DNA of 64,000 nucleotides from Hyphomicrobiales bacterium (GTDB lineage Bacteria > Pseudomonadota > Alphaproteobacteria > Rhizobiales > Rhizobiaceae). The notes under the pieces are model-generated. The model did no database searches and was not told the DNA's origin. It saw nothing but the letters and a program-made list of their open reading frames with translations. The position numbers were made by a program, and so were the translations under genes. Location: the NCBI GenBank assembly GCA_900473915.1, contig UCNG01000001.1, positions 1 through 64,000 of the forward strand, given 5' to 3'. Below, piece after piece: positions 1-64,000 of this stretch; position 1 is the first letter of the stretch, and each line of letters starts with the position of its first letter.

Positions 1-40
1 CTTTTGCTGGAAATGCTCTCAAAGCCGGTAGAACTTTGTT

Positions 41-75
41 CCGACATTTGCATCGACCGGCGACGCAAATGTCGG
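41..75. repeat. Intergenic hairpin after the substrate-binding protein gene
   Basis: Perfect inverted repeat: CCGACATTTGC (41-51) pairs with GCAAATGTCGG (65-75) around a 13-base loop. It lies just downstream of the minus-strand substrate-binding protein gene and has no T-run, so it looks more like an mRNA-stabilising or partial-termination structure between a binding protein and a permease gene than a full terminator. The permease would lie beyond the window edge (inference). Confidence 0.5.
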
Positions 76-90
76 AGACGGATCGCTGGA

Positions 91-1044
91 TCAGTCGATC
101 TTGCTGGTGGCGCGGTCGATGACGGCCTGCGGGAACTCGACGCCCATCTTCTTGGCTGCACCAAGATTGATGACGAGATCGGTACCCTTGGCGATGTCGA
201 CCGAAATGTCGCCCGGCTTTTCGCCCTTCAGAATCTTGACCACGACGGCGCCGGTCTGCTTGCCGACATCATAATAGTTGAAGCCAAGCGCAGCCACTGC
301 GCCGCGCTTCACGGAATCCGTATCGGCGGTGAAGAGCGGCAGCTTGCTTTCCTCGGCAACGCCGACGGCGCTTTCCAGAGCCGAGACGATGGTGTTGTCG
401 GTCGGGACATACATCGCATCCGCGCGGCCAACGAGCGCACGGGCAGCGCCCTGCACTTCAGCCGACTTGGTGGCGGCCGATTCAACGATTTCGATGCCTT
501 CGGCGGAAGCAGCTTCCTTCAGCGCCGCCAGAAGCGACACGGAATTGGTTTCGCCGGAATTGTAAAGATAGCCGAGCTTCTTGATGTTCGGCATCACTTC
601 CTTGATGAGCTTGATATGCTCCGCAACAGGCGACATGTCGGAAAGGCCGGTGACATTGCCGCCGGGCTTTGCCATGTCCTTGACGAGCTGCGCGCCGACC
701 GGATCGGAAACGGCGGTGAAGACCACCGGAATATCGCGGGTGGCCGAAACGACGGCCTGTGCCGACGGCGTGGAGATCGGGACGATCACGTCCGGCGCTT
801 CGCCGACGAACTGGCGGGCGATCTGCGCTGCGGTTGCCGGGTTGCCCTGTGCGGACTGGTAGACGAATTTCAGGTTTTCGCCTTCCTTGAAGCCTGCTTC
901 CGCCAGCGCGTCCTTCACGCCGTCGCGGGCGGCGTCGAGGGCCGGATGTTCAACGATGGCGGTTACGGCGACGGTGACGTCTTTTGCCTGTGCCGAAGTG
1001 GCAATGGCCGTTGCGGCCAGCAAGGCCAGAAGCATAGAACGCAT
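91..1044 (-). CDS. ABC-type transporter substrate-binding protein (TrpX-like, COG2984 family)
   Basis: A 317-residue periplasmic binding protein. It starts with a typical signal peptide (MRSMLLALLAATAIATSAQA) and continues into a two-lobe type 1 periplasmic-binding fold of the TrpX/COG2984 family, whose members feed small amino-acid-like ligands to a permease and ATPase. Motifs seen include ISTPSAQAV and DPVGAQLV. The start at 1044 is chosen because GGGGAG precedes it at good spacing and it opens directly with the signal peptide; the frame extends 80 codons upstream without a signal. Permease and ATPase genes are not visible and should lie left of the window. The ligand cannot be told from sequence. 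Confidence 0.85.
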   Translation of the reverse strand: MRSMLLALLAATAIATSAQAKDVTVAVTAIVEHPALDAARDGVKDALAEAGFKEGENLKFVYQSAQGNPATAAQIARQFVGEAPDVIVPISTPSAQAVVSATRDIPVVFTAVSDPVGAQLVKDMAKPGGNVTGLSDMSPVAEHIKLIKEVMPNIKKLGYLYNSGETNSVSLLAALKEAASAEGIEIVESAATKSAEVQGAARALVGRADAMYVPTDNTIVSALESAVGVAEESKLPLFTADTDSVKRGAVAALGFNYYDVGKQTGAVVVKILKGEKPGDISVDIAKGTDLVINLGAAKKMGVEFPQAVIDRATSKID

Positions 1045-1313
1045 GAAAATCTCCCCTGTTTTGGTGCGTTGCTTATCGGCAAACACCTTTTCTCCAATAA
1101 CCTCAGATTGAAGGTTTATCCGCCAGATTTGAGGCTTAATCGGCTCCGGATAGACTGTCAACGTATCCGAAGAAGGTGCGGTTGCTTCCCGCGTGAAAGC
1201 TGCAGGTTGCGAATACTGAACACTGTGTCCGTGTTTGGCGCCCTTCCAATCGTGCCCTGCGCCGCCATATTGGACGGGAACCAAATTTTTGCCCGCAATC
1301 AGGGAACATCATC

Positions 1314-2336
1314 ATGAAGAAAATCGGCTTTCTTTCCTTCGGCCACTGGTCGCCGTCGCCGCAATCGGGAACCCGTTCGGCAAGCGATACACTTCTGCAG
1401 TCGATCGATCTGGCCGTCGCCGCCGAGGAACTGGGGGCCGATGGCGCCTATTTCCGCGTGCATCATTTTGCGCGCCAGCTCGCTTCGCCCTTTCCGCTGC
1501 TTGCAGCCATTGGCGCCAAAACCAGCAAGATCGAGATCGGCACCGCCGTCATCGACATGCGGTATGAAAATCCGCTCTATATGGTCGAGGATGCTGGTGC
1601 TGCCGACCTGATCTCCAAGGGCCGCTTGCAGCTTGGCATCAGCCGCGGCTCGCCGGAACAGGTGATCGACGGCTGGCGTTATTTCGGCTATGCGCCGGAA
1701 GAGGGCAAGACCGATGCCGATATGGGCCGCCAGCATGGCGAGGTGTTTTTCGAGGCGCTGAAGGGACAGGGCTTTGCCCAGCCCAATCCGCGCCCGATGT
1801 TTCCGAACCCTCCCGGTCTGCTGCGCCTTGAGCCGCACTCGGAAGGCCTTCGCGACCGGATCTGGTGGGGCGCTGCATCGGACGCTACGGCTGTGTGGGC
1901 GGCAAAGCTTGGCATGAACCTGCAAAGCTCGACCTTGAAGAAGGACGAGTCTGGCGAACCGCTGCACATCCAGCAGGCCAAGCAGATTCGCGCCTATCGT
2001 GAAGCCTGGAAGGAAGCCGGACATACGCGCACGCCGCGTGTCTCGGTGAGCCGCAGCATCTTCGCGCTCGTCGACGATCGCGACCGGGCCTATTTCGGCA
2101 ATGGCGGCAAGGAACAGGATTCCATCGGTTATATCGAGGAAGACCTGCGGGCCGTCTTCGGGCGGTCCTATGCTGCCGAGCCTGACCGGCTGATCGAGGA
2201 GCTGGCCAAGGACGAGGCGATTGCCGAAGCCGATACGCTGCTTCTCACCGTGCCGAACCAGCTTGGCGTCGAGTACAACGCGCATGTGATCGAGTCGATC
2301 CTCAAGCATGTCGCGCCGGGTCTCGGCTGGCGGTGA
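1314..2336 (+). CDS. LLM class (luciferase-like) flavin-dependent oxidoreductase
   Basis: A 340-residue protein with the luciferase-like monooxygenase TIM-barrel pattern: N-terminal KKIGFLSFGHW, then GADGAYFRVHHF, and the typical LISKGRLQLGISRG segment. Such proteins use reduced FMN or F420 to oxidise organic substrates, usually in the cytoplasm; the substrate is not predictable. It is transcribed away from the binding-protein gene (269-base gap) and ends 34 bases before the convergent DUF993 gene, separated by a bidirectional hairpin terminator. No sign that it belongs to the LacI-controlled cluster beyond adjacency. Confidence 0.85.
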   Translation: MKKIGFLSFGHWSPSPQSGTRSASDTLLQSIDLAVAAEELGADGAYFRVHHFARQLASPFPLLAAIGAKTSKIEIGTAVIDMRYENPLYMVEDAGAADLISKGRLQLGISRGSPEQVIDGWRYFGYAPEEGKTDADMGRQHGEVFFEALKGQGFAQPNPRPMFPNPPGLLRLEPHSEGLRDRIWWGAASDATAVWAAKLGMNLQSSTLKKDESGEPLHIQQAKQIRAYREAWKEAGHTRTPRVSVSRSIFALVDDRDRAYFGNGGKEQDSIGYIEEDLRAVFGRSYAAEPDRLIEELAKDEAIAEADTLLLTVPNQLGVEYNAHVIESILKHVAPGLGWR

Positions 2337-2344
2337 CGAGTTGG

Positions 2345-2370
2345 AAACAGGCGGCGAAACCCGCCTGTTT
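2345..2370. terminator. Bidirectional terminator between convergent genes
   Basis: Ten-base stem AAACAGGCGG (2345-2354) with CCGCCTGTTT (2361-2370) and a six-base loop, in the 34-base gap between the convergent oxidoreductase and DUF993 genes. The T-rich 3' arm is followed by another T on the + strand. Confidence 0.75.
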
Positions 2371-3540
2371 TCACGATATGCCGTGAACGGCCAGAAGCTT
2401 TCTCATGCGGCGAATGGCGAGTTCCGGCTGGTCCAGCACATTGGCTTGATCGGCAAGGCGGAAAATGTCGGCGTAGTGCAAGATGCCACGCGCCGACTGC
2501 ATTCCGGCTGGCATGGTGAAATGGGTCTGGTGGCCGTTCAGCCAGGCGAGAAACACCACGCCCGCCTTGTAATATTGCGTCGGCGCCTCAAAGATCTTGC
2601 GCGATAGCGGCACGGTCGGCTCGATGATCGCGCGGAAGCGGGCATTGTCGCCTGCCGCGAGCGTTGCAAGCGCGCTGGATGCCTGCGGGGCGACTGCGTC
2701 GAAAATGCCAAGCAGCGCATGGCTGTGCCTGTTTCCGTCGCCTTCGATCAGCGGCGCATAGTTGAAATCATCGCCCGTGAAGCACAGCACGCCTTCCGGC
2801 AGGCGGTTGCGCAATGCGATTTCATAGCGCTCCTCCAGAAGCGAAATTTTTATGCCTTCCACCTTGCCGCGATTGGTTTCGATGATGCCAATGACGGTGT
2901 TCAGTGCTTCATCGAAATTTTCCGATCCCCAATAGCCCCTGAGCTGCGGGTCGAACATATCGCCCAGCCAGTGCAGCACGACCTTTTCACGGGCTTGCGC
3001 GAGAATCCGGCCATAGACCTTGACGTAGTCGTCCGGCGATCTGGCGATGCGGGCCAGTGCGCGGCTGGCCATCAGGATGAAACGGCCGCCGTGCTTTTCG
3101 ATGAAACCGGCCTGTGTTTCATAGGCCTTGATGATGTCGTCGAGGCTTTTTGCTTTCGCCGGATCGAGGTGGTCGGTGCCGGCGCCGCTGGCGAGATCGG
3201 CGCCTGCCACCGTCCTGCTTTCCGCCAGCGAGCGGCGGATCAGTTCCTGTGCGCCTGCCCAGTTCAGCCCCATGCCGCGCTGCGACGTATCCATCGCTTC
3301 CGCGATCCTGAAACCGAGGCCCCACAGGTGATGGCGGAAAGCCATGGTCGCGTCCCAGTCGATGGCCGGATCGTTCCACGGGCGGGTATCTTTCAGCGGA
3401 TCGGAAACCACATGCGCTGCCGCATAGGCGATGCGGTTGAACTGCGGCGGGTTTTTGGGGCGCGGCGTTTGTGTCCCGGTCAGCCTGTAGGCATTCAGGC
3501 TTCCATTGCCGTCCGGCAGGATCAGTTGATGATCGCCCAT
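2371..3540 (-). CDS. DHDPS-like DUF993 family protein (predicted aldolase/lyase fold)
   Basis: A 389-residue protein matching the DUF993 family, annotated elsewhere as dihydrodipicolinate-synthase-like. The segment VEGIKISLLEERYE carries a Lys at the position expected for a Schiff-base lysine on a DHDPS-type barrel (inference from fold). The start at 3540 is preceded by GGAGGAAC at 7-8 bases; the open frame extends further upstream without a ribosome site. It is divergent from the LacI-type regulator gene and its upstream region carries a copy of the regulator's presumed operator, so it is likely co-regulated with the + strand cluster. Reaction unknown; carbon-carbon cleavage of a sugar-acid or keto-acid intermediate is a reasonable guess. 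Confidence 0.7.
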   Translation of the reverse strand: MGDHQLILPDGNGSLNAYRLTGTQTPRPKNPPQFNRIAYAAAHVVSDPLKDTRPWNDPAIDWDATMAFRHHLWGLGFRIAEAMDTSQRGMGLNWAGAQELIRRSLAESRTVAGADLASGAGTDHLDPAKAKSLDDIIKAYETQAGFIEKHGGRFILMASRALARIARSPDDYVKVYGRILAQAREKVVLHWLGDMFDPQLRGYWGSENFDEALNTVIGIIETNRGKVEGIKISLLEERYEIALRNRLPEGVLCFTGDDFNYAPLIEGDGNRHSHALLGIFDAVAPQASSALATLAAGDNARFRAIIEPTVPLSRKIFEAPTQYYKAGVVFLAWLNGHQTHFTMPAGMQSARGILHYADIFRLADQANVLDQPELAIRRMRKLLAVHGIS

Positions 3541-3574
3541 GATTGTTCCTCCGCCTCTCATGCCGTTTTTTAGT

Positions 3575-3588
3575 TTAGAACGTTCCAA
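3575..3588. promoter_or_regulatory. LacI-family operator O1 (near-palindrome)
   Basis: TTAGAACGTTCCAA differs by one base from the perfect palindrome found at 3741-3754. It sits 35 bases before the start codon of the divergent DUF993 gene, where it could block that promoter. The CG centre is typical of LacI-family sites. Confidence 0.7.
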
Positions 3589-3731
3589 ATAGCAATTCGG
3601 TCAAAAATTGTGGCGAAAGTGTGATTTGAGCGTGTTTTGGCGCCAAACACGATTTTTCGGGAAAAAGATGCGCCGAAAGCCGGCTTGAATTGTGGCGAAC
3701 TCAAGGCGCAGAACGGTTCTTCTCTCGGCTC

Positions 3732-3760
3732 TTGACAGTGTTGGAACGTTCCAATTAAAT
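3732..3760 (+). promoter_or_regulatory. Promoter of the LacI-type regulator with operator O2 filling the spacer
   Basis: A -35 box TTGACA (3732-3737) and a -10 box TTAAAT (3755-3760) are separated by exactly 17 bases. The perfect 14-base palindrome TTGGAACGTTCCAA (3741-3754) occupies all but three bases of the spacer. Regulator bound here would exclude RNA polymerase, implying negative autoregulation (inference). Confidence 0.75.
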
Positions 3761-3784
3761 CGGCAGTCGAAATCGGAGCAGATC

Positions 3785-5823
<2,039 letters not shown>

Positions 5824-5828
5824 GACTT

Positions 5829-7439
5829 ATGAGCAAGCATATTTCATTTGCAGAAGCCGCTGCACTTATCCCCGACAATGCAGTGGTTTCCGTTTCGTCA
5901 TCGAGCGGCCTTGGCTGCCCGGATATGATGCTGAAGGCCATTGGCGAGCGGTTCGATGCAACCGGCCATCCCCAAAACATCACCACGCTGCACCCGATCG
6001 CGGCGGGCGATATGAGCGGCATCAAGGGTGTCGATTACATCGCCAAGAAGGGGCTTCTCAAGAAGATCATTGGCGGTTCCTATCCGTCCGGGCCATCAAG
6101 CGCCGAGCCGCCGCTGATCTGGCAGATGATCACCAATAACGAGATCCCGGCCTATAATATCCCGTCCGGCATATTGTTCGACATGCACCGCGAAGCTGCC
6201 GCCAAGCGCCCCGGCGTGCTGACCAAAGTGGGGCTTGATACATTCGTCGATCCCAAGCGTCAGGGCACGGCGATGAACGACAAGGCGCGGGAGGAACCTG
6301 TCGTCAAGCATGTCAGCTTTGAGGGCGAGGACTGGCTGTTCTTCCCCAATATCGTGCCGCATGTCACCATCATCCGGGCAACGACTGCGGATGAACGCGG
6401 CAATCTCACCTATGAGCACGAGGGTGCCTATCTCGGCGGTCTGGATCAGGCGCTGGCGGCACGCAACAATGGCGGCATCGTCATTGCGCAGGTGAAGCGC
6501 ATTGCCAAGGAAGGCACGCTGAAGCCGCATGATGTGCGCGTGCCGGGTGTTCTGGTTGATTATATCGTGGTCGATCCCGACCAGAAGCAGACGACGCAGA
6601 CGCTCTATGATCCGGCTATTTCCGGCGAGATTTTCCGCCCGCTGGATACGTTCCGTCTGCCCGAGTTCAATATCCAGAAGGCGATTGCGCGGCGTGTGGC
6701 GCAGGAATTGCAGGCGGGAAGTGCGGTCAATCTTGGCTTTGGCATTTCCGCCAATGTGCCGCGCATTCTGCTGGAAGAGGGCCTGCATGGCGCGGTGACA
6801 TGGGTGATCGAGCAGGGCGCTGTCGGCGGCGTGCCGTTGCTGGATTTCGCCTTTGGCTGCGCATCCAATGCCGACGCTTATATGCCGTCGCCCTATCAGT
6901 TCACCTATTTTCAAGGCGCTGGCTTCGACGCCTCGCTTCTGTCCTTTCTTGAGATCGGACGCGACGGTTCGGTCAATGTGTCGAAGCTTTCATTCCGTCC
7001 GCATGTGACGGCGGGCGCTGGCGGCTTTGTCGATATTACCGCGCGCGCCAGGAAGATTGTTTTCTCGGGCATGTTCAATGCCGGGGCAAAACTTTCGGTC
7101 ACTAACGGCAAACTGGTGATCGAGAAGGAAGGCAAGCTGAAAAAGCTTGTCACGCAAGTCGAGCATGTCACCTTCTCCGGCCCGCGTGGCGTCCAGCAGG
7201 GGCAGGACATTACCTATGTCACCGAGCGCGCCGTGATGAAGCTGACTGCGGACGGCATCGTGCTGACCGAGATTGCGCCCGGTATCGACTTGCAGGCGCA
7301 TATTCTCGATCAGGCTGAGTTTCCGCTGATTGTCTCTGACCGGCTCAAGACCATGGACGAGGCGCTGTTCCGCGAAGAGCCGATAGGACTCACGCTGCCG
7401 CAAAAGCCAGCGCGAAAGCTGGAGGCGCAGCATGGCTGA
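5829..7439 (+). CDS. Acyl-CoA:acetate/3-ketoacid CoA-transferase (YdiF-like, fused subunits)
   Basis: A 536-residue family I CoA-transferase in which the alpha and beta halves are fused, as in YdiF and propionate CoA-transferase. The catalytic glutamate is expected at E328 in IEQGAVGG, matching the E-x-G-x-x-G active-site motif. It would move CoA from acetyl- or succinyl-CoA to a carboxylic-acid intermediate. An in-frame TTG at 5820 is possible but overlaps the previous stop; the ATG at 5829 encodes the normal MSKHISF start. The end overlaps the next gene by eight bases. In context it probably activates the acid made by the downstream aldehyde dehydrogenase. Confidence 0.88.
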   Translation: MSKHISFAEAAALIPDNAVVSVSSSSGLGCPDMMLKAIGERFDATGHPQNITTLHPIAAGDMSGIKGVDYIAKKGLLKKIIGGSYPSGPSSAEPPLIWQMITNNEIPAYNIPSGILFDMHREAAAKRPGVLTKVGLDTFVDPKRQGTAMNDKAREEPVVKHVSFEGEDWLFFPNIVPHVTIIRATTADERGNLTYEHEGAYLGGLDQALAARNNGGIVIAQVKRIAKEGTLKPHDVRVPGVLVDYIVVDPDQKQTTQTLYDPAISGEIFRPLDTFRLPEFNIQKAIARRVAQELQAGSAVNLGFGISANVPRILLEEGLHGAVTWVIEQGAVGGVPLLDFAFGCASNADAYMPSPYQFTYFQGAGFDASLLSFLEIGRDGSVNVSKLSFRPHVTAGAGGFVDITARARKIVFSGMFNAGAKLSVTNGKLVIEKEGKLKKLVTQVEHVTFSGPRGVQQGQDITYVTERAVMKLTADGIVLTEIAPGIDLQAHILDQAEFPLIVSDRLKTMDEALFREEPIGLTLPQKPARKLEAQHG

Positions 7440-8208
7440 CAGAATAGAAATTACCATCGAAAACCACATCGCCGTCATGACGATCAGGCGACCCGAAAAG
7501 CTCAATGCCTTCGATATCGAGCTTTTGCAGGAATTGTCTGCCGCCTGCGACCGGGTGGAGGCGGATAGCCGCGTGCGGGTCGCGATCCTGACCGGTGAAG
7601 GGAAAGCCTTTTCCGCAGGCGGCGACATCAAGGCCTGGGGTGGCATGGAGCCGCAAGAGTTTGGCCATGCCTGGGTGCGCTACGGGCATCGTGTGTTTGA
7701 GCGTCTGGCGACTTTGCGTGTGCCGCTGATCGCGGCGATGAATGGTCATGCGCTGGGCGGCGGGCTGGAACTGGCGGGTGCCGCCGATATCCGCATTGTC
7801 GAGCAGCAGGCGAAGATCGGCCTGCCGGAAACCTCGCTCGGCATGGTGCCCGGATGGTCGGGCACGCAGCGCCTTGTGCGCCGTTTCGGGGCGCAGATCG
7901 TGCGCCGCATGGTGCTGGGCGGCGAAATGTTCACGGCTGACGAAGCGCTGTCGCATGGACTGGTCGATCATGTGGTCGATACGGGCGAAGCCTTGCAGGC
8001 GGCGCAGGACTATGCGGCGCGGGTGGCAAAACGCGGACCGGCAGCGCTCGAAATTTCCAAGCTGATGCTGTCTGTCGCCAATGGCGAGGACAAAGGAACC
8101 GCTGTCGAGGCGCTGGGGTCCATCCTCGTCGCCAAGACTGGCGATCTGAAAGAAGGCGTGCGCTCGTTTGCCGAAAAGCGCGAAGCGAATTTTGAAGGAA
8201 AATGGTGA
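7432..8208 (+). CDS. Enoyl-CoA hydratase/isomerase family protein
   Basis: A 258-residue crotonase-fold protein. The oxyanion-hole segment AFSAGGDIKAW and both glutamates of true hydratases are present (HALGGGLELAG and LPETSLGMVPG), so hydration of a 2-enoyl-CoA is plausible. Its start overlaps the CoA-transferase stop by eight bases and its own stop overlaps the aldehyde dehydrogenase start (ATGA), indicating a translationally coupled operon. The substrate is unknown; a CoA ester formed by the upstream transferase is the obvious candidate. Confidence 0.88.
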   Translation: MADRIEITIENHIAVMTIRRPEKLNAFDIELLQELSAACDRVEADSRVRVAILTGEGKAFSAGGDIKAWGGMEPQEFGHAWVRYGHRVFERLATLRVPLIAAMNGHALGGGLELAGAADIRIVEQQAKIGLPETSLGMVPGWSGTQRLVRRFGAQIVRRMVLGGEMFTADEALSHGLVDHVVDTGEALQAAQDYAARVAKRGPAALEISKLMLSVANGEDKGTAVEALGSILVAKTGDLKEGVRSFAEKREANFEGKW

Positions 8209-9722
8209 TGAGCGTTATTGTGAAACCGCAGCCGTTGACCGGGCTGGAAGTCCGCGAATTCTCCATGCTGATCGATGGCAAATGGGTGGGCAGTGATAGC
8301 GGAAAGAGCATTGAGCGCGCGGCGCCCGGCCATGGCGTCACCGTCAGCCGCTATCCGGCGGGCAACAAGGCCGATGTGGAGCGCGCTGTTGCGAGCGCCC
8401 GCAAGGCTTTCGATGATGGGCGCTGGTCGTCGAAAACTGCTTCGCAGCGTTCGCTGGTGCTGCTCAAAGCCGCTGATCTGATCGAGGCGCGGGCGGAAGA
8501 GCTTGCCTATCTCGATGCGATTGAAGCCGGCAAACCAATTTCGCAGGTGCGGGGAGAAATCGGTGGCGCTGTCGATATCTGGCGCTATGCGGCAGCACTT
8601 GCACGCGACCTGCATGGCGAAAGCTACAACACGCTGGGCGATGGCACTTTGGGCGTCGTGCTGCGCGAGGCGATTGGTGTGGTGTCGATCATCACGCCGT
8701 GGAATTTCCCGTTCCTGATCGTCGGCCAAAAGCTGCCTTTCGCGCTGGCTGCCGGTTGCACCGCAGTGGTGAAGCCTTCGGAACTGACCTCCGGCTCGAC
8801 ATTGCTGCTCGGTGAAATTCTGGCCGAGGCAGGTGTGCCGGACGGCGTCGTCAATATCGTCACCGGAACGGGTGCCGATGTCGGCCAGCATATGAGCACG
8901 CATCCGGATGTGGACATGGTGTCGTTCACCGGCTCGACCGGCGTGGGCAAGCTGACCATGGCCAATGCGGCGCAAACGCTGAAAAAAGTGTCGCTGGAGC
9001 TTGGCGGCAAGAACCCGCAAATCCTGTTTCCGGATGCGGATATGGATGCCTTTATCGACGCGGCGGTCTTCGGCGCATGGTTCAATGCGGGCGAGTGCTG
9101 CAATGCCGGGTCGCGCCTGATCGTGCACCGGTCGATTGTCGATGAGATTGTCGGGCGCGTGGCCGATCTGTCGAAAAAGGTGATCGTTGGCGATCCGCTT
9201 GATGTCAGCACGCAGGTCGGCGCGATCATCACGCCGCAGCATCTGACAAAGGTTGGCGCCTATGTCGATCAGGCCAAAAAGGCAGGCGCTGCGATTGCCC
9301 ATGGCGGCGATGTGCTGGACCTCGGCCTTGGCCAATATATGGGACCGACCATCCTTGCCGGTGTAAAGGCCGACATGGCCGTGGCGCGCGAGGAAGTGTT
9401 CGGGCCGGTTTTGTCGGTGCTGTCCTTCGATACGGTGGATGAGGCGATCTCGATTGCCAATGCGGTTGATTACGGGCTTTCGGCGGGCGTGTGGAGCCGC
9501 GATTTCGATACCTGCATGACCATCGGGCGCAAGGTGCGGGCGGGTACTGTCTGGATGAATACATTCATGGACGGCACGCCGGAACTGCCTTTCGGCGGCT
9601 ATCGCCAGTCCGGTCTGGGCCGCGAATTGGGGCGTCATGCGGTGGAGGATTACACCGAAACCAAGACGCTCAATATGCATATCGGCGCGCGGACGGGCTG
9701 GTGGATGCCGCAGGCTAGGTAG
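8208..9722 (+). CDS. NAD(P)-dependent aldehyde dehydrogenase
   Basis: A 504-residue ALDH superfamily enzyme of standard length. The catalytic Cys lies in FNAGECCNAGSRL and the general-base Glu in LELGGKNPQI; ITPWNFPFLI is the usual NAD-binding helix start. I prefer the ATG at 8208 (AAGGA about eight bases upstream, ATGA overlap with the hydratase stop) over the ATG two codons earlier. It should oxidise an aldehyde, perhaps produced by one of the two GMC oxidoreductases downstream, to the acid handled by the CoA-transferase (inference). Confidence 0.92.
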   Translation: MSVIVKPQPLTGLEVREFSMLIDGKWVGSDSGKSIERAAPGHGVTVSRYPAGNKADVERAVASARKAFDDGRWSSKTASQRSLVLLKAADLIEARAEELAYLDAIEAGKPISQVRGEIGGAVDIWRYAAALARDLHGESYNTLGDGTLGVVLREAIGVVSIITPWNFPFLIVGQKLPFALAAGCTAVVKPSELTSGSTLLLGEILAEAGVPDGVVNIVTGTGADVGQHMSTHPDVDMVSFTGSTGVGKLTMANAAQTLKKVSLELGGKNPQILFPDADMDAFIDAAVFGAWFNAGECCNAGSRLIVHRSIVDEIVGRVADLSKKVIVGDPLDVSTQVGAIITPQHLTKVGAYVDQAKKAGAAIAHGGDVLDLGLGQYMGPTILAGVKADMAVAREEVFGPVLSVLSFDTVDEAISIANAVDYGLSAGVWSRDFDTCMTIGRKVRAGTVWMNTFMDGTPELPFGGYRQSGLGRELGRHAVEDYTETKTLNMHIGARTGWWMPQAR

Positions 9723-9734
9723 GGAGTAGCGGCT

Positions 9735-11219
9735 TTGGGAGGACAGCCGGATATCGTCATTATCGGATCGGGTATCGGTGGCGCGACAATGGCCGCCGGT
9801 CTTGCCGCATCGGGCGCGGATATTCTTATTCTGGAGGCGGGAGAGCGCTTGGCCGACAGGCCGGAAAACCGCGACCCGCGCGCCATTTTCCAGCGCGGTT
9901 TCTTCCGCCCGCAAGAGTTCTGGCATGAGGCGGACGGCACGCCTTTCAATCCCGGCAACTATTACAATGTCGGCGGCAATTCCAAATTCTATGGCGCGGT
10001 GCTGATCCGCTATCGGCGCGAGGATTTTGAAGAGCTTGCGCATCTGGAAGGCGTGTCGCCCGCATGGCCCTTTGCCTATGAGGAACTGGAGCCGTGGTAT
10101 TGCAAGGCGGAAGAGTTGTTTCAGGTGCGCGGCGAACTGGGCGACGATCCGACCGAGCCGCATCATTCAAGGCCATATCCTTATGCGGCGGTGCGCGACG
10201 AGCGTCCGATTGCCGATGTGCGGGCGCGGCTGAAAAAGGCGGGGCTGCATCCGGCTTCCTTGCCATTGGGTGTTGATATCGAGCGCTGGCTGGCAAAGGC
10301 CAAGACGCCGTGGGATGCGCATCCCAATTGCGATGACGGCAAGATGGATGCGGAAAGCTGCCCGCTTGCGCAAGCGCTTCAATATCCGAATGTCCGGCTG
10401 GAAACGTCCGCGCGTGTGACGCGGCTGGAAGCGGGGCCGGATGGAAAGACTATTGTGGCGGTGCATTATGTGAAGAATGGCGAGGCGCTGGTCCTGCGCC
10501 CGAAGCTGATTATTCTCTCAGCGGGCGCTGTGCAGTCGGCGGCGCTTCTGTTGCGTTCGGGACTGGCAAACCGTTCCGATCAGGTCGGCCGCAATTTCAT
10601 GAATCATAATTCCAGTGCGGTGATCGCTTTCGATCCGCGCTATCGCAATGACAGCGTCTACCAGAAGACATTCGGTTTTAATGATTATTATCTGTCGGAT
10701 GGGGCAGGCGGGCCGCCGCTCGGCAATGTGCAATTGCTGGGTCGCGTGTCGGGGGCGATCCTGAAATCCAATATGCGCCAAGTGCCCGAATGGCTTTTGA
10801 ACCGCATTGCCGGGCATACAATCGATTTCTACGCCATGAGCGAAGACCTGCCATCGCCGGAAAGCCGCGTGAGCGTGGATGGCGATCGCATCGTCCTGCA
10901 TTGGGTGCGCAGCAACTGGAAGGCGCATCTGATGCTGGTCGAAAAGCTCAAATCAGCGCTGCGTGCGGCGGGCTTTCCGGTGGTGCTGTCGCGGGCTTTC
11001 GACCGGCGCACGCCGTCGCATCAATGCGGCACGGTGCGTATCGGCAACGATCCGGCGACGGCACCGCTTGATCCCTGGTGCCGCGCTTATGACCATCCCA
11101 ATCTCCATGTGGTCGATGCGTCGTTCCTGCCGACTTCGGCGGCAGTCAATCCGGCGCTGACCATTGCCGCGCAAGCCCTGCGCGTGGCGGACCATTTGAA
11201 CCGGGAGGTGCTGGCATGA
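9735..11219 (+). CDS. GMC family FAD-dependent oxidoreductase (first copy, TTG start)
   Basis: A 494-residue flavoprotein with the FAD-binding motif GSGIGGATMAAGL near the N-terminus, a C-terminal GMC active-site segment (PSHQCGT, supplying a His) and the closing NPALTI segment (supplying the Asn). It starts with TTG at 9735: AGGGAG lies eight bases upstream and no ATG precedes the FAD motif. GMC enzymes oxidise alcohol groups of sugars, choline or related compounds. No signal peptide is seen. Its sequence is clearly different from the second GMC protein at 11991. Its stop overlaps the SDR start (ATGA). Confidence 0.85.
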   Translation: MGGQPDIVIIGSGIGGATMAAGLAASGADILILEAGERLADRPENRDPRAIFQRGFFRPQEFWHEADGTPFNPGNYYNVGGNSKFYGAVLIRYRREDFEELAHLEGVSPAWPFAYEELEPWYCKAEELFQVRGELGDDPTEPHHSRPYPYAAVRDERPIADVRARLKKAGLHPASLPLGVDIERWLAKAKTPWDAHPNCDDGKMDAESCPLAQALQYPNVRLETSARVTRLEAGPDGKTIVAVHYVKNGEALVLRPKLIILSAGAVQSAALLLRSGLANRSDQVGRNFMNHNSSAVIAFDPRYRNDSVYQKTFGFNDYYLSDGAGGPPLGNVQLLGRVSGAILKSNMRQVPEWLLNRIAGHTIDFYAMSEDLPSPESRVSVDGDRIVLHWVRSNWKAHLMLVEKLKSALRAAGFPVVLSRAFDRRTPSHQCGTVRIGNDPATAPLDPWCRAYDHPNLHVVDASFLPTSAAVNPALTIAAQALRVADHLNREVLA

Positions 11220-11980
11220 ACCGTCAAAGACCTGTGGCGCTGGTGACCGGCGGGCGGCGCGGGATCGGGCTTGGCATTGCCCGCGCGCTTGCCGCCAAGG
11301 GTTTCGATCTCGCGATCACGGATCGCGAATGCGACGACGCCGTCGCGCATGAATTGCGCGGTCTTGGTGGAAAGGTGGCTTTTTTTGAAAGCGATCTCGC
11401 CGCCGTTGGAATGCATGAGAAAACCGTTTCCGCGGTGATGAAGGAATTCGGCGGCATCGATTGCCTCGTCAACAATGCAGGCATGGGTTCGGTCGAACGC
11501 GGCGATTTTCTGGGGCTGAAGCCTGAGAACTTCGACACGATCATGGATGTGAACCTGCGCGGCACGGTGTTTTTCACGCAGGCCGTGGTTAAGGCCATGC
11601 TGGCCGCAGCCGAAGTGCATTTCCCGCGCAGCATTATAACCATCAGTTCGGTTTCGTCGGTAATGACGTCGCCCGAGCGGCTTGATTACTGCATCAGCAA
11701 GGCAGGCCTCACCGCCTTCGTACAGGGGCTGGCGTTGCGTCTTGCCGAAGCGCGGATCGGCGTGTTCGAGGTGCGCCCCGGCATCATCCGCACCGATATG
11801 ACGGCAAAGGTCGCCGAGCGTTATGACGGGCTGATCGAAGCCGGTCTGGTGCCGATGAAGCGCTGGGGCGAGGCGGGCGATGTCGGCGCGATCGTGGCCG
11901 GGCTTGCCGGTGGCGACTTCATCTTTGCGACCGGCTCGGCGATCCATGCCGATGGCGGCCTGTCGATTGCAAAACTGTAA
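11216..11980 (+). CDS. Short-chain dehydrogenase/reductase (3-ketoacyl reductase type)
   Basis: A 254-residue classical SDR: TGGRRGIGLGIA cofactor motif, NNAG, catalytic Ser in SSVSSV and the YCISK motif (Tyr and Lys). The C-terminus ends in the common DGGLSI segment. It overlaps the upstream GMC gene by four bases and is followed ten bases later by a second GMC gene, so it belongs to the same operon. A role in reducing or oxidising a hydroxy/keto intermediate, possibly a 3-hydroxyacyl-CoA formed by the hydratase, is inference. Confidence 0.9.
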   Translation: MNRQRPVALVTGGRRGIGLGIARALAAKGFDLAITDRECDDAVAHELRGLGGKVAFFESDLAAVGMHEKTVSAVMKEFGGIDCLVNNAGMGSVERGDFLGLKPENFDTIMDVNLRGTVFFTQAVVKAMLAAAEVHFPRSIITISSVSSVMTSPERLDYCISKAGLTAFVQGLALRLAEARIGVFEVRPGIIRTDMTAKVAERYDGLIEAGLVPMKRWGEAGDVGAIVAGLAGGDFIFATGSAIHADGGLSIAKL

Positions 11981-11990
11981 GGGTAGCGCG

Positions 11991-13628
11991 ATGGATTACG
12001 ATTATATCATCGTCGGCGGCGGGCCTGCCGGTTGCGTTCTCGCCAATCGCCTGAGCGAAGATGCGTCGATAAAAGTGCTGCTACTGGAGGCGGGCGGAAG
12101 CGACTGGAATCCGCTGTTCCACATGCCTGCGGGCTTCGCCAAGATGACCAAGGGCGTTGCCAGCTGGGGTTTTGAAACCGTTCCGCAAAAGCACCTGAAA
12201 AACCGTGTGCTGCGCTATACGCAGGCGAAAGTCATCGGTGGCGGCTCCTCGATCAATGCGCAGATTTATACGCGCGGCAATGCCGCCGATTATGATCTCT
12301 GGGCCGATGAAGAAGGCTGCACCGGCTGGGGCTATCGCCATGTGCTGCCCTATTTCAAGCGCGCCGAGGACAATCAGCGCTTCAACGATGATTATCATTC
12401 CTATGGCGGACCGCTGGGCGTTTCCATGCCTTCCGCGCCATTGCCGATCTGCGATGCCTATATCCGCGCCGGGCAGGAGCTGGGCATTCCCTATAATTCC
12501 GATTTCAACGGGCGCGAGCAGGCAGGCGTCGGCTTTTACCAGCTCACCCAGCGCAACCGCCGCCGCTCCTCGGCCTCGCTTGCCTATCTCGCGCCGATCA
12601 AGGATCGTCAAAACCTGACAATCCGCATGAATGCGCAGGTAGCCAATATCGTGCTGGAGAAGACGCGCGCCACCGGTGTTGCGCTGATGAGCGGCGAGGT
12701 CTTGCGCGCAAACCGCGAGGTGATTGTCTCGTCTGGCGCTATCGGCTCACCGAAGCTCCTGCTGCAATCGGGTATCGGCCCCGCCGATCATCTGAAAAAG
12801 GTCGGCGTTGGTGTGAAACACGATCTGCCGGGGGTGGGCGAAAACATGCAGGATCATCTCGACCTGTTCGTCATCGCCGAATGCACCGGCGACCACACCT
12901 ATGACGGCGTGGCAAAGCTGCACCGTACGCTTGCCGCCGGATTGCAATATATGCTGTTGCGCTCCGGCCCGGTGGCATCCAGCCTGTTTGAGACCGGTGG
13001 TTTCTGGTATGCGGACCCGGATGCCCGCTCGCCGGATATCCAGTTCCATCTGGGGCTGGGTTCGGGCATTGAAGCCGGTGTCGAGAAGCTCAAGAATGCG
13101 GGCGTGACGCTCAATTCCGCCTATCTGCATCCGCGTTCGCGCGGGACGATACGGCTTGCCTCCAGCGATCCGACAGTCGCCCCCCTGATCGATCCCAATT
13201 ACTGGAGCGACCCGCATGATCGCAAAATGTCGCTCGAAGGATTGAAGATCGCCCGCGAAATCATGAGCCAGGACGCCTTGAAGCCCTATGTCATGGCCGA
13301 GCGCCTGCCGGGGCCCAAGGTCGCCAGCGATGACGAGCTGTTCGATTATGCCTGCGCCAATGCCAAGACCGACCACCATCCGGTCGGCACCTGCAAGATG
13401 GGAACCGATGCCATGGCCGTTGTCGATCTCGATCTTAAGGTGCGCGGGCTGGAGGGCCTGCGGGTCTGTGACAGTTCGATCATGCCGCGCGTTCCCTCCT
13501 GCAACACCAATGCGCCGACCATCATGATCGGCGAAAAGGGTGCGGATATTATTCGCGGCCTCGACCCGCTGCCGCCCACGGTGTTTTCATGGGAGAAAAA
13601 CGAACAGAAGCAACGGGCGCGGATTTAG
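11991..13628 (+). CDS. GMC family oxidoreductase, choline-dehydrogenase-like
   Basis: A 545-residue GMC flavoprotein of the BetA/alcohol-dehydrogenase branch: YDYIIVGGGPAGCVLANRL at the N-terminus, the GGSSINAQIYTRG signature, and a C-terminal active site with DHHPVGTCKMG (His) and NTNAPTIMIGEKGAD (Asn). The start at 11991 gives the standard N-terminus; the frame stays open upstream inside the SDR gene. Last gene of the LacI-controlled run. Its stop overlaps the stop of the convergent GFA-type gene by four bases. A second, distinct GMC enzyme in one operon suggests two different alcohol oxidations. Confidence 0.88.
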   Translation: MDYDYIIVGGGPAGCVLANRLSEDASIKVLLLEAGGSDWNPLFHMPAGFAKMTKGVASWGFETVPQKHLKNRVLRYTQAKVIGGGSSINAQIYTRGNAADYDLWADEEGCTGWGYRHVLPYFKRAEDNQRFNDDYHSYGGPLGVSMPSAPLPICDAYIRAGQELGIPYNSDFNGREQAGVGFYQLTQRNRRRSSASLAYLAPIKDRQNLTIRMNAQVANIVLEKTRATGVALMSGEVLRANREVIVSSGAIGSPKLLLQSGIGPADHLKKVGVGVKHDLPGVGENMQDHLDLFVIAECTGDHTYDGVAKLHRTLAAGLQYMLLRSGPVASSLFETGGFWYADPDARSPDIQFHLGLGSGIEAGVEKLKNAGVTLNSAYLHPRSRGTIRLASSDPTVAPLIDPNYWSDPHDRKMSLEGLKIAREIMSQDALKPYVMAERLPGPKVASDDELFDYACANAKTDHHPVGTCKMGTDAMAVVDLDLKVRGLEGLRVCDSSIMPRVPSCNTNAPTIMIGEKGADIIRGLDPLPPTVFSWEKNEQKQRARI

Positions 13629-14065
13629 TCTCCGTCAACGGCTGGCTCAAAACGCAGATACCCCACCACACCCGACCCCTTTCGGTTCGGAGTGTCGGAC
13701 GGGTGATTGACGCCGTCGCTGACCGGAACAGCTTTGAAATCAAACGGTGAGACGCCTTCCAGACAGGCCGCATTCACGCCGTACTGGTTCGGATTGGAGC
13801 GGCGCTGGTGGAAGGTGTAAATCCCGCATTTCGAGCAGAAATAGTGTTTCGCTATGCCGGTATTGAAGGTGTAGAGCGTCAGCGCGTCTTCGCCCTCGAG
13901 GATTTCCAGCCCGCCAAGATCAGCCGAAACCGCCACGGCCCCGCGCATCCGGCAATAGGAACAGGTGCAGCGCCGGGCCGTATGCAGGCCGTTCGATAAT
14001 TTGACGCGAAAACGCACGGTGCCGCAGTGACACGCGCCGTTGGCTTCCTTGATATCGGGGTTCAT
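13625..14065 (-). CDS. GFA (glutathione-dependent formaldehyde-activating-like) family protein
   Basis: A 146-residue protein with the zinc-binding cysteine pattern of the GFA/CENP-V family: ACHCGTVRF near residue 12, CTCSYCR about 22 residues later, and CSKCGIYTF. Family members act on glutathione adducts or have no known function. The start at 14065 is supported by GAGGAGAG; the upstream extension of the frame has no ribosome site. It converges on the second GMC gene with a four-base overlap and is not obviously linked to it. Confidence 0.85.
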   Translation of the reverse strand: MNPDIKEANGACHCGTVRFRVKLSNGLHTARRCTCSYCRMRGAVAVSADLGGLEILEGEDALTLYTFNTGIAKHYFCSKCGIYTFHQRRSNPNQYGVNAACLEGVSPFDFKAVPVSDGVNHPSDTPNRKGSGVVGYLRFEPAVDGD

Positions 14066-14183
14066 TTTCTCTCCTCGCTTTTGCACGAAGGCTATTTTGT
14101 TTTTTGCCGGTTTGCCACTGCCGTCGTGACGGGAGGCCTGCACGGCATCGAAGGGCGGCTGCAACGGTTCGTCTGAATGGCTG

Positions 14184-15491
14184 TCAGCGCGGTAAAGCCG
14201 CAACAATCGGGGCAGGTTTTCCATCGGCGTCGAGCGGCACGATGCGCAAGCGCGTCAGGCGGTTCTTTTCCTTCTTGAGCACGGAAAAGCGTTTCCCATG
14301 GAAAGTGAACGCCTGCTTCACTTCCGGGATCGTCTGGGTCTCATGAATGACGAGACCGGCAATCGTGGTCGCTTCTTCATCCGGCAAGGACCAATCAAGC
14401 GCACGGTTGATATCGCGAATCGGCAGCGATCCGTCGACGATCACCGAGCCGTCCGGCTGCAGGCGAACGCCCTGCATGTCGATATCGTGCTCGTCAGCAA
14501 TATCGCCGACGATCTCTTCCAGAATGTCCTCCAGCGTCACCAGTCCCTGCACATCGCCATATTCATCGACGACGATGGCGATATGCGCCTTGCGGCGGAG
14601 GAAGGCGTCGAGCTGGTCCTGCAATGTCGTCGTGTCGGGCACGAACCACGGCTTGCGCGCGACCTTCATGATGTCGATGCGGGTGAAATCATTGTCGACA
14701 TCGTAGAGCGCGCGCAGCAGATCCTTGGTGTGGATGATGCCGACAATATTGTCGATATCGTCGCGCCAGAGCGGCATGCGCGTGTGGGGGCTCGCCAGAA
14801 TATCGCGCACGATCTCTTCCGCCGCGGCATCGGCATTGACAGTGCCCATCGAGGTCCGGTGCACCATCACGTCGCTGACTTCCAGTTCCTTGAGGTCAAG
14901 GAGGCCGCCCAGCTGGTCGCGGTCTTCCTTGATGAGCGACTTGTCGCGATGCAGCACCTCCACCGCGCCGCGCAGTTCCTCCTGCGGGCTCAACATGGAA
15001 CGGCCTGCCGCCAGATTGACGCCGCACAGCTTGAGGATCGTGCGCACGATCCAGTTCACGGCACTGGAAATCGGACCGAGGATCAGGACGACAAGCGACA
15101 CGCCGCGCGCAACCGCCAGCGAAAAACGGTCGGGACCGGAAATCGCCCATGATTTCGGCAGCACTTCAGCGAAGATGACCAGAATGATCGTCATCGCCAG
15201 CGTGGCATAGGCGACACCCGCATCGCCGAACAGGTTCAAAAAGATGCTGGTGGCAATCGAGGAAGCCAGAATATTGGCGAGGTTGTTGCCGATCAGAAGC
15301 GCGCCGATCAGCCGGTCGCGACGGCTGATAAGGCGCTGGACAAGCCCCGCTCGCTCGTCGCCATTATGTTCGAGCGTAAGCATGCGGGCCCGTGACGCCG
15401 CGGTCAGCGCCGTTTCGGAGCCTGAGAAAAACGCCGAGAGAATGACGCAGAGCAGGATGATGCCGCACATGACCCAGAGCCCGAAAGCCAT
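14184..15491 (-). CDS. Hemolysin/CorC-type CBS-domain transporter (DUF21-CBS-CorC_HlyC)
   Basis: A 435-residue inner-membrane protein of the CNNM/CorB/TlyC family. Residues 1-165 hold the DUF21 membrane region (AFFSGSETALTAASRARM is the family hallmark), about 205-330 a CBS-domain pair, and about 345-430 the CorC_HlyC domain ending RLRIVPLDADGKP. Family members are linked to Mg/Co efflux or cation homeostasis. It follows aroB on the same strand with a 106-base gap, so it is likely the last gene of an aroK-aroB operon, an arrangement I know from related Rhizobiales. Confidence 0.88.
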   Translation of the reverse strand: MAFGLWVMCGIILLCVILSAFFSGSETALTAASRARMLTLEHNGDERAGLVQRLISRRDRLIGALLIGNNLANILASSIATSIFLNLFGDAGVAYATLAMTIILVIFAEVLPKSWAISGPDRFSLAVARGVSLVVLILGPISSAVNWIVRTILKLCGVNLAAGRSMLSPQEELRGAVEVLHRDKSLIKEDRDQLGGLLDLKELEVSDVMVHRTSMGTVNADAAAEEIVRDILASPHTRMPLWRDDIDNIVGIIHTKDLLRALYDVDNDFTRIDIMKVARKPWFVPDTTTLQDQLDAFLRRKAHIAIVVDEYGDVQGLVTLEDILEEIVGDIADEHDIDMQGVRLQPDGSVIVDGSLPIRDINRALDWSLPDEEATTIAGLVIHETQTIPEVKQAFTFHGKRFSVLKKEKNRLTRLRIVPLDADGKPAPIVAALPR

Positions 15492-15597
15492 TCGCCTTGT
15501 CCTCTTATAGCAGGGCGCCAGGATGCTGACGCATCACGCCCTGAAGTTGCTCAATCGCCGCACGGGCCTACCCAAGTCTCAATCAGTTAACTTGGTG

Positions 15598-16731
15598 TTA
15601 TTTCGTTTTCAGACGGTCTTTCAGAAATTCCAGCACGGCGGTTGGCGGCACGTCCTTTGCAATGAAGGACTGGCCAATGCCGCGCGTCAGGATGAAGGTC
15701 AGCGCGCCGCGCGCCACTTTCTTGTCCTGCGCGATATAATCCATCAGTTTTTCTGCCGGCGGTAATCCGCCCGGCACATCCGACAGCCGATAGGGCAGGC
15801 CGACGGCCTTCAGATGCGCTTCGACGCGCTCCGCATCCTCGATGCCGCAGAGGTTCATCTTGACCGAGAAGCGATGCGCCAGCGCCATGCCGATGGCGAC
15901 GCCCTCGCCATGCACGAGGCGGGTTGAATCGTAGCCGGTCGCCGTTTCCAGCGCATGGCCGAACGTATGGCCGAGATTGAGAAGCGCGCGGTCGCCGGTT
16001 TCGCGCTCGTCACGCGCAACGACAGCCGCCTTGCAGCGACAGGATTCGGCGATGGCTTCTGTCCGCGCCGCGCCGCCTGAAAAAACTTCCTGCCAGTTCT
16101 TTTCCAGCCATTCGAAGAAGTCCGGACGGTCGATCAGACCATATTTCGCAACTTCGGCATAACCGGCCCGAAACTCACGCGGGCTCAGCGTATCGAGCAC
16201 ATCCGTATCGGCCAGCACGAGCTGCGGCTGATAGAAGACGCCGACGAGGTTCTTGCCGTGGGCGGTGTTGATGCCGGTCTTGCCGCCAACGGAGGAATCC
16301 ACCTGCGACAGCAACGAGGTCGGCATCTGCACGAAATTCATGCCGCGCCGCACGATCCCGGCAACGAAGCCCGAAAGATCGCCGACCACGCCGCCGCCAA
16401 ACGCCACCACCGCATCGCCGCGTTCCAGCCGCGCCGCCAGGACGGCATTGGTGACGGTTTCCAGCGTTGCAAAGGATTTGGATTTCTCGCCCGGCGCGAC
16501 AATCACCGGCGTCACATCGATACCGGCCCTGACGAAGCTTTCGGTCAGGCGCTCAAGATGCGCCTTGGCGACATTCTCGTCCGTCACCACCGCCACGCGC
16601 ACGCCTTTCAGACGCTTTGCCACTTCCTCGCCCGCACGGTCAACCAGTCCCTTACCGATGAGGATATCATAGGAGCGGTCGCCGAGCGACACGGGAACGG
16701 TGGTGACACCGGCGATGGAAGGCGCGTTCAT
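15598..16731 (-). CDS. aroB: 3-dehydroquinate synthase
   Basis: A 377-residue AroB, converting DAHP to 3-dehydroquinate in the shikimate pathway. The NAD-binding glycine motif [16 protein letters not shown] and the active-site segment [16 protein letters not shown] are intact, as is the metal-binding [10 protein letters not shown] start at 16731 (MNAPSIAG), where GGAGA lies seven bases upstream; the ATG six codons earlier has no ribosome site. It follows aroK by 54 bases on the same strand. Confidence 0.95.
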
Positions 16732-16785
16732 GCGTAGTCTCCAATACATGCGAGGACATTATCGGTTCTGTCGGTTTGACAGCCC

Positions 16786-17376
16786 TTATGCCTCTAATCT
16801 TTCGAGATGATCGGCCAGAACATCGATCAGTTCGGCGGCGATCACTTCCTTCTTGTCGTCACGCGACATCAGTTCCATATCGGCCAGCGCATAGACGGGA
16901 TAACGCTCGTTCATCAGCCGCTGCATGACGCCGCGCGGATCGCTGTTTTTCAAAAGCGGGCGGTTCTGACGGCGCGAGACGCGCTCCATCAGAATATCGA
17001 TCTCGGCATTGAGCCAGATGGAAACGCCTGCCCGCGCAATTGCAGCGCGTGTTTCGGCATTCATATAGGCCCCGCCGCCGGTTGCCAGCACCATCGGCCC
17101 GTCTTCCAGCAGGCGCATGATGACGCGGCGTTCCAGATCGCGGAATTCGACCTCGCCATAGGCTTCAAACAGTTCGGGAATGGTCATGCGGGAAACCGCT
17201 TCGATCTCCGTATCGGCATCGCGAAACGGCAGGCCGAGCAGGCTCGCCACCTTGCGCCCGACGGTGGATTTGCCCGCGCCCATCAGCCCCACAAGCACCA
17301 CGACTTTCGAACCGAGCAGATCGCGGATCTGCGCCGCTTTCTCATGTAGATTGTTTTGTTTTGCCGTACTGCTCAT
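16786..17376 (-). CDS. aroK: Shikimate kinase
   Basis: A 196-residue shikimate kinase that phosphorylates shikimate with ATP. Walker A is [13 protein letters not shown], the substrate-binding DADTEIE segment follows, and GGGAYMN is the second conserved motif. The start at 17376 (MSSTAKQ) resembles the start I recall for the Brucella protein; an alternative ATG ten codons upstream lacks a ribosome site. First gene of the aroK-aroB operon. Confidence 0.93.
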
Positions 17377-17553
17377 TGACCTCGTCCATTTGTTCCGGTT
17401 CCACATGAAAAACGGGGCGACGTCAATTGCTTTGATTGGTTTTCGCGATGCGGAGGACCGGAAGCAGGGCTTTTTTTGCCCGCTCTTTCGTCACCATCCT
17501 CGCTTTCGTCCGCCCTCCTTGCTTTCGTCTCAATGCCACAGCATAAAAGATGC

Positions 17554-17781
17554 ATGCCCACGCTGACGCGCCTCGTCACCTTTCTCGCCCTTGCCGCCGC
17601 CATCATCTATGGCGCGATGTATGCGCTTGCCAATTTCGTGGAGCCCGACACGCGCGAGATCACCGTCGAAATTCCGTCCTCGAAACTGAAGCCGGTCACG
17701 ATCGCGCGCCCCACGGCCGAGCCTGCCCCGGCGGAAACCGCCGGCACGGACACCCAATCGCCACAGACACCGCAGGAGTGA
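17554..17781 (+). CDS. Small single-span membrane protein upstream of xerD
   Basis: A predicted 75-residue protein with one hydrophobic span (about residues 8-27, [20 protein letters not shown]) and a hydrophilic tail rich in Pro, Ala and Thr ([15 protein letters not shown]). An earlier ATG at 17476 in the same frame would add 26 residues; I prefer 17554 because it places the membrane segment at the N-terminus, although no strong ribosome site is seen. Its stop lies two bases before xerD, so the two are probably co-transcribed. Function unknown. Confidence 0.65.
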
Positions 17782-17783
17782 CG

Positions 17784-18707
17784 ATGCGCGCATCGCTGGC
17801 GATCGAGAATTTTCTGGAAATGATGAGCGCCGAACGCGGAGCGGCGGAAAACACGCTTGAATCCTACCGGCGCGATCTGGAAGCGGTGGCGGAAGTGCTG
17901 GCAGCCCGCGGCGTCAATCTCACCGAGGCCGGGCCGGACCATATCCGCAGCGCCATCGATGCCATGGCGACGGAAGGCTTTGCCGCCACCTCGCAGGCCC
18001 GGCGCCTGTCGGCGCTGCGCCAGTTCTTCCGCTTTCTCTATTCGGAAGGCTATCGGCAGGACGACCCGACCGGCACCGTCGATGCGCCCAAAAAGCAAAA
18101 GCCGCTGCCGAAGATCATGAGCGTCGAAAACGTCACCCGGCTTCTCGACCGGGCAGTGCTTGAAGCCGATGAGCCCGGCGAACCGACTGATCGCATCAAG
18201 GCGCTGCGCCTTCATGCGCTTCTCGAAACGCTTTATGCCACTGGGCTTCGCGTCTCGGAACTTGTGGGCCTGCCCGTCACCGTCGCGCGCACTGACCATC
18301 GTTTTCTGCTGGTGCGCGGCAAGGGATCCAAGGAACGCATGGTTCCGCTTTCACCCAAGGCGCGCGAAGCCTTGCAACGTTTTCTCACCTTGCGGGATTC
18401 CTTGCCCGGCGCCGACGATAATCCATGGCTGTTTCCGGCTTTTTCGGAAAGCGGCCATCTGGCGCGCCAGGTTTTTGCCCGCGAATTGAAGGGGCTTGCG
18501 GCACGAGCGGGCTTGTCGGCAGCCGCCATCTCGCCGCACGTGCTTCGTCACGCCTTTGCCAGCCATCTTTTGCAGAACGGGGCGGACCTGCGCACCGTGC
18601 AGCAATTGCTCGGCCATGCCGACATTTCCACAACGCAAATCTACACGCATGTGCTGGAGGAAAGACTGCATAAGCTTGTCAGCGAGCATCATCCGCTTGC
18701 CGATTAG
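17784..18707 (+). CDS. xerD: Site-specific tyrosine recombinase XerD
   Basis: A 307-residue tyrosine recombinase of normal Xer length. Catalytic residues are all present: R156 (ATGLRVSEL), K180 (GKGSKER), H252 and R255 (HVLRHAFA), H278 (LLGHADIS) and the nucleophile Y287 (TTQIYTHV). The N-terminal SAM-like domain contains [12 protein letters not shown]. With XerC (59221-60168) it would resolve chromosome dimers at dif. Assignment as XerD rather than XerC rests on overall similarity and on placement in front of accA, common in Rhizobiales. Confidence 0.92.
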
Positions 18708-18842
18708 CTTCTGTCCGGTTATGAGAAAACCGAAAATTTGCAAGATGAGCCCGCAGTGAATATGTAAGGCGCCGTAAAACAGCCTTTTTCAGGCTCGCAA
18801 TAGCGCTACTCCCTTTGGAAAAAGCACGAACAGTCAGGCCCG

Positions 18843-19796
18843 ATGTACAACTATCTCGATTTTGAAAAACCCGTCGCCGACCTCGAAGGCCAGATTCTTG
18901 AGCTGAAGAAGCTCGCGCAGGAACAGGGCAGCGTCGAGATGAGCGACGAGATTCGTCGCCTCGAGAAGCGTTCGGCCGATGCGCTGAAGGACATCTACCG
19001 CAAGCTGACCCCATGGCAGAAGGCGCAGATCGCCCGCCATCCGGACCGTCCGCACTGCCTGGAATATATCGACCGGCTGTTCACCGAATTCACCCCGCTT
19101 GCCGGTGACCGCAAATTCGCCAATGACGAAGCCATCCAGGCCGGTTTCGGTCGCTTCAACGGCCAGGCCGTCGCGATCATCGGACAGGAAAAGGGTTCCG
19201 ACACCAAGACGCGCCTCAGGCACAATTTCGGCTCGGCTCGCCCGGAAGGCTATCGCAAGGCCGTCCGCATCATGGAAATGGCCGACCGCTTCCAGCTGCC
19301 GCTCATCACCTTTGTCGACACGGCAGGCGCCTATCCCGGCGTCAGCGCCGAGGAACGCGGACAGGCGGAAGCCATCGCCCGCTCGACGGCGGAATGCCTC
19401 AAGCTGCGCGTTCCGGTCATCTCGATCATCATCGGTGAAGGCGGCTCCGGCGGCGCGATTGCAATCGCGGTGGCGAACCGCGTCTATATGCTTGAGCATT
19501 CGATCTATTCGGTGATCTCGCCCGAGGGTGCGGCCTCGATCCTCTGGCATGATTCGACCCGCGCCAAGGATGCCGCCTCCAACATGCGCATCACCGCGCA
19601 GGACCTGTTCGACCTCAAGGTCATCGACGGCATCATTCCCGAACCCATGGGCGGCGCGCATCGCGGCAAGGAAGCCGTCATCGATGCGGCTGGCGACATC
19701 ATCACCGCATCGCTGCGTTCGATGAAGGATGTCGACGGCGAAACGCTGAAGCAGGAACGCCGCCAGAAGTTCCTCGCAATCGGCCGCAACCTCTGA
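18843..19796 (+). CDS. accA: Acetyl-CoA carboxylase carboxyltransferase subunit alpha
   Basis: A 317-residue AccA, which with AccD transfers the carboxyl group from biotin to acetyl-CoA to start fatty-acid synthesis. Characteristic segments are FEKPVADLEGQI at the N-terminus, DTAGAYPGVSAEERGQAEAI and IGEGGSGGAIAI (CoA and carboxybiotin binding). Length and start are standard. It follows xerD by 135 bases and ends at a strong hairpin, so it is probably a single-gene unit. Confidence 0.97.
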   Translation: MYNYLDFEKPVADLEGQILELKKLAQEQGSVEMSDEIRRLEKRSADALKDIYRKLTPWQKAQIARHPDRPHCLEYIDRLFTEFTPLAGDRKFANDEAIQAGFGRFNGQAVAIIGQEKGSDTKTRLRHNFGSARPEGYRKAVRIMEMADRFQLPLITFVDTAGAYPGVSAEERGQAEAIARSTAECLKLRVPVISIIIGEGGSGGAIAIAVANRVYMLEHSIYSVISPEGAASILWHDSTRAKDAASNMRITAQDLFDLKVIDGIIPEPMGGAHRGKEAVIDAAGDIITASLRSMKDVDGETLKQERRQKFLAIGRNL

Positions 19797-19823
19797 TTTT
19801 CATCATCACTTGATTGATATTGC

Positions 19824-19850
19824 ATCCGGGAAGCCTTGCGCTTCCCGGAT
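19824..19850 (+). terminator. accA terminator hairpin
   Basis: Perfect 11-base stem ATCCGGGAAGC (19824-19834) with GCTTCCCGGAT (19840-19850), loop CTTGC, 27 bases after the accA stop. The T-run is weak (TTTGC). Confidence 0.7.
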
Positions 19851-20017
19851 TTGCATCATGCTGCAAATTCGGCCATATTGCCGACGCGCTGGATTTTAGC
19901 TATCTGAGCAAGAATTCATAAACGATACCGTAAGGTTTCGTTTATAGGATTGGACCTTCAGGAAATTGACTTTTGCTCATAAAGTCTCTGGCGTAGCTCT
20001 AACAGACTTGATGCGAC

Positions 20018-21277
20018 ATGAAGATCAGAACCGCAATTCTAGCCTCCGTAATGGCAACCGCGCTCCTCGCGGGCTGTCAGGGTTCGTCCGTATCCGATCT
20101 GAGCCTCAGGGCTGAAAAACCGCTTCCCGAAAAGGTTGTTGCGAAGATGAAGGCGAAGGGCATGACCCGCACGTCGCCGATCATGGTGCGCATCTTCAAG
20201 GAAGAAGGCACTCTCGAGGTCTGGAAGCAGAAGAACAACGGCAAATACGACCAGATTGCATCCTATGAAATCTGCAAATGGTCGGGCAAGCTCGGGCCGA
20301 AATATATCGAGGGCGACCGTCAGGCGCCGGAAGGTTTCTACACCGTCCGCCCCGCGCAGATGAATCCGAATTCGAACTATTATCTGTCGTTCAACATCGG
20401 CTTTCCCAACGCCTATGACCGCGCCAATGGCCGCACCGGTCAGCACCTGATGGTGCATGGCGCATGTTCGTCATCGGGCTGCTATTCGATGACCGACGAA
20501 CAGGTCGCCGAGATTTACGCCTTTGGTCGCGACGCCTTCAAGGGCGGCCAGCGCGATTTCCAGATTCAGGCATTCCCGTTCCGCATGACCGCCGCCAACA
20601 TGGCGCGCTACAAGAACGACCCGAATTATTCCTTCTGGAAGATGCTGAAGCAGGGTTACGACGCGTTTGAGACCACCAAGGTCCCGCCGAAGGTCGATGT
20701 CTGCGAGAAGCGCTACGTCTTCAACGTATCGACGCCGGATGGCCAGCCGCTGTCCCCGACGGATGCCTGCCCGCCCTCTGCTGGCGGCGAGGCCATGTCC
20801 TATGCGTCGTATGAAAAGACCTTCCAGTCGGCATTCAGCGCCAGCCAGAAGGCACCGGCGCCGTCCATTCAGGGCATTGCCGAGGCCAAGCTCGTCTCCG
20901 CCTGGAGTGCAGCGCGTGCGCGCGGCGAAAAGGTGACGCGCGAGCCGCCGTCGCTTTCGCCTTCTTCCGCTGAAAAGGCGGGCGCGCCGGACATTCGCCC
21001 GGCAACGCCGTCCGTACAGCCGACAGCCATTGCCGCGACGCCGCAGCCGGTGGCCGTCCCTGCAACACAGTCCGCAGCCATGCCCGCAGCCGTGCCCGCA
21101 CCGCAGCCGAACCCGGCAGCGTCTGCACAGGCCGCTGCTACGCAAGTCTCGCCCCAGGTCTCTTCCCAAGTCTCTTCAATGACGACCGCCAGCACGGTGG
21201 CGCAGAATGCCGAACAGCCGACACCTGTCGCAGCCGCCGAACCGAAGAAGCCGTGGTGGAAGATCATCGGGAACTGA
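20018..21277 (+). CDS. YafK-type L,D-transpeptidase-like lipoprotein
   Basis: A 419-residue predicted lipoprotein: signal peptide with lipobox LLAGC (Cys20). The central YkuD-like catalytic domain has the motif HGACSSSGCYSMTD, whose second Cys is the expected nucleophile. Family members cut or form meso-DAP links in peptidoglycan or release lipoproteins from it. The last 130 residues are low-complexity Pro/Ala/Gln, probably a flexible wall-spanning linker, ending in the basic KKPWWKIIGN. The last codons overlap the GTG start of the TusA-like gene. Confidence 0.82.
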   Translation: MKIRTAILASVMATALLAGCQGSSVSDLSLRAEKPLPEKVVAKMKAKGMTRTSPIMVRIFKEEGTLEVWKQKNNGKYDQIASYEICKWSGKLGPKYIEGDRQAPEGFYTVRPAQMNPNSNYYLSFNIGFPNAYDRANGRTGQHLMVHGACSSSGCYSMTDEQVAEIYAFGRDAFKGGQRDFQIQAFPFRMTAANMARYKNDPNYSFWKMLKQGYDAFETTKVPPKVDVCEKRYVFNVSTPDGQPLSPTDACPPSAGGEAMSYASYEKTFQSAFSASQKAPAPSIQGIAEAKLVSAWSAARARGEKVTREPPSLSPSSAEKAGAPDIRPATPSVQPTAIAATPQPVAVPATQSAAMPAAVPAPQPNPAASAQAAATQVSPQVSSQVSSMTTASTVAQNAEQPTPVAAAEPKKPWWKIIGN

Positions 21278-21513
21278 CCACTTTGCAGGATGACGTTCCT
21301 GTTTACGACCTGAGGGGGCTTAAATGCCCCCTTCCGGTTTTGAAAACCCGCAATCGTCTGGAAAAAATGCCAAGCGGCGCGCTTCTCTGGGTAGAGGCGA
21401 CCGATCCGCTGTCAGGCATCGACGTTCCGCATTTCTGCACGCAGGAAGGCCACGCCCTCATCGCGCAGCAGCGAGAAGGCACGCTGCAACGCTTTCTCAT
21501 TCGCAAGAAGTAA
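21253..21513 (+). CDS. TusA-like sulfurtransferase family protein
   Basis: An 86-residue (or shorter) protein with the SirA/TusA motif LRGLKCPLPVLKTR; the Cys of CPxP is the persulfide carrier in this family. The start is uncertain: a GTG at 21253 lies inside the lipoprotein gene (25-base overlap), while a TTG at 21283 would give a 76-residue protein closer to the usual TusA length. It ends three bases before the convergent CobW-type gene. Role in sulfur relay is inferred from family only. Confidence 0.82.
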   Translation: MVEDHRELTTLQDDVPVYDLRGLKCPLPVLKTRNRLEKMPSGALLWVEATDPLSGIDVPHFCTQEGHALIAQQREGTLQRFLIRKK

Positions 21514-21516
21514 GTA

Positions 21517-22683
21517 TCAGTTCCGGGGCGAGAAACCGGGAATAGCCAGCGGGTTTTCGGTCAGCGCGGCCCGGTCCGGCCTGTCCAGCGCCGGACGTCC
21601 CAAAAACGCATCGAAAAGCTCGCGCACATAGGTTTCCGGCAGATCCTTCACGATCATCACCAGAAGCGTCTCATGCTTGTCCTGCGGCCAGTGCGGCAGG
21701 CGCGCGGGCGGATGGAAAATCTTCTGCACGCCGTGGATGACCACCGGACGGTCCGGGTCTTCGGCAATCTGCACAATGCCCTTCACCCGCAACAGCTTCT
21801 CGCCATGCGTCGAACGCAGAAGATCGAGGAACATGTCGAAGGTCGAGAGCGGGATCGGCGCGTCGTGACGCAGCGAGAAAGAGCGGATGGCATCGTCATG
21901 GTGATGATGATGCGCATGACCGTGATGGTGGCCCTGATGGTGATCATGGTGATGATGGTCGTCGTCGCAATCCGGCCCGCACACATGGTCATGACCATGA
22001 TGCTCGTCCTCATAGGCTTCCGCCCTCAGCCAGCGCTGCACATCCGCCGATTTTGTTTCCGGGTTATATAGCCCGCATTCGAAAAGCGCGGCATAGCCCG
22101 TGCGCTGTTCACCGGCTTCCAGAATATCCGCGCCAGGGTTGAGCGCATGGAGACGCGCCTGCAACGCCGCCAGCCCTGCCTGTGCTTCCGGCAGATCGGT
22201 CTTGGTCAGCACGATGCGGTCGGCCATTGCCGCCTGCTTGACGGCTTCCTCGTGATTGTCGAGTGTCGGCATGCCGTTGACGGCGTCCACCGTCGCCAGA
22301 ACCCCGTCGAGCCTGAAAGCCTGCATGAGCACCGGATGGCCCATGATCGAATGCAGCACCGGCGCCGGGTCGGCAAGGCCGGTGGTTTCGATGATGACGC
22401 GCTTCAGCGCCTTGATGCGCCCGGTCTGCAGCCGGTCGATCAGATCGGCCAGCGTATCCACCAGCTCGCCGCGCACCGTGCAGCACAGGCAGCCGTCGGC
22501 AAGCTCGATCACGCCCTCGCTCGCCTGCTCGACCAGCAGATGATCGATGCTGACCTCGCCGAACTCATTGATGATGACCGCCGTGTCGCTCAGCGCCGGG
22601 TCTTTCAGAAGCCGGTTGAGAAGCGTCGTCTTGCCTGAGCCGAGAAAGCCGGTCAGCACGGAAACGGGAATGGGATTTCGCAT
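21517..22683 (-). CDS. CobW/COG0523 family GTPase with His-rich metal-binding loop
   Basis: A 388-residue G3E GTPase. Walker A is GFLGSGKTTLLNRLL, the metal motif is GCLCCTVRG (CxCC type), and TKTDL gives guanine recognition. A histidine-rich loop around residues 225-265 (DHHHHDHHQGHHHGHAHHHH) precedes the C-terminal CobW_C domain. Such proteins load zinc or cobalt into client enzymes. The ATG lies one base after the stop of the upstream D,D-carboxypeptidase gene, so they are co-transcribed. Zinc is more likely than cobalt because of the His-rich loop and no cobalamin gene next to it (inference). Confidence 0.88.
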   Translation of the reverse strand: MRNPIPVSVLTGFLGSGKTTLLNRLLKDPALSDTAVIINEFGEVSIDHLLVEQASEGVIELADGCLCCTVRGELVDTLADLIDRLQTGRIKALKRVIIETTGLADPAPVLHSIMGHPVLMQAFRLDGVLATVDAVNGMPTLDNHEEAVKQAAMADRIVLTKTDLPEAQAGLAALQARLHALNPGADILEAGEQRTGYAALFECGLYNPETKSADVQRWLRAEAYEDEHHGHDHVCGPDCDDDHHHHDHHQGHHHGHAHHHHHDDAIRSFSLRHDAPIPLSTFDMFLDLLRSTHGEKLLRVKGIVQIAEDPDRPVVIHGVQKIFHPPARLPHWPQDKHETLLVMIVKDLPETYVRELFDAFLGRPALDRPDRAALTENPLAIPGFSPRN

Positions 22684-22684
22684 G

Positions 22685-23812
22685 TCAGTTGATGGCCGTT
22701 GTCACGCCAGCCGCCCGCTGCGGACGCGGCATTGGCACCGGAATCTGCGAAATGTCGAGCTGGCTTGGCCGGGTGATCGGCCCCGGCTCGGACACCAGAC
22801 CCACGCGGACCGGAACCGGATCGCGATCCATCGCGTGAATATAGGGCGAATTGATCTTCAGCTTGCCTTCGACATCGCGGCCATCCCAGCGGTCGGCCAT
22901 GGCTTGCTGGCTGCAGATCGCCTTGCGCATATCGGTGGCCTGGTTGAGATTGCCGCCCGCCGTCGGACGCAGCGTCGCCAGCGTCATGCCCCTGGCACTG
23001 GCACTGACATTGGCACTGGCGCGGAAAGCATCGGTCATCAGCTGCGCGGCCTGAACCGCGCGCGCTTCCTGCCGGTCCGCGCCCAGAACGATTGCCAGCA
23101 CGGTGCGGCCATTGCGGGTGGCGGAGCTTGCGAGGTTGAAGCCGGATGCGCAGACGAAGCCGGTCTTCATGCCATCTGCGCCGTCATAACGGCCAAGCAG
23201 AATGTTGTAATTGGCCTGCACTTTCTTGCCTGCGCCCGGATCGATCGCCTCGGTCGCGAAATAATGTGCATATTGCGGAAACTCGCGGCGCAATTGCACG
23301 CCCAGAACCGCAAGATCGCGCGCCGTCGTGTAATTCTGGGGATCGTGCAGCCCGTTCGGATTGGCGAAATGCGAGCCGACCATGCCAATGCGCTGCGCTT
23401 CCGCATTCATGCGCTGCACGAAGGCGGATTCCGTCCCGCCCACGGCTTCGGCGACGGCAACTGCAACGTCATTGGCCGATTTCACCAGCATGATCTTCAG
23501 CGCCGTATCGAGCGTCATGACCGATCCGGGCTTGTAACCCATCTTGCTCGGCGGTTCCTTGGCGGCATTGACCGTCATGCGCACCGGCGATTCCAGCGTC
23601 ATCTGGCCCGACTGAAGCGCGCGGAATGCCACATAGGCCGTCATCATCTTCGTCAGGGAGGCGGGATACCAGCGCTGGAACGCATCCTGCTGCCCATAGA
23701 CCTTGCCGGTTGCCACATCCACGGCAATCGAGGGATTGGCCGCAGCAGACGCCAATGCGACAGCGGACAGGCCCGCAGCTGCCAACCAGATTTTCAGTGA
23801 TTTCGACATCAT
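22685..23812 (-). CDS. Serine-type D-Ala-D-Ala carboxypeptidase (peptidase S11, penicillin-binding)
   Basis: A 375-residue periplasmic enzyme with signal peptide (KSLKIWLAAAGLSAVALASAA). The three active-site motifs are SLTK (SxxK), SAN (SxN) and KTG (DGMKTGFV). It trims the terminal D-Ala of peptidoglycan pentapeptides. Two adjacent ATGs (23812 and 23809) are possible; the frame extends 37 codons upstream into a repeat element, which I discount. The Pro-rich C-terminus lacks a clear amphipathic anchor. Directly followed by the CobW-type GTPase gene, one base apart. Confidence 0.9.
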   Translation of the reverse strand: MMSKSLKIWLAAAGLSAVALASAAANPSIAVDVATGKVYGQQDAFQRWYPASLTKMMTAYVAFRALQSGQMTLESPVRMTVNAAKEPPSKMGYKPGSVMTLDTALKIMLVKSANDVAVAVAEAVGGTESAFVQRMNAEAQRIGMVGSHFANPNGLHDPQNYTTARDLAVLGVQLRREFPQYAHYFATEAIDPGAGKKVQANYNILLGRYDGADGMKTGFVCASGFNLASSATRNGRTVLAIVLGADRQEARAVQAAQLMTDAFRASANVSASARGMTLATLRPTAGGNLNQATDMRKAICSQQAMADRWDGRDVEGKLKINSPYIHAMDRDPVPVRVGLVSEPGPITRPSQLDISQIPVPMPRPQRAAGVTTAIN

Positions 23813-23867
23813 TCCGTAGTTCCAATCGAAACGGCTTGCGACTTCCGCGAATTCGAATTGCGTTATA

Positions 23868-23960
23868 GGGCATTTCCAGCAAAAGTGCGAAGCGGTTTTG
23901 CGTCGGATAATGCGTAAAAACAAAGAGATAGAGCTGTTTCAATTGCTCTCAAATCAATTG
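23868..23960. repeat. Rhizobiales-type intergenic palindromic repeat element
   Basis: The stretch running through GTGCGAAGCGGTTTTGCG and AATGCGTAAAAACAAAGAG matches a dispersed intergenic element I recognise from many Rhizobiales genomes, where related forms contain CGAAGCGGTTTT and ACAAAGA cores. It lies between the divergent carboxypeptidase and M20 peptidase genes and touches the upstream region of both. Recognition is from memory. Confidence 0.55.
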
Positions 23961-24100
23961 GAACCGCCCTAATTGGAGATTAACGATTTCTTTATCTATG
24001 CCATGTGGCGATGAAAAGGCAAACAGGGATTGCCCGCTTTCACCGAAACGTCATATCCTGTTTGCTTCAAATCATGCCCAATCCGGGGAGCCCTCAGAAA

Positions 24101-25264
24101 ATGCCAGTGTTGAATCGTGCCGTTGAAACACAAGCGGAAATTGCTGCATGGCGGCGAAAACTGCACCAGAATCCCGAACTTCTCTATGACGTGCACGAGA
24201 CTGCGAAATTCGTCGAAGACAAGCTGAAATCCTTCGGTTGCGATCATGTGGAAACCGGCGTCGGACGCACCGGCGTGGTTGGCATCATCAAGGGACGGCA
24301 CGGCGATGGCCCGGCAATCGGCCTGCGCGCCGACATGGATGCCCTGCCCATTACAGAGACGAGCGGCGTCGAATGGGCCTCGCAAAATCCGGGTAAGGCG
24401 CATTCCTGTGGCCATGACGGGCACACATCCATGCTGCTGGGTGCGGCGCAATATCTTGCTGAGACCCGCAATTTTCGCGGTTCGGTCGCCCTTCTGTTCC
24501 AGCCAGCCGAAGAAGGCGGCGCGGGCGGCCTCGCCATGGTCGAGGACGGCGTGATGGACCGCCATAACATCACGGAAGTCTACGGCGTTCACAATATGCC
24601 GGGCCTGCCGGTCGGCCAGTTCGCGATGCGAAAAGGCCCGATCATGGCGGCGACCGATGAGTTCGACCTTTTCATTTCGGGACGCGGCGGCCATGCGGCA
24701 CAGCCGCACCGCACCATCGATCCGATCCTTGCCGGTTCGCAATTGATGATTGCCCTTCAGGGCATTGTCTCGCGCAACACCGATCCGCTCGATTCGCTCG
24801 TGATCTCGGTCACGAAGTTCATTGCGGGCGAGGCCTATAATGTGATCCCGGAAAAGGCGACGCTGTCGGGCACGGTGCGCACCTTGAAGAAGGAAACGCG
24901 CGCCTTTGCCGAACGCCGCATCCGCGAGGCTGCTGCCGGTATCGCCGCTGCCACCGGCGCGGAGATCACGGTGCGCTACAAGAACAATTACCCGGTCACC
25001 TTCAACCACGATGCGCAGACGGAGTTTGCCGCCCGCGTCGCAGGCTCGGTTGCGGGCGAGGGCAAGGTGGACGAGAATATCGAGCCGATGATGGCGGCGG
25101 AAGATTTTTCCTACATGCTGGAAGCGCGCCCCGGTGCCTACATCTTCCTCGGCAATGGCGACACGCCCGGCCTTCACCACCCGGCCTATGATTTCAACGA
25201 CGATGCCATTCCATATGGCGTGAGCTATTTCGTGGCTCTGGCAGAAACAGCGCTTGCCGCCTGA
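24101..25264 (+). CDS. M20 family metallopeptidase/amidohydrolase (hippurate hydrolase-like)
   Basis: A 387-residue M20D amidohydrolase with two-metal motifs HSCGHDGHTSMLLG, an acidic pair in QPAEEGGAG, and the C-terminal MMAAEDFSYML and LHHPAYDFND. Relatives hydrolyse N-acyl amino acids such as hippurate or N-acetyl-aminopimelate. I start at 24101 (MPVLNRAVETQAEIAAWRR), with GGGGAG ten bases upstream; the frame stays open for 32 more codons. Followed by a hairpin and a tRNA gene. No neighbour suggests a substrate. Confidence 0.9.
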   Translation: MPVLNRAVETQAEIAAWRRKLHQNPELLYDVHETAKFVEDKLKSFGCDHVETGVGRTGVVGIIKGRHGDGPAIGLRADMDALPITETSGVEWASQNPGKAHSCGHDGHTSMLLGAAQYLAETRNFRGSVALLFQPAEEGGAGGLAMVEDGVMDRHNITEVYGVHNMPGLPVGQFAMRKGPIMAATDEFDLFISGRGGHAAQPHRTIDPILAGSQLMIALQGIVSRNTDPLDSLVISVTKFIAGEAYNVIPEKATLSGTVRTLKKETRAFAERRIREAAAGIAAATGAEITVRYKNNYPVTFNHDAQTEFAARVAGSVAGEGKVDENIEPMMAAEDFSYMLEARPGAYIFLGNGDTPGLHHPAYDFNDDAIPYGVSYFVALAETALAA

Positions 25265-25283
25265 AACTGAATAAATCCGCCTG

Positions 25284-25300
25284 CCCCGCTTTTTGCGGGG
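25284..25300 (+). terminator. Hairpin after the M20 peptidase gene
   Basis: CCCCGC (25284-25289) pairs with GCGGGG (25295-25300) around a TTTTT loop, 20 bases after the stop codon. Only two T follow, so termination strength is uncertain. Confidence 0.5.
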
Positions 25301-25377
25301 TTGGCGACCGAGATGAAAAACAGTATGTGTCTGAAAGCATTCGCAATGCCGGAATCACCGGCAAATGCGCATCGGCT

Positions 25378-25454
25378 GGTCCCGTAGCTCAGTAGGATAG
25401 AGCGACAGATTCCTAATCTGTAGGTCACAGGTTCGATTCCTGTCGGGATCACCA
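25378..25454 (+). tRNA. tRNA-Arg (anticodon CCU)
   Basis: Complete 77-base cloverleaf with encoded CCA. The acceptor stem GGTCCCG (25378-25384) pairs with CGGGATC (25444-25450, one G-U pair); D arm GCTC/GAGC; anticodon stem ACAGA/TCTGT with loop TTCCTAA and anticodon CCT at 25412-25414; T arm ACAGG/CCTGT with TTCGATT loop; discriminator A. It reads the AGG arginine codon. It is an isolated tRNA gene followed by an AT-rich, gene-free region. Confidence 0.97.
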
Positions 25455-26152
25455 ACGAAGCCACTGAAATCATTGGATAAATCGAGTTGGCGAAACTCCT
25501 CTGCATGTTGCAGGTTTTCGCGCTTTCCATTTATGCAGCTGGCAGGCTTCTACAAAACAAGCTGTTCGGTAACATTCTTATCGTCAAATGATATGCGGGT
25601 CTTTTCAAAAGACCTGTCCGGTATAGTCTTGCAATTTCAGACCGGGACATGCGCCCCGGAGAGATAGCGACCGGAGCAGAATCAGGTGCAAGAAAGTAAT
25701 ATAAGATTTGTCTAATAAGTATTCGCATGAAATTGTACACAATATAAGATATTTCGTTTGAAATTATCATGCAGTTTATGTATTATTGGAAATGTACTGA
25801 TGGCGCTGCGTATATAAGCGCACGTTATATTTTATTATAGTTAGCTTATGTTCCGATACGAAAACTGCGGAGAAGCTTTCATATCGCATGCTTTATAATG
25901 AGAGAAATACAGCGTTATCTATTCGTGCTGACATTGGATGCTATTCTGGAATTTCTTTTCTCCGCGAAGTTCGGTCGATCTTGATCGCGTGGCATTGAAC
26001 AAATGGCATTGGACACATCGCAAAGACGTCCGAAAGGGCGCTTTGCGTGTTTTGGCTATGTCTTGCAAGTGCTGCTGATGCGATCCGGCCATGCGCCGTT
26101 GCCCCGACCGAGATGACGGGCAGGGCTTGCCGACAGGCACTGCGAAAATTAT
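25455..26152. other. AT-rich gene-free region downstream of tRNA-Arg
   Basis: About 700 bases between the tRNA and the bolA-type gene with no convincing coding region. Base composition is clearly more AT-rich than the flanks, especially 25690-25920. It holds a 17-base palindrome followed by a TATAGT box (25598-25627). No integrase, transposase or direct repeat of the tRNA 3' end was seen. Possibly a decayed island scar or an untranslated RNA locus. Confidence 0.5.
25598..25627 (+). promoter_or_regulatory. Palindrome plus -10-like box, possible promoter of a small RNA
   Basis: GGTCTTTT (25598-25605) and AAAAGACC (25607-25614) form a perfect palindrome with one central base, followed eight bases later by TATAGT (25622-25627). 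The palindrome covers the place of a -35 box and no TTGACA is present, so an activator- or repressor-bound promoter is conceivable. No coding region follows. Confidence 0.3.
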
Positions 26153-26467
26153 TCAGCGCCGCGTTGCTTCGCCGGGGGCGGAGGGTTCAAGCGCCAGCGC
26201 GTGTACGCCGCTTTCGAGCTCTTCCTTCAACAATGCATTGATGGCGCGGTGGCGCTCGATGCGGCTCATTCCGGCAAAGGCTTCGGCGACGATGCGGATG
26301 CGGAAATGCGTTTCGCCGGTGCCGTCATAGACCTCGTGGTGGCCGCGCTCTTCATGGTGATGCCCCGCGTGGAGATGGCTTTCATTGATGACTTCAAGCC
26401 GTTCAGGAGCAAAAGCCGTGATCAGTTTCGCTTCCATCGCGCTTTGTTTGCTATTGTGAATGGACAT
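26153..26467 (-). CDS. BolA family protein
   Basis: A 104-residue BolA-fold protein with the family core RLEVINESHLHAGH, THFRIRIVAEAF (the FxVxIVS-like segment) and SRIERHRAINALLKEEL. BolA proteins work with monothiol glutaredoxins in iron-sulfur trafficking and stress response. The start at 26467 is supported by GGGGAGAAG eight bases upstream; a GTG three codons earlier is less likely. Divergent from the J-domain gene next to cobS, an order I know from other Rhizobiales. Confidence 0.92.
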   Translation of the reverse strand: MSIHNSKQSAMEAKLITAFAPERLEVINESHLHAGHHHEERGHHEVYDGTGETHFRIRIVAEAFAGMSRIERHRAINALLKEELESGVHALALEPSAPGEATRR

Positions 26468-26653
26468 TTGGACCACTTCTCCCCATATAGACGCTGTGCC
26501 TCATATAACGCTGCTTCGGCGGCAAAAGGTGGGGCAAATCCGCACAGGAAAGCAAACTGCTCCCCAATTTCGCCCAGTTGAAATGGCCAAAAGCCAGACC
26601 GGACGAAATGTCAATTCTTGTTCAGCAACTCATAATCCGCATAATTCGATTCG

Positions 26654-27283
26654 ATGACAACGAACTCAAAATTTTTCGACAGTATCCGCATCAAGCCCAA
26701 GAAGACCGCAGAGGCGAAGGCTTCGGGGCCTTGCTGCCAGTGGGACGGCTGCGACAAGCCGGGCACGCATCGCGCGCCTGTCGGCCGCATGCGTGAAGGT
26801 GAATATTTCCGCTTCTGCGTTGATCATGTGCGGGAATATAACAAGAATTTCAATTACTTCTCGGGGCTTTCCGATGGCGACATCGCGAAATTCCAGAAGG
26901 ATGCGATCACCGGCCATCGCCCGACCTGGTCGACGACGGCCAATTCAACGGCCAAGGCGCGCACGTCGCCGGACATGGCGAAGATGCGGTCGGGATCGGC
27001 TTCCTACCACAATCGCATCCGCGACCCTTTCAATCTTTTCAAGGAAGCGAAGGGGCATGCGCCGGGCCAGAAAGCGCAGCGCAAGCCGCGCACGCTGGAG
27101 ATCAAGGCGCTCGCCACACTCGGTCTTGAACCAAATTCGACTGGCGATAAGATCAAGGCGCGCTATAAAGAGCTGGTAAAGCAGCACCACCCGGATGCGA
27201 ATGGTGGTGATCGCGGATCGGAAGAAAGATTTCGCGATGTTATTCAGGCTTATCAATTGCTCAAGCAGGCAGGTTTTTGCTAA
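26654..27283 (+). CDS. J-domain (DnaJ-like) protein
   Basis: A 209-residue protein whose C-terminal 60 residues form a J domain: TLGLEPNSTGDKIKARYKELVKQHHPDANGG with the diagnostic HPD tripeptide, then EERFRDVIQAYQLLKQ. The N-terminal part has CCQWDGCDKPGTHRAPVG and FCVDHV, a possible small zinc site. It should stimulate a DnaK-type Hsp70. It lies directly upstream of cobS on the same strand (228-base gap), the usual Rhizobiales arrangement. Confidence 0.9.
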   Translation: MTTNSKFFDSIRIKPKKTAEAKASGPCCQWDGCDKPGTHRAPVGRMREGEYFRFCVDHVREYNKNFNYFSGLSDGDIAKFQKDAITGHRPTWSTTANSTAKARTSPDMAKMRSGSASYHNRIRDPFNLFKEAKGHAPGQKAQRKPRTLEIKALATLGLEPNSTGDKIKARYKELVKQHHPDANGGDRGSEERFRDVIQAYQLLKQAGFC

Positions 27284-27358
27284 AGCCTGTTTGGGCTTGA
27301 CAGGTCGGCTATGGAGCTGTCCCCGATGGCTCCGACGGACATTCTTCTGCCGCGCTGA

Positions 27359-28501
<1,143 letters not shown>

Positions 28502-28604
28502 TGCGGAAGAAGCCTGCCGCCTGATCATGTCCGGCGGCAGCGCACTGTCTGATGCGGGGGCGATAGGTTTCGCCCTTGCTTGAAAGCGAAGTCAGGATGG
28601 GCAT

Positions 28605-30518
28605 ATGTCGGGCCAGAAATCAGCAATAGGCGATAATTCGCGCGAGCGGAAACCGGGGCCGGTGGATTCCGAACCGTTCAAGCGTGCTCTAACGGCTTGC
28701 GTCCGCGCCATTTCCGGCGAGCATGAGCTGGAAGTGGCGTTTACCAATGATCGCCCGGCCTTGAGCGCCAATCGCGCCCGCCTTCCCGACCTGCCGAAGC
28801 GTCCGACCGAGCATGATATCGCCGTCACGCGCGGCCTTGGCGATTCCATGGCGCTGCGCCAGGCGCGCCACAATCCGCGCATTCACGCCAGCCTTGCCCC
28901 GGAAGGCAAGCAGGCGCGTGCGATCTACGACGCGGTCGAGCAGGCGCGTGTCGAAGCCATCGGCGCCCGCGCCATGGCAGGCATGGCGGACAACCTCTCC
29001 ACCATGCTGGCCGACAAATATTCGAAAGCCAATTTCTCTGCCGTCACCGCCAAGGAGGACGCGCCGCTTGAGGAAGCCGTGTCGCTTCTGCTGCGTGAAA
29101 AGCTGACCGGACGAGCCGCGCCTGCGGAAGCCGGTCAGGTGCTGGAACTGTGGCGCGACTGGATCGAGCAGAAAGCCGCCGCCGACATTGCGCGGCTTGG
29201 CGACAATCTCGAAGACCAGCAGGCTTTTGCGCGCACGGTGCGCGACATGCTGGCCTCTATGGACATGGCGGAAGAGCTGTCGCAGGAAGAGCCGAGCGAC
29301 GAGGAAGAGCAGAACGACGAGCAGACGCCGGATTCCGACGAGAACGAGGAAGGCGGCGACGAGAGCCAGGAAGGTTCCGATTCCGCTGAAAGCGAGGAAC
29401 CCGACGATTCGAGCGACGAGGGCGAGCAGGGCGAAATGGATGCCGCCGATGCTTCCGCCGACGACATGGACGACAGCGAGGATATCGACGCGGAAACGCC
29501 GGGCGATACGCGCCGCCCGAACCAGCCTTTCGCGAATTTTGCCGAGCATGTCGACTACAAGGTCTTCACGCGCGAGTTCGACGAGGAGGTCGAGGCGTCC
29601 GATCTTTGCGATGAGGCGGAACTCGACCGCCTGCGCGGCTTCCTCGACAAGCAGCTTGCCAATCTGCAAGGCGTGGTGGGGCGTCTCGCCAACCGCTTGC
29701 AGCGCCGCCTGATGGCGCAGCAGAACCGCTCGTGGGATTTCGATCTGGAAGAGGGCTATCTCGATTCGGCGCGTCTGGTGCGCATCGTCATCGATCCGAC
29801 GCAGCCGCTTTCCTACAAGCAGGAGCGCGATACGGATTTTCGCGATACGGTCGTGACGCTGGTGCTGGACAATTCCGGCTCCATGCGCGGCCGCCCGATC
29901 ACGGTCGCCGCGACGTGCGCCGATATTCTTGCCCGCACGCTGGAACGCTGCGGCGTGAAGGTGGAAATCCTGGGCTTCACCACCAAGGCGTGGAAGGGTG
30001 GCCAGTCGCGCGAAGCATGGCTTGGACGCGGCAAGCCTGCCAATCCGGGCCGCCTCAACGATCTGCGCCATATCGTCTACAAGAGCGCCGATGCGCCCTG
30101 GCGGCGTTCCCGACGCAATCTGGGCCTGATGATGCGCGAAGGGCTGCTGAAGGAAAACATCGATGGCGAGGCGCTGATCTGGGCGCATCAGCGTCTGCTG
30201 GGCCGGCCCGAGCAGCGCAAGATCCTGATGATGATTTCGGATGGCGCGCCGGTCGACGATTCGACGCTTTCCGTCAATCCCGGCAACTATCTGGAGCGGC
30301 ACCTGCGCGCCGTGATCGAGGAAATCGAGACGCGTTCGCCGGTGGAACTGATCGCCATCGGCATCGGCCATGACGTCACGCGCTATTATCAGCGCGCCGT
30401 CACCATCGTCGATGCGGAAGAACTGGCTGGCGCCATGACCGAGCAGCTTGCTTCGCTGTTCGAAGAGCAGGGTGCTGCGGCCTCCGGCAAGGGCAAGCGC
30501 CGGGCTGGTAGACGATAG
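28605..30518 (+). CDS. cobT: Cobaltochelatase subunit CobT
   Basis: A 637-residue CobT, the VWA-domain partner of CobS. An N-terminal helical region leads into a strongly acidic segment (about residues 225-305, runs such as [20 protein letters not shown]), then the C-terminal von Willebrand A domain with the metal-binding DNSGSM motif near residue 425 and [12 protein letters not shown]. The acidic linker is typical of CobT and of BchD-like chelatase subunits. It ends in a basic tail ([10 protein letters not shown]) and is followed by two hairpins. Confidence 0.95.
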
Positions 30519-30557
30519 AGCGCCGCGCGTCCTTACGGACGCGCAAAGGTCGCTCTA
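30516..30557. repeat. Nested palindrome after cobT (GC-rich repeat unit)
   Basis: Outer stem TAGAGCG (30516-30522) with CGCTCTA (30551-30557) and inner stem GCGCGTCC (30525-30532) with GGACGCGC (30537-30544), loop TTAC. The GAGCGCCGCGCGTCC core recurs at 45814-45828, so this is a dispersed palindromic element. It overlaps the cobT stop codon. Confidence 0.65.
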
Positions 30558-30577
30558 ACCTATTGAATCTAGGAATA

Positions 30578-30600
30578 AAAGGGGCCAGCGGGCCCCTTTC
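30578..30600. terminator. Bidirectional terminator between cobT and yhhQ
   Basis: Nine-base stem AAAGGGGCC (30578-30586) with GGCCCCTTT (30591-30599), loop AGCG, located directly before the stop codon of the convergent yhhQ gene. T-rich on both strands (CCCCTTTC on +, CCCCTTTTATT on -). Confidence 0.85.
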
Positions 30601-31257
30601 TTATGGCTTCTCTGCTGTAATCCGATTGGGCGCGTAAAGCGTCGGGGCGAAGACTGCAAGGATTGCCCCATAGGGAATCAGCATCAGCGTTCCCATGATG
30701 ACCTTCACGAAGAAGTCGCCGAAGGCGAGCGACGCCCAGAGCGGCACGCCGAGGCCGAGAAAGGATGCCGGTTCGGCCAGCGACGAATCGGGCATTCCGG
30801 TCAGCCTGTCGATCCAGGCGAAACCAGCCGCGAAGGCAATCGAGAAGAACAGGATCGTATCGAGCACCGAGCCGAACATGGCGGCGGCAAAGGGGGCCTT
30901 CCACCAGGTCTTGCGGCGCAGGCGGTCGAAGACGGTAATATCCATCAGCTGTGCGAAGAGGAAAGCGGAGCCTGAGGCAATCGCGATGCGCGGGGTTGCC
31001 AGCCAGATCGACATCGCGACGCCCAGTACGAAACCGGCATAGACCACTTTACGCGCCGCGGCAGGGCCGAAGCGGCGATTCGTCAGGTCATTGACCAGAA
31101 AGGCGACGGGATAGGTGAAGGCACCGTAGGTCAGCACTTCACCGAGGCCGAAATGCTGGAACGGATATTGGACAAGTATGTTCGACGCGGCAACTGCCAC
31201 GCACATGGCCAGTATCGCAGGCATAAGCCGGGAATAAGAAGGTGTCTCGATTGACAT
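30601..31257 (-). CDS. yhhQ: Queuosine precursor transporter (YhhQ/VUT family)
   Basis: A 218-residue membrane protein with about six spans and YhhQ-family signatures such as VAASNILVQYP, YPVAFLVNDLTNRRFGP and ASGSAFLFAQLMDITVFDRLR. YhhQ imports preQ0/preQ1 for queuosine modification of tRNA. The start codon at 31257 is preceded by a preQ1-I-like aptamer whose 3' strand of P1 includes part of the AGGA ribosome site and whose pseudoknot would pair with the AUG itself, giving ligand-dependent translational shut-off (inference). It lies downstream of rpmB on the same strand, just past the rpmB terminator. Confidence 0.9.
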   Translation of the reverse strand: MSIETPSYSRLMPAILAMCVAVAASNILVQYPFQHFGLGEVLTYGAFTYPVAFLVNDLTNRRFGPAAARKVVYAGFVLGVAMSIWLATPRIAIASGSAFLFAQLMDITVFDRLRRKTWWKAPFAAAMFGSVLDTILFFSIAFAAGFAWIDRLTGMPDSSLAEPASFLGLGVPLWASLAFGDFFVKVIMGTLMLIPYGAILAVFAPTLYAPNRITAEKP

Positions 31258-31284
31258 TTTTTTATCCTGGGTGATGGAACCAGC
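31255..31284 (-). promoter_or_regulatory. Candidate preQ1-I riboswitch in front of yhhQ
   Basis: On the minus strand a stem CTGG (31283-31280) pairs with CCAG (31270-31267) around the loop TTCCATCAC, followed by an A-rich tail containing ATAAAAAA and then the ATG of yhhQ. Known preQ1-I aptamers have the same order: short P1, loop starting UUC, a C just before the 3' P1 strand that pairs with the ligand, then AUAAAAAA and a three-base pseudoknot. Here loop CAU (31276-31274) is complementary to the AUG start codon. The loop is three bases shorter than in the Bacillus example. The neighbouring gene is a queuosine-precursor transporter, which supports the call. Confidence 0.7.
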
Positions 31285-31314
31285 AAAAAAGGCCGACAGA
31301 AGCCGGCCTTTTTT
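31285..31314 (-). terminator. rpmB terminator
   Basis: Eleven-base stem AAAAAAGGCCG (31285-31295) with CGGCCTTTTTT (31304-31314), loop of eight bases, 23 bases after the rpmB stop. On the minus strand it ends in a six-T run. Its last T directly abuts the first base of the yhhQ aptamer. Confidence 0.9.
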
Positions 31315-31336
31315 GTCAAATCATTTGGCCGAAAGC

Positions 31337-31633
31337 TTAGGCAGCAGCTGCTTCAGCCTGCTTCTTGGCGATCTGGCGCTTCAGCAGGCGAGCGCGCTGC
31401 GAGAGTTCCTTGTCGTCAGACTTGACGAGGAACGCATCGAGACCGCCGCGATGCTCAACCGAACGCAGGGCGTTGGCGGAGACGCGCAGACGATAGCTCT
31501 GGCCGAGCGTTTCGGAGATCAGCGTAACATTGCAGAGGTTCGGCAGAAAGCGGCGACGCGTCTTGTTGTTCGCGTGGCTGACATTGTTGCCGTACTGGAC
31601 CGACTTGCCGGTCAATTCACAAGCGCGGGACAT
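31337..31633 (-). CDS. rpmB: 50S ribosomal protein L28
   Basis: A 98-residue bL28: [32 protein letters not shown] is the conserved N-terminus, followed by the [21 protein letters not shown] segment. The Ala/Gln/Lys-rich tail (KKQAEAAAA) is typical for alphaproteobacteria. It has its own promoter about 130 bases upstream and a strong terminator. Confidence 0.97.
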
Positions 31634-31981
31634 TTTGGTCTCACCTTCAATTACGTTCTTTTCAGGCCCCGACCCGAATGTCCGAATTCAAGCAATCAAC
31701 GCAGTTTGATGCTGCTGGCGCGCGATCTCGGACAGGCGGCCTATTGGGAAAGTCGCGTTTCTATAGTGACAGCAGCCGTTGCAGTCAAGTGAGATTCCGT
31801 ATCCATCGCGCAAAGACGCGGATTTCCGGCTTTCGCCGGGTCTTCACGAAAGCTTGCGATCATAACTTCGCCGGTTTTGCCTGTTGCACAGATACTGTAT
31901 CGAAGAATCCCACGCAACTTTTCGGCGTTCCAATGTGGTTGAAAACCGATATTGGAAAAGCTGGCGGAAGGAATGTCGAAC
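31634..31981. other. Divergent intergenic region rpmB / DUF3108 gene
   Basis: This 348-base gap holds the rpmB promoter described separately and the ribosome site GGAAGGA for the + strand gene. No further coding region or clear + strand promoter was recognised. Confidence 0.5.
31760..31788 (-). promoter_or_regulatory. Sigma-70-type promoter of rpmB
   Basis: On the minus strand TTGACT (31788-31783) and TATAGA (31765-31760) are spaced by exactly 17 bases, about 127 bases before the rpmB start codon. Confidence 0.7.
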
Positions 31982-32812
31982 ATGATCGAAACGTCGCATG
32001 CGTTGAAAACTGCTCGAAACCGTCTGGCGCGTTGCATCGTCCCGGCCCTTGCGGGACTCGTGATTGCCGGGTCGGCGATTGCGAGTGGACCAGCCAGGGC
32101 CGACGATCTCTACCGGACCGAGTATGATATTTCCATTTTCGGGCTTTCGATCGCGCGTTCTGCCATAGAAACCAGTGTCAGTGGCGCGAATTACAACCTC
32201 AATGGCCGTTTTTTGACGTCCGGCCTCGCCCGCGTATTCGACGATACGGACGGCACGGTGCATGTCACCGGCAGCGCCGTCGGCGGCAAGGTCGTGCCAA
32301 AAAGCTTCGATCTGGCCTATAAGCATGGCCGCAAGAACAAGAGCACCACGATCCGCTTCGCCGATGGCAATGTGGTCTCGGCTGAAAACCAGCCTCCGGT
32401 GAAAAAGCGCGATCCCTGGGTAGAAACATCGCCGCAGGATCTGGTGAATGTCAGCGACCCGCTAAGCGCGCTCATGATACCGGCAAAGAATGGCCGCGCA
32501 GTCTGTGATCGTTCGCTCAGTGTGTTCGACGGTCAGACACGGGCGGAGATCAGGCTTTCCTTCAACGGCACCGAATCGTTCACGACCGATGGCTTCACCG
32601 GCGAATCGGTCATCTGTTCGGCGAAATTCATTCCGATTTCCGGTTATCAGAAGGGCAAGAAGGCCATCGATTACCTCAGCAATCGCAGCCGGATGACCAT
32701 TTCCTTCGCCTCGCTTGGCAATTCCGGCATCTATGCGCCCGTGGTGGCGCGGATCGGCACGCAGATCGGCACGCTCAAGATCCAGGCTACCCGCTTTTCC
32801 AAGGTGAACTGA
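31982..32812 (+). CDS. DUF3108 domain-containing periplasmic protein
   Basis: A 276-residue exported protein. A signal peptide (RCIVPALAGLVIAGSAIASGPARA) precedes a DUF3108-like domain beginning YRTEYDISIFGLSIARS and ending near GTLKIQATRF. The family is uncharacterised; some members are linked to outer-membrane or lipoprotein handling. I choose the ATG at 31982 because GGAAGGA is nine bases upstream; the ATG at 31973 directly abuts that site. It ends 21 bases before the convergent MerR-type gene. Confidence 0.8.
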   Translation: MIETSHALKTARNRLARCIVPALAGLVIAGSAIASGPARADDLYRTEYDISIFGLSIARSAIETSVSGANYNLNGRFLTSGLARVFDDTDGTVHVTGSAVGGKVVPKSFDLAYKHGRKNKSTTIRFADGNVVSAENQPPVKKRDPWVETSPQDLVNVSDPLSALMIPAKNGRAVCDRSLSVFDGQTRAEIRLSFNGTESFTTDGFTGESVICSAKFIPISGYQKGKKAIDYLSNRSRMTISFASLGNSGIYAPVVARIGTQIGTLKIQATRFSKVN

Positions 32813-32833
32813 CGGTCTGGGCCCGTTCGCGGT

Positions 32834-33259
32834 TCAGTGCGCGTGATGCGCGCATTCCTCGTGGTTGCCGAGGATTTCGATCACGCGGCACTGGTCGATG
32901 CGGCCATGGGCGGTGCATTCCAGCATGCGCTGCAATTCCGTCTTGAGCGAGAGCAGTTTTGCGATGCGGCGCTCCACATCGCTCAGGCGCGCGCGGGCGA
33001 TGGCATCGGCTGCCGCGCATGACTGGTCGGGATTATCCTGAAGGTCGAGAAGCGTGCGGATGGCATCCACTTCGAAACCGAGGTCGCGCGCGTGGCGGAT
33101 GAAGACCAGCCGCTGCACATCGTTGCGGTCGTATAGGCGGCGATTGCCTTCCGTGCGCGGCGGCACCGGCAGAAGGCCGATCTGCTCATAATAGCGGATT
33201 GTCGGCACCTTCACGCCGCTTGCTTTCGATGCTTCGCCGATTGCGACATTTGTGATCAT
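32834..33259 (-). CDS. zntR: MerR family metal-responsive regulator (ZntR-like)
   Basis: A 141-residue MerR-type regulator: N-terminal winged helix (AIGEASKASGVKVPTIRYYEQIGLL), dimerisation helix, and C-terminal metal loop ECTAHGRIDQC. The cysteine in DQSCAAADAI and the loop pattern match ZntR (C...CGTAH...C) better than CueR, so Zn, Cd or Pb is expected rather than Cu. An extra ECAHHAH tail could add a metal ligand. It is divergent from a two-HMA-domain P-type ATPase gene with a 19-base palindrome in the shared promoter. Confidence 0.85.
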   Translation of the reverse strand: MITNVAIGEASKASGVKVPTIRYYEQIGLLPVPPRTEGNRRLYDRNDVQRLVFIRHARDLGFEVDAIRTLLDLQDNPDQSCAAADAIARARLSDVERRIAKLLSLKTELQRMLECTAHGRIDQCRVIEILGNHEECAHHAH

Positions 33260-33266
33260 TTTGCGC

Positions 33267-33297
33267 TTGCTCCTCTAGTCACTAGAGGATGTAGACC
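33267..33297 (+). promoter_or_regulatory. MerR-type promoter/operator of the P-type ATPase gene
   Basis: A perfect palindrome TCCTCTAGT-C-ACTAGAGGA (33271-33289) lies in a 19-base spacer between TTGCTC (33267-33272) and TAGACC (33292-33297). Overlong spacers occupied by a palindrome are the hallmark of promoters activated by MerR-type regulators through DNA distortion. Confidence 0.75.
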
Positions 33298-33339
33298 TTG
33301 CTCAACATAATTCAAGAGCAGTGCTGAAAAGAGCAGATC

Positions 33340-35877
<2,538 letters not shown>

Positions 35878-35893
35878 ATTGGTTGCCGGCGAT

Positions 35894-35918
35894 CCATCTC
35901 CTCATCTTGAGGAGATGG
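35894..35918. terminator. Hairpin between convergent zntA and secreted-protein genes
   Basis: CCATCTCCTCA (35894-35904) pairs with TGAGGAGATGG (35908-35918) around TCT, with an additional outer GGTTG/CAACC pairing. There is no T-run, so termination is only probable. Confidence 0.55.
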
Positions 35919-35933
35919 ACAACCATGGAGAAC

Positions 35934-36425
35934 TTACTCGCCGATCAGGACGCGAATGCGCTCGCTATATTGCTTGCCGAAGGCGAGATGTTCGGGATTG
36001 ATGTCCTTCAATTCGTCCACCAGCTGCGGTTCGCTCTCGGCGTCAGCGGCGGCAAGACTGCTCATCAGGGCGAAATAACCCAGAATATAGTCGGACGGCG
36101 TGATGTTCTGGGCTTTCAGCACTTCCACGACCTGCGGGCGGGTTTCGATGCTTTTCACCATCTTGTCGAAGGACGGCGTGGCATCCTGTCCTTCCTCTTC
36201 CGTCGCCGAGAGTTCCATGCCGCCCAGCTCTTCCTGCACTTTTTCCATGCGCGACAGGAAATCTTCGCTCAGCTTGAAATTGTTGATTTCGGCAGGGGTC
36301 TGCTTCGGCGTGACATTGAGCAGATCGTCGGCAAGCGCGATGCTGGTGGAAGCGGGCAGGGCGATAAGCGAAAGGCCGAGGAAAACGGCGCAGCCAGCAA
36401 TCTTGAAACGGGATAACACCGTCAT
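35934..36425 (-). CDS. Secreted protein of unknown function
   Basis: A 163-residue protein with a signal peptide (FKIAGCAVFLGLSLIALPASTSIALA) and a mostly helical, acidic mature part (FLSRMEKVQEELGGMEL, PQLVDELKDINPEH). I do not recognise a domain. The start at 36425 is supported by AGGATAGAAG; the frame extends a further 60 codons upstream towards gloB without support. It follows gloB on the same strand by 55 bases and may be co-transcribed. Similar short exported proteins occur across Brucellaceae (from memory). Confidence 0.7.
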   Translation of the reverse strand: MTVLSRFKIAGCAVFLGLSLIALPASTSIALADDLLNVTPKQTPAEINNFKLSEDFLSRMEKVQEELGGMELSATEEEGQDATPSFDKMVKSIETRPQVVEVLKAQNITPSDYILGYFALMSSLAAADAESEPQLVDELKDINPEHLAFGKQYSERIRVLIGE

Positions 36426-36480
36426 TCTTCTATCCTCGAACTGTGGAACGATTCGCGTTCTCAAATAGCAATAACATATG

Positions 36481-37263
36481 TCAGAACATATCCTTGCGCT
36501 TGCGGATTTCCGCAAACACCGCCTCGTCGGGCGCGTCCTGCAAGCCGAGACGGCTGCGAATGCCGGCATCGTGCCAGCGCAGGAAGGGATTGGTCGCCAT
36601 TTCAAGCGCGATGCTTGACGGCAATGTCATGCGATCGGCGGCACGCAGCCTTGCAATCTCGGCGGCGCGTTCCTTGAGAGCGGAATTGGCCGGATCGATA
36701 GTGAGCGCAAAACGCGCATTGCTTTCGGTATATTCATGGCCGCAATAGACCGCCGTGTCGCCGGGAAGCGCAATCAGCTTCTGCAACGACTGGAACATGG
36801 TGAGCGGCGTTCCCTCGAACAGCCGTCCGCAGCCAAGCGCGAACAGCGTGTCGCCGGTGAAGACGGCCTTTGCTTCCGGCAGATAATAGGAAACCTCGCC
36901 TGCGGTATGGCCCGGTGTCGCAATGGCCTTCACGCGGAAAAGGCCGAAGGTGAACTCGTCGCCGTCCTGCACGGTCCGGTCGATGCCGGGAATCTTCGTT
37001 TCTTCGGCCTTGGGACCGATGATGCTGACACCGTATTTCGCCTTCAGCGCTTCATTGCCCTCGACATGGTCGAGATGGTGATGGGTGGTGAAGACGAAAT
37101 CGAGCGTCCAGCCGCGCCGCTGCAGCGCGGCCTCGATTGCTGCCGCGTCGGGCGCATCGATGGTGGCGGTCAGCGCACTTTGGGGATCGTGGATCAGGAC
37201 GCCGTAATTATCGCTGCGGCAGATGAACTGTTCGATTTCAAGCCGTGGTGCGATCCCGTTCAT
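36481..37263 (-). CDS. gloB: Hydroxyacylglutathione hydrolase (glyoxalase II)
   Basis: A 260-residue metallo-beta-lactamase-fold enzyme with the glyoxalase II signature TTHHHLDHVEGN and further metal ligands in TPGHTAGE and GHEYTESN. It hydrolyses S-D-lactoylglutathione in methylglyoxal detoxification. The C-terminal domain ends RLGLQDAPDEAVFAEIRKRKD, as in other GloB proteins. It follows ispZ by 19 bases and so is likely the tail of the ftsY-ispZ-gloB transcription unit. Confidence 0.93.
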   Translation of the reverse strand: MNGIAPRLEIEQFICRSDNYGVLIHDPQSALTATIDAPDAAAIEAALQRRGWTLDFVFTTHHHLDHVEGNEALKAKYGVSIIGPKAEETKIPGIDRTVQDGDEFTFGLFRVKAIATPGHTAGEVSYYLPEAKAVFTGDTLFALGCGRLFEGTPLTMFQSLQKLIALPGDTAVYCGHEYTESNARFALTIDPANSALKERAAEIARLRAADRMTLPSSIALEMATNPFLRWHDAGIRSRLGLQDAPDEAVFAEIRKRKDMF

Positions 37264-37282
37264 GGTGTCTGTCCTCCCGTTG

Positions 37283-37942
37283 CTATGCAGTCTTGTTGTC
37301 TTCCGTCAGTGAATGCTTCTGGATAAGCGGCATTTGTAAAAGCGTGAAGACAATGGTGATGGGCATAATGCCCCAGACCTTGAACGATACCCAGGCATCG
37401 GTCGTAAAATTCCGCCAGACAAGTTCGTTGACCACGGCGAGGAAGATGAAGAACAGGCCCCAGCGCAGCGTCAGTTTCCGCCAGCCCTCGGCATCGAGGC
37501 GGAAGGCGGAATCGAACACATAGCCGAGCAGGGATTTGCCGAAGAAGAGGCCGCCGAGCAGGATCACGCCAAACAGCGTGTTGACGATGGTGGGCTTCAT
37601 CTTGATGAAAGTGTCGTTGTGCAGCCAGAGCGTCAGCGCGCCGAACACCAGCACAACGATGCCGGAGACGAGCGGCATGATGGGCAGCGTGCGCGTCATC
37701 GACCATGAAATGGCAAGCGCAATCACGGTCGCGGCCATGAACAGGGCGGTCGCGAGAAAGATGGGCGCGCCGATGGAAGCCAGCACCGGAAAGTGCTCGA
37801 TCAGGCTTTCTCCACGCGCATTGGCAAAGAAGAAGACGAGAAGCGGTCCCAGTTCCAGCGCCAGCTTCAGGAGCGGCGGTACTTCCCGGCGCTCGGCTTC
37901 GCTTTTCTGCGACGGGTCGCGTTCGAAAACGGGATGCTCCAT
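37283..37942 (-). CDS. ispZ: Septation protein A (inner membrane protein YciB/IspZ)
   Basis: A 219-residue membrane protein with about six spans. Family signatures include [34 protein letters not shown] and [19 protein letters not shown]. IspZ/YciB is linked to septation and envelope integrity. Its ATG overlaps the ftsY stop by one base (TGATG), indicating translational coupling. Length is slightly above the E. coli protein because of a charged N-terminal extension ([15 protein letters not shown]). Confidence 0.93.
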
Positions 37943-39402
37943 CAGGCAACTCCTGCGATGGCGCGGGCAAAATCCTTGGCCGCAAAGGGTTCCAGATCGT
38001 CGACGCCTTCGCCGACGCCGATGAAATAGATCGGCAATTTGTGCTTGGCCGAAATCGCGACCAGAATGCCGCCGCGCGCGGTTCCGTCAAGCTTGGTCAT
38101 GACGAGGCCGTTGACGCCCGCGATATTCTTGAAAATCTCGACCTGATTGAGCGCGTTCTGGCCAGTGGTGGCGTCAAGCGTCTGTAGCACCGTGTGCGGC
38201 GCTTCCGGGTCGTGCTTGCCGAGCACGCGCACGATCTTGGCCAGCTCGTCCATCAGTTCGGCCTTGTTCTGCAAGCGTCCGGCCGTGTCGATGATGAGAA
38301 CGTCGCTGCCCGCTTCCTTGGCCTTTTCCCACGCATCATAGGCAAGGCCAGCCGCATCGGCGCCGAGCTTGGAAGAGACAACGGGAGAGCCGGTGCGTTC
38401 GCCCCAGATATGCAACTGCTCAATCGCGGCTGCGCGGAACGTATCGCCAGCCGCCAGCATGACCTTGAGGCCGCCTGCGGTGAGCTTTGCGGCAAGCTTG
38501 CCGATTGTCGTGGTCTTGCCGGTGCCGTTGACGCCAACGACGAGGATCACATGCGGTTTGTGCGACAGGTCAAGCTCCAGCGGCTTGGCCACCGGACCCA
38601 GAACCTTTTCGATCTCCGCGCCCATGATGGCGCGCACTTCCTCACCGGTCACGTCCTTGCCGTAGCGGCCCGAGGCAAGCGCGTCGGTGACGCGCATCGC
38701 GGTTTCAAGCCCGAGATCGGCCTGGATCAGCACGTCTTCCAGATCCTGCAACGTGTCGTCATCAAGCTTGCGCTTGGTGAAAATGCCGCCGATGGATTCG
38801 CTGAGCGAACTGGACGAGCGGGCAAGCCCGCGACGCAGGCGCTCGAACCAGGAAAGCTTTGGCTCCGGTGTGACCTCGACGGGCGCTTCCTCCGCCGTTT
38901 CCTCGACTGCCTTGGCAACTTTTACCTTTTTCGGCTTCACGGGTTCTGGCTGAGGTGCGGGTTCGACCGCTTCCTCCACAATCGGCGCATCAGCAGCTTT
39001 TGCGACTTCGGGCTGTTCGGGCTCGGCAACTGGTTCCGGCCCCGGCTCGACAACAGGCTCGACAATAGATGCTGGCGCAGGTGCCTCGACCGCGATTGGC
39101 TCCATCACCGGAGGCTGTTCAATCGGGATTTCAATCTCGGCTACCGGATGCTCCGGTTCTGCTTTTTCTTCCGCAACCGTTTCAGAGGCAGGCTCTTCAA
39201 TCGCCTCAGGCTCGCTGGCGATCACGGGCGCTTCCGGTTCGGAAACGACAGCGCTTTCGGTTTCCTTGGGTGCTTCGGCAGTTTCAGGAAGCTCTGTTTC
39301 CAAAGCCGTTTCCACGGCATCGGTCGCCGGTTGCTCGACCGGCTTTTCCTCAACCTCCTTCTTGCCGAAGGAGAACATTTTCTTGATGAAACCGATTGCC
39401 AT
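37942..39402 (-). CDS. ftsY: Signal recognition particle receptor FtsY
   Basis: A 486-residue SRP receptor. The N-terminal half (about residues 15-190) is a Glu/Pro/Ala-rich acidic A domain, followed by the NG GTPase domain with [21 protein letters not shown] and [10 protein letters not shown]. FtsY receives ribosome-SRP complexes at the membrane. I start at 39402 ([15 protein letters not shown]), whose basic amphipathic beginning suits membrane contact; 23 extra codons upstream are open but overlap the mtaB gene. Coupled to ispZ downstream. Confidence 0.95.
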
Positions 39403-39421
39403 TGTGTCGCTTCTGATTCTC

Positions 39422-40705
39422 TTATGCTGCCTGTGGCTCGACCTTGCGGGTGAGAAGCTTCTCACCGTCATGCCCTGTCACGATACGTTCGATGATCTCG
39501 CCCGGTGCGCCGCCGTCCACCGATGCCAGCGTAAAGCCTTCCGTGCGTGCAATGCCTTCCTTCTCGACCAGCAGGCGCTGAACTGTGCCAGTGAGAGAAG
39601 CGAGGTGCTTTTCATAGGCACGGTCGCCTTCGGCGCGCAGGCGGGCAGCGCGTTCCTTGACGATCTCGCGCCGCACTTGCGGCATGCGGGCGGCAGGCGT
39701 GCCTTCGCGTGCGCTGTAGGGGAAGACGTGCAGGTGGGACAGCCCACATTCCTCGACGATCTTCAGCGAGTTCTGGAACATCTCTTCGGTTTCGGTCGGG
39801 AAACCGGCGATGATATCCGCGCCGAAGACGATATCGGGACGAAGCCCGCGCACTGTTTCGCAGAAGCGGATCGAATCGTCGCGCAAATGGCGCCGCTTCA
39901 TGCGCTTCAGGATCATGTCGTCGCCCGCCTGCAAGGACAGATGAAGATGCGGCATCAGCCGCTTTTCATTGGCAATCGCGTCCATCAGATCGTCATCGGC
40001 CTCGATGGAATCGATGGATGACAGGCGCAGGCGCTGCAAATCCGGCACTTGTGCCAGCACGGTTTTCACCAGCTTGCCGAGGCGAAGATTGCCGGGAAGA
40101 TCGGGACCGTAGGAAGTCATGTCCACGCCGGTTAGCACCACTTCGGCATAGCCGTTGCCGACAAGGCGCTTGACCTGATCCACCACCGCGCCCATCGGCA
40201 CTGAACGGGAATTACCGCGTCCATAGGGAATGATGCAGAAGGTGCAGCGATGGTCGCAGCCATTTTGCACCTGCACGAAGGCACGCGCGCGGCCTTCAAT
40301 GGCATCGACCATATGGCTTGCGGTTTCACGCACTTCCATAATGTCGTTGACGCGCACCTTTTCGAACTGGTTGACGCCGAAATCCGGCAGCATCCGGTAG
40401 GAATTGGATTTCAGCTTTTCCTCATTGCCGAGAATGAGGTCCACTTCGTCCATGGCGGCAAAATTGTCGGCTTCGGTCTGCGCGGCGCAGCCGGTGACGA
40501 TGATGCGCGCTTCCGGGTTTTCGCGGCGGGCCTTGCGGATCGCCTGACGCGCCTGGCGCACGGCTTCCGCCGTCACGGCACAGGTATTGAAGATGATCGC
40601 GCCATCCTTCAATTCGCCGAGACCAGCGGCGTCGGCCTCGCGCTTCATCACCTCGGATTCATAGGTGTTGAGGCGGCATCCGAAAGTTACGACTTCCACC
40701 GACAT
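39422..40705 (-). CDS. mtaB: tRNA t6A37 methylthiotransferase MtaB
   Basis: A 427-residue radical-SAM methylthiotransferase. The N-terminal UPF0004 domain has its three cluster cysteines in FGCRLN, NTCAVT and TGCAAQ; the radical-SAM motif is CDHRCTFC; a TRAM domain closes the C-terminus. MtaB converts t6A37 to ms2t6A37 in tRNA. Its start codon overlaps the dapF stop by one base. Upstream of ftsY with a 19-base gap, so dapF-mtaB-ftsY-ispZ-gloB form one apparent transcription unit. Confidence 0.94.
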   Translation of the reverse strand: MSVEVVTFGCRLNTYESEVMKREADAAGLGELKDGAIIFNTCAVTAEAVRQARQAIRKARRENPEARIIVTGCAAQTEADNFAAMDEVDLILGNEEKLKSNSYRMLPDFGVNQFEKVRVNDIMEVRETASHMVDAIEGRARAFVQVQNGCDHRCTFCIIPYGRGNSRSVPMGAVVDQVKRLVGNGYAEVVLTGVDMTSYGPDLPGNLRLGKLVKTVLAQVPDLQRLRLSSIDSIEADDDLMDAIANEKRLMPHLHLSLQAGDDMILKRMKRRHLRDDSIRFCETVRGLRPDIVFGADIIAGFPTETEEMFQNSLKIVEECGLSHLHVFPYSAREGTPAARMPQVRREIVKERAARLRAEGDRAYEKHLASLTGTVQRLLVEKEGIARTEGFTLASVDGGAPGEIIERIVTGHDGEKLLTRKVEPQAA

Positions 40706-41643
40706 CAGGCTGCACCCCTGTCAGTTGGCCTGTCAGTTGGCCTGTCAATTGGCCTGTCAATTGGCTTGTCCGTCTGGGCGTCGCGGCTCCATTCGCCGGT
40801 TGCCGGATCGAACGTGCCGGAAAATTCCCATTCGGCGGGGCCGGTCATCATGACATGATCGTCGTCGCGCCACTCGATCCTGAGCGGGCCGCCCGGAACA
40901 TTGACGGTGACCGTGCGCCCGGTGCGGCGCGTGCGTGCTGCCGAGACGGCGGCGGCGCAGGCGGCGGAGCCGCAGGCGCGGGTGAGGCCCGCACCGCGCT
41001 CCCAGGTGCGCAGGTCAATCGTCTCCGGCGAGGTGACATGGGCAATCGAGATATTGGCGCGTTCGGGGAAGATCGGATGATGTTCCAGAAGCGGCCCGAA
41101 TTTTTCCAGCTCATAGGACCAGACATCGCTGTCGACCCAGAAGATGGCATGCGGGTTGCCCATGGAGGCGACCGACGGCGAATGCAGCACCGGCGCGTCG
41201 ATGGGACCGACCTGCAATTCGATCATGCGCGTATCGCGAAATTCTTCGGCAAGCGGAATGTCTTGCCAGTCAAAGCGCGGCTTGCCCATATCGACCGAGA
41301 TCAGGCCGTCTTCATGTTCGGTCGCGGTCAGGATTCCGGCGCGGGTCTCAAAGGTGAAATGCTGCCTGCCGGTTTCGGCGGCGAGCGCCTGCACGACGCA
41401 GCGCGTGCCGTTGCCGCAAGCCTGCGCTTCCGTGCCGTCGCAATTGATGATCGCTATATAGTTGTCGGTTCCCGCGATGCGCGGATCGTGGATCGCCATG
41501 ATCTGATCGAAGGCGGTTTCGCTGTCGCCCGCAAGACGGATCGCGGCTTCCGGCGTGATCCGGTCGGCGCGACCGCGCATGTCGGCAACGATGATCTGAT
41601 TGCCGAGCCCGTTCATCTTGGCGAAGGCTGCCCTGGTGGCCAT
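40705..41643 (-). CDS. dapF: Diaminopimelate epimerase with a repeat-encoded C-terminal tail
   Basis: A 312-residue DapF, which interconverts LL- and meso-diaminopimelate for lysine and peptidoglycan. Both catalytic cysteines are present (QACGNGTRC and [11 protein letters not shown]). The start at 41643 ([15 protein letters not shown]) fits the family. The last 22 residues ([20 protein letters not shown]...) are a low-complexity tail made by four 12-base tandem repeats and go beyond the conserved end of the enzyme, so they are probably dispensable. Stop and mtaB start share one base. Confidence 0.95.
40721..40768. repeat. 12-base tandem repeat x4 at the dapF 3' end
   Basis: Four copies of TCAGTTGGCCTG: two identical (40721-40732, 40733-40744), then two variants with A for G (40745-40756, 40757-40768; the last also T for C). 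In frame with dapF, encoding (I/T)DRP units. A potential variable-number tandem-repeat marker. Confidence 0.92.
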
Positions 41644-42010
41644 AACTATCGTGGTTCCGTTTTCCTGCGGCTTATGCTCATGAAGCCTATGGGACAATTA
41701 GGGTCTATATGGCGGAAAAGCCCGCAAATTGCCAGTACCCGGATGAGATTGCGAAAAGTTGCAGCCCGGACGTTTCGCCAGAACAGCTCCCAATATCGGA
41801 GAAACTGTGGCCTTCCTGTCCCAGTTTCAGGAATATCGGGTCCTTTCAAGCGATGTTGAAGGGTTTGGAGGGAAAAAATGACAGGTTCTGGTGTTGCTTT
41901 TTTAACCATATAGCCATTTTATCGGTCCAATATTGTCACATTGCAGGGCTTCGGTAGGAAGTCCGGGGCATCCCCCACCCCTGATGAGAAATGCGGAAAT
42001 GGAGAACCAG
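41644..42010. other. Divergent intergenic region dapF / omp19
   Basis: 367 bases without a convincing gene; short open frames on both strands lack ribosome sites and family resemblance. The part nearest omp19 is T-rich (TGCTTTTTTAACC, CATTTTATCGG) and may hold its promoter; the ribosome site GGAGAACCAG ends at the omp19 ATG. Confidence 0.5.
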
Positions 42011-42550
42011 ATGGGAATTTCGAAAGCAAGTCTGCTCAGCCTCGCGGCGGCTGGCATTGTCCTGGCCGGGTGCCAGAGCTCCCGGTTCGGCAATCTCGAT
42101 ACGGTTTCGCCACCGCCGCCGCCTCCACCAGTAGCCGCCGCTCCGGCAGGCACGGTGCAAAAGGGCAATCTTTCTTCTCCCAATGCTTCGCAGTTCCCGA
42201 CGGCCCCGACCACGAACCCGAATGCGCAGCCCGGCACGCAGGTTGCAAGCCTGCCACCGGCTTCCGCGCCCGATCTGACGCCCGGCTCCGTCGCCGGCGT
42301 TTGGAACGCATCGCTCGGCGGCCAGAGCTGCAAGATCGCAACGCCGCAGACCAAATATGGTCAGGGCTACCGCGCAGGTCCGCTGCGTTGCCCCGGCGAA
42401 CTCGGCAATCTCGCCTCCTGGGCCGTCAACGGCAAGCAGCTCGTTCTCTATGATGCGAATGGCGGCACCGTCGCTTCGCTCTATTCTTCGGGACAGAGCC
42501 GCTTCGACGGGCAGACTTCGGGCGGACAGGCGGTATCGCTTTCGCGCTAA
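42011..42550 (+). CDS. omp19: Outer-membrane lipoprotein Omp19 (AprI/Inh-type protease-inhibitor fold)
   Basis: A 179-residue lipoprotein that I recognise as Omp19 of Brucella/Ochrobactrum. Lipobox LAGC with Cys21 ends the signal peptide; a Pro-rich spacer (SPPPPPPPVAAAP) follows, then the C-terminal domain (VAGVWNASLGGQSCKIATPQ ... GPLRCPGELGN) with two cysteines, related to bacterial metalloprotease inhibitors. Brucella Omp19 is reported as an immunogenic protease inhibitor. The spacer and a few other positions differ from the classical Brucella sequence as I remember it. Ribosome site GGAG six bases upstream. Confidence 0.93.
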   Translation: MGISKASLLSLAAAGIVLAGCQSSRFGNLDTVSPPPPPPPVAAAPAGTVQKGNLSSPNASQFPTAPTTNPNAQPGTQVASLPPASAPDLTPGSVAGVWNASLGGQSCKIATPQTKYGQGYRAGPLRCPGELGNLASWAVNGKQLVLYDANGGTVASLYSSGQSRFDGQTSGGQAVSLSR

Positions 42551-42565
42551 GACATTCTTTCGCTT

Positions 42566-42604
42566 GGAGCGCATTTCGATCTGATTGAATCAGATCGGCG
42601 CTCC
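42566..42604. repeat. Palindromic repeat 1 after omp19, possible terminator
   Basis: Outer arms GGAGCGC (42566-42572) and GCGCTCC (42598-42604) enclose a perfect inner palindrome GATCTGATT-G-AATCAGATC (42578-42596). A T-rich stretch follows (AATTGTTTGTTTTG), so it may also terminate omp19. This GAGCGC...GCGCTC form is widespread in Rhizobiales intergenic DNA. Confidence 0.6.
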
Positions 42605-42620
42605 AATTGTTTGTTTTGCC

Positions 42621-42663
42621 GCGCATCTTGCCCGAAAACCGGTTCCGACTTTTCGGGATGCGC
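42621..42663. repeat. Palindromic repeat 2 (CCCGAAAA...TTTTCGGG element)
   Basis: GCGCAT (42621-42626) with ATGCGC (42658-42663) and CCCGAAAA (42631-42638) with TTTTCGGG (42650-42657), separated by CCGGTTCCGAC. I recognise this as the very common Rhizobiales dispersed palindrome with an AAACCGGTTCC core. It lies directly upstream of zapE. Confidence 0.7.
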
Positions 42664-42733
42664 TCTGGAGACAGGCGGATCATCGCAAGATGGTCCGCCG
42701 TTTTTGCAATTGAAAGGTTGAACGGAAGCAATC

Positions 42734-43900
42734 ATGTCTTTCGACGGTAATCTGAAGGCGTTTCCCTCCGTCCGCGAACATTATGATGCAATGGTCGCGG
42801 CGGGCGATGTGGAAGCCGATCCCGCTCAACTCGAACTGACGAGCCGTTACGACCGGCTGATCGAGGAAATCTGCACCAAGCGCCTGTCCCGCAAGTCGAG
42901 CGCGCTCGGCTGGCTGTTCGGCAAGCGCAAGGAGGCAACGAGCGTCATCAAGGGGCTTTACGTGCACGGCGAGGTCGGGCGCGGCAAGACCATGCTGATG
43001 GACATGTTCTTTTCGCTTCTGCCGGTCGAACGCAAGCGCCGCGCGCATTTCAACGATTTCATGGCTGATGTGCATGAGCGCATTTATGCGCATCGCCAGG
43101 CGCTGAAGCGCGGCGAGACCAAGCAGGACGATCCGATCCCGCCGGTGGCGGATGCGCTGAGCGCGCAGGCCTGGGTGCTGTGCTTCGATGAATTCACCGT
43201 GACCGACATTGCCGATGCGATGATCCTGTCGCGCCTGTTCAGCGCACTCTTCGCCCGTGGGGTGGTGCTGGTGGCGACATCCAATGTCGCGCCGGACAAT
43301 CTCTATCGCGATGGCCTGAACCGGCAGCTCTTCCTGCCCTTTGTCGATATTCTCAAGAGCCATGTCGATGTGATCAATCTGGATTCACGCACCGACTACC
43401 GCCTCGAAAAGCTTGATCGCCAGCCGGTCTATCTGTCGCCGCTGGGTGCTGAAACCACCAAGCGCATGGATGCGGCCTGGGCGGCGCAAAAGGACGGCGT
43501 ACTTGAAAAGGCCGACGTGATCCGCATCAAGGGGCGCGACATCGAGATTGCCCGTGCCGTGCACGGTGCGGCACGCTTCACCTTCGATGCATTGTGCTCG
43601 AAGCCGCTGGGTGCCGCGGACTATATCGCCATCGTCAAGCATTATCCGACGCTGTTCATCGACGACGTGCCGGTGCTCGACTATTCGCGCCGCAACGAGG
43701 CCAAGCGCTTCATCCTGCTGGTCGACGTTCTTTACGATCACCATGCGCGTGTGTTCATTTCCGCCGAAGCCCAGCCGGAAAAGCTTTACCTAGCCAACAA
43801 GGGCACGGAAGCCTTCGAGTTCGACCGCACCGCCTCCCGCTTGTTTGAAATGCAGAGCGCGGAATATCTCGATGCCTTTTCCGGGCAGGGCGAGGGCTGA
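42734..43900 (+). CDS. zapE: Cell division protein ZapE (AFG1-like ATPase)
   Basis: A 388-residue AFG1/ZapE family ATPase. Walker A is GEVGRGKTMLMD and Walker B is WVLCFDEFTV; FNDFMADVHERI and ATSNVAPDNLYRDGLNRQLFLPF are family-specific segments. In E. coli ZapE associates with the division ring under stress; the mitochondrial relative handles damaged respiratory proteins. It follows the omp19 repeat region and lies apart from the mdh operon, although in many Rhizobiales it directly precedes mdh. Confidence 0.92.
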   Translation: MSFDGNLKAFPSVREHYDAMVAAGDVEADPAQLELTSRYDRLIEEICTKRLSRKSSALGWLFGKRKEATSVIKGLYVHGEVGRGKTMLMDMFFSLLPVERKRRAHFNDFMADVHERIYAHRQALKRGETKQDDPIPPVADALSAQAWVLCFDEFTVTDIADAMILSRLFSALFARGVVLVATSNVAPDNLYRDGLNRQLFLPFVDILKSHVDVINLDSRTDYRLEKLDRQPVYLSPLGAETTKRMDAAWAAQKDGVLEKADVIRIKGRDIEIARAVHGAARFTFDALCSKPLGAADYIAIVKHYPTLFIDDVPVLDYSRRNEAKRFILLVDVLYDHHARVFISAEAQPEKLYLANKGTEAFEFDRTASRLFEMQSAEYLDAFSGQGEG

Positions 43901-44206
43901 AGCGCAATCCGACCGGAATTCAAAGGAAGTTACTCCATAAATGCCGGTCGCGAACGATGCTGTTCATGGGACAGCCAGGGGTTGTGCTGTAAAATCGGTT
44001 TAGTAAGAACGTGTTGGATGGGGCCGTGTTCGAGTTAGCGTGAAATGGCAAGACTGACTGGGGGGATACAGCTAGTCTCTGCAATGAATGCTCCGGGTGC
44101 TGGCACGATGCCCGTGGTGGTGACCGTATAGGAGAGGTCGCGGTGGGGCCTCTTCTGTATGCAAGGCGGGTGGTGCGTGTCAGTTGAAAAAATCCGGGAG
44201 AAAACA
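43901..44206. other. Intergenic region zapE / DUF1254 gene
   Basis: 306 bases with no convincing gene. The first 20 bases (GCGCAATCCGACCGG) resemble the edge of a dispersed palindromic element. AGAGGTC near 44134 can pair with GGCCTCT about 14 bases further on, a weak hairpin in the leader of the next gene. No clear promoter recognised. Confidence 0.4.
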
Positions 44207-45778
44207 ATGTTGTTATCTGAAATGCTTCGTCCTGCCGCGTTGGCCGCGGCCGGTTTGCTTGCAACAACACTTGTTGCGGTCGGCGAGGTAAAAACCCCCG
44301 GCTACAATCATAAAATCCCTGAAAAGATCATGACCCCCGACACGGTGAAAACCCGGCTCGGTACGCTCAAATTCTTTGACGGGATGCCGGATGAAGCAAC
44401 GACCGATAGGCTCTATGACAATCTCGACCTCATGCGTGGCGTCGAGACATTCCTCAACGGCATTCCTGCCACCTCTGTCGAAGCCATTCGACTGGGACAT
44501 CTGGAAATGGGCGCGGATACGTCCAACAAGGCAGTCCTTCTTGACCAGCTCATGGACTCGGCGCCGCTGTTCCTCACCGGCAACACTGATACTGTCTATG
44601 GCAGCGTCGTTCTCGATCTGGGCAAGGACGGGCCGACGGTTGTCGAAATCCCCGCCAAGTCTGGCCCCGGCACGGTCAACGATGCCTATTTTCGTTTCGT
44701 GACCGACATGGGCGGGCTGGGTCCTGATCGTGGCAGGGGAGGCAAGTATCTGATCCTGCCGCCCGATTACCAGGGCGATCTCAATCCGCCGGTCGGCGGT
44801 ATGGAGGCAGAGGTCGACGGCGAAAAGTACTTCGTCTCGAAGTCGACCAGCTATGTGAATTGGCTGATCCTGCGCGGCTTTCTGGTCGATGGCAAGCCCG
44901 ACGCGGCAGTCGCTTCCTTCAAGAGCGGGCTGAAGGTCTACCCGCTCAGCAAGCGCGATAACCCGCCAAAAATGGAGTTCATCAGCGGATCACGCAAGTC
45001 CTGGAATACCATTCACGCCAACAATTACGACTTCTACGAAGAACTTCATACGGTCATCGAGCGCGAACCGACGTCGATGCTCGATCCCGAACTGCTGGGC
45101 CTGTTTGCATCGATCGGCATTGAAAAAGGCAAGCCCTTCGCGCCAGATGCACGGATGAAGAAACTGTTGACCGAAGCAGTCGCGATTGGCAATGCAACCG
45201 CGCGCGCACTGAATTTCCGGCCCCGTCTCGACGGTTTCCATCTTTATCCGGACAGCGCATGGGGCGCGGCCTTCGTTGGCGGAAGCTATGAATGGCTAAG
45301 GGATGGCGGCAAGGGTGGCCGTTATCTCGATGCCCGAACCCTCTTCTTTTACCAGGCTACAGTCAACACACCTGCCATGGTAGAGAAAATGATCGGTGCC
45401 GGTTCCCAGTATGCCTATGCTGCGACCGACCGGAACGGCGAGTATCTGGATGGCGCGAAGACATACAAGCTGCGCATTCCCGCCAATGCGCCGGCCAAGG
45501 ATTTCTGGTCCGTGGTGGTCTACGACCCGCAGACGCGTTCGGAACTCCAAACCGGTCAGACCTTCCCGAGCAAGAACAACAAGCGCGACAAGCTGATCGA
45601 GAATCCCGACGGCTCGGTCGAGCTCTATTTCGGTCCGAAGGCCCCCAAAGGCAAGGAAGCAAACTGGATCCAAACCGTCCCCGGCAAGGGATGGTACACG
45701 CTGCTTCGGCTTTATGGGCCACTCGAACCTTGGTTCGACAAGAGCTGGCGACCGGGCGAGTTCGAACCGGTCAAGTAG
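44207..45778 (+). CDS. DUF1254/DUF1214 domain-containing exported protein
   Basis: A 523-residue protein with an apparent signal peptide (MLRPAALAAAGLLATTLVAV) and the DUF1254 (N-terminal half, GNTDTVYGSVVLDLGKDGP) plus DUF1214 (C-terminal half, ARTLFFYQATVNTPAMVEKM, FWSVVVYDPQTRS) architecture of a widespread uncharacterised family. The start at 44207 follows CGGGAGAAAACA; 16 further upstream codons lack support. It stands alone between two repeat-bearing intergenic regions, interrupting zapE and mdh, and ends at a strong hairpin, which suggests an inserted accessory gene (inference). Confidence 0.85.
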   Translation: MLLSEMLRPAALAAAGLLATTLVAVGEVKTPGYNHKIPEKIMTPDTVKTRLGTLKFFDGMPDEATTDRLYDNLDLMRGVETFLNGIPATSVEAIRLGHLEMGADTSNKAVLLDQLMDSAPLFLTGNTDTVYGSVVLDLGKDGPTVVEIPAKSGPGTVNDAYFRFVTDMGGLGPDRGRGGKYLILPPDYQGDLNPPVGGMEAEVDGEKYFVSKSTSYVNWLILRGFLVDGKPDAAVASFKSGLKVYPLSKRDNPPKMEFISGSRKSWNTIHANNYDFYEELHTVIEREPTSMLDPELLGLFASIGIEKGKPFAPDARMKKLLTEAVAIGNATARALNFRPRLDGFHLYPDSAWGAAFVGGSYEWLRDGGKGGRYLDARTLFFYQATVNTPAMVEKMIGAGSQYAYAATDRNGEYLDGAKTYKLRIPANAPAKDFWSVVVYDPQTRSELQTGQTFPSKNNKRDKLIENPDGSVELYFGPKAPKGKEANWIQTVPGKGWYTLLRLYGPLEPWFDKSWRPGEFEPVK

Positions 45779-45814
45779 CAATTCGCCGTTCGACATGAAT
45801 GATAATTCGCTGAG

Positions 45815-45846
45815 AGCGCCGCGCGTCCGTGAGGGCGCGCGGCGCT
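45815..45846 (+). terminator. Terminator/repeat after the DUF1254 gene
   Basis: Fourteen-base stem (one T-G pair) from AGCGCCGCGCGTCC (45815-45828) to GGGCGCGCGGCGCT (45833-45846), loop GTGA, followed by TTTC. The left arm shares its core with the palindrome after cobT (30525-30532), so the terminator is built from a dispersed repeat. Confidence 0.8.
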
Positions 45847-46064
45847 TTCATTCAGTGAATCTGTGTATCGTGCTTTCCGAAAATCGATTGCGATTTTCGG
45901 GCCGATGCTGATTGCGAGCCTGATGCTGACGGCAAACCTATGGACTCGACATATGCAAAACAAGCATTATCTTGGCGGCGGGATGAAAGCGCCTGCTGGC
46001 ACGTCTTGAAGGATGCGAGACCGCCGGGAGAAGGGCTGCTTTTGCCTTGAAAATGACAAATTAT

Positions 46065-46080
46065 CTTACGTTTACGTAAG
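46065..46080. promoter_or_regulatory. Perfect palindrome upstream of the mdh promoter
   Basis: CTTACGT-TT-ACGTAAG, a 16-base perfect inverted repeat 48 bases upstream of the mdh -35 box. The shape resembles operators of MerR-family regulators of branched-chain or fatty-acid catabolism (LiuR-type TTACGTTTACGTAA), based on memory of that motif. No such regulator gene is in the window. Confidence 0.55.
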
Positions 46081-46127
46081 AACCAATAAATCTAACCGAT
46101 TGAAAACATTAGTCGCAAAATAATGAG

Positions 46128-46156
46128 TTGAGTTTATCGCCAAAGAGTCCTATCTC
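46128..46156 (+). promoter_or_regulatory. Candidate promoter of the mdh-suc genes
   Basis: TTGAGT (46128-46133) and TATCTC (46151-46156) with a 17-base spacer, predicting a leader of about 80 bases before the mdh ATG. Confidence 0.5.
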
Positions 46157-46204
46157 GCAGTTCCAACGCTTGAGCGTTTCCGGGGAGGATTCCGGATGGG
46201 CTGA

Positions 46205-47203
<999 letters not shown>

Positions 47204-47213
47204 AATTCCAGAC

Positions 47214-47251
47214 AAGGCCGGATCGCCGCATGCGTGCGGCACCGGCCTTTT
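47214..47251 (+). terminator. Hairpin between mdh and sucC
   Basis: AAGGCCGG (47214-47221) with CCGGCCTT (47242-47249) and inner GCCGCA (47225-47230) with TGCGGC (47235-47240), loop TGCG; TT follows. Likely a full or partial terminator after mdh. Confidence 0.75.
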
Positions 47252-47333
47252 CCGGCTGTCAATTATTGGTCGAAGATTTGGGCCGTACCGGTTTCGTTGC
47301 GAAACGGGCCGGGAATCCGCAGAGGACAACCAG

Positions 47334-48530
<1,197 letters not shown>

Positions 48531-48533
48531 GGC

Positions 48534-49436
48534 ATGTCCATTCTCGTCAACAAGGACACCAAGGTTCTCGTACAGGGCCTGACCGGCAAGACCGGCACCT
48601 TCCACACCGAACAGGCGCTTGCTTACTACGGCACGCAGATGGTCGGCGGCATCCACCCGAAGAAGGGCGGCGAAACCTGGGAAGGCGCCAAGGGCGAAAA
48701 GCTCCCGATCTTCGCAACCGTTGCCGAAGCCAAGGAACGCACGGGCGCCGACGCATCCGTGATCTATGTTCCGCCAGCAGGCGCAGCCGATGCGATCATC
48801 GAAGCCATCGAAGCTGAAATCCCGTTCATCGTCTGCATCACCGAAGGCATTCCGGTCATGGACATGGTTCGCGTCAAGGAGCGTCTGGAACGCTCGAAGT
48901 CGCGCCTGCTCGGACCGAACTGCCCCGGCATCCTGACCCCTGAAGAATGCAAGATCGGCATCATGCCGGGCAATATCTTCAAGAAGGGCTCGGTGGGCGT
49001 TGTTTCCCGCTCCGGCACGCTTACCTATGAAGCTGTGTTCCAGACCTCGAACGAAGGTCTCGGCCAGACCACCGCTGTCGGTATCGGCGGCGATCCGGTC
49101 AAGGGCACCGAGTTCATCGACGTTTTGGAAATGTTCCTGGCCGACGACGAAACCAAGTCGATCGTCATGATCGGCGAAATCGGCGGTTCGGCTGAAGAAG
49201 ATGCGGCGCAGTTCCTCAAGGACGAAGCCAAGCGTGGCCGCAAGAAGCCGATGGTCGGCTTCATCGCTGGCCGCACGGCTCCTGCCGGACGCACCATGGG
49301 CCATGCTGGCGCCGTGATCTCCGGCGGCAAGGGCGGCGCGGAAGACAAGATTGCGGCCATGGAATCGGCTGGCATTCGCGTGTCGCCGTCGCCGGCGCAG
49401 CTTGGCAAGACGCTGGTCGAAGTCCTTAAAGGCTGA
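48534..49436 (+). CDS. sucD: Succinyl-CoA synthetase subunit alpha
   Basis: A 300-residue alpha subunit: N-terminal CoA-binding Rossmann domain ([29 protein letters not shown]), the [10 protein letters not shown] segment, and the phosphohistidine loop [14 protein letters not shown] with the active His. It follows sucC by three bases. A GC-rich hairpin 23 bases after its stop separates it from sucA. Confidence 0.97.
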
Positions 49437-49458
49437 GATCGGTCATCGATCTGAATAT

Positions 49459-49486
49459 CCCGGCTGCGGCGAAAGCCGCTGCCGGG
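49459..49486 (+). terminator. Hairpin after sucCD
   Basis: CCCGGC (49459-49464) with GCCGGG (49481-49486) and inner GCGGC (49466-49470) with GCCGC (49475-49479), GAAA tetraloop and one T-T mismatch; TTTA follows. Probably an attenuator or partial terminator between sucD and sucA. Confidence 0.65.
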
Positions 49487-49643
49487 TTTAGCATGAAAGC
49501 CGGGCCATTCCGGCGACAAGGGAACGGATACGACCGTTCCGACGCGTAGAGTTTAGTTATGCCGGGGTCTGTAGCGGTTCCTCCCCGGCGGCGTGAGGGA
49601 TGAAGGTCAAAAGCTTCCGGCCCGCGCAAAATGAACCGCTGAC

Positions 49644-49673
49644 AAGGAGACGGAGCTAGGCTCCGGGTAGGCT
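49644..49673 (+). promoter_or_regulatory. sucA ribosome-binding region with a bridging hairpin
   Basis: The best Shine-Dalgarno, AAGGAG (49644-49649), lies 24 bases from the ATG, too far for normal use. Between them CGGAGC (49651-49656) pairs with GCTCCG (49660-49665) around TAG. Folding this 15-base hairpin would leave about nine bases between the Shine-Dalgarno and the start codon. A weaker GGGTAGG close to the ATG is the alternative. Confidence 0.45.
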
Positions 49674-52600
49674 ATGGCAAGGCAGGAACAAGCCAACGAC
49701 GTTTTCGCCCTCACCTCGTTCCTCTATGGTGGCAACGCCGACTATATCGAGGAACTCTACGCCAGATACGAGAGCGATCCAAATTCGGTCGATCCGCAGT
49801 GGCGCGATTTCTTCGCTAAACTGGGCGACAATGCCGACGATGTGAAGAAGAACGCCGAAGGCGCGTCGTGGACCCGGAAGAACTGGCCGATCGCAGCCAA
49901 TGGCGAACTCATTTCCGCGCTCGACGGCAATTGGGCCGAAGTCGAAAAGCATGTCACCGACAAGCTGAAGGGCAAGGCTGCGAAGGGCGAAGCCAAGGGC
50001 GCCACCGGTGCGGCCCTGACCAGCGAAGAGATCACGCAGGCTGCACGCGACAGCGTTCGCGCCATCATGATGATCCGCGCCTATCGCATGCGCGGCCATC
50101 TGCATGCCAATCTCGACCCGCTTGGCCTCTCCGAAAAGCCGAACGATTACAATGAGCTGGAGCCGGAAAACTACGGTTTCACGCCTGCCGACTACAACCG
50201 CAAGATCTTCATCGACAACGTGCTCGGCCTCGAATACGCGACCGTGCCGGAAATGCTCGACATTCTGAAGCGCACCTATTGCGGCACGATCGGCGTCGAA
50301 TTCATGCATATTTCCGATCCGGCTGAAAAGGCCTGGATTCAGGAACGCATCGAAGGCCCGGACAAAAAGGTCGCTTTCACGCCGGAAGGCAAGAAGGCCA
50401 TCCTGTCGAAGCTGATCGAAGCGGAAGGCTTTGAGCAGTTCATCGACGTCAAGTACAAGGGCACCAAGCGTTTCGGTCTCGATGGCGGTGAATCGCTGAT
50501 CCCTGCCCTTGAGCAGATCGTCAAGCGCGGCGGCGCCATGGGCGTCAAGGAAATCATTCTCGGCATGGCCCACCGTGGCCGCCTGAACGTGCTCAGCCAG
50601 GTCATGGGCAAGCCGCACCGCGCCATCTTCCACGAGTTCAAGGGCGGCTCCTATGCCCCCGACGATGTGGAAGGTTCGGGCGACGTGAAGTACCATCTGG
50701 GCGCGTCGTCGGACCGTGAGTTCGACGGCAACAAGGTCCACCTGTCGCTGACCGCCAACCCGTCGCATCTGGAAATCGTCAACCCGGTCGTCATGGGCAA
50801 GGCCCGCGCCAAGCAGGACCTGCTGGCAGGCCGCAATCGCGACGACATGGTTCCGCTTGCAACGCGCGCCAAGGTTCTGCCGCTGCTCCTGCATGGCGAT
50901 GCCGCCTTTGCCGGTCAGGGCGTCGTGGCCGAGTGTCTTGGCCTTTCGGGGCTGAAGGGCCACCGCGTTGCCGGTACGGTGCATTTCATCATCAACAACC
51001 AGATCGGTTTCACCACCAATCCGGCCTTCTCGCGTTCGTCGCCTTATCCGTCGGATGTGGCGAAGATGATCGAGGCGCCGATCTTCCACGTCAATGGCGA
51101 CGATCCGGAAGCCGTGGTGTTCGCTGCCAAGGTTGCGACCGAGTTCCGCATGACCTTCCACAAGCCGGTGGTCATCGACATGTTCTGCTATCGCCGCTTC
51201 GGTCACAACGAAGGCGACGAGCCGTCCTTCACGCAGCCGCTGATGTACAAGGCGATCCGCGGACACAAGACCACGGTGCAGCTCTACAGCGACAAGCTGA
51301 TCGCGGAAGGCCTGATCAAGCAGGAAGAAATCGACCAGATGAAAGCGCAGTGGCGCGAAAATCTGGAAACCGAGTTCGAAGCCGGCCAGAGCTACAAGCC
51401 GAACAAGGCCGACTGGCTGGACGGCGCGTGGGCTGGCCTGCGCACTGCCGACAATGCCGACGAGCAGCGTCGCGGCAAAACCGCCGTGCCGATGAAGACG
51501 CTGAAGGAAATCGGCAAGAAGCTCGTTGAAGTGCCGAAGGATTTCCATGTCCACCGCACGATCCAGCGCTTCCTCGACAACCGCGCCAAGATGATGGAAA
51601 CGGGCGAGGGGATCGACTGGGCGACGGCTGAATCGCTGGCGTTCGGCTCGCTGGTTGCCGAAGGCAGCCCTGTTCGCCTGTCCGGCCAGGATGTCGAGCG
51701 CGGCACCTTCTCGCAGCGTCACACGGTTCTCTACGATCAGGAGAACCAGAACCGCTACACCCCGCTCAACAATATCCAGAAGGGTCAGGCGATCTACGAG
51801 GCCATCAACTCGATGCTCTCGGAAGAAGCAGTGCTTGGCTATGAATACGGCTATTCGCTGTCCGACCCGCGCGCCCTGGTTCTGTGGGAAGCCCAGTTCG
51901 GCGATTTCGCCAACGGTGCACAGGTCGTGTTCGACCAGTTCATCTCGTCGGGCGAACGCAAGTGGCTGCGCATGTCCGGCCTCGTCTGCCTTCTGCCGCA
52001 CGGCTATGAAGGCCAGGGTCCGGAACACTCCTCGGCCCGTCTGGAACGCTATCTCCAGCTCTGCGCCGAAGACAACATGCAGGTGGCGAACGTCACGACG
52101 CCCGCCAACTACTTCCACATCCTGCGCCGCCAGATGAAGCGCGACTTCCGCAAGCCGCTCATCATGATGACGCCGAAGTCGCTGCTGCGCCACAAGCGCG
52201 CCGTTTCGACGCTGGCCGAAATGTCGGGCGAATCCTCGTTCCACCGCCTGCTGTGGGACGATGCGCAGTACAACAAGGATGAAGGCATCAAGCTCCAGAA
52301 GGATGCAAAGATCCGTCGCGTCGTTCTCTGCTCGGGCAAGGTCTATTACGACCTTTACGAAGAGCGCGAAAAGCGCGGCATCGACGATGTCTACCTGTTA
52401 CGTGTCGAACAGCTCTATCCGTTCCCGGCCAAGGCGCTCATCAACGAGCTGTCGCGGTTCCGTCAGGCGGAAATGGTCTGGTGTCAGGAAGAGCCGAAGA
52501 ACATGGGCGCGTGGTCGTTCATCGACCCGTATCTGGAATGGGTGCTGGCGCATATCGATGCCAAGCATCAGCGCGTGCGCTATGCGGGCCGTCCGGCCGC

Positions 52601-52679
52601 CGCATCGCCTGCAACGGGCCTGATGTCGAAGCATCTTGCGCAGCTCGCCGCTTTCCTTGAGGATGCGCTCGGCAGCTAA
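49674..52679 (+). CDS. sucA: 2-oxoglutarate dehydrogenase E1 component
   Basis: A 1001-residue thiamine-diphosphate-dependent E1 of the 2-oxoglutarate dehydrogenase complex. The N-terminal peptide [32 protein letters not shown] is typical for Rhizobiales; [14 protein letters not shown] and [17 protein letters not shown] are cofactor-binding segments, and the C-terminal half ends in the transketolase-like pyrimidine and C-terminal domains ([12 protein letters not shown]). Works with SucB and LpdA, encoded downstream. Start chosen by conservation. Confidence 0.97.
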
Positions 52680-52759
52680 CCGGTTTTGGAGCCGCCTTGC
52701 GGGCGGCTCCAGCACTTGAACACAAATTCAAAATTCGAAGATCAACGGAAGAAAAAACC

Positions 52760-54004
52760 ATGGCCACCGAAATTCGCGTTCCCACGCTTGGGGAGTCCGT
52801 TACTGAGGCAACCATCGGAAAATGGTTCAAGAAAGTCGGCGATGCTGTCGCTGCCGACGAACCGCTGGTGGAACTGGAAACCGACAAGGTGACAGTGGAG
52901 GTTCCGGCTGCTGCTGCTGGCGTACTGGCTGAAATCACGGCCAAGGAAGGCGACACGGTCGAGGTCAATGCGCTTCTCGGCCAGATTTCCACCGATGGCG
53001 CTGCCGTTGCAGCTGCTCCGGCTGCGAAGAAGGAAGAAGCCAAGCCTGCTGCCGCTGCCCCTGCCGCCGCTCCGGTCGCATCCGCCTCGTCCGGCCCGGC
53101 CATGCAGCCAGCGCCTGCCGCTGCCAAGCTGCTTTCAGAAAACAACCTTTCCGCCGATCAGGTGGACGGTTCGGGCAAGCGCGGTCAGGTTCTCAAGGGT
53201 GACGTTCTCGACGCCATCGCCAAGGGTATTTCGGGGGGTGTTTCTGCTGCTCCGGCTCCGGTCGCTGCGGCGGCTGCCCGTCCGGCATCGTCGGCTGACG
53301 ATGCATCGCGTGAAGAACGCGTGAAGATGACCCGCCTGCGCCAGACGATCGCCAAGCGTCTGAAGGATGCCCAGAACACAGCCGCCATGCTGACGACCTA
53401 TAACGAAGTCGACATGTCTGCGGTGATGGAACTGCGCACCAAGTACAAGGACATCTTCGAGAAGAAGCATGGCGTGAAGCTCGGCTTCATGGGCTTCTTC
53501 ACCAAGGCCGTGACCCATGCGCTGAAGGAAATCCCGGCGGTTAACGCCGAGATCGACGGCACCGACATCATCTACAAGAACTTCGCCCATGTCGGCATGG
53601 CCGTCGGCACGGACAAGGGCCTTGTGGTTCCTGTCATCCGCGATGCCGACAGCATGTCGATTGCGGAAATCGAAAAGGAACTGGGCCGTCTGGCCAAGGC
53701 GGCTCGCGACGGTTCGCTGTCCATGGCCGACATGCAGGGCGGCACGTTCACCATCACCAACGGCGGCGTGTACGGTTCGCTGATGTCCTCGCCGATCCTG
53801 AACGCTCCGCAGTCGGGCATTCTCGGCATGCACAAGATCCAGGAACGTCCGGTTGTCGTGGGCGGCCAGATCGTGATCCGCCCGATGATGTATCTGGCGC
53901 TTTCCTACGATCACCGCATCGTGGACGGCAAGGAAGCCGTGACCTTCCTCGTGCGCGTCAAGGAAAGCCTGGAAGATCCGGAACGTCTGGTTCTCGATCT
54001 CTAA
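52760..54004 (+). CDS. sucB: 2-oxoglutarate dehydrogenase E2 component (dihydrolipoyl succinyltransferase)
   Basis: A 414-residue E2: one lipoyl domain with lipoylated K43 ([10 protein letters not shown]), an Ala/Pro-rich linker (about 80-125), the E3-binding domain ([30 protein letters not shown]), a second linker, and the catalytic domain with H385 and D389 in [12 protein letters not shown]. The start at 52760 is preceded by CGGAAG; 21 open codons upstream are not conserved. 80 bases after sucA, in the same operon. Confidence 0.97.
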
Positions 54005-54013
54005 GGAAAAACG

Positions 54014-54427
54014 ATGGAGCCGGGCCTTTTCTCCGCATCGCCGTTTCTGCCGCTGGTCGGCTTAAGCGTTGTCCTGCTGGTGGTTCATATCCTCCTGCAG
54101 GGCTTTGCGGCGACGAGGGAACTCGGCTCCCGATGGAATGCCGGTCCGCGCGACGAGGGGCTGAAGCCCTCCGGCAAGTTTGCCGGTCGCGCGGAGAGGG
54201 CATCCGCCAATTTCCGCGAGACCTATCCGGCTTTCATCGGTCTGGCGCTGGCGCTTGTCCTGAAAGGCGATCCGTCAGGATGGGGCATCCTCGGCGCGTG
54301 GCTCTGGTTTGTCGGCCGCATCATCTATATCCCGCTTTATCTGGCGGGCATTCCCTACTTCCGGTCCTTTGTCTGGCTGATCAGTCTGGCGGGGCTCGGT
54401 ATCATGCTTCTGGCTTTGGTTCTGTGA
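54014..54427 (+). CDS. MAPEG family membrane protein
   Basis: A 137-residue four-span membrane protein of the MAPEG family: FLPLVGLSVVLLVVHILLQG, then the conserved RAERASANFRETYPAFIGLAL region, and two further spans. Eukaryotic members conjugate glutathione or make eicosanoids; bacterial roles are mostly unknown. It starts nine bases after sucB and is probably co-transcribed with the dehydrogenase genes, although no metabolic link is evident. Confidence 0.85.
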   Translation: MEPGLFSASPFLPLVGLSVVLLVVHILLQGFAATRELGSRWNAGPRDEGLKPSGKFAGRAERASANFRETYPAFIGLALALVLKGDPSGWGILGAWLWFVGRIIYIPLYLAGIPYFRSFVWLISLAGLGIMLLALVL

Positions 54428-54468
54428 TGACAGCCTGCGCGTGAGACACGCGCAATGAAGGAAACGCG

Positions 54469-55107
54469 ATGCATCCCTATCTGTTCGAACTTGCATCCCT
54501 GATGGCGATCTTCGTCTTTGCCATCGTTTCCCCCGGCGCCGATCTTGCCATGGTCATAAGGCAGTCGCTGCTGCATGGCCGTCGCGAGGCGATCATCACC
54601 AGCTTCGGCATCGGCACGGCGCTGATGATGCATGTCACCTATACGGTGCTGGGTCTCGGTCTCATCATTTCTAAATCGATCTATCTGTTCAACATCGTCA
54701 AATGGTGCGGTGTGGCCTATCTGGTCTATATCGGCGTCAAGGCGCTGCGGGCTGGAACGACGAAGATCGAGGTGGAGAGCGCGCCAAAGGAACCGCGCAA
54801 GCAGCAGAGTTTCGCCAAGGCTTTCGGCCTCGGTTTTGCCGCCAATGCGCTGAACCCCAAGGCCGTGTTCTTCTTCCTGTCGATTTTCTCCACCGTCGTT
54901 CATGCCCATACGCCGACCGAGGTGAAGCTTGGTTACGGTGTGGTGATGGCTACCGCCCTGATCTCGTGGTTCGTCGGCGTCAGCCTTTTCATGACGACGC
55001 CGAAGATGCGCGCGGCCTTCTCGCGTGCCTCGAAATGGATCGATCGGGCCAGCGGTGTTGTCTTCATCGCGCTGGGGCTTAAACTTGCCACCGAAAAGGC
55101 TATGTAA
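54469..55107 (+). CDS. LysE family transporter
   Basis: A 212-residue LysE/RhtB-type exporter with about six spans. The family signature VSPGADLAMVIRQSLLHGRREAI is near the N-terminus, followed by CGVAYLVYIGVKALR and the GFAANALNPKAVFFFLSIFS segment. Relatives export amino acids such as lysine, threonine or homoserine lactone. 41 bases after the MAPEG gene on the same strand. Confidence 0.9.
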   Translation: MHPYLFELASLMAIFVFAIVSPGADLAMVIRQSLLHGRREAIITSFGIGTALMMHVTYTVLGLGLIISKSIYLFNIVKWCGVAYLVYIGVKALRAGTTKIEVESAPKEPRKQQSFAKAFGLGFAANALNPKAVFFFLSIFSTVVHAHTPTEVKLGYGVVMATALISWFVGVSLFMTTPKMRAAFSRASKWIDRASGVVFIALGLKLATEKAM

Positions 55108-55177
55108 GCATTATCTTCGGACACCGAAGATTCGCTGCCGGAAACACTCAGCCGGAACAGTTAGGGAGAACCGACAG

Positions 55178-55720
55178 ATGCACGCAGCAAACAAGCTTCT
55201 CAGGAGCACCGCTATTGCGGCGCTCGCGCTCACGGTCTTCTCTACCGCCGTTCAGGCGGCCTGCACGCAGAACCGCGCGATCTATCGTGATCGTGACGAC
55301 GCCTATACGCTGACGTTCCGCCCGGAGCAGCCGAACGACCTGAAAATGACACCGGCGCCGACGAATGAATTCACGATCACGGCCAATGACAAGCCGGAGT
55401 TCAAGCTGAATGGCATGGTGATCTGGCCGGAGGAAGGTGTGGCGCGTCCCTATGCGCTGCTGACCTATAACTGCAAGGGCGACGGCTCCAATGCGGAGGA
55501 TCTTGACGATTGCAGCATCTGGCAGAGCGTTATCTACGCACTGAAGGAAGGCGCGGAAGCTGATGTTCTGCCCAAGGCGGGCGAACCGGCGGCGCAGGCG
55601 ATCCTGCTGCCCGATCTGGTGACGGCGCTCGACGGTTATGATTTTGGAGCGGCAAAACCCGAAAAGCCGCTTCAGTGGGAGGCGTTCCGCTTTCAGGGAT
55701 GCGCGCCCGACGAGGAATGA
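55178..55720 (+). CDS. Exported protein of unknown function between sucB and lpdA
   Basis: A 180-residue protein with signal peptide (LLRSTAIAALALTVFSTAVQAA). The mature part contains four cysteines (ACTQN, NCKG, DCSIW, GCAPD), which could form two disulfides in the periplasm. I recognise no domain. The start at 55178 has AGGGAGAA about ten bases upstream; the long upstream extension overlaps the LysE gene. It lies in the suc-lpdA run without a clear functional link. Confidence 0.75.
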   Translation: MHAANKLLRSTAIAALALTVFSTAVQAACTQNRAIYRDRDDAYTLTFRPEQPNDLKMTPAPTNEFTITANDKPEFKLNGMVIWPEEGVARPYALLTYNCKGDGSNAEDLDDCSIWQSVIYALKEGAEADVLPKAGEPAAQAILLPDLVTALDGYDFGAAKPEKPLQWEAFRFQGCAPDEE

Positions 55721-55830
55721 CCGGCCCCTCAAGGATGCCGGTTGCATGGAAATAATTTCGAATGAGAGAACGGGCCCGGATGAACCGGGCGTTCGAAAAC
55801 GTTCAGGACAGACTGAAGAAGGATAGTTCA

Positions 55831-57234
55831 ATGTCATACGATGTGGTTGTCATCGGTACGGGTCCCGGCGGTTATGTCGCCGCGATCAAGGCTGCACAGC
55901 TTGGTCTTTCCGTTGCTGTTGTAGAAAAGCGCAAGACCTTCGGTGGCACCTGCCTGAATATCGGCTGCATTCCCTCCAAGGCGCTTCTGCATGCGTCGGA
56001 AGTGTTTGCCGAAGCCGGTCACTCCTTCGACACGCTCGGCGTGGAAGTGACGCCGAAGCTCAATCTCACGAAGATGCTGGCGCATAAGGATGCGACCGTG
56101 AAGGCCAACGTCACCGGCGTTGAATTCCTGTTCAAGAAGAACAAGATCACGGCCTTCATCGGCACCGGCAAGATTGTCGGCAAGGGCAAGGTTTCCGTGA
56201 CCGCCGAAGACGGCAAGGTCGAGGAAATCGAAGCCAAGAACATCATCATCGCCACCGGCTCGGACGTGGCCGGCATTCCGGGCGTCAAGGTCGATATTGA
56301 CGAGAAAGTCATCGTTTCCTCGACCGGCGCGCTCTCCTTCGACAAGGTTCCGGGCAGCCTGATCGTGGTCGGCGGCGGCGTGATCGGTCTCGAACTCGGT
56401 TCCGTCTGGGCGCGTCTGGGTGCGAAGGTCACGGTCGTCGAATATCTCGACAAGGTGCTCGGGCCCATGGACGGCGAAGTCTCGAAGCAGTTCCAGCGCC
56501 TTCTCGAAAAGCAGGGCATTGCCTTCAAGCTCGGCGCCAAGGTGACGGGCGTGGAAAAGGCCGGAAAGGGCGCGAAAGTGACTTTCGAGCCGGTCAAGGG
56601 CGGCGCGGCCGAAACGCTTGAAGCCGATGCGGTGCTGGTTGCGACCGGCCGCCGTCCGTACACGGATGGTCTCGGCTTGCAGGAAGCGGGCGTGAATATG
56701 GATGATCGCGGCCGCGTTGCGATCGACGATCATTGGCGCACCAATGTCGAAGGCATCTATGCCATTGGCGACGTGGTGCAGGGGCCGATGCTGGCACACA
56801 AGGCTGAGGACGAAGGCATTGCGGTTGCCGAAATCATTGCCGGTCAGGCCGGTCACGTGAATTTCGATGTTATCCCGAGCGTGGTCTACACGCAGCCGGA
56901 AGTGGCCTCCGTCGGCAAGACCGAAGAGGAACTGAAGGCCGCCGGTATCGAATACAAGGTGGGCAAATTCCCGTTCACGGCCAATGGTCGTGCGCGCGCC
57001 ATGCTGCATACCGACGGTTTCGTCAAAATCCTCGCCGACAAGGCTACGGACCGCGTTCTGGGTGCGCATATTCTCGGCTACAATGCCGGTGAAATGATCC
57101 ACGAACTGGCGGTGCTGATGGAGTTCGGCGGATCGTCGGAAGACCTCGCCCGCACTTGCCACGCCCATCCGACCATGTCGGAAGCCGTGCGCGAATCCGC
57201 GCTGGCCACCTTTGCCAAGCCGATCCATATGTAA
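55831..57234 (+). CDS. lpdA: Dihydrolipoyl dehydrogenase (E3)
   Basis: A 467-residue E3 flavoprotein. FAD motif [15 protein letters not shown], redox-active C41 and C46 in [19 protein letters not shown] motif [14 protein letters not shown], and C-terminal catalytic [11 protein letters not shown]. It reoxidises the dihydrolipoyl group of SucB, completing the 2-oxoglutarate dehydrogenase complex. The start at 55831 fits the family; 23 upstream codons are open but not conserved. Ends at a strong terminator. Confidence 0.97.
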
Positions 57235-57256
57235 TCGGCTGCATTCCTGCCATTGT

Positions 57257-57287
57257 AAAAAGGCCCGCGCGTGCGGGCCTTTTTTTG
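57257..57287. terminator. Strong bidirectional terminator after lpdA
   Basis: Twelve-base stem AAAAAGGCCCGC (57257-57268) with GCGGGCCTTTTT (57273-57284), loop GCGT, then TTT. It serves lpdA on + and probably the convergent small membrane protein gene on -. Confidence 0.93.
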
Positions 57288-57291
57288 ATGT

Positions 57292-57564
57292 CTAATTTTG
57301 CGCTGGCGGGTTGGCCGGGGGAGCCGGAGCCGGCGTTGCAGGCTCGCTCTGTGTCGCCGGTGGCGGCGAAGGTGGAGCGGAAGTATCGGTTCCGCTGCCA
57401 TTGCGGTAGAAGAAGTAGCCCAGAAGGATGATCGCAGCCAGAAGCACCGCGCCAAGCAGATAGGCGCTTCCGCCGCGATTGGGCGGTGGCGGCGGCATTC
57501 CGGTTTGGCCAGTCGGGTCCGAAAGGTGCGGATCTCTGGTTCGCGGGTCGAGGGGATCAACCAT
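57292..57564 (-). CDS. Small Pro-rich single-span membrane protein
   Basis: A predicted 90-residue protein: a short Asp/Pro-rich N-terminus with PPPPPNRGG, one hydrophobic span (about residues 35-54, AYLLGAVLLAAIILLGYFFY), and a Pro/Ala/Thr-rich tail. The ATG at 57564 is eight bases after GGAGGAA; the ATG five codons earlier contains that ribosome site. Function unknown; the tail suggests a periplasmic spacer. Confidence 0.7.
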   Translation of the reverse strand: MVDPLDPRTRDPHLSDPTGQTGMPPPPPNRGGSAYLLGAVLLAAIILLGYFFYRNGSGTDTSAPPSPPPATQSEPATPAPAPPANPPAQN

Positions 57565-57952
57565 ATCGGGTTCCTCCAATGGTTCCTTCCATCATCGAAG
57601 CGATAGCCGGGAAGCGCGAGTTGGCCGGTTATTGGGTCATTCATGAACCGCTTCAGCACCAACCGCATCATGTTGCGAAAACACACCCGGTATATAACAA
57701 TGCGAAAAGGAGAGGATCGTTCCGAAAACTCCAAGATAAGAAAGGAGTATGGATTGATAGGTCTGCGGGACGGGGTGCGGTGAATATGCCGTTAACCCCA
57801 GCGAAACTGCCTATCGCTATGTATATTCAATCACGGAAGTGATCCGGCAAGCCGGATTATGATCGATCAACTGGCTATGCAGGTTTTATCACTGTAAAGC
57901 TGGATCATCACAAGCGCTTAAAAGCCACGCCGAAATTTAAGGAAAAGATATT
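57565..57952. other. Gene-free region with a short palindrome
   Basis: 388 bases without a convincing coding region. ATCCGGC-AA-GCCGGAT (57842-57857) is a perfect palindrome about 100 bases upstream of the small + strand gene and could be an operator. The remainder shows nothing I can assign. Confidence 0.4.
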
Positions 57953-58153
57953 ATGCCTTCGAAAGAAAATATGAAAACCATTGAGCGCTTCGAAAAGCTC
58001 TCGTCGCTTTTGCGCGATGAACAGTTCAAGCTTCTGGATGAAGCAGCCAGAGAAGAAGCGCTTCCGGGAAAATCCATACTGAGACAGATTGCCGAACTCG
58101 AACTCAATATTACTGCCATTGAAAATAGTATCACCGATCTTAGAGCCGGTTAG
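57953..58153 (+). CDS. Small helical protein of unknown function (66 residues)
   Basis: A short charged protein (KTIERFEKLSSLLRDEQF ... ILRQIAELELNITAIENSI) with heptad-like spacing of Leu and Ile, suggesting a two-helix coiled coil. AAGGAAAAG precedes the ATG, and the codons look normal for the genome. No membrane segment or cysteine. It ends 17 bases before the convergent TraB/GumN gene. I do not recognise a family; it may be a real small gene or a lineage-specific one. Confidence 0.55.
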   Translation: MPSKENMKTIERFEKLSSLLRDEQFKLLDEAAREEALPGKSILRQIAELELNITAIENSITDLRAG

Positions 58154-58170
58154 AATCAGCCACATGGGTC

Positions 58171-59178
58171 CTATAGCGGGATTACCCGATAGCCCTTTGC
58201 GCGCAGCAATTCGATTATACCGTCCTTGCCCGGCAGATGTAGCGCGCCCACGGCAATAAAAGCATTTCCCTTGTCGATGATCGGGACGGCGCGATCAGCC
58301 ATGAGGTGATTCCGGTCCGAAATGAGATATTTTAAGAATAAATCATAGTCATCGTCGGAAAGGCTGTCGGGAACAATTTTCCGGAGCGCTGGCATGATCA
58401 TCCCGATTTCACCATCGAGATAGAGGGCAGTCGTCGTCTCCATGGCATCCTCGATCGCATCGCCATAATCGATGGTGGCGACAAGGCTGCGGAGGTGGAA
58501 ATCGAGCGGCATCCGGTTCATCGCGGTGAGCTGCTCTTCCGCGCTTTCAAGGCCCTGAACATCGCGGCCTTCGGCCTGTGCATCGAGGGCAAGCTTTTCA
58601 TCGAGCGATTTCTCGCCTTCGCCTTGCCGCTTCCTCTCGCATTTGGGAAGGGCCAGCAAGCTGGATAGCACCCATGGTTTCATTTTGGCGACCGCGTCGA
58701 GAACAATGCCGCGTTCTGCGAGCTTCCGTTCGATTTCCTCACGCCGTTGCTCGGGGAGATGCGATTTGAGTGTGGTGCCATCGGTGAAAAGCAGCAGCTC
58801 GGGTTGCTCCAGTCTGACACGCAGGAAAAACTTCGGGTCCAGAATATCGGTCGTTTCCACGACGACGGTGCTTGCCGATCGATAGGCCTCGTCGGTGGCT
58901 TTCGACAGCGTCAGGACGCGGGGATCGGAAAAATGCATTGTGCCGAAGAGATAGGATGGCTCGACGCCCTGCTTGTCGATTTTCCAGAGAAGCCCTTTGC
59001 GATTGGGAATCTTATCGGCGTCTCGCTGCAATTCCTGCCAGCTTGCCGGGTCTCTCGTCTCCAGTCCCTCCATGAGATTGACGCCGTGCGGGGTGCAAGC
59101 GGCGGATATATTGTCGGCGCGAGCGGGGATTGTGCCTGCAAGACAGGCAAGGAGAAGGGTGAGAAGCAGCTTTTTCAT
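58171..59178 (-). CDS. TraB/GumN family protein
   Basis: A 335-residue exported protein: signal peptide KKLLLTLLLACLAGTIPARA, then the TraB/GumN fold with the GTMHFSDPRV motif and a second metal-site-like motif in NAFIAVGALHLPGKDGIIELL near the C-terminus. Members are thought to be Tiki-like metalloproteases. It lies 42 bases after xerC on the same strand, so could be co-transcribed with it. Confidence 0.85.
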   Translation of the reverse strand: MKKLLLTLLLACLAGTIPARADNISAACTPHGVNLMEGLETRDPASWQELQRDADKIPNRKGLLWKIDKQGVEPSYLFGTMHFSDPRVLTLSKATDEAYRSASTVVVETTDILDPKFFLRVRLEQPELLLFTDGTTLKSHLPEQRREEIERKLAERGIVLDAVAKMKPWVLSSLLALPKCERKRQGEGEKSLDEKLALDAQAEGRDVQGLESAEEQLTAMNRMPLDFHLRSLVATIDYGDAIEDAMETTTALYLDGEIGMIMPALRKIVPDSLSDDDYDLFLKYLISDRNHLMADRAVPIIDKGNAFIAVGALHLPGKDGIIELLRAKGYRVIPL

Positions 59179-59220
59179 GAGGGCAATATAAGACCGTTTT
59201 TCACAGATGCGAGACCAATA

Positions 59221-60168
59221 TCAAGCGCGCGGATGCGCCTTGTCGTAAACTTCCAGAAGCCGCTCGGTATCCACGCCGGTATAGACCTGCGTAGTTGAAA
59301 GGCTTGCATGGCCAAGCAGTTCCTGAATGGTCCTGAGATCGCCGCCGCGCCCCAGAAGGTGGGTGGCAAAGGAATGGCGCAGCGCGTGCGGCGTCGCACT
59401 GTCGGGCAGGCCGAGACCGGCGCGCAGCTTCTGCATTTCGCGCTGGATGATTGCCGCATGAAGAATCCCGCCCTTGGCGCCGCGAAAAAGCGGCTTGTCG
59501 GCGGTAAGGTCGAACGGGCAAAGCGCCCGATATTGCGCGACGGCGCGGTGCACGACTGGCAGCAACGGCACGAGGCGGGCCTTGTTGCCCTTGCCGGTGA
59601 TGGTGATCGAAAGGGCTGTGCCGTCGGATAAAGCGTCACCCATGAGGCCAAGCGCTTCTGAAATGCGCAGGCCGCAGCCATAGAGCAATGTCAGAACGGC
59701 GGCGTTGCGCGCGGCGATCCATGGTTCCTCTGCCATCTGCCCGTCGGCGGCAACCACCCGGCGGGCATCTTCGGCGGTCAGCGGTTTCGGCAGGGATTTC
59801 GGCTGTCGCGGCGCGCGCATGGCACTTGCGCCCGCTGCATTGGCAAGGCCGCGTTTTTCCAGATGGCGCAGCAGCGAGCGAACACCGGCAAGACCACGCC
59901 CCAGCGTTCTGGCGCCGACGCCGTCATTGCGGCGGCTGGCCAGAAAGGAGCGCAGATCGGCGATCCGCAGATTGCCGACATCTTTTAGCGATGGCGGCTC
60001 GCCCAGATGGCCGGTCAGGAAATTGAGAAACTGGCGCGTGTCGCGTTCATAGGCTTCGAGCGTATTTTCGGACAGGCGGCGCGCATCTTTCAGCGTCTTC
60101 AGCCATTCTTCCCGCGCGGCTGCGAGATCGGCGCGGGCAGGGATCAGAAATTCGCTGTTCGTCGTCAT
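59221..60168 (-). CDS. xerC: Site-specific tyrosine recombinase XerC
   Basis: A 315-residue tyrosine recombinase: N-terminal SAM-like domain (SENTLEAYERDTRQFLNFL) and catalytic domain with Arg (YGCGLRISEAL), Lys (TGKGNKARLV), His and Arg (HALRHSFATHL), His (LLGHASLSTTQ) and nucleophile Tyr (VYTGV). Partner of XerD encoded at 17784-18707. Distinguished from a phage integrase by length, motif spacing and housekeeping context. Divergent from rimM. Confidence 0.93.
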   Translation of the reverse strand: MTTNSEFLIPARADLAAAREEWLKTLKDARRLSENTLEAYERDTRQFLNFLTGHLGEPPSLKDVGNLRIADLRSFLASRRNDGVGARTLGRGLAGVRSLLRHLEKRGLANAAGASAMRAPRQPKSLPKPLTAEDARRVVAADGQMAEEPWIAARNAAVLTLLYGCGLRISEALGLMGDALSDGTALSITITGKGNKARLVPLLPVVHRAVAQYRALCPFDLTADKPLFRGAKGGILHAAIIQREMQKLRAGLGLPDSATPHALRHSFATHLLGRGGDLRTIQELLGHASLSTTQVYTGVDTERLLEVYDKAHPRA

Positions 60169-60339
60169 AATCGGGCCGATCGTTCACTCTGGATTCGCGT
60201 GCAGTCTGCCAGCGATAGGTTACCGGCTGGTTTTCGTGGGTTGAAGAGCGATTTTCTGACGAAATGACGTGAAAAAGACCAACGAAAGAGCTATTGAACG
60301 AAAAATAGTCCTCTCCGTGCAGCAGAAACAAGGTTGGCA

Positions 60340-60909
60340 ATGCCGCGTCCAGAAAACCCGATCCAGCTCGCCGTCATCGGTGCCGCCCATGGCACGCGTG
60401 GCGAAGTGCGAGTGAAGACCTTTACCGGCGATCCGCTGGCCATCGCCGAATACGGCCTGCTTTATGACGAACAGGGCAAGAGCTACGAGGTTCTGGAAGC
60501 GCGTCCTGCAAAGACCGTGGTGGTCGTGCGGTTCAAGGGCGTCAATGACCGCAATGCCGCCGAAGCCCTGAACGGGATCGAGCTTTTCATCGATCGTTCG
60601 CAACTGCCGGATGACGAACTGGATGAAGACGAATTCTTCCAGACAGACCTCATCGGCCTGCTGGCGGTGGACGCCGAAGGCAAGTCCTATGGCGTGGTGA
60701 GTGCGCTTTTCGATTTCGGCGGCGGCGATCTCATCGAGCTTTCCGAAAAGGGCAAGCGCCCGATGCTCATTCCGTTCACGGAAGCGGCCGTGCCGGAGAT
60801 CGATTTCGACAAGGGAACATTGCTGGTCGAGCCCTATGCCGCCGGATTGATCGCCGACGATGAGGACGAGCGTCCGGAAAGCGAAAAGAAAAAGCCGAAG
60901 AAGTCATGA
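60340..60909 (+). CDS. rimM: Ribosome maturation factor RimM
   Basis: A 189-residue 16S rRNA-processing factor. The N-terminal beta-barrel begins [25 protein letters not shown] and a PRC-barrel follows ([18 protein letters not shown] ... [11 protein letters not shown]). It assists 30S head assembly. The ATG at 60340 has AAGG six bases upstream. The Lys/Glu-rich tail overlaps trmD by four bases (ATGA), giving translational coupling. Confidence 0.95.
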
Positions 60910-61637
60910 CCGAAGTTTCCAAGGTCGATGATGAGGCCGGTTTCTTTCATGCATCCGTGCTGACGCTTTATCCGGAAATGTTTCCCGGACCGCTTGGCGC
61001 TTCGCTTGCGGGCAAGGCGCTCGGTGAAGCCAAATGGCGGCTCGATGCGGTGCAGATACGCGATTTTGCGGAAGGGCGGCATCGTATGGTGGACGATACG
61101 CCATCTGGCGGCGGCGCCGGCATGGTGATGAAGCCGGACGTTATCGCCCGCGCGCTGGATTCGGTTGTCGACGGTCAGCGTCCAATGCTTTTGATGAGCC
61201 CACGCGGAAAGCCGCTGACGCAAAAGCGCGTTCGCGAACTGGCCGAAGGGCCGGGCGCGATCATTCTCTGCGGGCGTTTCGAAGGCGTGGATGAACGCGT
61301 GATCGAGGCGCGCAATCTCGAGGAAGTATCGATTGGAGATTACATCCTGTCGGGCGGAGAGACTGCGGCCATCGTGCTGCTCGATGCCATTGTGCGGCTT
61401 TTGCCGGGCGTGATGGGCAATCGCGAATCCGGCGAGACGGAGAGTTTCGAGACCGGCCTTCTCGAACATCCGCACTACACCCGCCCGCAGGTTTGGGAGG
61501 ATCGGCCCATTCCCGAAATCCTGACCTCCGGCAATCATGGTGCCATTGAAAAATGGCGGCACGAACAGGCTGAGCGGATCACCAGGGAGCGGCGTCCCGA
61601 TCTTTGGGAAGCCTATTGCGAGGGAAAGCGCAAATGA
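60906..61637 (+). CDS. trmD: tRNA (guanine-N1-)-methyltransferase TrmD
   Basis: A 243-residue SPOUT-class enzyme that makes m1G37 in tRNA. Signatures: [32 protein letters not shown], and the trefoil-knot segment [18 protein letters not shown]. Overlaps rimM by four bases and the DUF4260 gene by four bases. In most bacteria rplS follows directly; here two genes intervene. Confidence 0.97.
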
Positions 61638-61984
61638 ACCTGATCCAGCGGCTCGAAAGTCTTTCCCTCGCGCTGCTGGCGCTTGGAGCCTATTGGGTCA
61701 GTGGCGCAAGCTGGTGGCTCTTCGCCATTCTCATCCTTGCGCCCGATCTTTCGTTCTTCGGTTATGTGAGGGGACCGCGTACAGGCGCGGTCGTCTATAA
61801 TATTGCTCATAGCTGGATCGGCGTGGTGTTGGTGGCGGTGCTTGGCTGGGCCATGAACTGGCCGCTTTGCCTTGGCATTGCGCTGATCTGGGCCGTGCAT
61901 ATCGGCGTCGACCGTGCACTCGGCTATGGTCTCAAATATGGATCAGGATTCCAGGATACGCATTTGGGCCGGATTGGCCGTTAG
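61634..61984 (+). CDS. DUF4260 domain membrane protein
   Basis: A 116-residue hydrophobic protein with three or four spans and the DUF4260 signature [26 protein letters not shown], ending [24 protein letters not shown]. Family function unknown. Its ATG overlaps the trmD stop (ATGA), so it is translated from the rimM-trmD message. Followed by a strong bidirectional terminator, which ends the unit before rplS. Confidence 0.85.
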
Positions 61985-62023
61985 ATCGCCGATCTGATGT
62001 TTTGTTGGGATGCGCTCTGAATA

Positions 62024-62051
62024 AAAATGCCCGGCAGATGCCGGGCATTTT
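62024..62051. terminator. Bidirectional terminator between DUF4260 and NCS1 genes
   Basis: Stem AAAATGCCCGGC (62024-62035) with GCCGGGCATTTT (62040-62051), loop AGAT, in the gap between convergent genes; T-rich on both strands. Confidence 0.9.
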
Positions 62052-62063
62052 CGTCTCTTTTTG

Positions 62064-63527
62064 TCAGGCAGAGTGCTGATTTGCAGGACTGCGAAGTTCT
62101 GTTTGCGACTTGCGCAGCATAAAATAGATGCCGCCACCAATAGCCACGCCGAAGAACCAGCCATAGGTCGCCCACCAGCTCGGCAGAAGATTGGTGGCCA
62201 TTGGCAGGACGGATGAGAACAGGGCGCCGATAGCAAAAGCGATGAAAGCCTTGACGTGCCAGCCATTCTGGAACCGGAACTCACCGTTTTCCTGATAAAG
62301 ATCGGCCACATTCAACTGTCCGCGACGCAGCAGATAATAATCGACCATCATGATTCCGAAGATCGGGCCCATGGTGGAGCCGAGGAAGTTGACGAAATGG
62401 GCTGCGCCGGTTTCCCACGGGGCAAACGGATAGAGGATCAATGCGATCAATGCTGCGATGACACCGCCCCGCTTGAACGAGACTTTCTGCGGCAATGTGT
62501 TGGAGAAGTCGAAGGCGGCGGAAACGAAGTTCGCAACCACGTTGATGCCGAGCGTGGCGACGGTGAAAGTCAGCGCGGCAAGCAGTGCAAGGAACCAGCT
62601 ATCGAACTTTGCCGAAATCTGGTCGGGATGAAGCAGGACTTCGCCATAGACTGTGAAGGCAGCGGTGGTGGTGACGCCGGCGACAAGGCAGAAGGCCAGA
62701 AGATTGACCGGCAGGCCCCAAAGATTGCCGCGCCGCAAGGATGCTTCATCCTTGGCATAGCGCGAGAAGTCGCAGAAGTTCAGATAGAGTGCCGCAAAAT
62801 AGGTGATCCAGGTGGCCGCGACAGCAGCGAGTGCCGCAAACGAACCCGGCTCGCCGGTAACACCTGCATCTTTCGTTTTCTCGAGAAGCACATCGCGCGG
62901 AATTTCGCTGCCGAAAGAAAATGTACCGGCCTTGATAACCAGATAAACGGCCAGGATCAGCATCATGATCCAGACTGCCGGACCGGCCCAGTCCTGGAAT
63001 TTGCGGACAGTTTCCATGCCGCGCTGGATGATGAGAAGCTGGGCTGCCCAAACCAGGACATAGCAGATGACTTCGAGGGTCGAGTGGCCGAGCAGATGGC
63101 TGTTCTGGTGAAAGGACAGCATGCTTTCGTTGCGGATAAGCAGCGCGACGATGGCGCCGGAGGCGGCAGCGGTCTGTGCGCCATACCAGAAACAGGCGAC
63201 GACACCGCGCACGAGGGCCGGAAAATTGGCTCCGAACGTGCCGAAGGATGCCCGCGCCAGCACCGGAAAAGGCACGCCTGTCCGTACGCCGGCATTGCCG
63301 ACCAGAGTCATCAGGAAGAAGATGACCAATGATCCCGCACCGATCGCTATAACAAAGTTCAGAAAACTGCCGCACAAAAGAAACAGGCTTGCGGCAAGAT
63401 AATAGCCCCAAAGGCTGTGAACATCCGATGTCCAGACGTTGAAAATGCTGAAGGCGCCCCATTTGCGTTCTTCGGCTGGTGCCAAATCCTCATTGTACAA
63501 TGAGGGTGATGGATTTTTGATTGTCAT
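62064..63527 (-). CDS. NCS1 family nucleobase:cation symporter
   Basis: A 487-residue transporter with about twelve spans. The N-terminal AFSIFNVWTSDVHSLWGYY motif, GVPFPVLARASFG and VRGVVACFWYGAQTAAA are characteristic of NCS1 symporters, which import cytosine, uracil, allantoin, hydantoins or related compounds; the exact substrate cannot be fixed. GGGGAC lies six bases before the start. The gene is inserted, in reverse orientation, between trmD-DUF4260 and rplS. An 18-base perfect palindrome lies within codons 8-13 and an inverted repeat in the leader. Confidence 0.9.
   Translation of the reverse strand: MTIKNPSPSLYNEDLAPAEERKWGAFSIFNVWTSDVHSLWGYYLAASLFLLCGSFLNFVIAIGAGSLVIFFLMTLVGNAGVRTGVPFPVLARASFGTFGANFPALVRGVVACFWYGAQTAAASGAIVALLIRNESMLSFHQNSHLLGHSTLEVICYVLVWAAQLLIIQRGMETVRKFQDWAGPAVWIMMLILAVYLVIKAGTFSFGSEIPRDVLLEKTKDAGVTGEPGSFAALAAVAATWITYFAALYLNFCDFSRYAKDEASLRRGNLWGLPVNLLAFCLVAGVTTTAAFTVYGEVLLHPDQISAKFDSWFLALLAALTFTVATLGINVVANFVSAAFDFSNTLPQKVSFKRGGVIAALIALILYPFAPWETGAAHFVNFLGSTMGPIFGIMMVDYYLLRRGQLNVADLYQENGEFRFQNGWHVKAFIAFAIGALFSSVLPMATNLLPSWWATYGWFFGVAIGGGIYFMLRKSQTELRSPANQHSA
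63488..63505. promoter_or_regulatory. 18-base perfect palindrome at the start of the NCS1 gene
   Basis: CCTCATTGTACAATGAGG reads identically on both strands and lies within codons 8-13 of the transporter. The TTGTACAA core resembles operators of GntR/FadR-type regulators. It could be a roadblock site or chance. Confidence 0.4.
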
Positions 63528-63854
63528 ACTGTCCCCTTATTAGCTACAACTTTTATAGTTGTTTACGATTTGTATTTTTATTGTTGACGATAGTTGTGGC
63601 ACAGTCTTTCCAGGCTGGCTACGAAAAATTATGACAGGGCGTGACAAACGGGTCGTGATGCTGTATGTGCCTGCCAGTTCGGGAAATCCCGACATTGTAA
63701 TACCTCGTTCGGGCAAAGCCCGAGGCGTCCCAAACCAATAAATGGTGTACCGCTCCTGCCTGAATTTGAAGGCATAGCCACAGGGCCAAGGATTGCTTGG
63801 TGGCAAGTGCAGAGCGCTCTGACTGTTTGAGAAGAATGCAGAAGGAGAAAGACG
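63528..63854. other. Divergent intergenic region NCS1 / rplS
   Basis: 327 bases. The NCS1 side is AT-rich with the ACAACT/AGTTGT repeat. The rplS side carries two similar small hairpins, TCGGG-AAAT-CCCGA (63679-63692) and TCGGGC-AAA-GCCCGA (63709-63723), and the rplS ribosome site AAGGAGAAAGACG. No coding region seen. Confidence 0.5.
63546..63562. promoter_or_regulatory. Inverted repeat in the NCS1 promoter region
   Basis: ACAACT (63546-63551) and AGTTGT (63557-63562) flank TTTAT, just upstream of the NCS1 ribosome site. On the minus strand it overlaps a TATAAA box, so it could be an operator. Confidence 0.4.
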
Positions 63855-64000
63855 ATGACCGATATCATTCGTCAGCTTGAAGCCGAACAGGCAGCAAAGA
63901 TCGAAGAAAAGCGCAAGCTTCCGGATTTCCAGCCAGGCGACACCGTTCGCGTTCAGGTTCGCGTGACCGAAGGTACGCGTACCCGCGTGCAGGCCTATGA
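63855..64000 (+). CDS. rplS: 50S ribosomal protein L19 (partial, runs off the window)
   Basis: The first 48 codons of bL19: [20 protein letters not shown] followed by [26 protein letters not shown], the conserved KOW-like start of the protein. AAGGAG lies about eight bases upstream. The rest is beyond the right edge. Confidence 0.96.

What the first reader, a model, noticed from the sequence alone, without database searches (positions are those of the whole stretch)
31255..31284. preQ1-I-like riboswitch whose pseudoknot would use the yhhQ start codon
Seen: P1 CTGG/CCAG, loop TTCCATCAC, tail with ATAAAAAA, then ATG, all on the minus strand. Known: preQ1-I aptamers (Rfam RF00522) are about 34 bases with a UUC-led loop, a ligand-binding C just 5' of the second P1 strand, an A-rich tail and a 3-base pseudoknot; YhhQ imports queuosine precursors. 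Inference: loop CAU pairs with AUG, and P1 covers part of the AGGA ribosome site, so the ligand would mask both start signals at once. Riboswitches of this class usually mask the Shine-Dalgarno or form a terminator, so direct capture of the AUG is unusual.
Basis: partly seen in the sequence, partly recalled or inferred. Interest (0 to 1): 0.78.

Follow-up and report, generated by a model that had tools for sequence, protein, structure and literature searches.

The report
RNA switch that grabs start codon
Just before the gene for a queuosine-precursor importer, this Brucella-type genome and most of the related bacteria examined carry a 29-base RNA that looks like a preQ1-sensing switch but pairs with the start codon itself instead of the ribosome-binding site, so it could switch the gene off at the very first codon.

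Summary
CTGG-TTCCATCAC-CCAG-GAT-AAAAAAATG ends in the yhhQ start codon (window 31283-31255, minus strand). Rfam's preQ1-I model misses it (12.2 bits, cut-off 39), but also misses the experimentally proven E. coli yhhQ riboswitch, so that miss decides nothing.

The motif stands before yhhQ in 85 of 101 family genomes scanned (84 of 100 genera), with unrelated flanks. The E. coli type III preQ1-I leader has loop UUCCCUCAC; the window has UUCCAUCAC. The changed loop base (C to A) is matched by a changed partner (G to U): the known pseudoknot C-C-U:A-G-G (Shine-Dalgarno) becomes C-A-U:A-U-G (start codon).

In members with a UGN loop a fourth pair reaches into codon 2: loop G, C or A faces C, G or U at +4 in 63 of 63. 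A rule written down beforehand held in 34 of 34 further genomes, 33 of them blind.

Best reading: a translational preQ1 OFF-switch, a new variant related to type III, whose ligand-stabilised pseudoknot captures the AUG. Ligand binding is inferred, not shown. A covariance model of E. coli-type leaders did not score it above chance.

The parts
31280..31283 (-). P1 helix, 5' strand (CUGG)
   Evidence: paired in 30 of 30 distinct family rows, but pairing of P1 was a condition of the scan; covaries against E. coli-type leaders
31271..31279 (-). aptamer loop UUCCAUCAC. Mapped to the E. coli numbering of PMC10622847: U6 U7 C8 C9 A10 U11 C12 A13 C14; C14 (31271) is the ligand specificity base
   Evidence: first U and last C were conditions of the scan
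31274..31276 (-). anti-start-codon triplet CAU (5' strand of pseudoknot P2)
   Evidence: present in all 194 scored elements, though not a condition of that scan; it was part of the pattern
31267..31270 (-). P1 helix, 3' strand (CCAG); its last two bases are also the first two of the AGGA Shine-Dalgarno sequence
31265..31268 (-). Shine-Dalgarno sequence AGGA, half inside P1
   Evidence: replaced in three genomes, L224, L287, L322
31258..31266 (-). loop L3, GAU plus six A; the seventh A is the A of the AUG
   Evidence: corresponds to the poly-A region of type III (PMC10622847 section 4)
31255..31257 (-). yhhQ start codon AUG = 3' strand of pseudoknot P2 (pairs 31274-31257, 31275-31256, 31276-31255)
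31254..31254 (-). base +4 (U here): partner of loop position 3 in the UGN subtype; not paired with it in this UUC-type member
30601..31257 (-). yhhQ, queuosine-precursor transporter (COG1738/QPTR)

Best explanation
The 29-nt element is a preQ1-sensing translational riboswitch, related to the type III preQ1-I riboswitch that sits before yhhQ in E. coli and its kin. Its pseudoknot target has moved from the Shine-Dalgarno sequence to the start codon. Without ligand, the 30S subunit uses AGGA and AUG and makes the importer. When preQ1 (or a close precursor) is plentiful it binds between P1 and P2, pairing with the C at the end of the loop. This locks loop C-A-U onto A-U-G, with the A-run lying along P1, so initiation is blocked and import falls. 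In relatives with a UGN loop the pseudoknot has a fourth pair, to the first base of codon 2. Shown here: sequence, conservation, gene association, and P1 and P2 pairing by covariation. Inferred: ligand, its binding, direction (OFF) and the initiation block.
For: (1) The pattern is found in 86 of 101 family genomes, one of them a stray, with 0 backward-control hits. Over 183 aligned leaders most element columns are 94-100% identical, flank columns 29-63% (P1, loop ends and A-run were conditions of the scan). (2) The ATG is in frame with YhhQ in 192 of 194 scored elements and in 34 of 34 further ones. (3) The E. coli leader equals the published 36-mer in length and in linker GGUUAAUC, and its loop differs from the window's at one of nine bases. 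The crystal pairs U11-A28, C10-G29, C9-G30 map onto U-A, A-U, C-G here. On 32 aligned rows 99.6% of pair cells are standard; covariation score 0.385 against 0.103 shuffled, 0 of 500 as high; other slides at most 0.058. (4) Loop position 3 and base +4 covary: UGG/C 54 of 54, UGC/G 6 of 6, UGA/U 3 of 3; UUC loops have G at +4 in 0 of 131. The rule, noted beforehand, held in 34 of 34 further genomes; for one, G656, the base was already visible, so 33 were blind. (5) The gene is a queuosine-precursor importer; TGT and QueA were found in 20 of 20 element-bearing genomes that I chose to test.
Against: No binding or expression data. RF00522 is far below cut-off. A covariance model of 16 E. coli-type elements finds the exact place in the window only third of seven (8.7 bits, E 1.3). 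Among 60 family leaders given to it, the right-strand hits at the element are eight, all 10.5 bits, E 0.55, while two wrong-strand chance matches score higher (14.6 and 13.7 bits). Within the family P1 hardly varies: its only change is C-G to U-G in 3 of 30 rows. In one search the number of pairs changed on both sides (3) is no more than shuffles give (408 of 500). Relatedness weakens the counts: on a quick YhhQ tree only 4 supported independent pairs test UGC against +4 G (all agree, sign test p = 0.125), and 3 test UGG against +4 C (2.5 agree on average, 0.5 do not differ). UGN loops change U7, which touches A27 and preQ1 in the E. coli crystal, so their ligand is less certain. 17 of 24 Bartonella loci keep the element although most Bartonella are reported to have lost the Q genes other than tgt.
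Confidence: 0.85

Rival explanations
1. The same pseudoknot senses another small molecule (preQ0, queuine, guanine) rather than preQ1.
For: YhhQ of E. coli is reported to salvage preQ0 and preQ1 (passages of PMC10622847 and PMC5372724). QueF was found in only 12 of 20 element-bearing genomes, so preQ1 may be made in only part of the group. The UGN subtype alters U7, a pocket base.
Against: The UUC subtype keeps the letters at pocket positions U6, U7, A13 (most members), C14 and A27 of the E. coli crystal, and that RNA is reported to lose about 138-fold in affinity for preQ0 (PMC10622847 Discussion passage).
Confidence: 0.1
2. A ligand-free RNA element: the pseudoknot merely tunes or times initiation, or a protein binds it.
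For: The extreme sequence conservation could fit a protein site; the helices alone say nothing about a ligand; the hairpin's energy is ordinary.
Against: Near-identity in loop and A-run to a crystallised preQ1 aptamer before the same gene; yhhQ is the only gene it was found before, two 3-mismatch strays apart.
Confidence: 0.06
3. DNA-level inverted repeats (GCAT...ATGC, CTGG...CCAG) form an operator for a transcription factor.
For: The complementary bases also form inverted repeats in DNA.
Against: The arms interleave as an H-type pseudoknot, register and spacing match the type III RNA, one arm is the start codon, and UUC members show no G at +4 (0 of 131; 0 of 18), which an operator does not predict.
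Confidence: 0.03
4. Chance: an ordinary ribosome-binding site with an A-rich spacer and a short hairpin.
For: Seen alone, P1 is 4 bp, and the Rfam and covariance-model scores are noise.
Against: 0 of 100 shuffles; 85 of 101 genomes against 0 for the backward control; the +4 rule held in 34 of 34, 33 of them blind.
Confidence: 0.01

Closest known systems
preQ1-I type III riboswitch of E. coli yhhQ (PMC10622847; crystal structure of a 30-mer)
   Same: Same gene downstream, 9-nt loop UUCCNUCAC, UU at the loop start, AC before the P1 3' strand, poly-A L3, P2 at loop positions 4-6, translational
   Different: P2 pairs with the start codon AUG, not with the Shine-Dalgarno AGG. P1 is 4 bp and nearly fixed. 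The linker before the A-run is 2-4 nt (3 in most), against about 5 to more than 30 nt in E. coli-type leaders. In the UGN subtype P2 has a fourth pair into codon 2.
preQ1-I types I and II (Can and Tte/Bsu examples in the review), Rfam RF00522
   Same: H-type pseudoknot with loop-terminal C as specificity base (PMC11625349 passages)
   Different: Larger pseudoknot loops and other P2 targets (PMC10622847 passages); RF00522 scores 12.2 bits here, cut-off 39
Direct-occlusion riboswitches such as SAM-II (PMC10907184 passages)
   Same: The ligand-stabilised pseudoknot itself hides an initiation signal
   Different: There the hidden signal is the ribosome-binding site, here the AUG
Adenine riboswitch add of Vibrio vulnificus (PMC10907184 figure legend)
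   Same: AUG occluded together with the RBS
   Different: By a separate sequester hairpin in the unbound state, not by the aptamer's own pseudoknot

Membership tests
preQ1-I type III | short pyrimidine-rich loop with UU at its start and AC before the P1 3' strand | tested here: met
   UUCCAUCAC in the window. Among relatives the UUC subtype mostly meets it; the UGN subtype lacks the UU.
preQ1-I type III | A-rich 3' tail linking P1 to the expression platform | tested here: met
   GAU plus seven A, near-constant in relatives (an A-run was a condition of the scan)
preQ1-I type III | P2 formed with the Shine-Dalgarno AAGG | tested here: not met
   P2 strand is the AUG of the start codon; hence I do not file it as a type III member but as a related variant
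preQ1-I type III | upstream of yhhQ | tested here: met
preQ1-I type III | match to a covariance model of type III leaders | tested here: inconclusive
   Model R1 (linkers left out): exact place, but 8.7 bits, E 1.3, third of seven in the window; right-strand relatives 10.5 bits, E 0.55, below two wrong-strand chance hits
preQ1-I type III | binds preQ1 at nanomolar affinity | not testable with these tools
   needs calorimetry or in-line probing
Rfam RF00522 PreQ1 | score at or above 39 bits | tested here: not met
   12.2 bits; 0 of 20 family leaders tested. The validated E. coli leader gives no match up to E 10, and 0 of 20 other element-bearing E. coli-type loci reach the cut-off.
preQ1 class I in the broad sense | H-type pseudoknot with loop-terminal specificity C and A-rich L3 | tested here: met
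   by sequence and covariation only; no structure solved, and loop-terminal C was a condition of the scan

The most novel reading that the evidence does not exclude
A fourth kind of preQ1-I riboswitch, widespread in the GTDB family that holds Brucella, Phyllobacterium, Nitratireductor and Bartonella. The initiation codon itself, plus the first base of codon 2 in one subtype, is the 3' strand of the ligand-gated pseudoknot. The switch is thus partly written in coding sequence and restricts the protein's second residue, while the upstream Shine-Dalgarno sequence is dispensable for it.
Probability: 0.8. Interest if true: 0.8.

Novelty: new variant of a known kind. Interest (0 to 1): 0.75.

Why it matters
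A riboswitch whose own ligand-binding pseudoknot holds the AUG would be a most direct block of initiation. It would show how one compensatory base pair can move an aptamer from one initiation signal to another. It also adds a probable regulated queuosine-salvage gene to a large group of bacteria in which Rfam sees nothing. In the 21 E. coli-type loci that I tested, E. coli itself included, Rfam 15 recognised none either, so more such switches may be unannotated.

In the texts I read (PMC10622847 and PMC11625349, in passages and, for the first, named sections) type III is placed almost exclusively in gammaproteobacteria or Pseudomonadota, with an AAGG target. Six literature searches listed no paper that, from its listing or the passages I opened, describes this element; two of these lists were capped (20 of 1,858 papers, 30 of 244), and most listed papers were not opened. 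PMC5372724 (passage) says that yhhQ is under various classes of preQ1 riboswitches in different bacteria, citing Roth 2007, McCown 2014 and RegPrecise, none of which I could read (McCown was not held; the others were not tried). Earlier mention there cannot be excluded.

Tried and rejected
Rejected: chance; membership in RF00522 as the deciding test, because the model fails on the positive control. Considered and left open: a role for the AGGA inside P1. It is present in most members, but three genomes (L224, L287, L322) have CC in place of GA right after CCAG and keep everything else. In two of them (L224, L287) yhhQ is read in another frame, with AUGs 7 and/or 13 nt downstream, and a GGA follows the old AUG; so there the pseudoknot may hide a Shine-Dalgarno sequence again (a sequencing error is not excluded).

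Led nowhere: a strict pattern scan of 385 class genomes found only G001. Reading 29 yhhQ leaders of the order by eye showed the element only in L157 and a decayed copy in L133, both of the same GTDB family. No promoter or terminator was flagged near the gene. The first MAFFT alignment of E. coli-type leaders misaligned the tail, so tails were aligned with linkers left out. The covariance model R1 did not separate the element from chance. One search used a wrong register (my slip); one search is the right one. In one search one row (L361) was read in a wrong frame by my script; it was dropped.

Rows dropped: from A2, 7 of 37 distinct elements of other length; from A3, 3 family elements and 6 E. 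coli-type elements with 10-nt loops; from R1's alignment, 6 of 22 distinct E. coli-type elements: 4 with 10-nt loops, 1 with a long linker, 1 identical once the linker was gone; from the column counts, 11 of 194 elements of other length or cut short. The 130 family leaders are ones with coordinates listed that I chose, out of 280 genomes with a match; they overlap in part with the 80 named loci, so 194 elements are not 194 species. The scan demands a paired P1 ending in GG, loop T...C and an A-run before TG, so these features are fixed by construction; CAT and the +4 base are not.

Full report
WHAT IS THERE. On the minus strand, 31283-31255, the window reads CTGG TTCCATCAC CCAG GAT AAAAAAATG, and the ATG opens a 218-aa ORF. 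The protein is Pfam Vut_1 and NCBIfam TIGR00697, queuosine precursor transporter, 97 bits with cut-off 50.95. Upstream lies rpmB (ribosomal L28). Between them is a terminator-like inverted repeat with A6 and T6 ends (31314-31285, seen by eye; the scan did not list it). It ends one base before the element.

IS IT MORE THAN CHANCE. Folding alone says little (z = -0.15). Rfam found only a tRNA at gathering thresholds in the whole window; RF00522 gave 12.2 bits, cut-off 39, E 2.5. Relatives decide. Of 80 named loci carrying a yhhQ relative, 73 have the element by a scan that requires a 4-bp P1 ending in GG, a loop T...C, and an A-run running into TG. The 7 misses are all Bartonella, of 24 Bartonella loci. 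Of 130 further family leaders, 121 have it and 9 do not. A pattern scan of 101 whole family genomes gave a match in 86 (85 of 100 genera). One of these, in G040, is a 3-mismatch stray away from yhhQ, which leaves 85 genomes and 84 genera; G650 has one such stray besides its own element. The backward control found none. Two genomes without a match (G037, G657) carry the form with a 10-nt loop, which that pattern cannot see. Per-column identity over 183 leaders is 94-100% in the element, except for the variable loop positions -21, -20 and -16 and the linker position -8 (66-82%), and 29-63% in the flanks. Outside the family the strict pattern was absent: of 385 class genomes searched only G001, the nearest relative, had it.

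WHAT IT RESEMBLES. E. coli K-12 yhhQ is preceded by ATTGGG TTCCCTCAC CCCAAT GGTTAATC AAAAAGG TACAAT ATG. This equals in length (36, up to GG) and linker (GGUUAAUC) the wild-type type III preQ1-I riboswitch of PMC10622847, which binds preQ1 with KD 57.9 nM (section 4). With E. coli, 26 of 30 leaders show the element, with varying outer P1 pairs and always CCU in the loop and AGG after the A-run (the scan asked for TTCC in the loop); a 27th, L293, has it with a longer linker by eye. The structure (sections 6, 7, 9) has P2 pairs U11-A28, C10-G29 and C9-G30. A27 contacts preQ1, C8-A28-U11 form a triple, and C14 is the specificity base (passages). Mapping by the shared loop, the window has U11-A28, A10-U29, C9-G30, where A28-U29-G30 is the start codon. 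The loop differs from E. coli's at one base of nine, and that change is compensated.

TEST OF THE PAIRING ACROSS CLADES. On 32 distinct rows (21 family, 11 E. coli-type; linkers left out), P1 plus P2 give 99.6% standard pairs and a covariation score of 0.385 against a shuffled mean of 0.103 (0 of 500 as high); slides by 1 to 3 columns reach at most 0.058. Three pairs change on both sides, which shuffles match in 408 of 500. The A-U/C-G change in P2 splits exactly by clade, so it may be a single event; shuffles do not account for that.

TEST OF THE PAIRING WITHIN THE FAMILY. Loop position 3 varies when position 2 is G. Its partner would be base +4 of the coding sequence. Counts over 194 elements: UGG with C 54 of 54, UGC with G 6 of 6, UGA with U 3 of 3; UUC loops have A 43, C 53, U 35 and G 0. 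A crude base rate for G at +4 in ATG-started ORFs of at least 200 codons in the window, spurious ones included, is 26 of 78. I wrote down the rule for 34 further genomes, then read them: UGC/G 5 of 5, UGG/C 11 of 11, UUC without G 18 of 18, all in frame with YhhQ. For one of them (G656, UGG) one search had already shown the base, so 33 were blind. On a quick tree of 136 YhhQ proteins the loop class changes at least 12 times (supported branches alone force at least 4 for UGC and 3 for UGG). For UGC against +4 G there are 4 supported independent pairs (8 on the best tree without regard to support); in all 4 both traits go together, which by sign test can only give p = 0.125. For UGG against +4 C there are 3, of which 2.5 on average agree and none goes the other way. 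Within one genus code (g409) both UGG/C and UGC/G occur. I take this as strong evidence that the AUG and base +4 are paired with the loop in RNA.

WHAT THE SHINE-DALGARNO DOES. AGGA overlaps the P1 3' strand in the window. In three genomes (L224, L287, L322) CC replaces GA after CCAG, while P1, loop and A-run stay. In L224 and L287 the reading frame of yhhQ has its AUGs 7 and/or 13 nt further on, and GGA directly follows the old AUG; in L322 the old AUG is still in frame. So the pseudoknot outlasts the Shine-Dalgarno sequence upstream, and may in two cases have returned to hiding a new one.

AUTOMATIC MEMBERSHIP TESTS. RF00522 cannot decide: Rfam lists nothing up to E 10 for the validated E. 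coli leader and reaches no cut-off in 20 element-bearing E. coli-type loci and in 20 family leaders. In 199 genomes of the order RF00522 passed its cut-off in none. A model built from 16 E. coli-type elements scores E. coli (one of the 16) 27.5 bits. The window's element gets 8.7 bits (E 1.3, third of seven in the window). Of 60 family leaders given, eight get 10.5 bits (E 0.55) at the element; two matches with more bits (L224 14.6, L201 13.7) lie on the wrong strand and are chance. This test does not separate the element from noise.

PATHWAY. In 20 element-bearing genomes of my choice TGT and QueA were found in 20 of 20 each and QueF over its cut-off in 12. In 11 genomes with yhhQ but without an intact element, TGT in 11, QueA in 7, QueF clearly in 2; a further weak QueF match just over the cut-off, in G224, I read as a related fold. 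PMC11570991 section 18 reports early loss of Q synthesis in Bartonella, the group holding all 7 misses of the named set; but 17 of 24 Bartonella loci keep the element, so the link is loose.

MECHANISM. Most likely feedback: enough preQ1 locks loop CAU on AUG, initiation stops, import falls. Shown: the pairing, by covariation. Inferred: ligand, direction, initiation block. Direct occlusion by a ligand-stabilised pseudoknot is established for other riboswitches, with the RBS as target in the passages I read (PMC10907184).

NOVELTY. It differs from type III in a tested defining feature (AAGG target), so I call it a new variant of the preQ1-I kind rather than a type III member. Six searches, two of them with capped lists, listed no paper that, from its listing or opened passages, reports it. 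Two large motif-discovery papers do not hold the words yhhQ, queuosine or preQ1 in their main text. A passage of PMC5372724 says that various preQ1 riboswitches control yhhQ in different bacteria, citing sources I did not read; McCown 2014 was not held.

Noticed in passing
window 31314-31285: Terminator-like inverted repeat (A6-GGCCG...CGGCC-T6) ends one base before the element; the scan did not list it. GC-rich hairpins lie right before the element in relatives too (e.g. L187, L194, L195, L199). Where yhhQ transcription starts is therefore unclear.
   Followed up: partly
window 31319-31314, and L031-L056: TTGACA or a close form just before that hairpin recurs in most of these Brucella/Ochrobactrum/Falsochrobactrum leaders by eye, even where the DNA further upstream is unrelated; the scan found no promoter-like pair in the window.
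   Followed up: no
L131 9120-9230 and 20 of L292-L320: Rfam 15 recognises neither the proven E. coli type III preQ1-I riboswitch (up to E 10) nor, at its cut-offs, 20 similar loci: a gap in the library.
   Followed up: yes
L034 and L078: Records titled Comamonas sp. (MAG) and Bacillus subtilis carry yhhQ loci of Brucella and Pseudochrobactrum type; probably mislabelled or contaminated assemblies.
   Followed up: no
L224, L287, L322: Members that lost the AGGA before the AUG; in two (L224, L287) the start of yhhQ appears moved 7 and/or 13 nt downstream, with GGA just after the old AUG.
   Followed up: partly
UUC-type leaders among 194 elements: Base +5 is C in 102 of 131 UUC-type members, but in 4 of 63 UGN members; unexplained.
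   Followed up: no
G040 contig C12, about 7004-7609 and 9229-9525: Two yhhQ matches close together, with no recognisable element before the first.
   Followed up: no
window 28605-30518: cobT (cobalamin biosynthesis) gene next to yhhQ.
   Followed up: no
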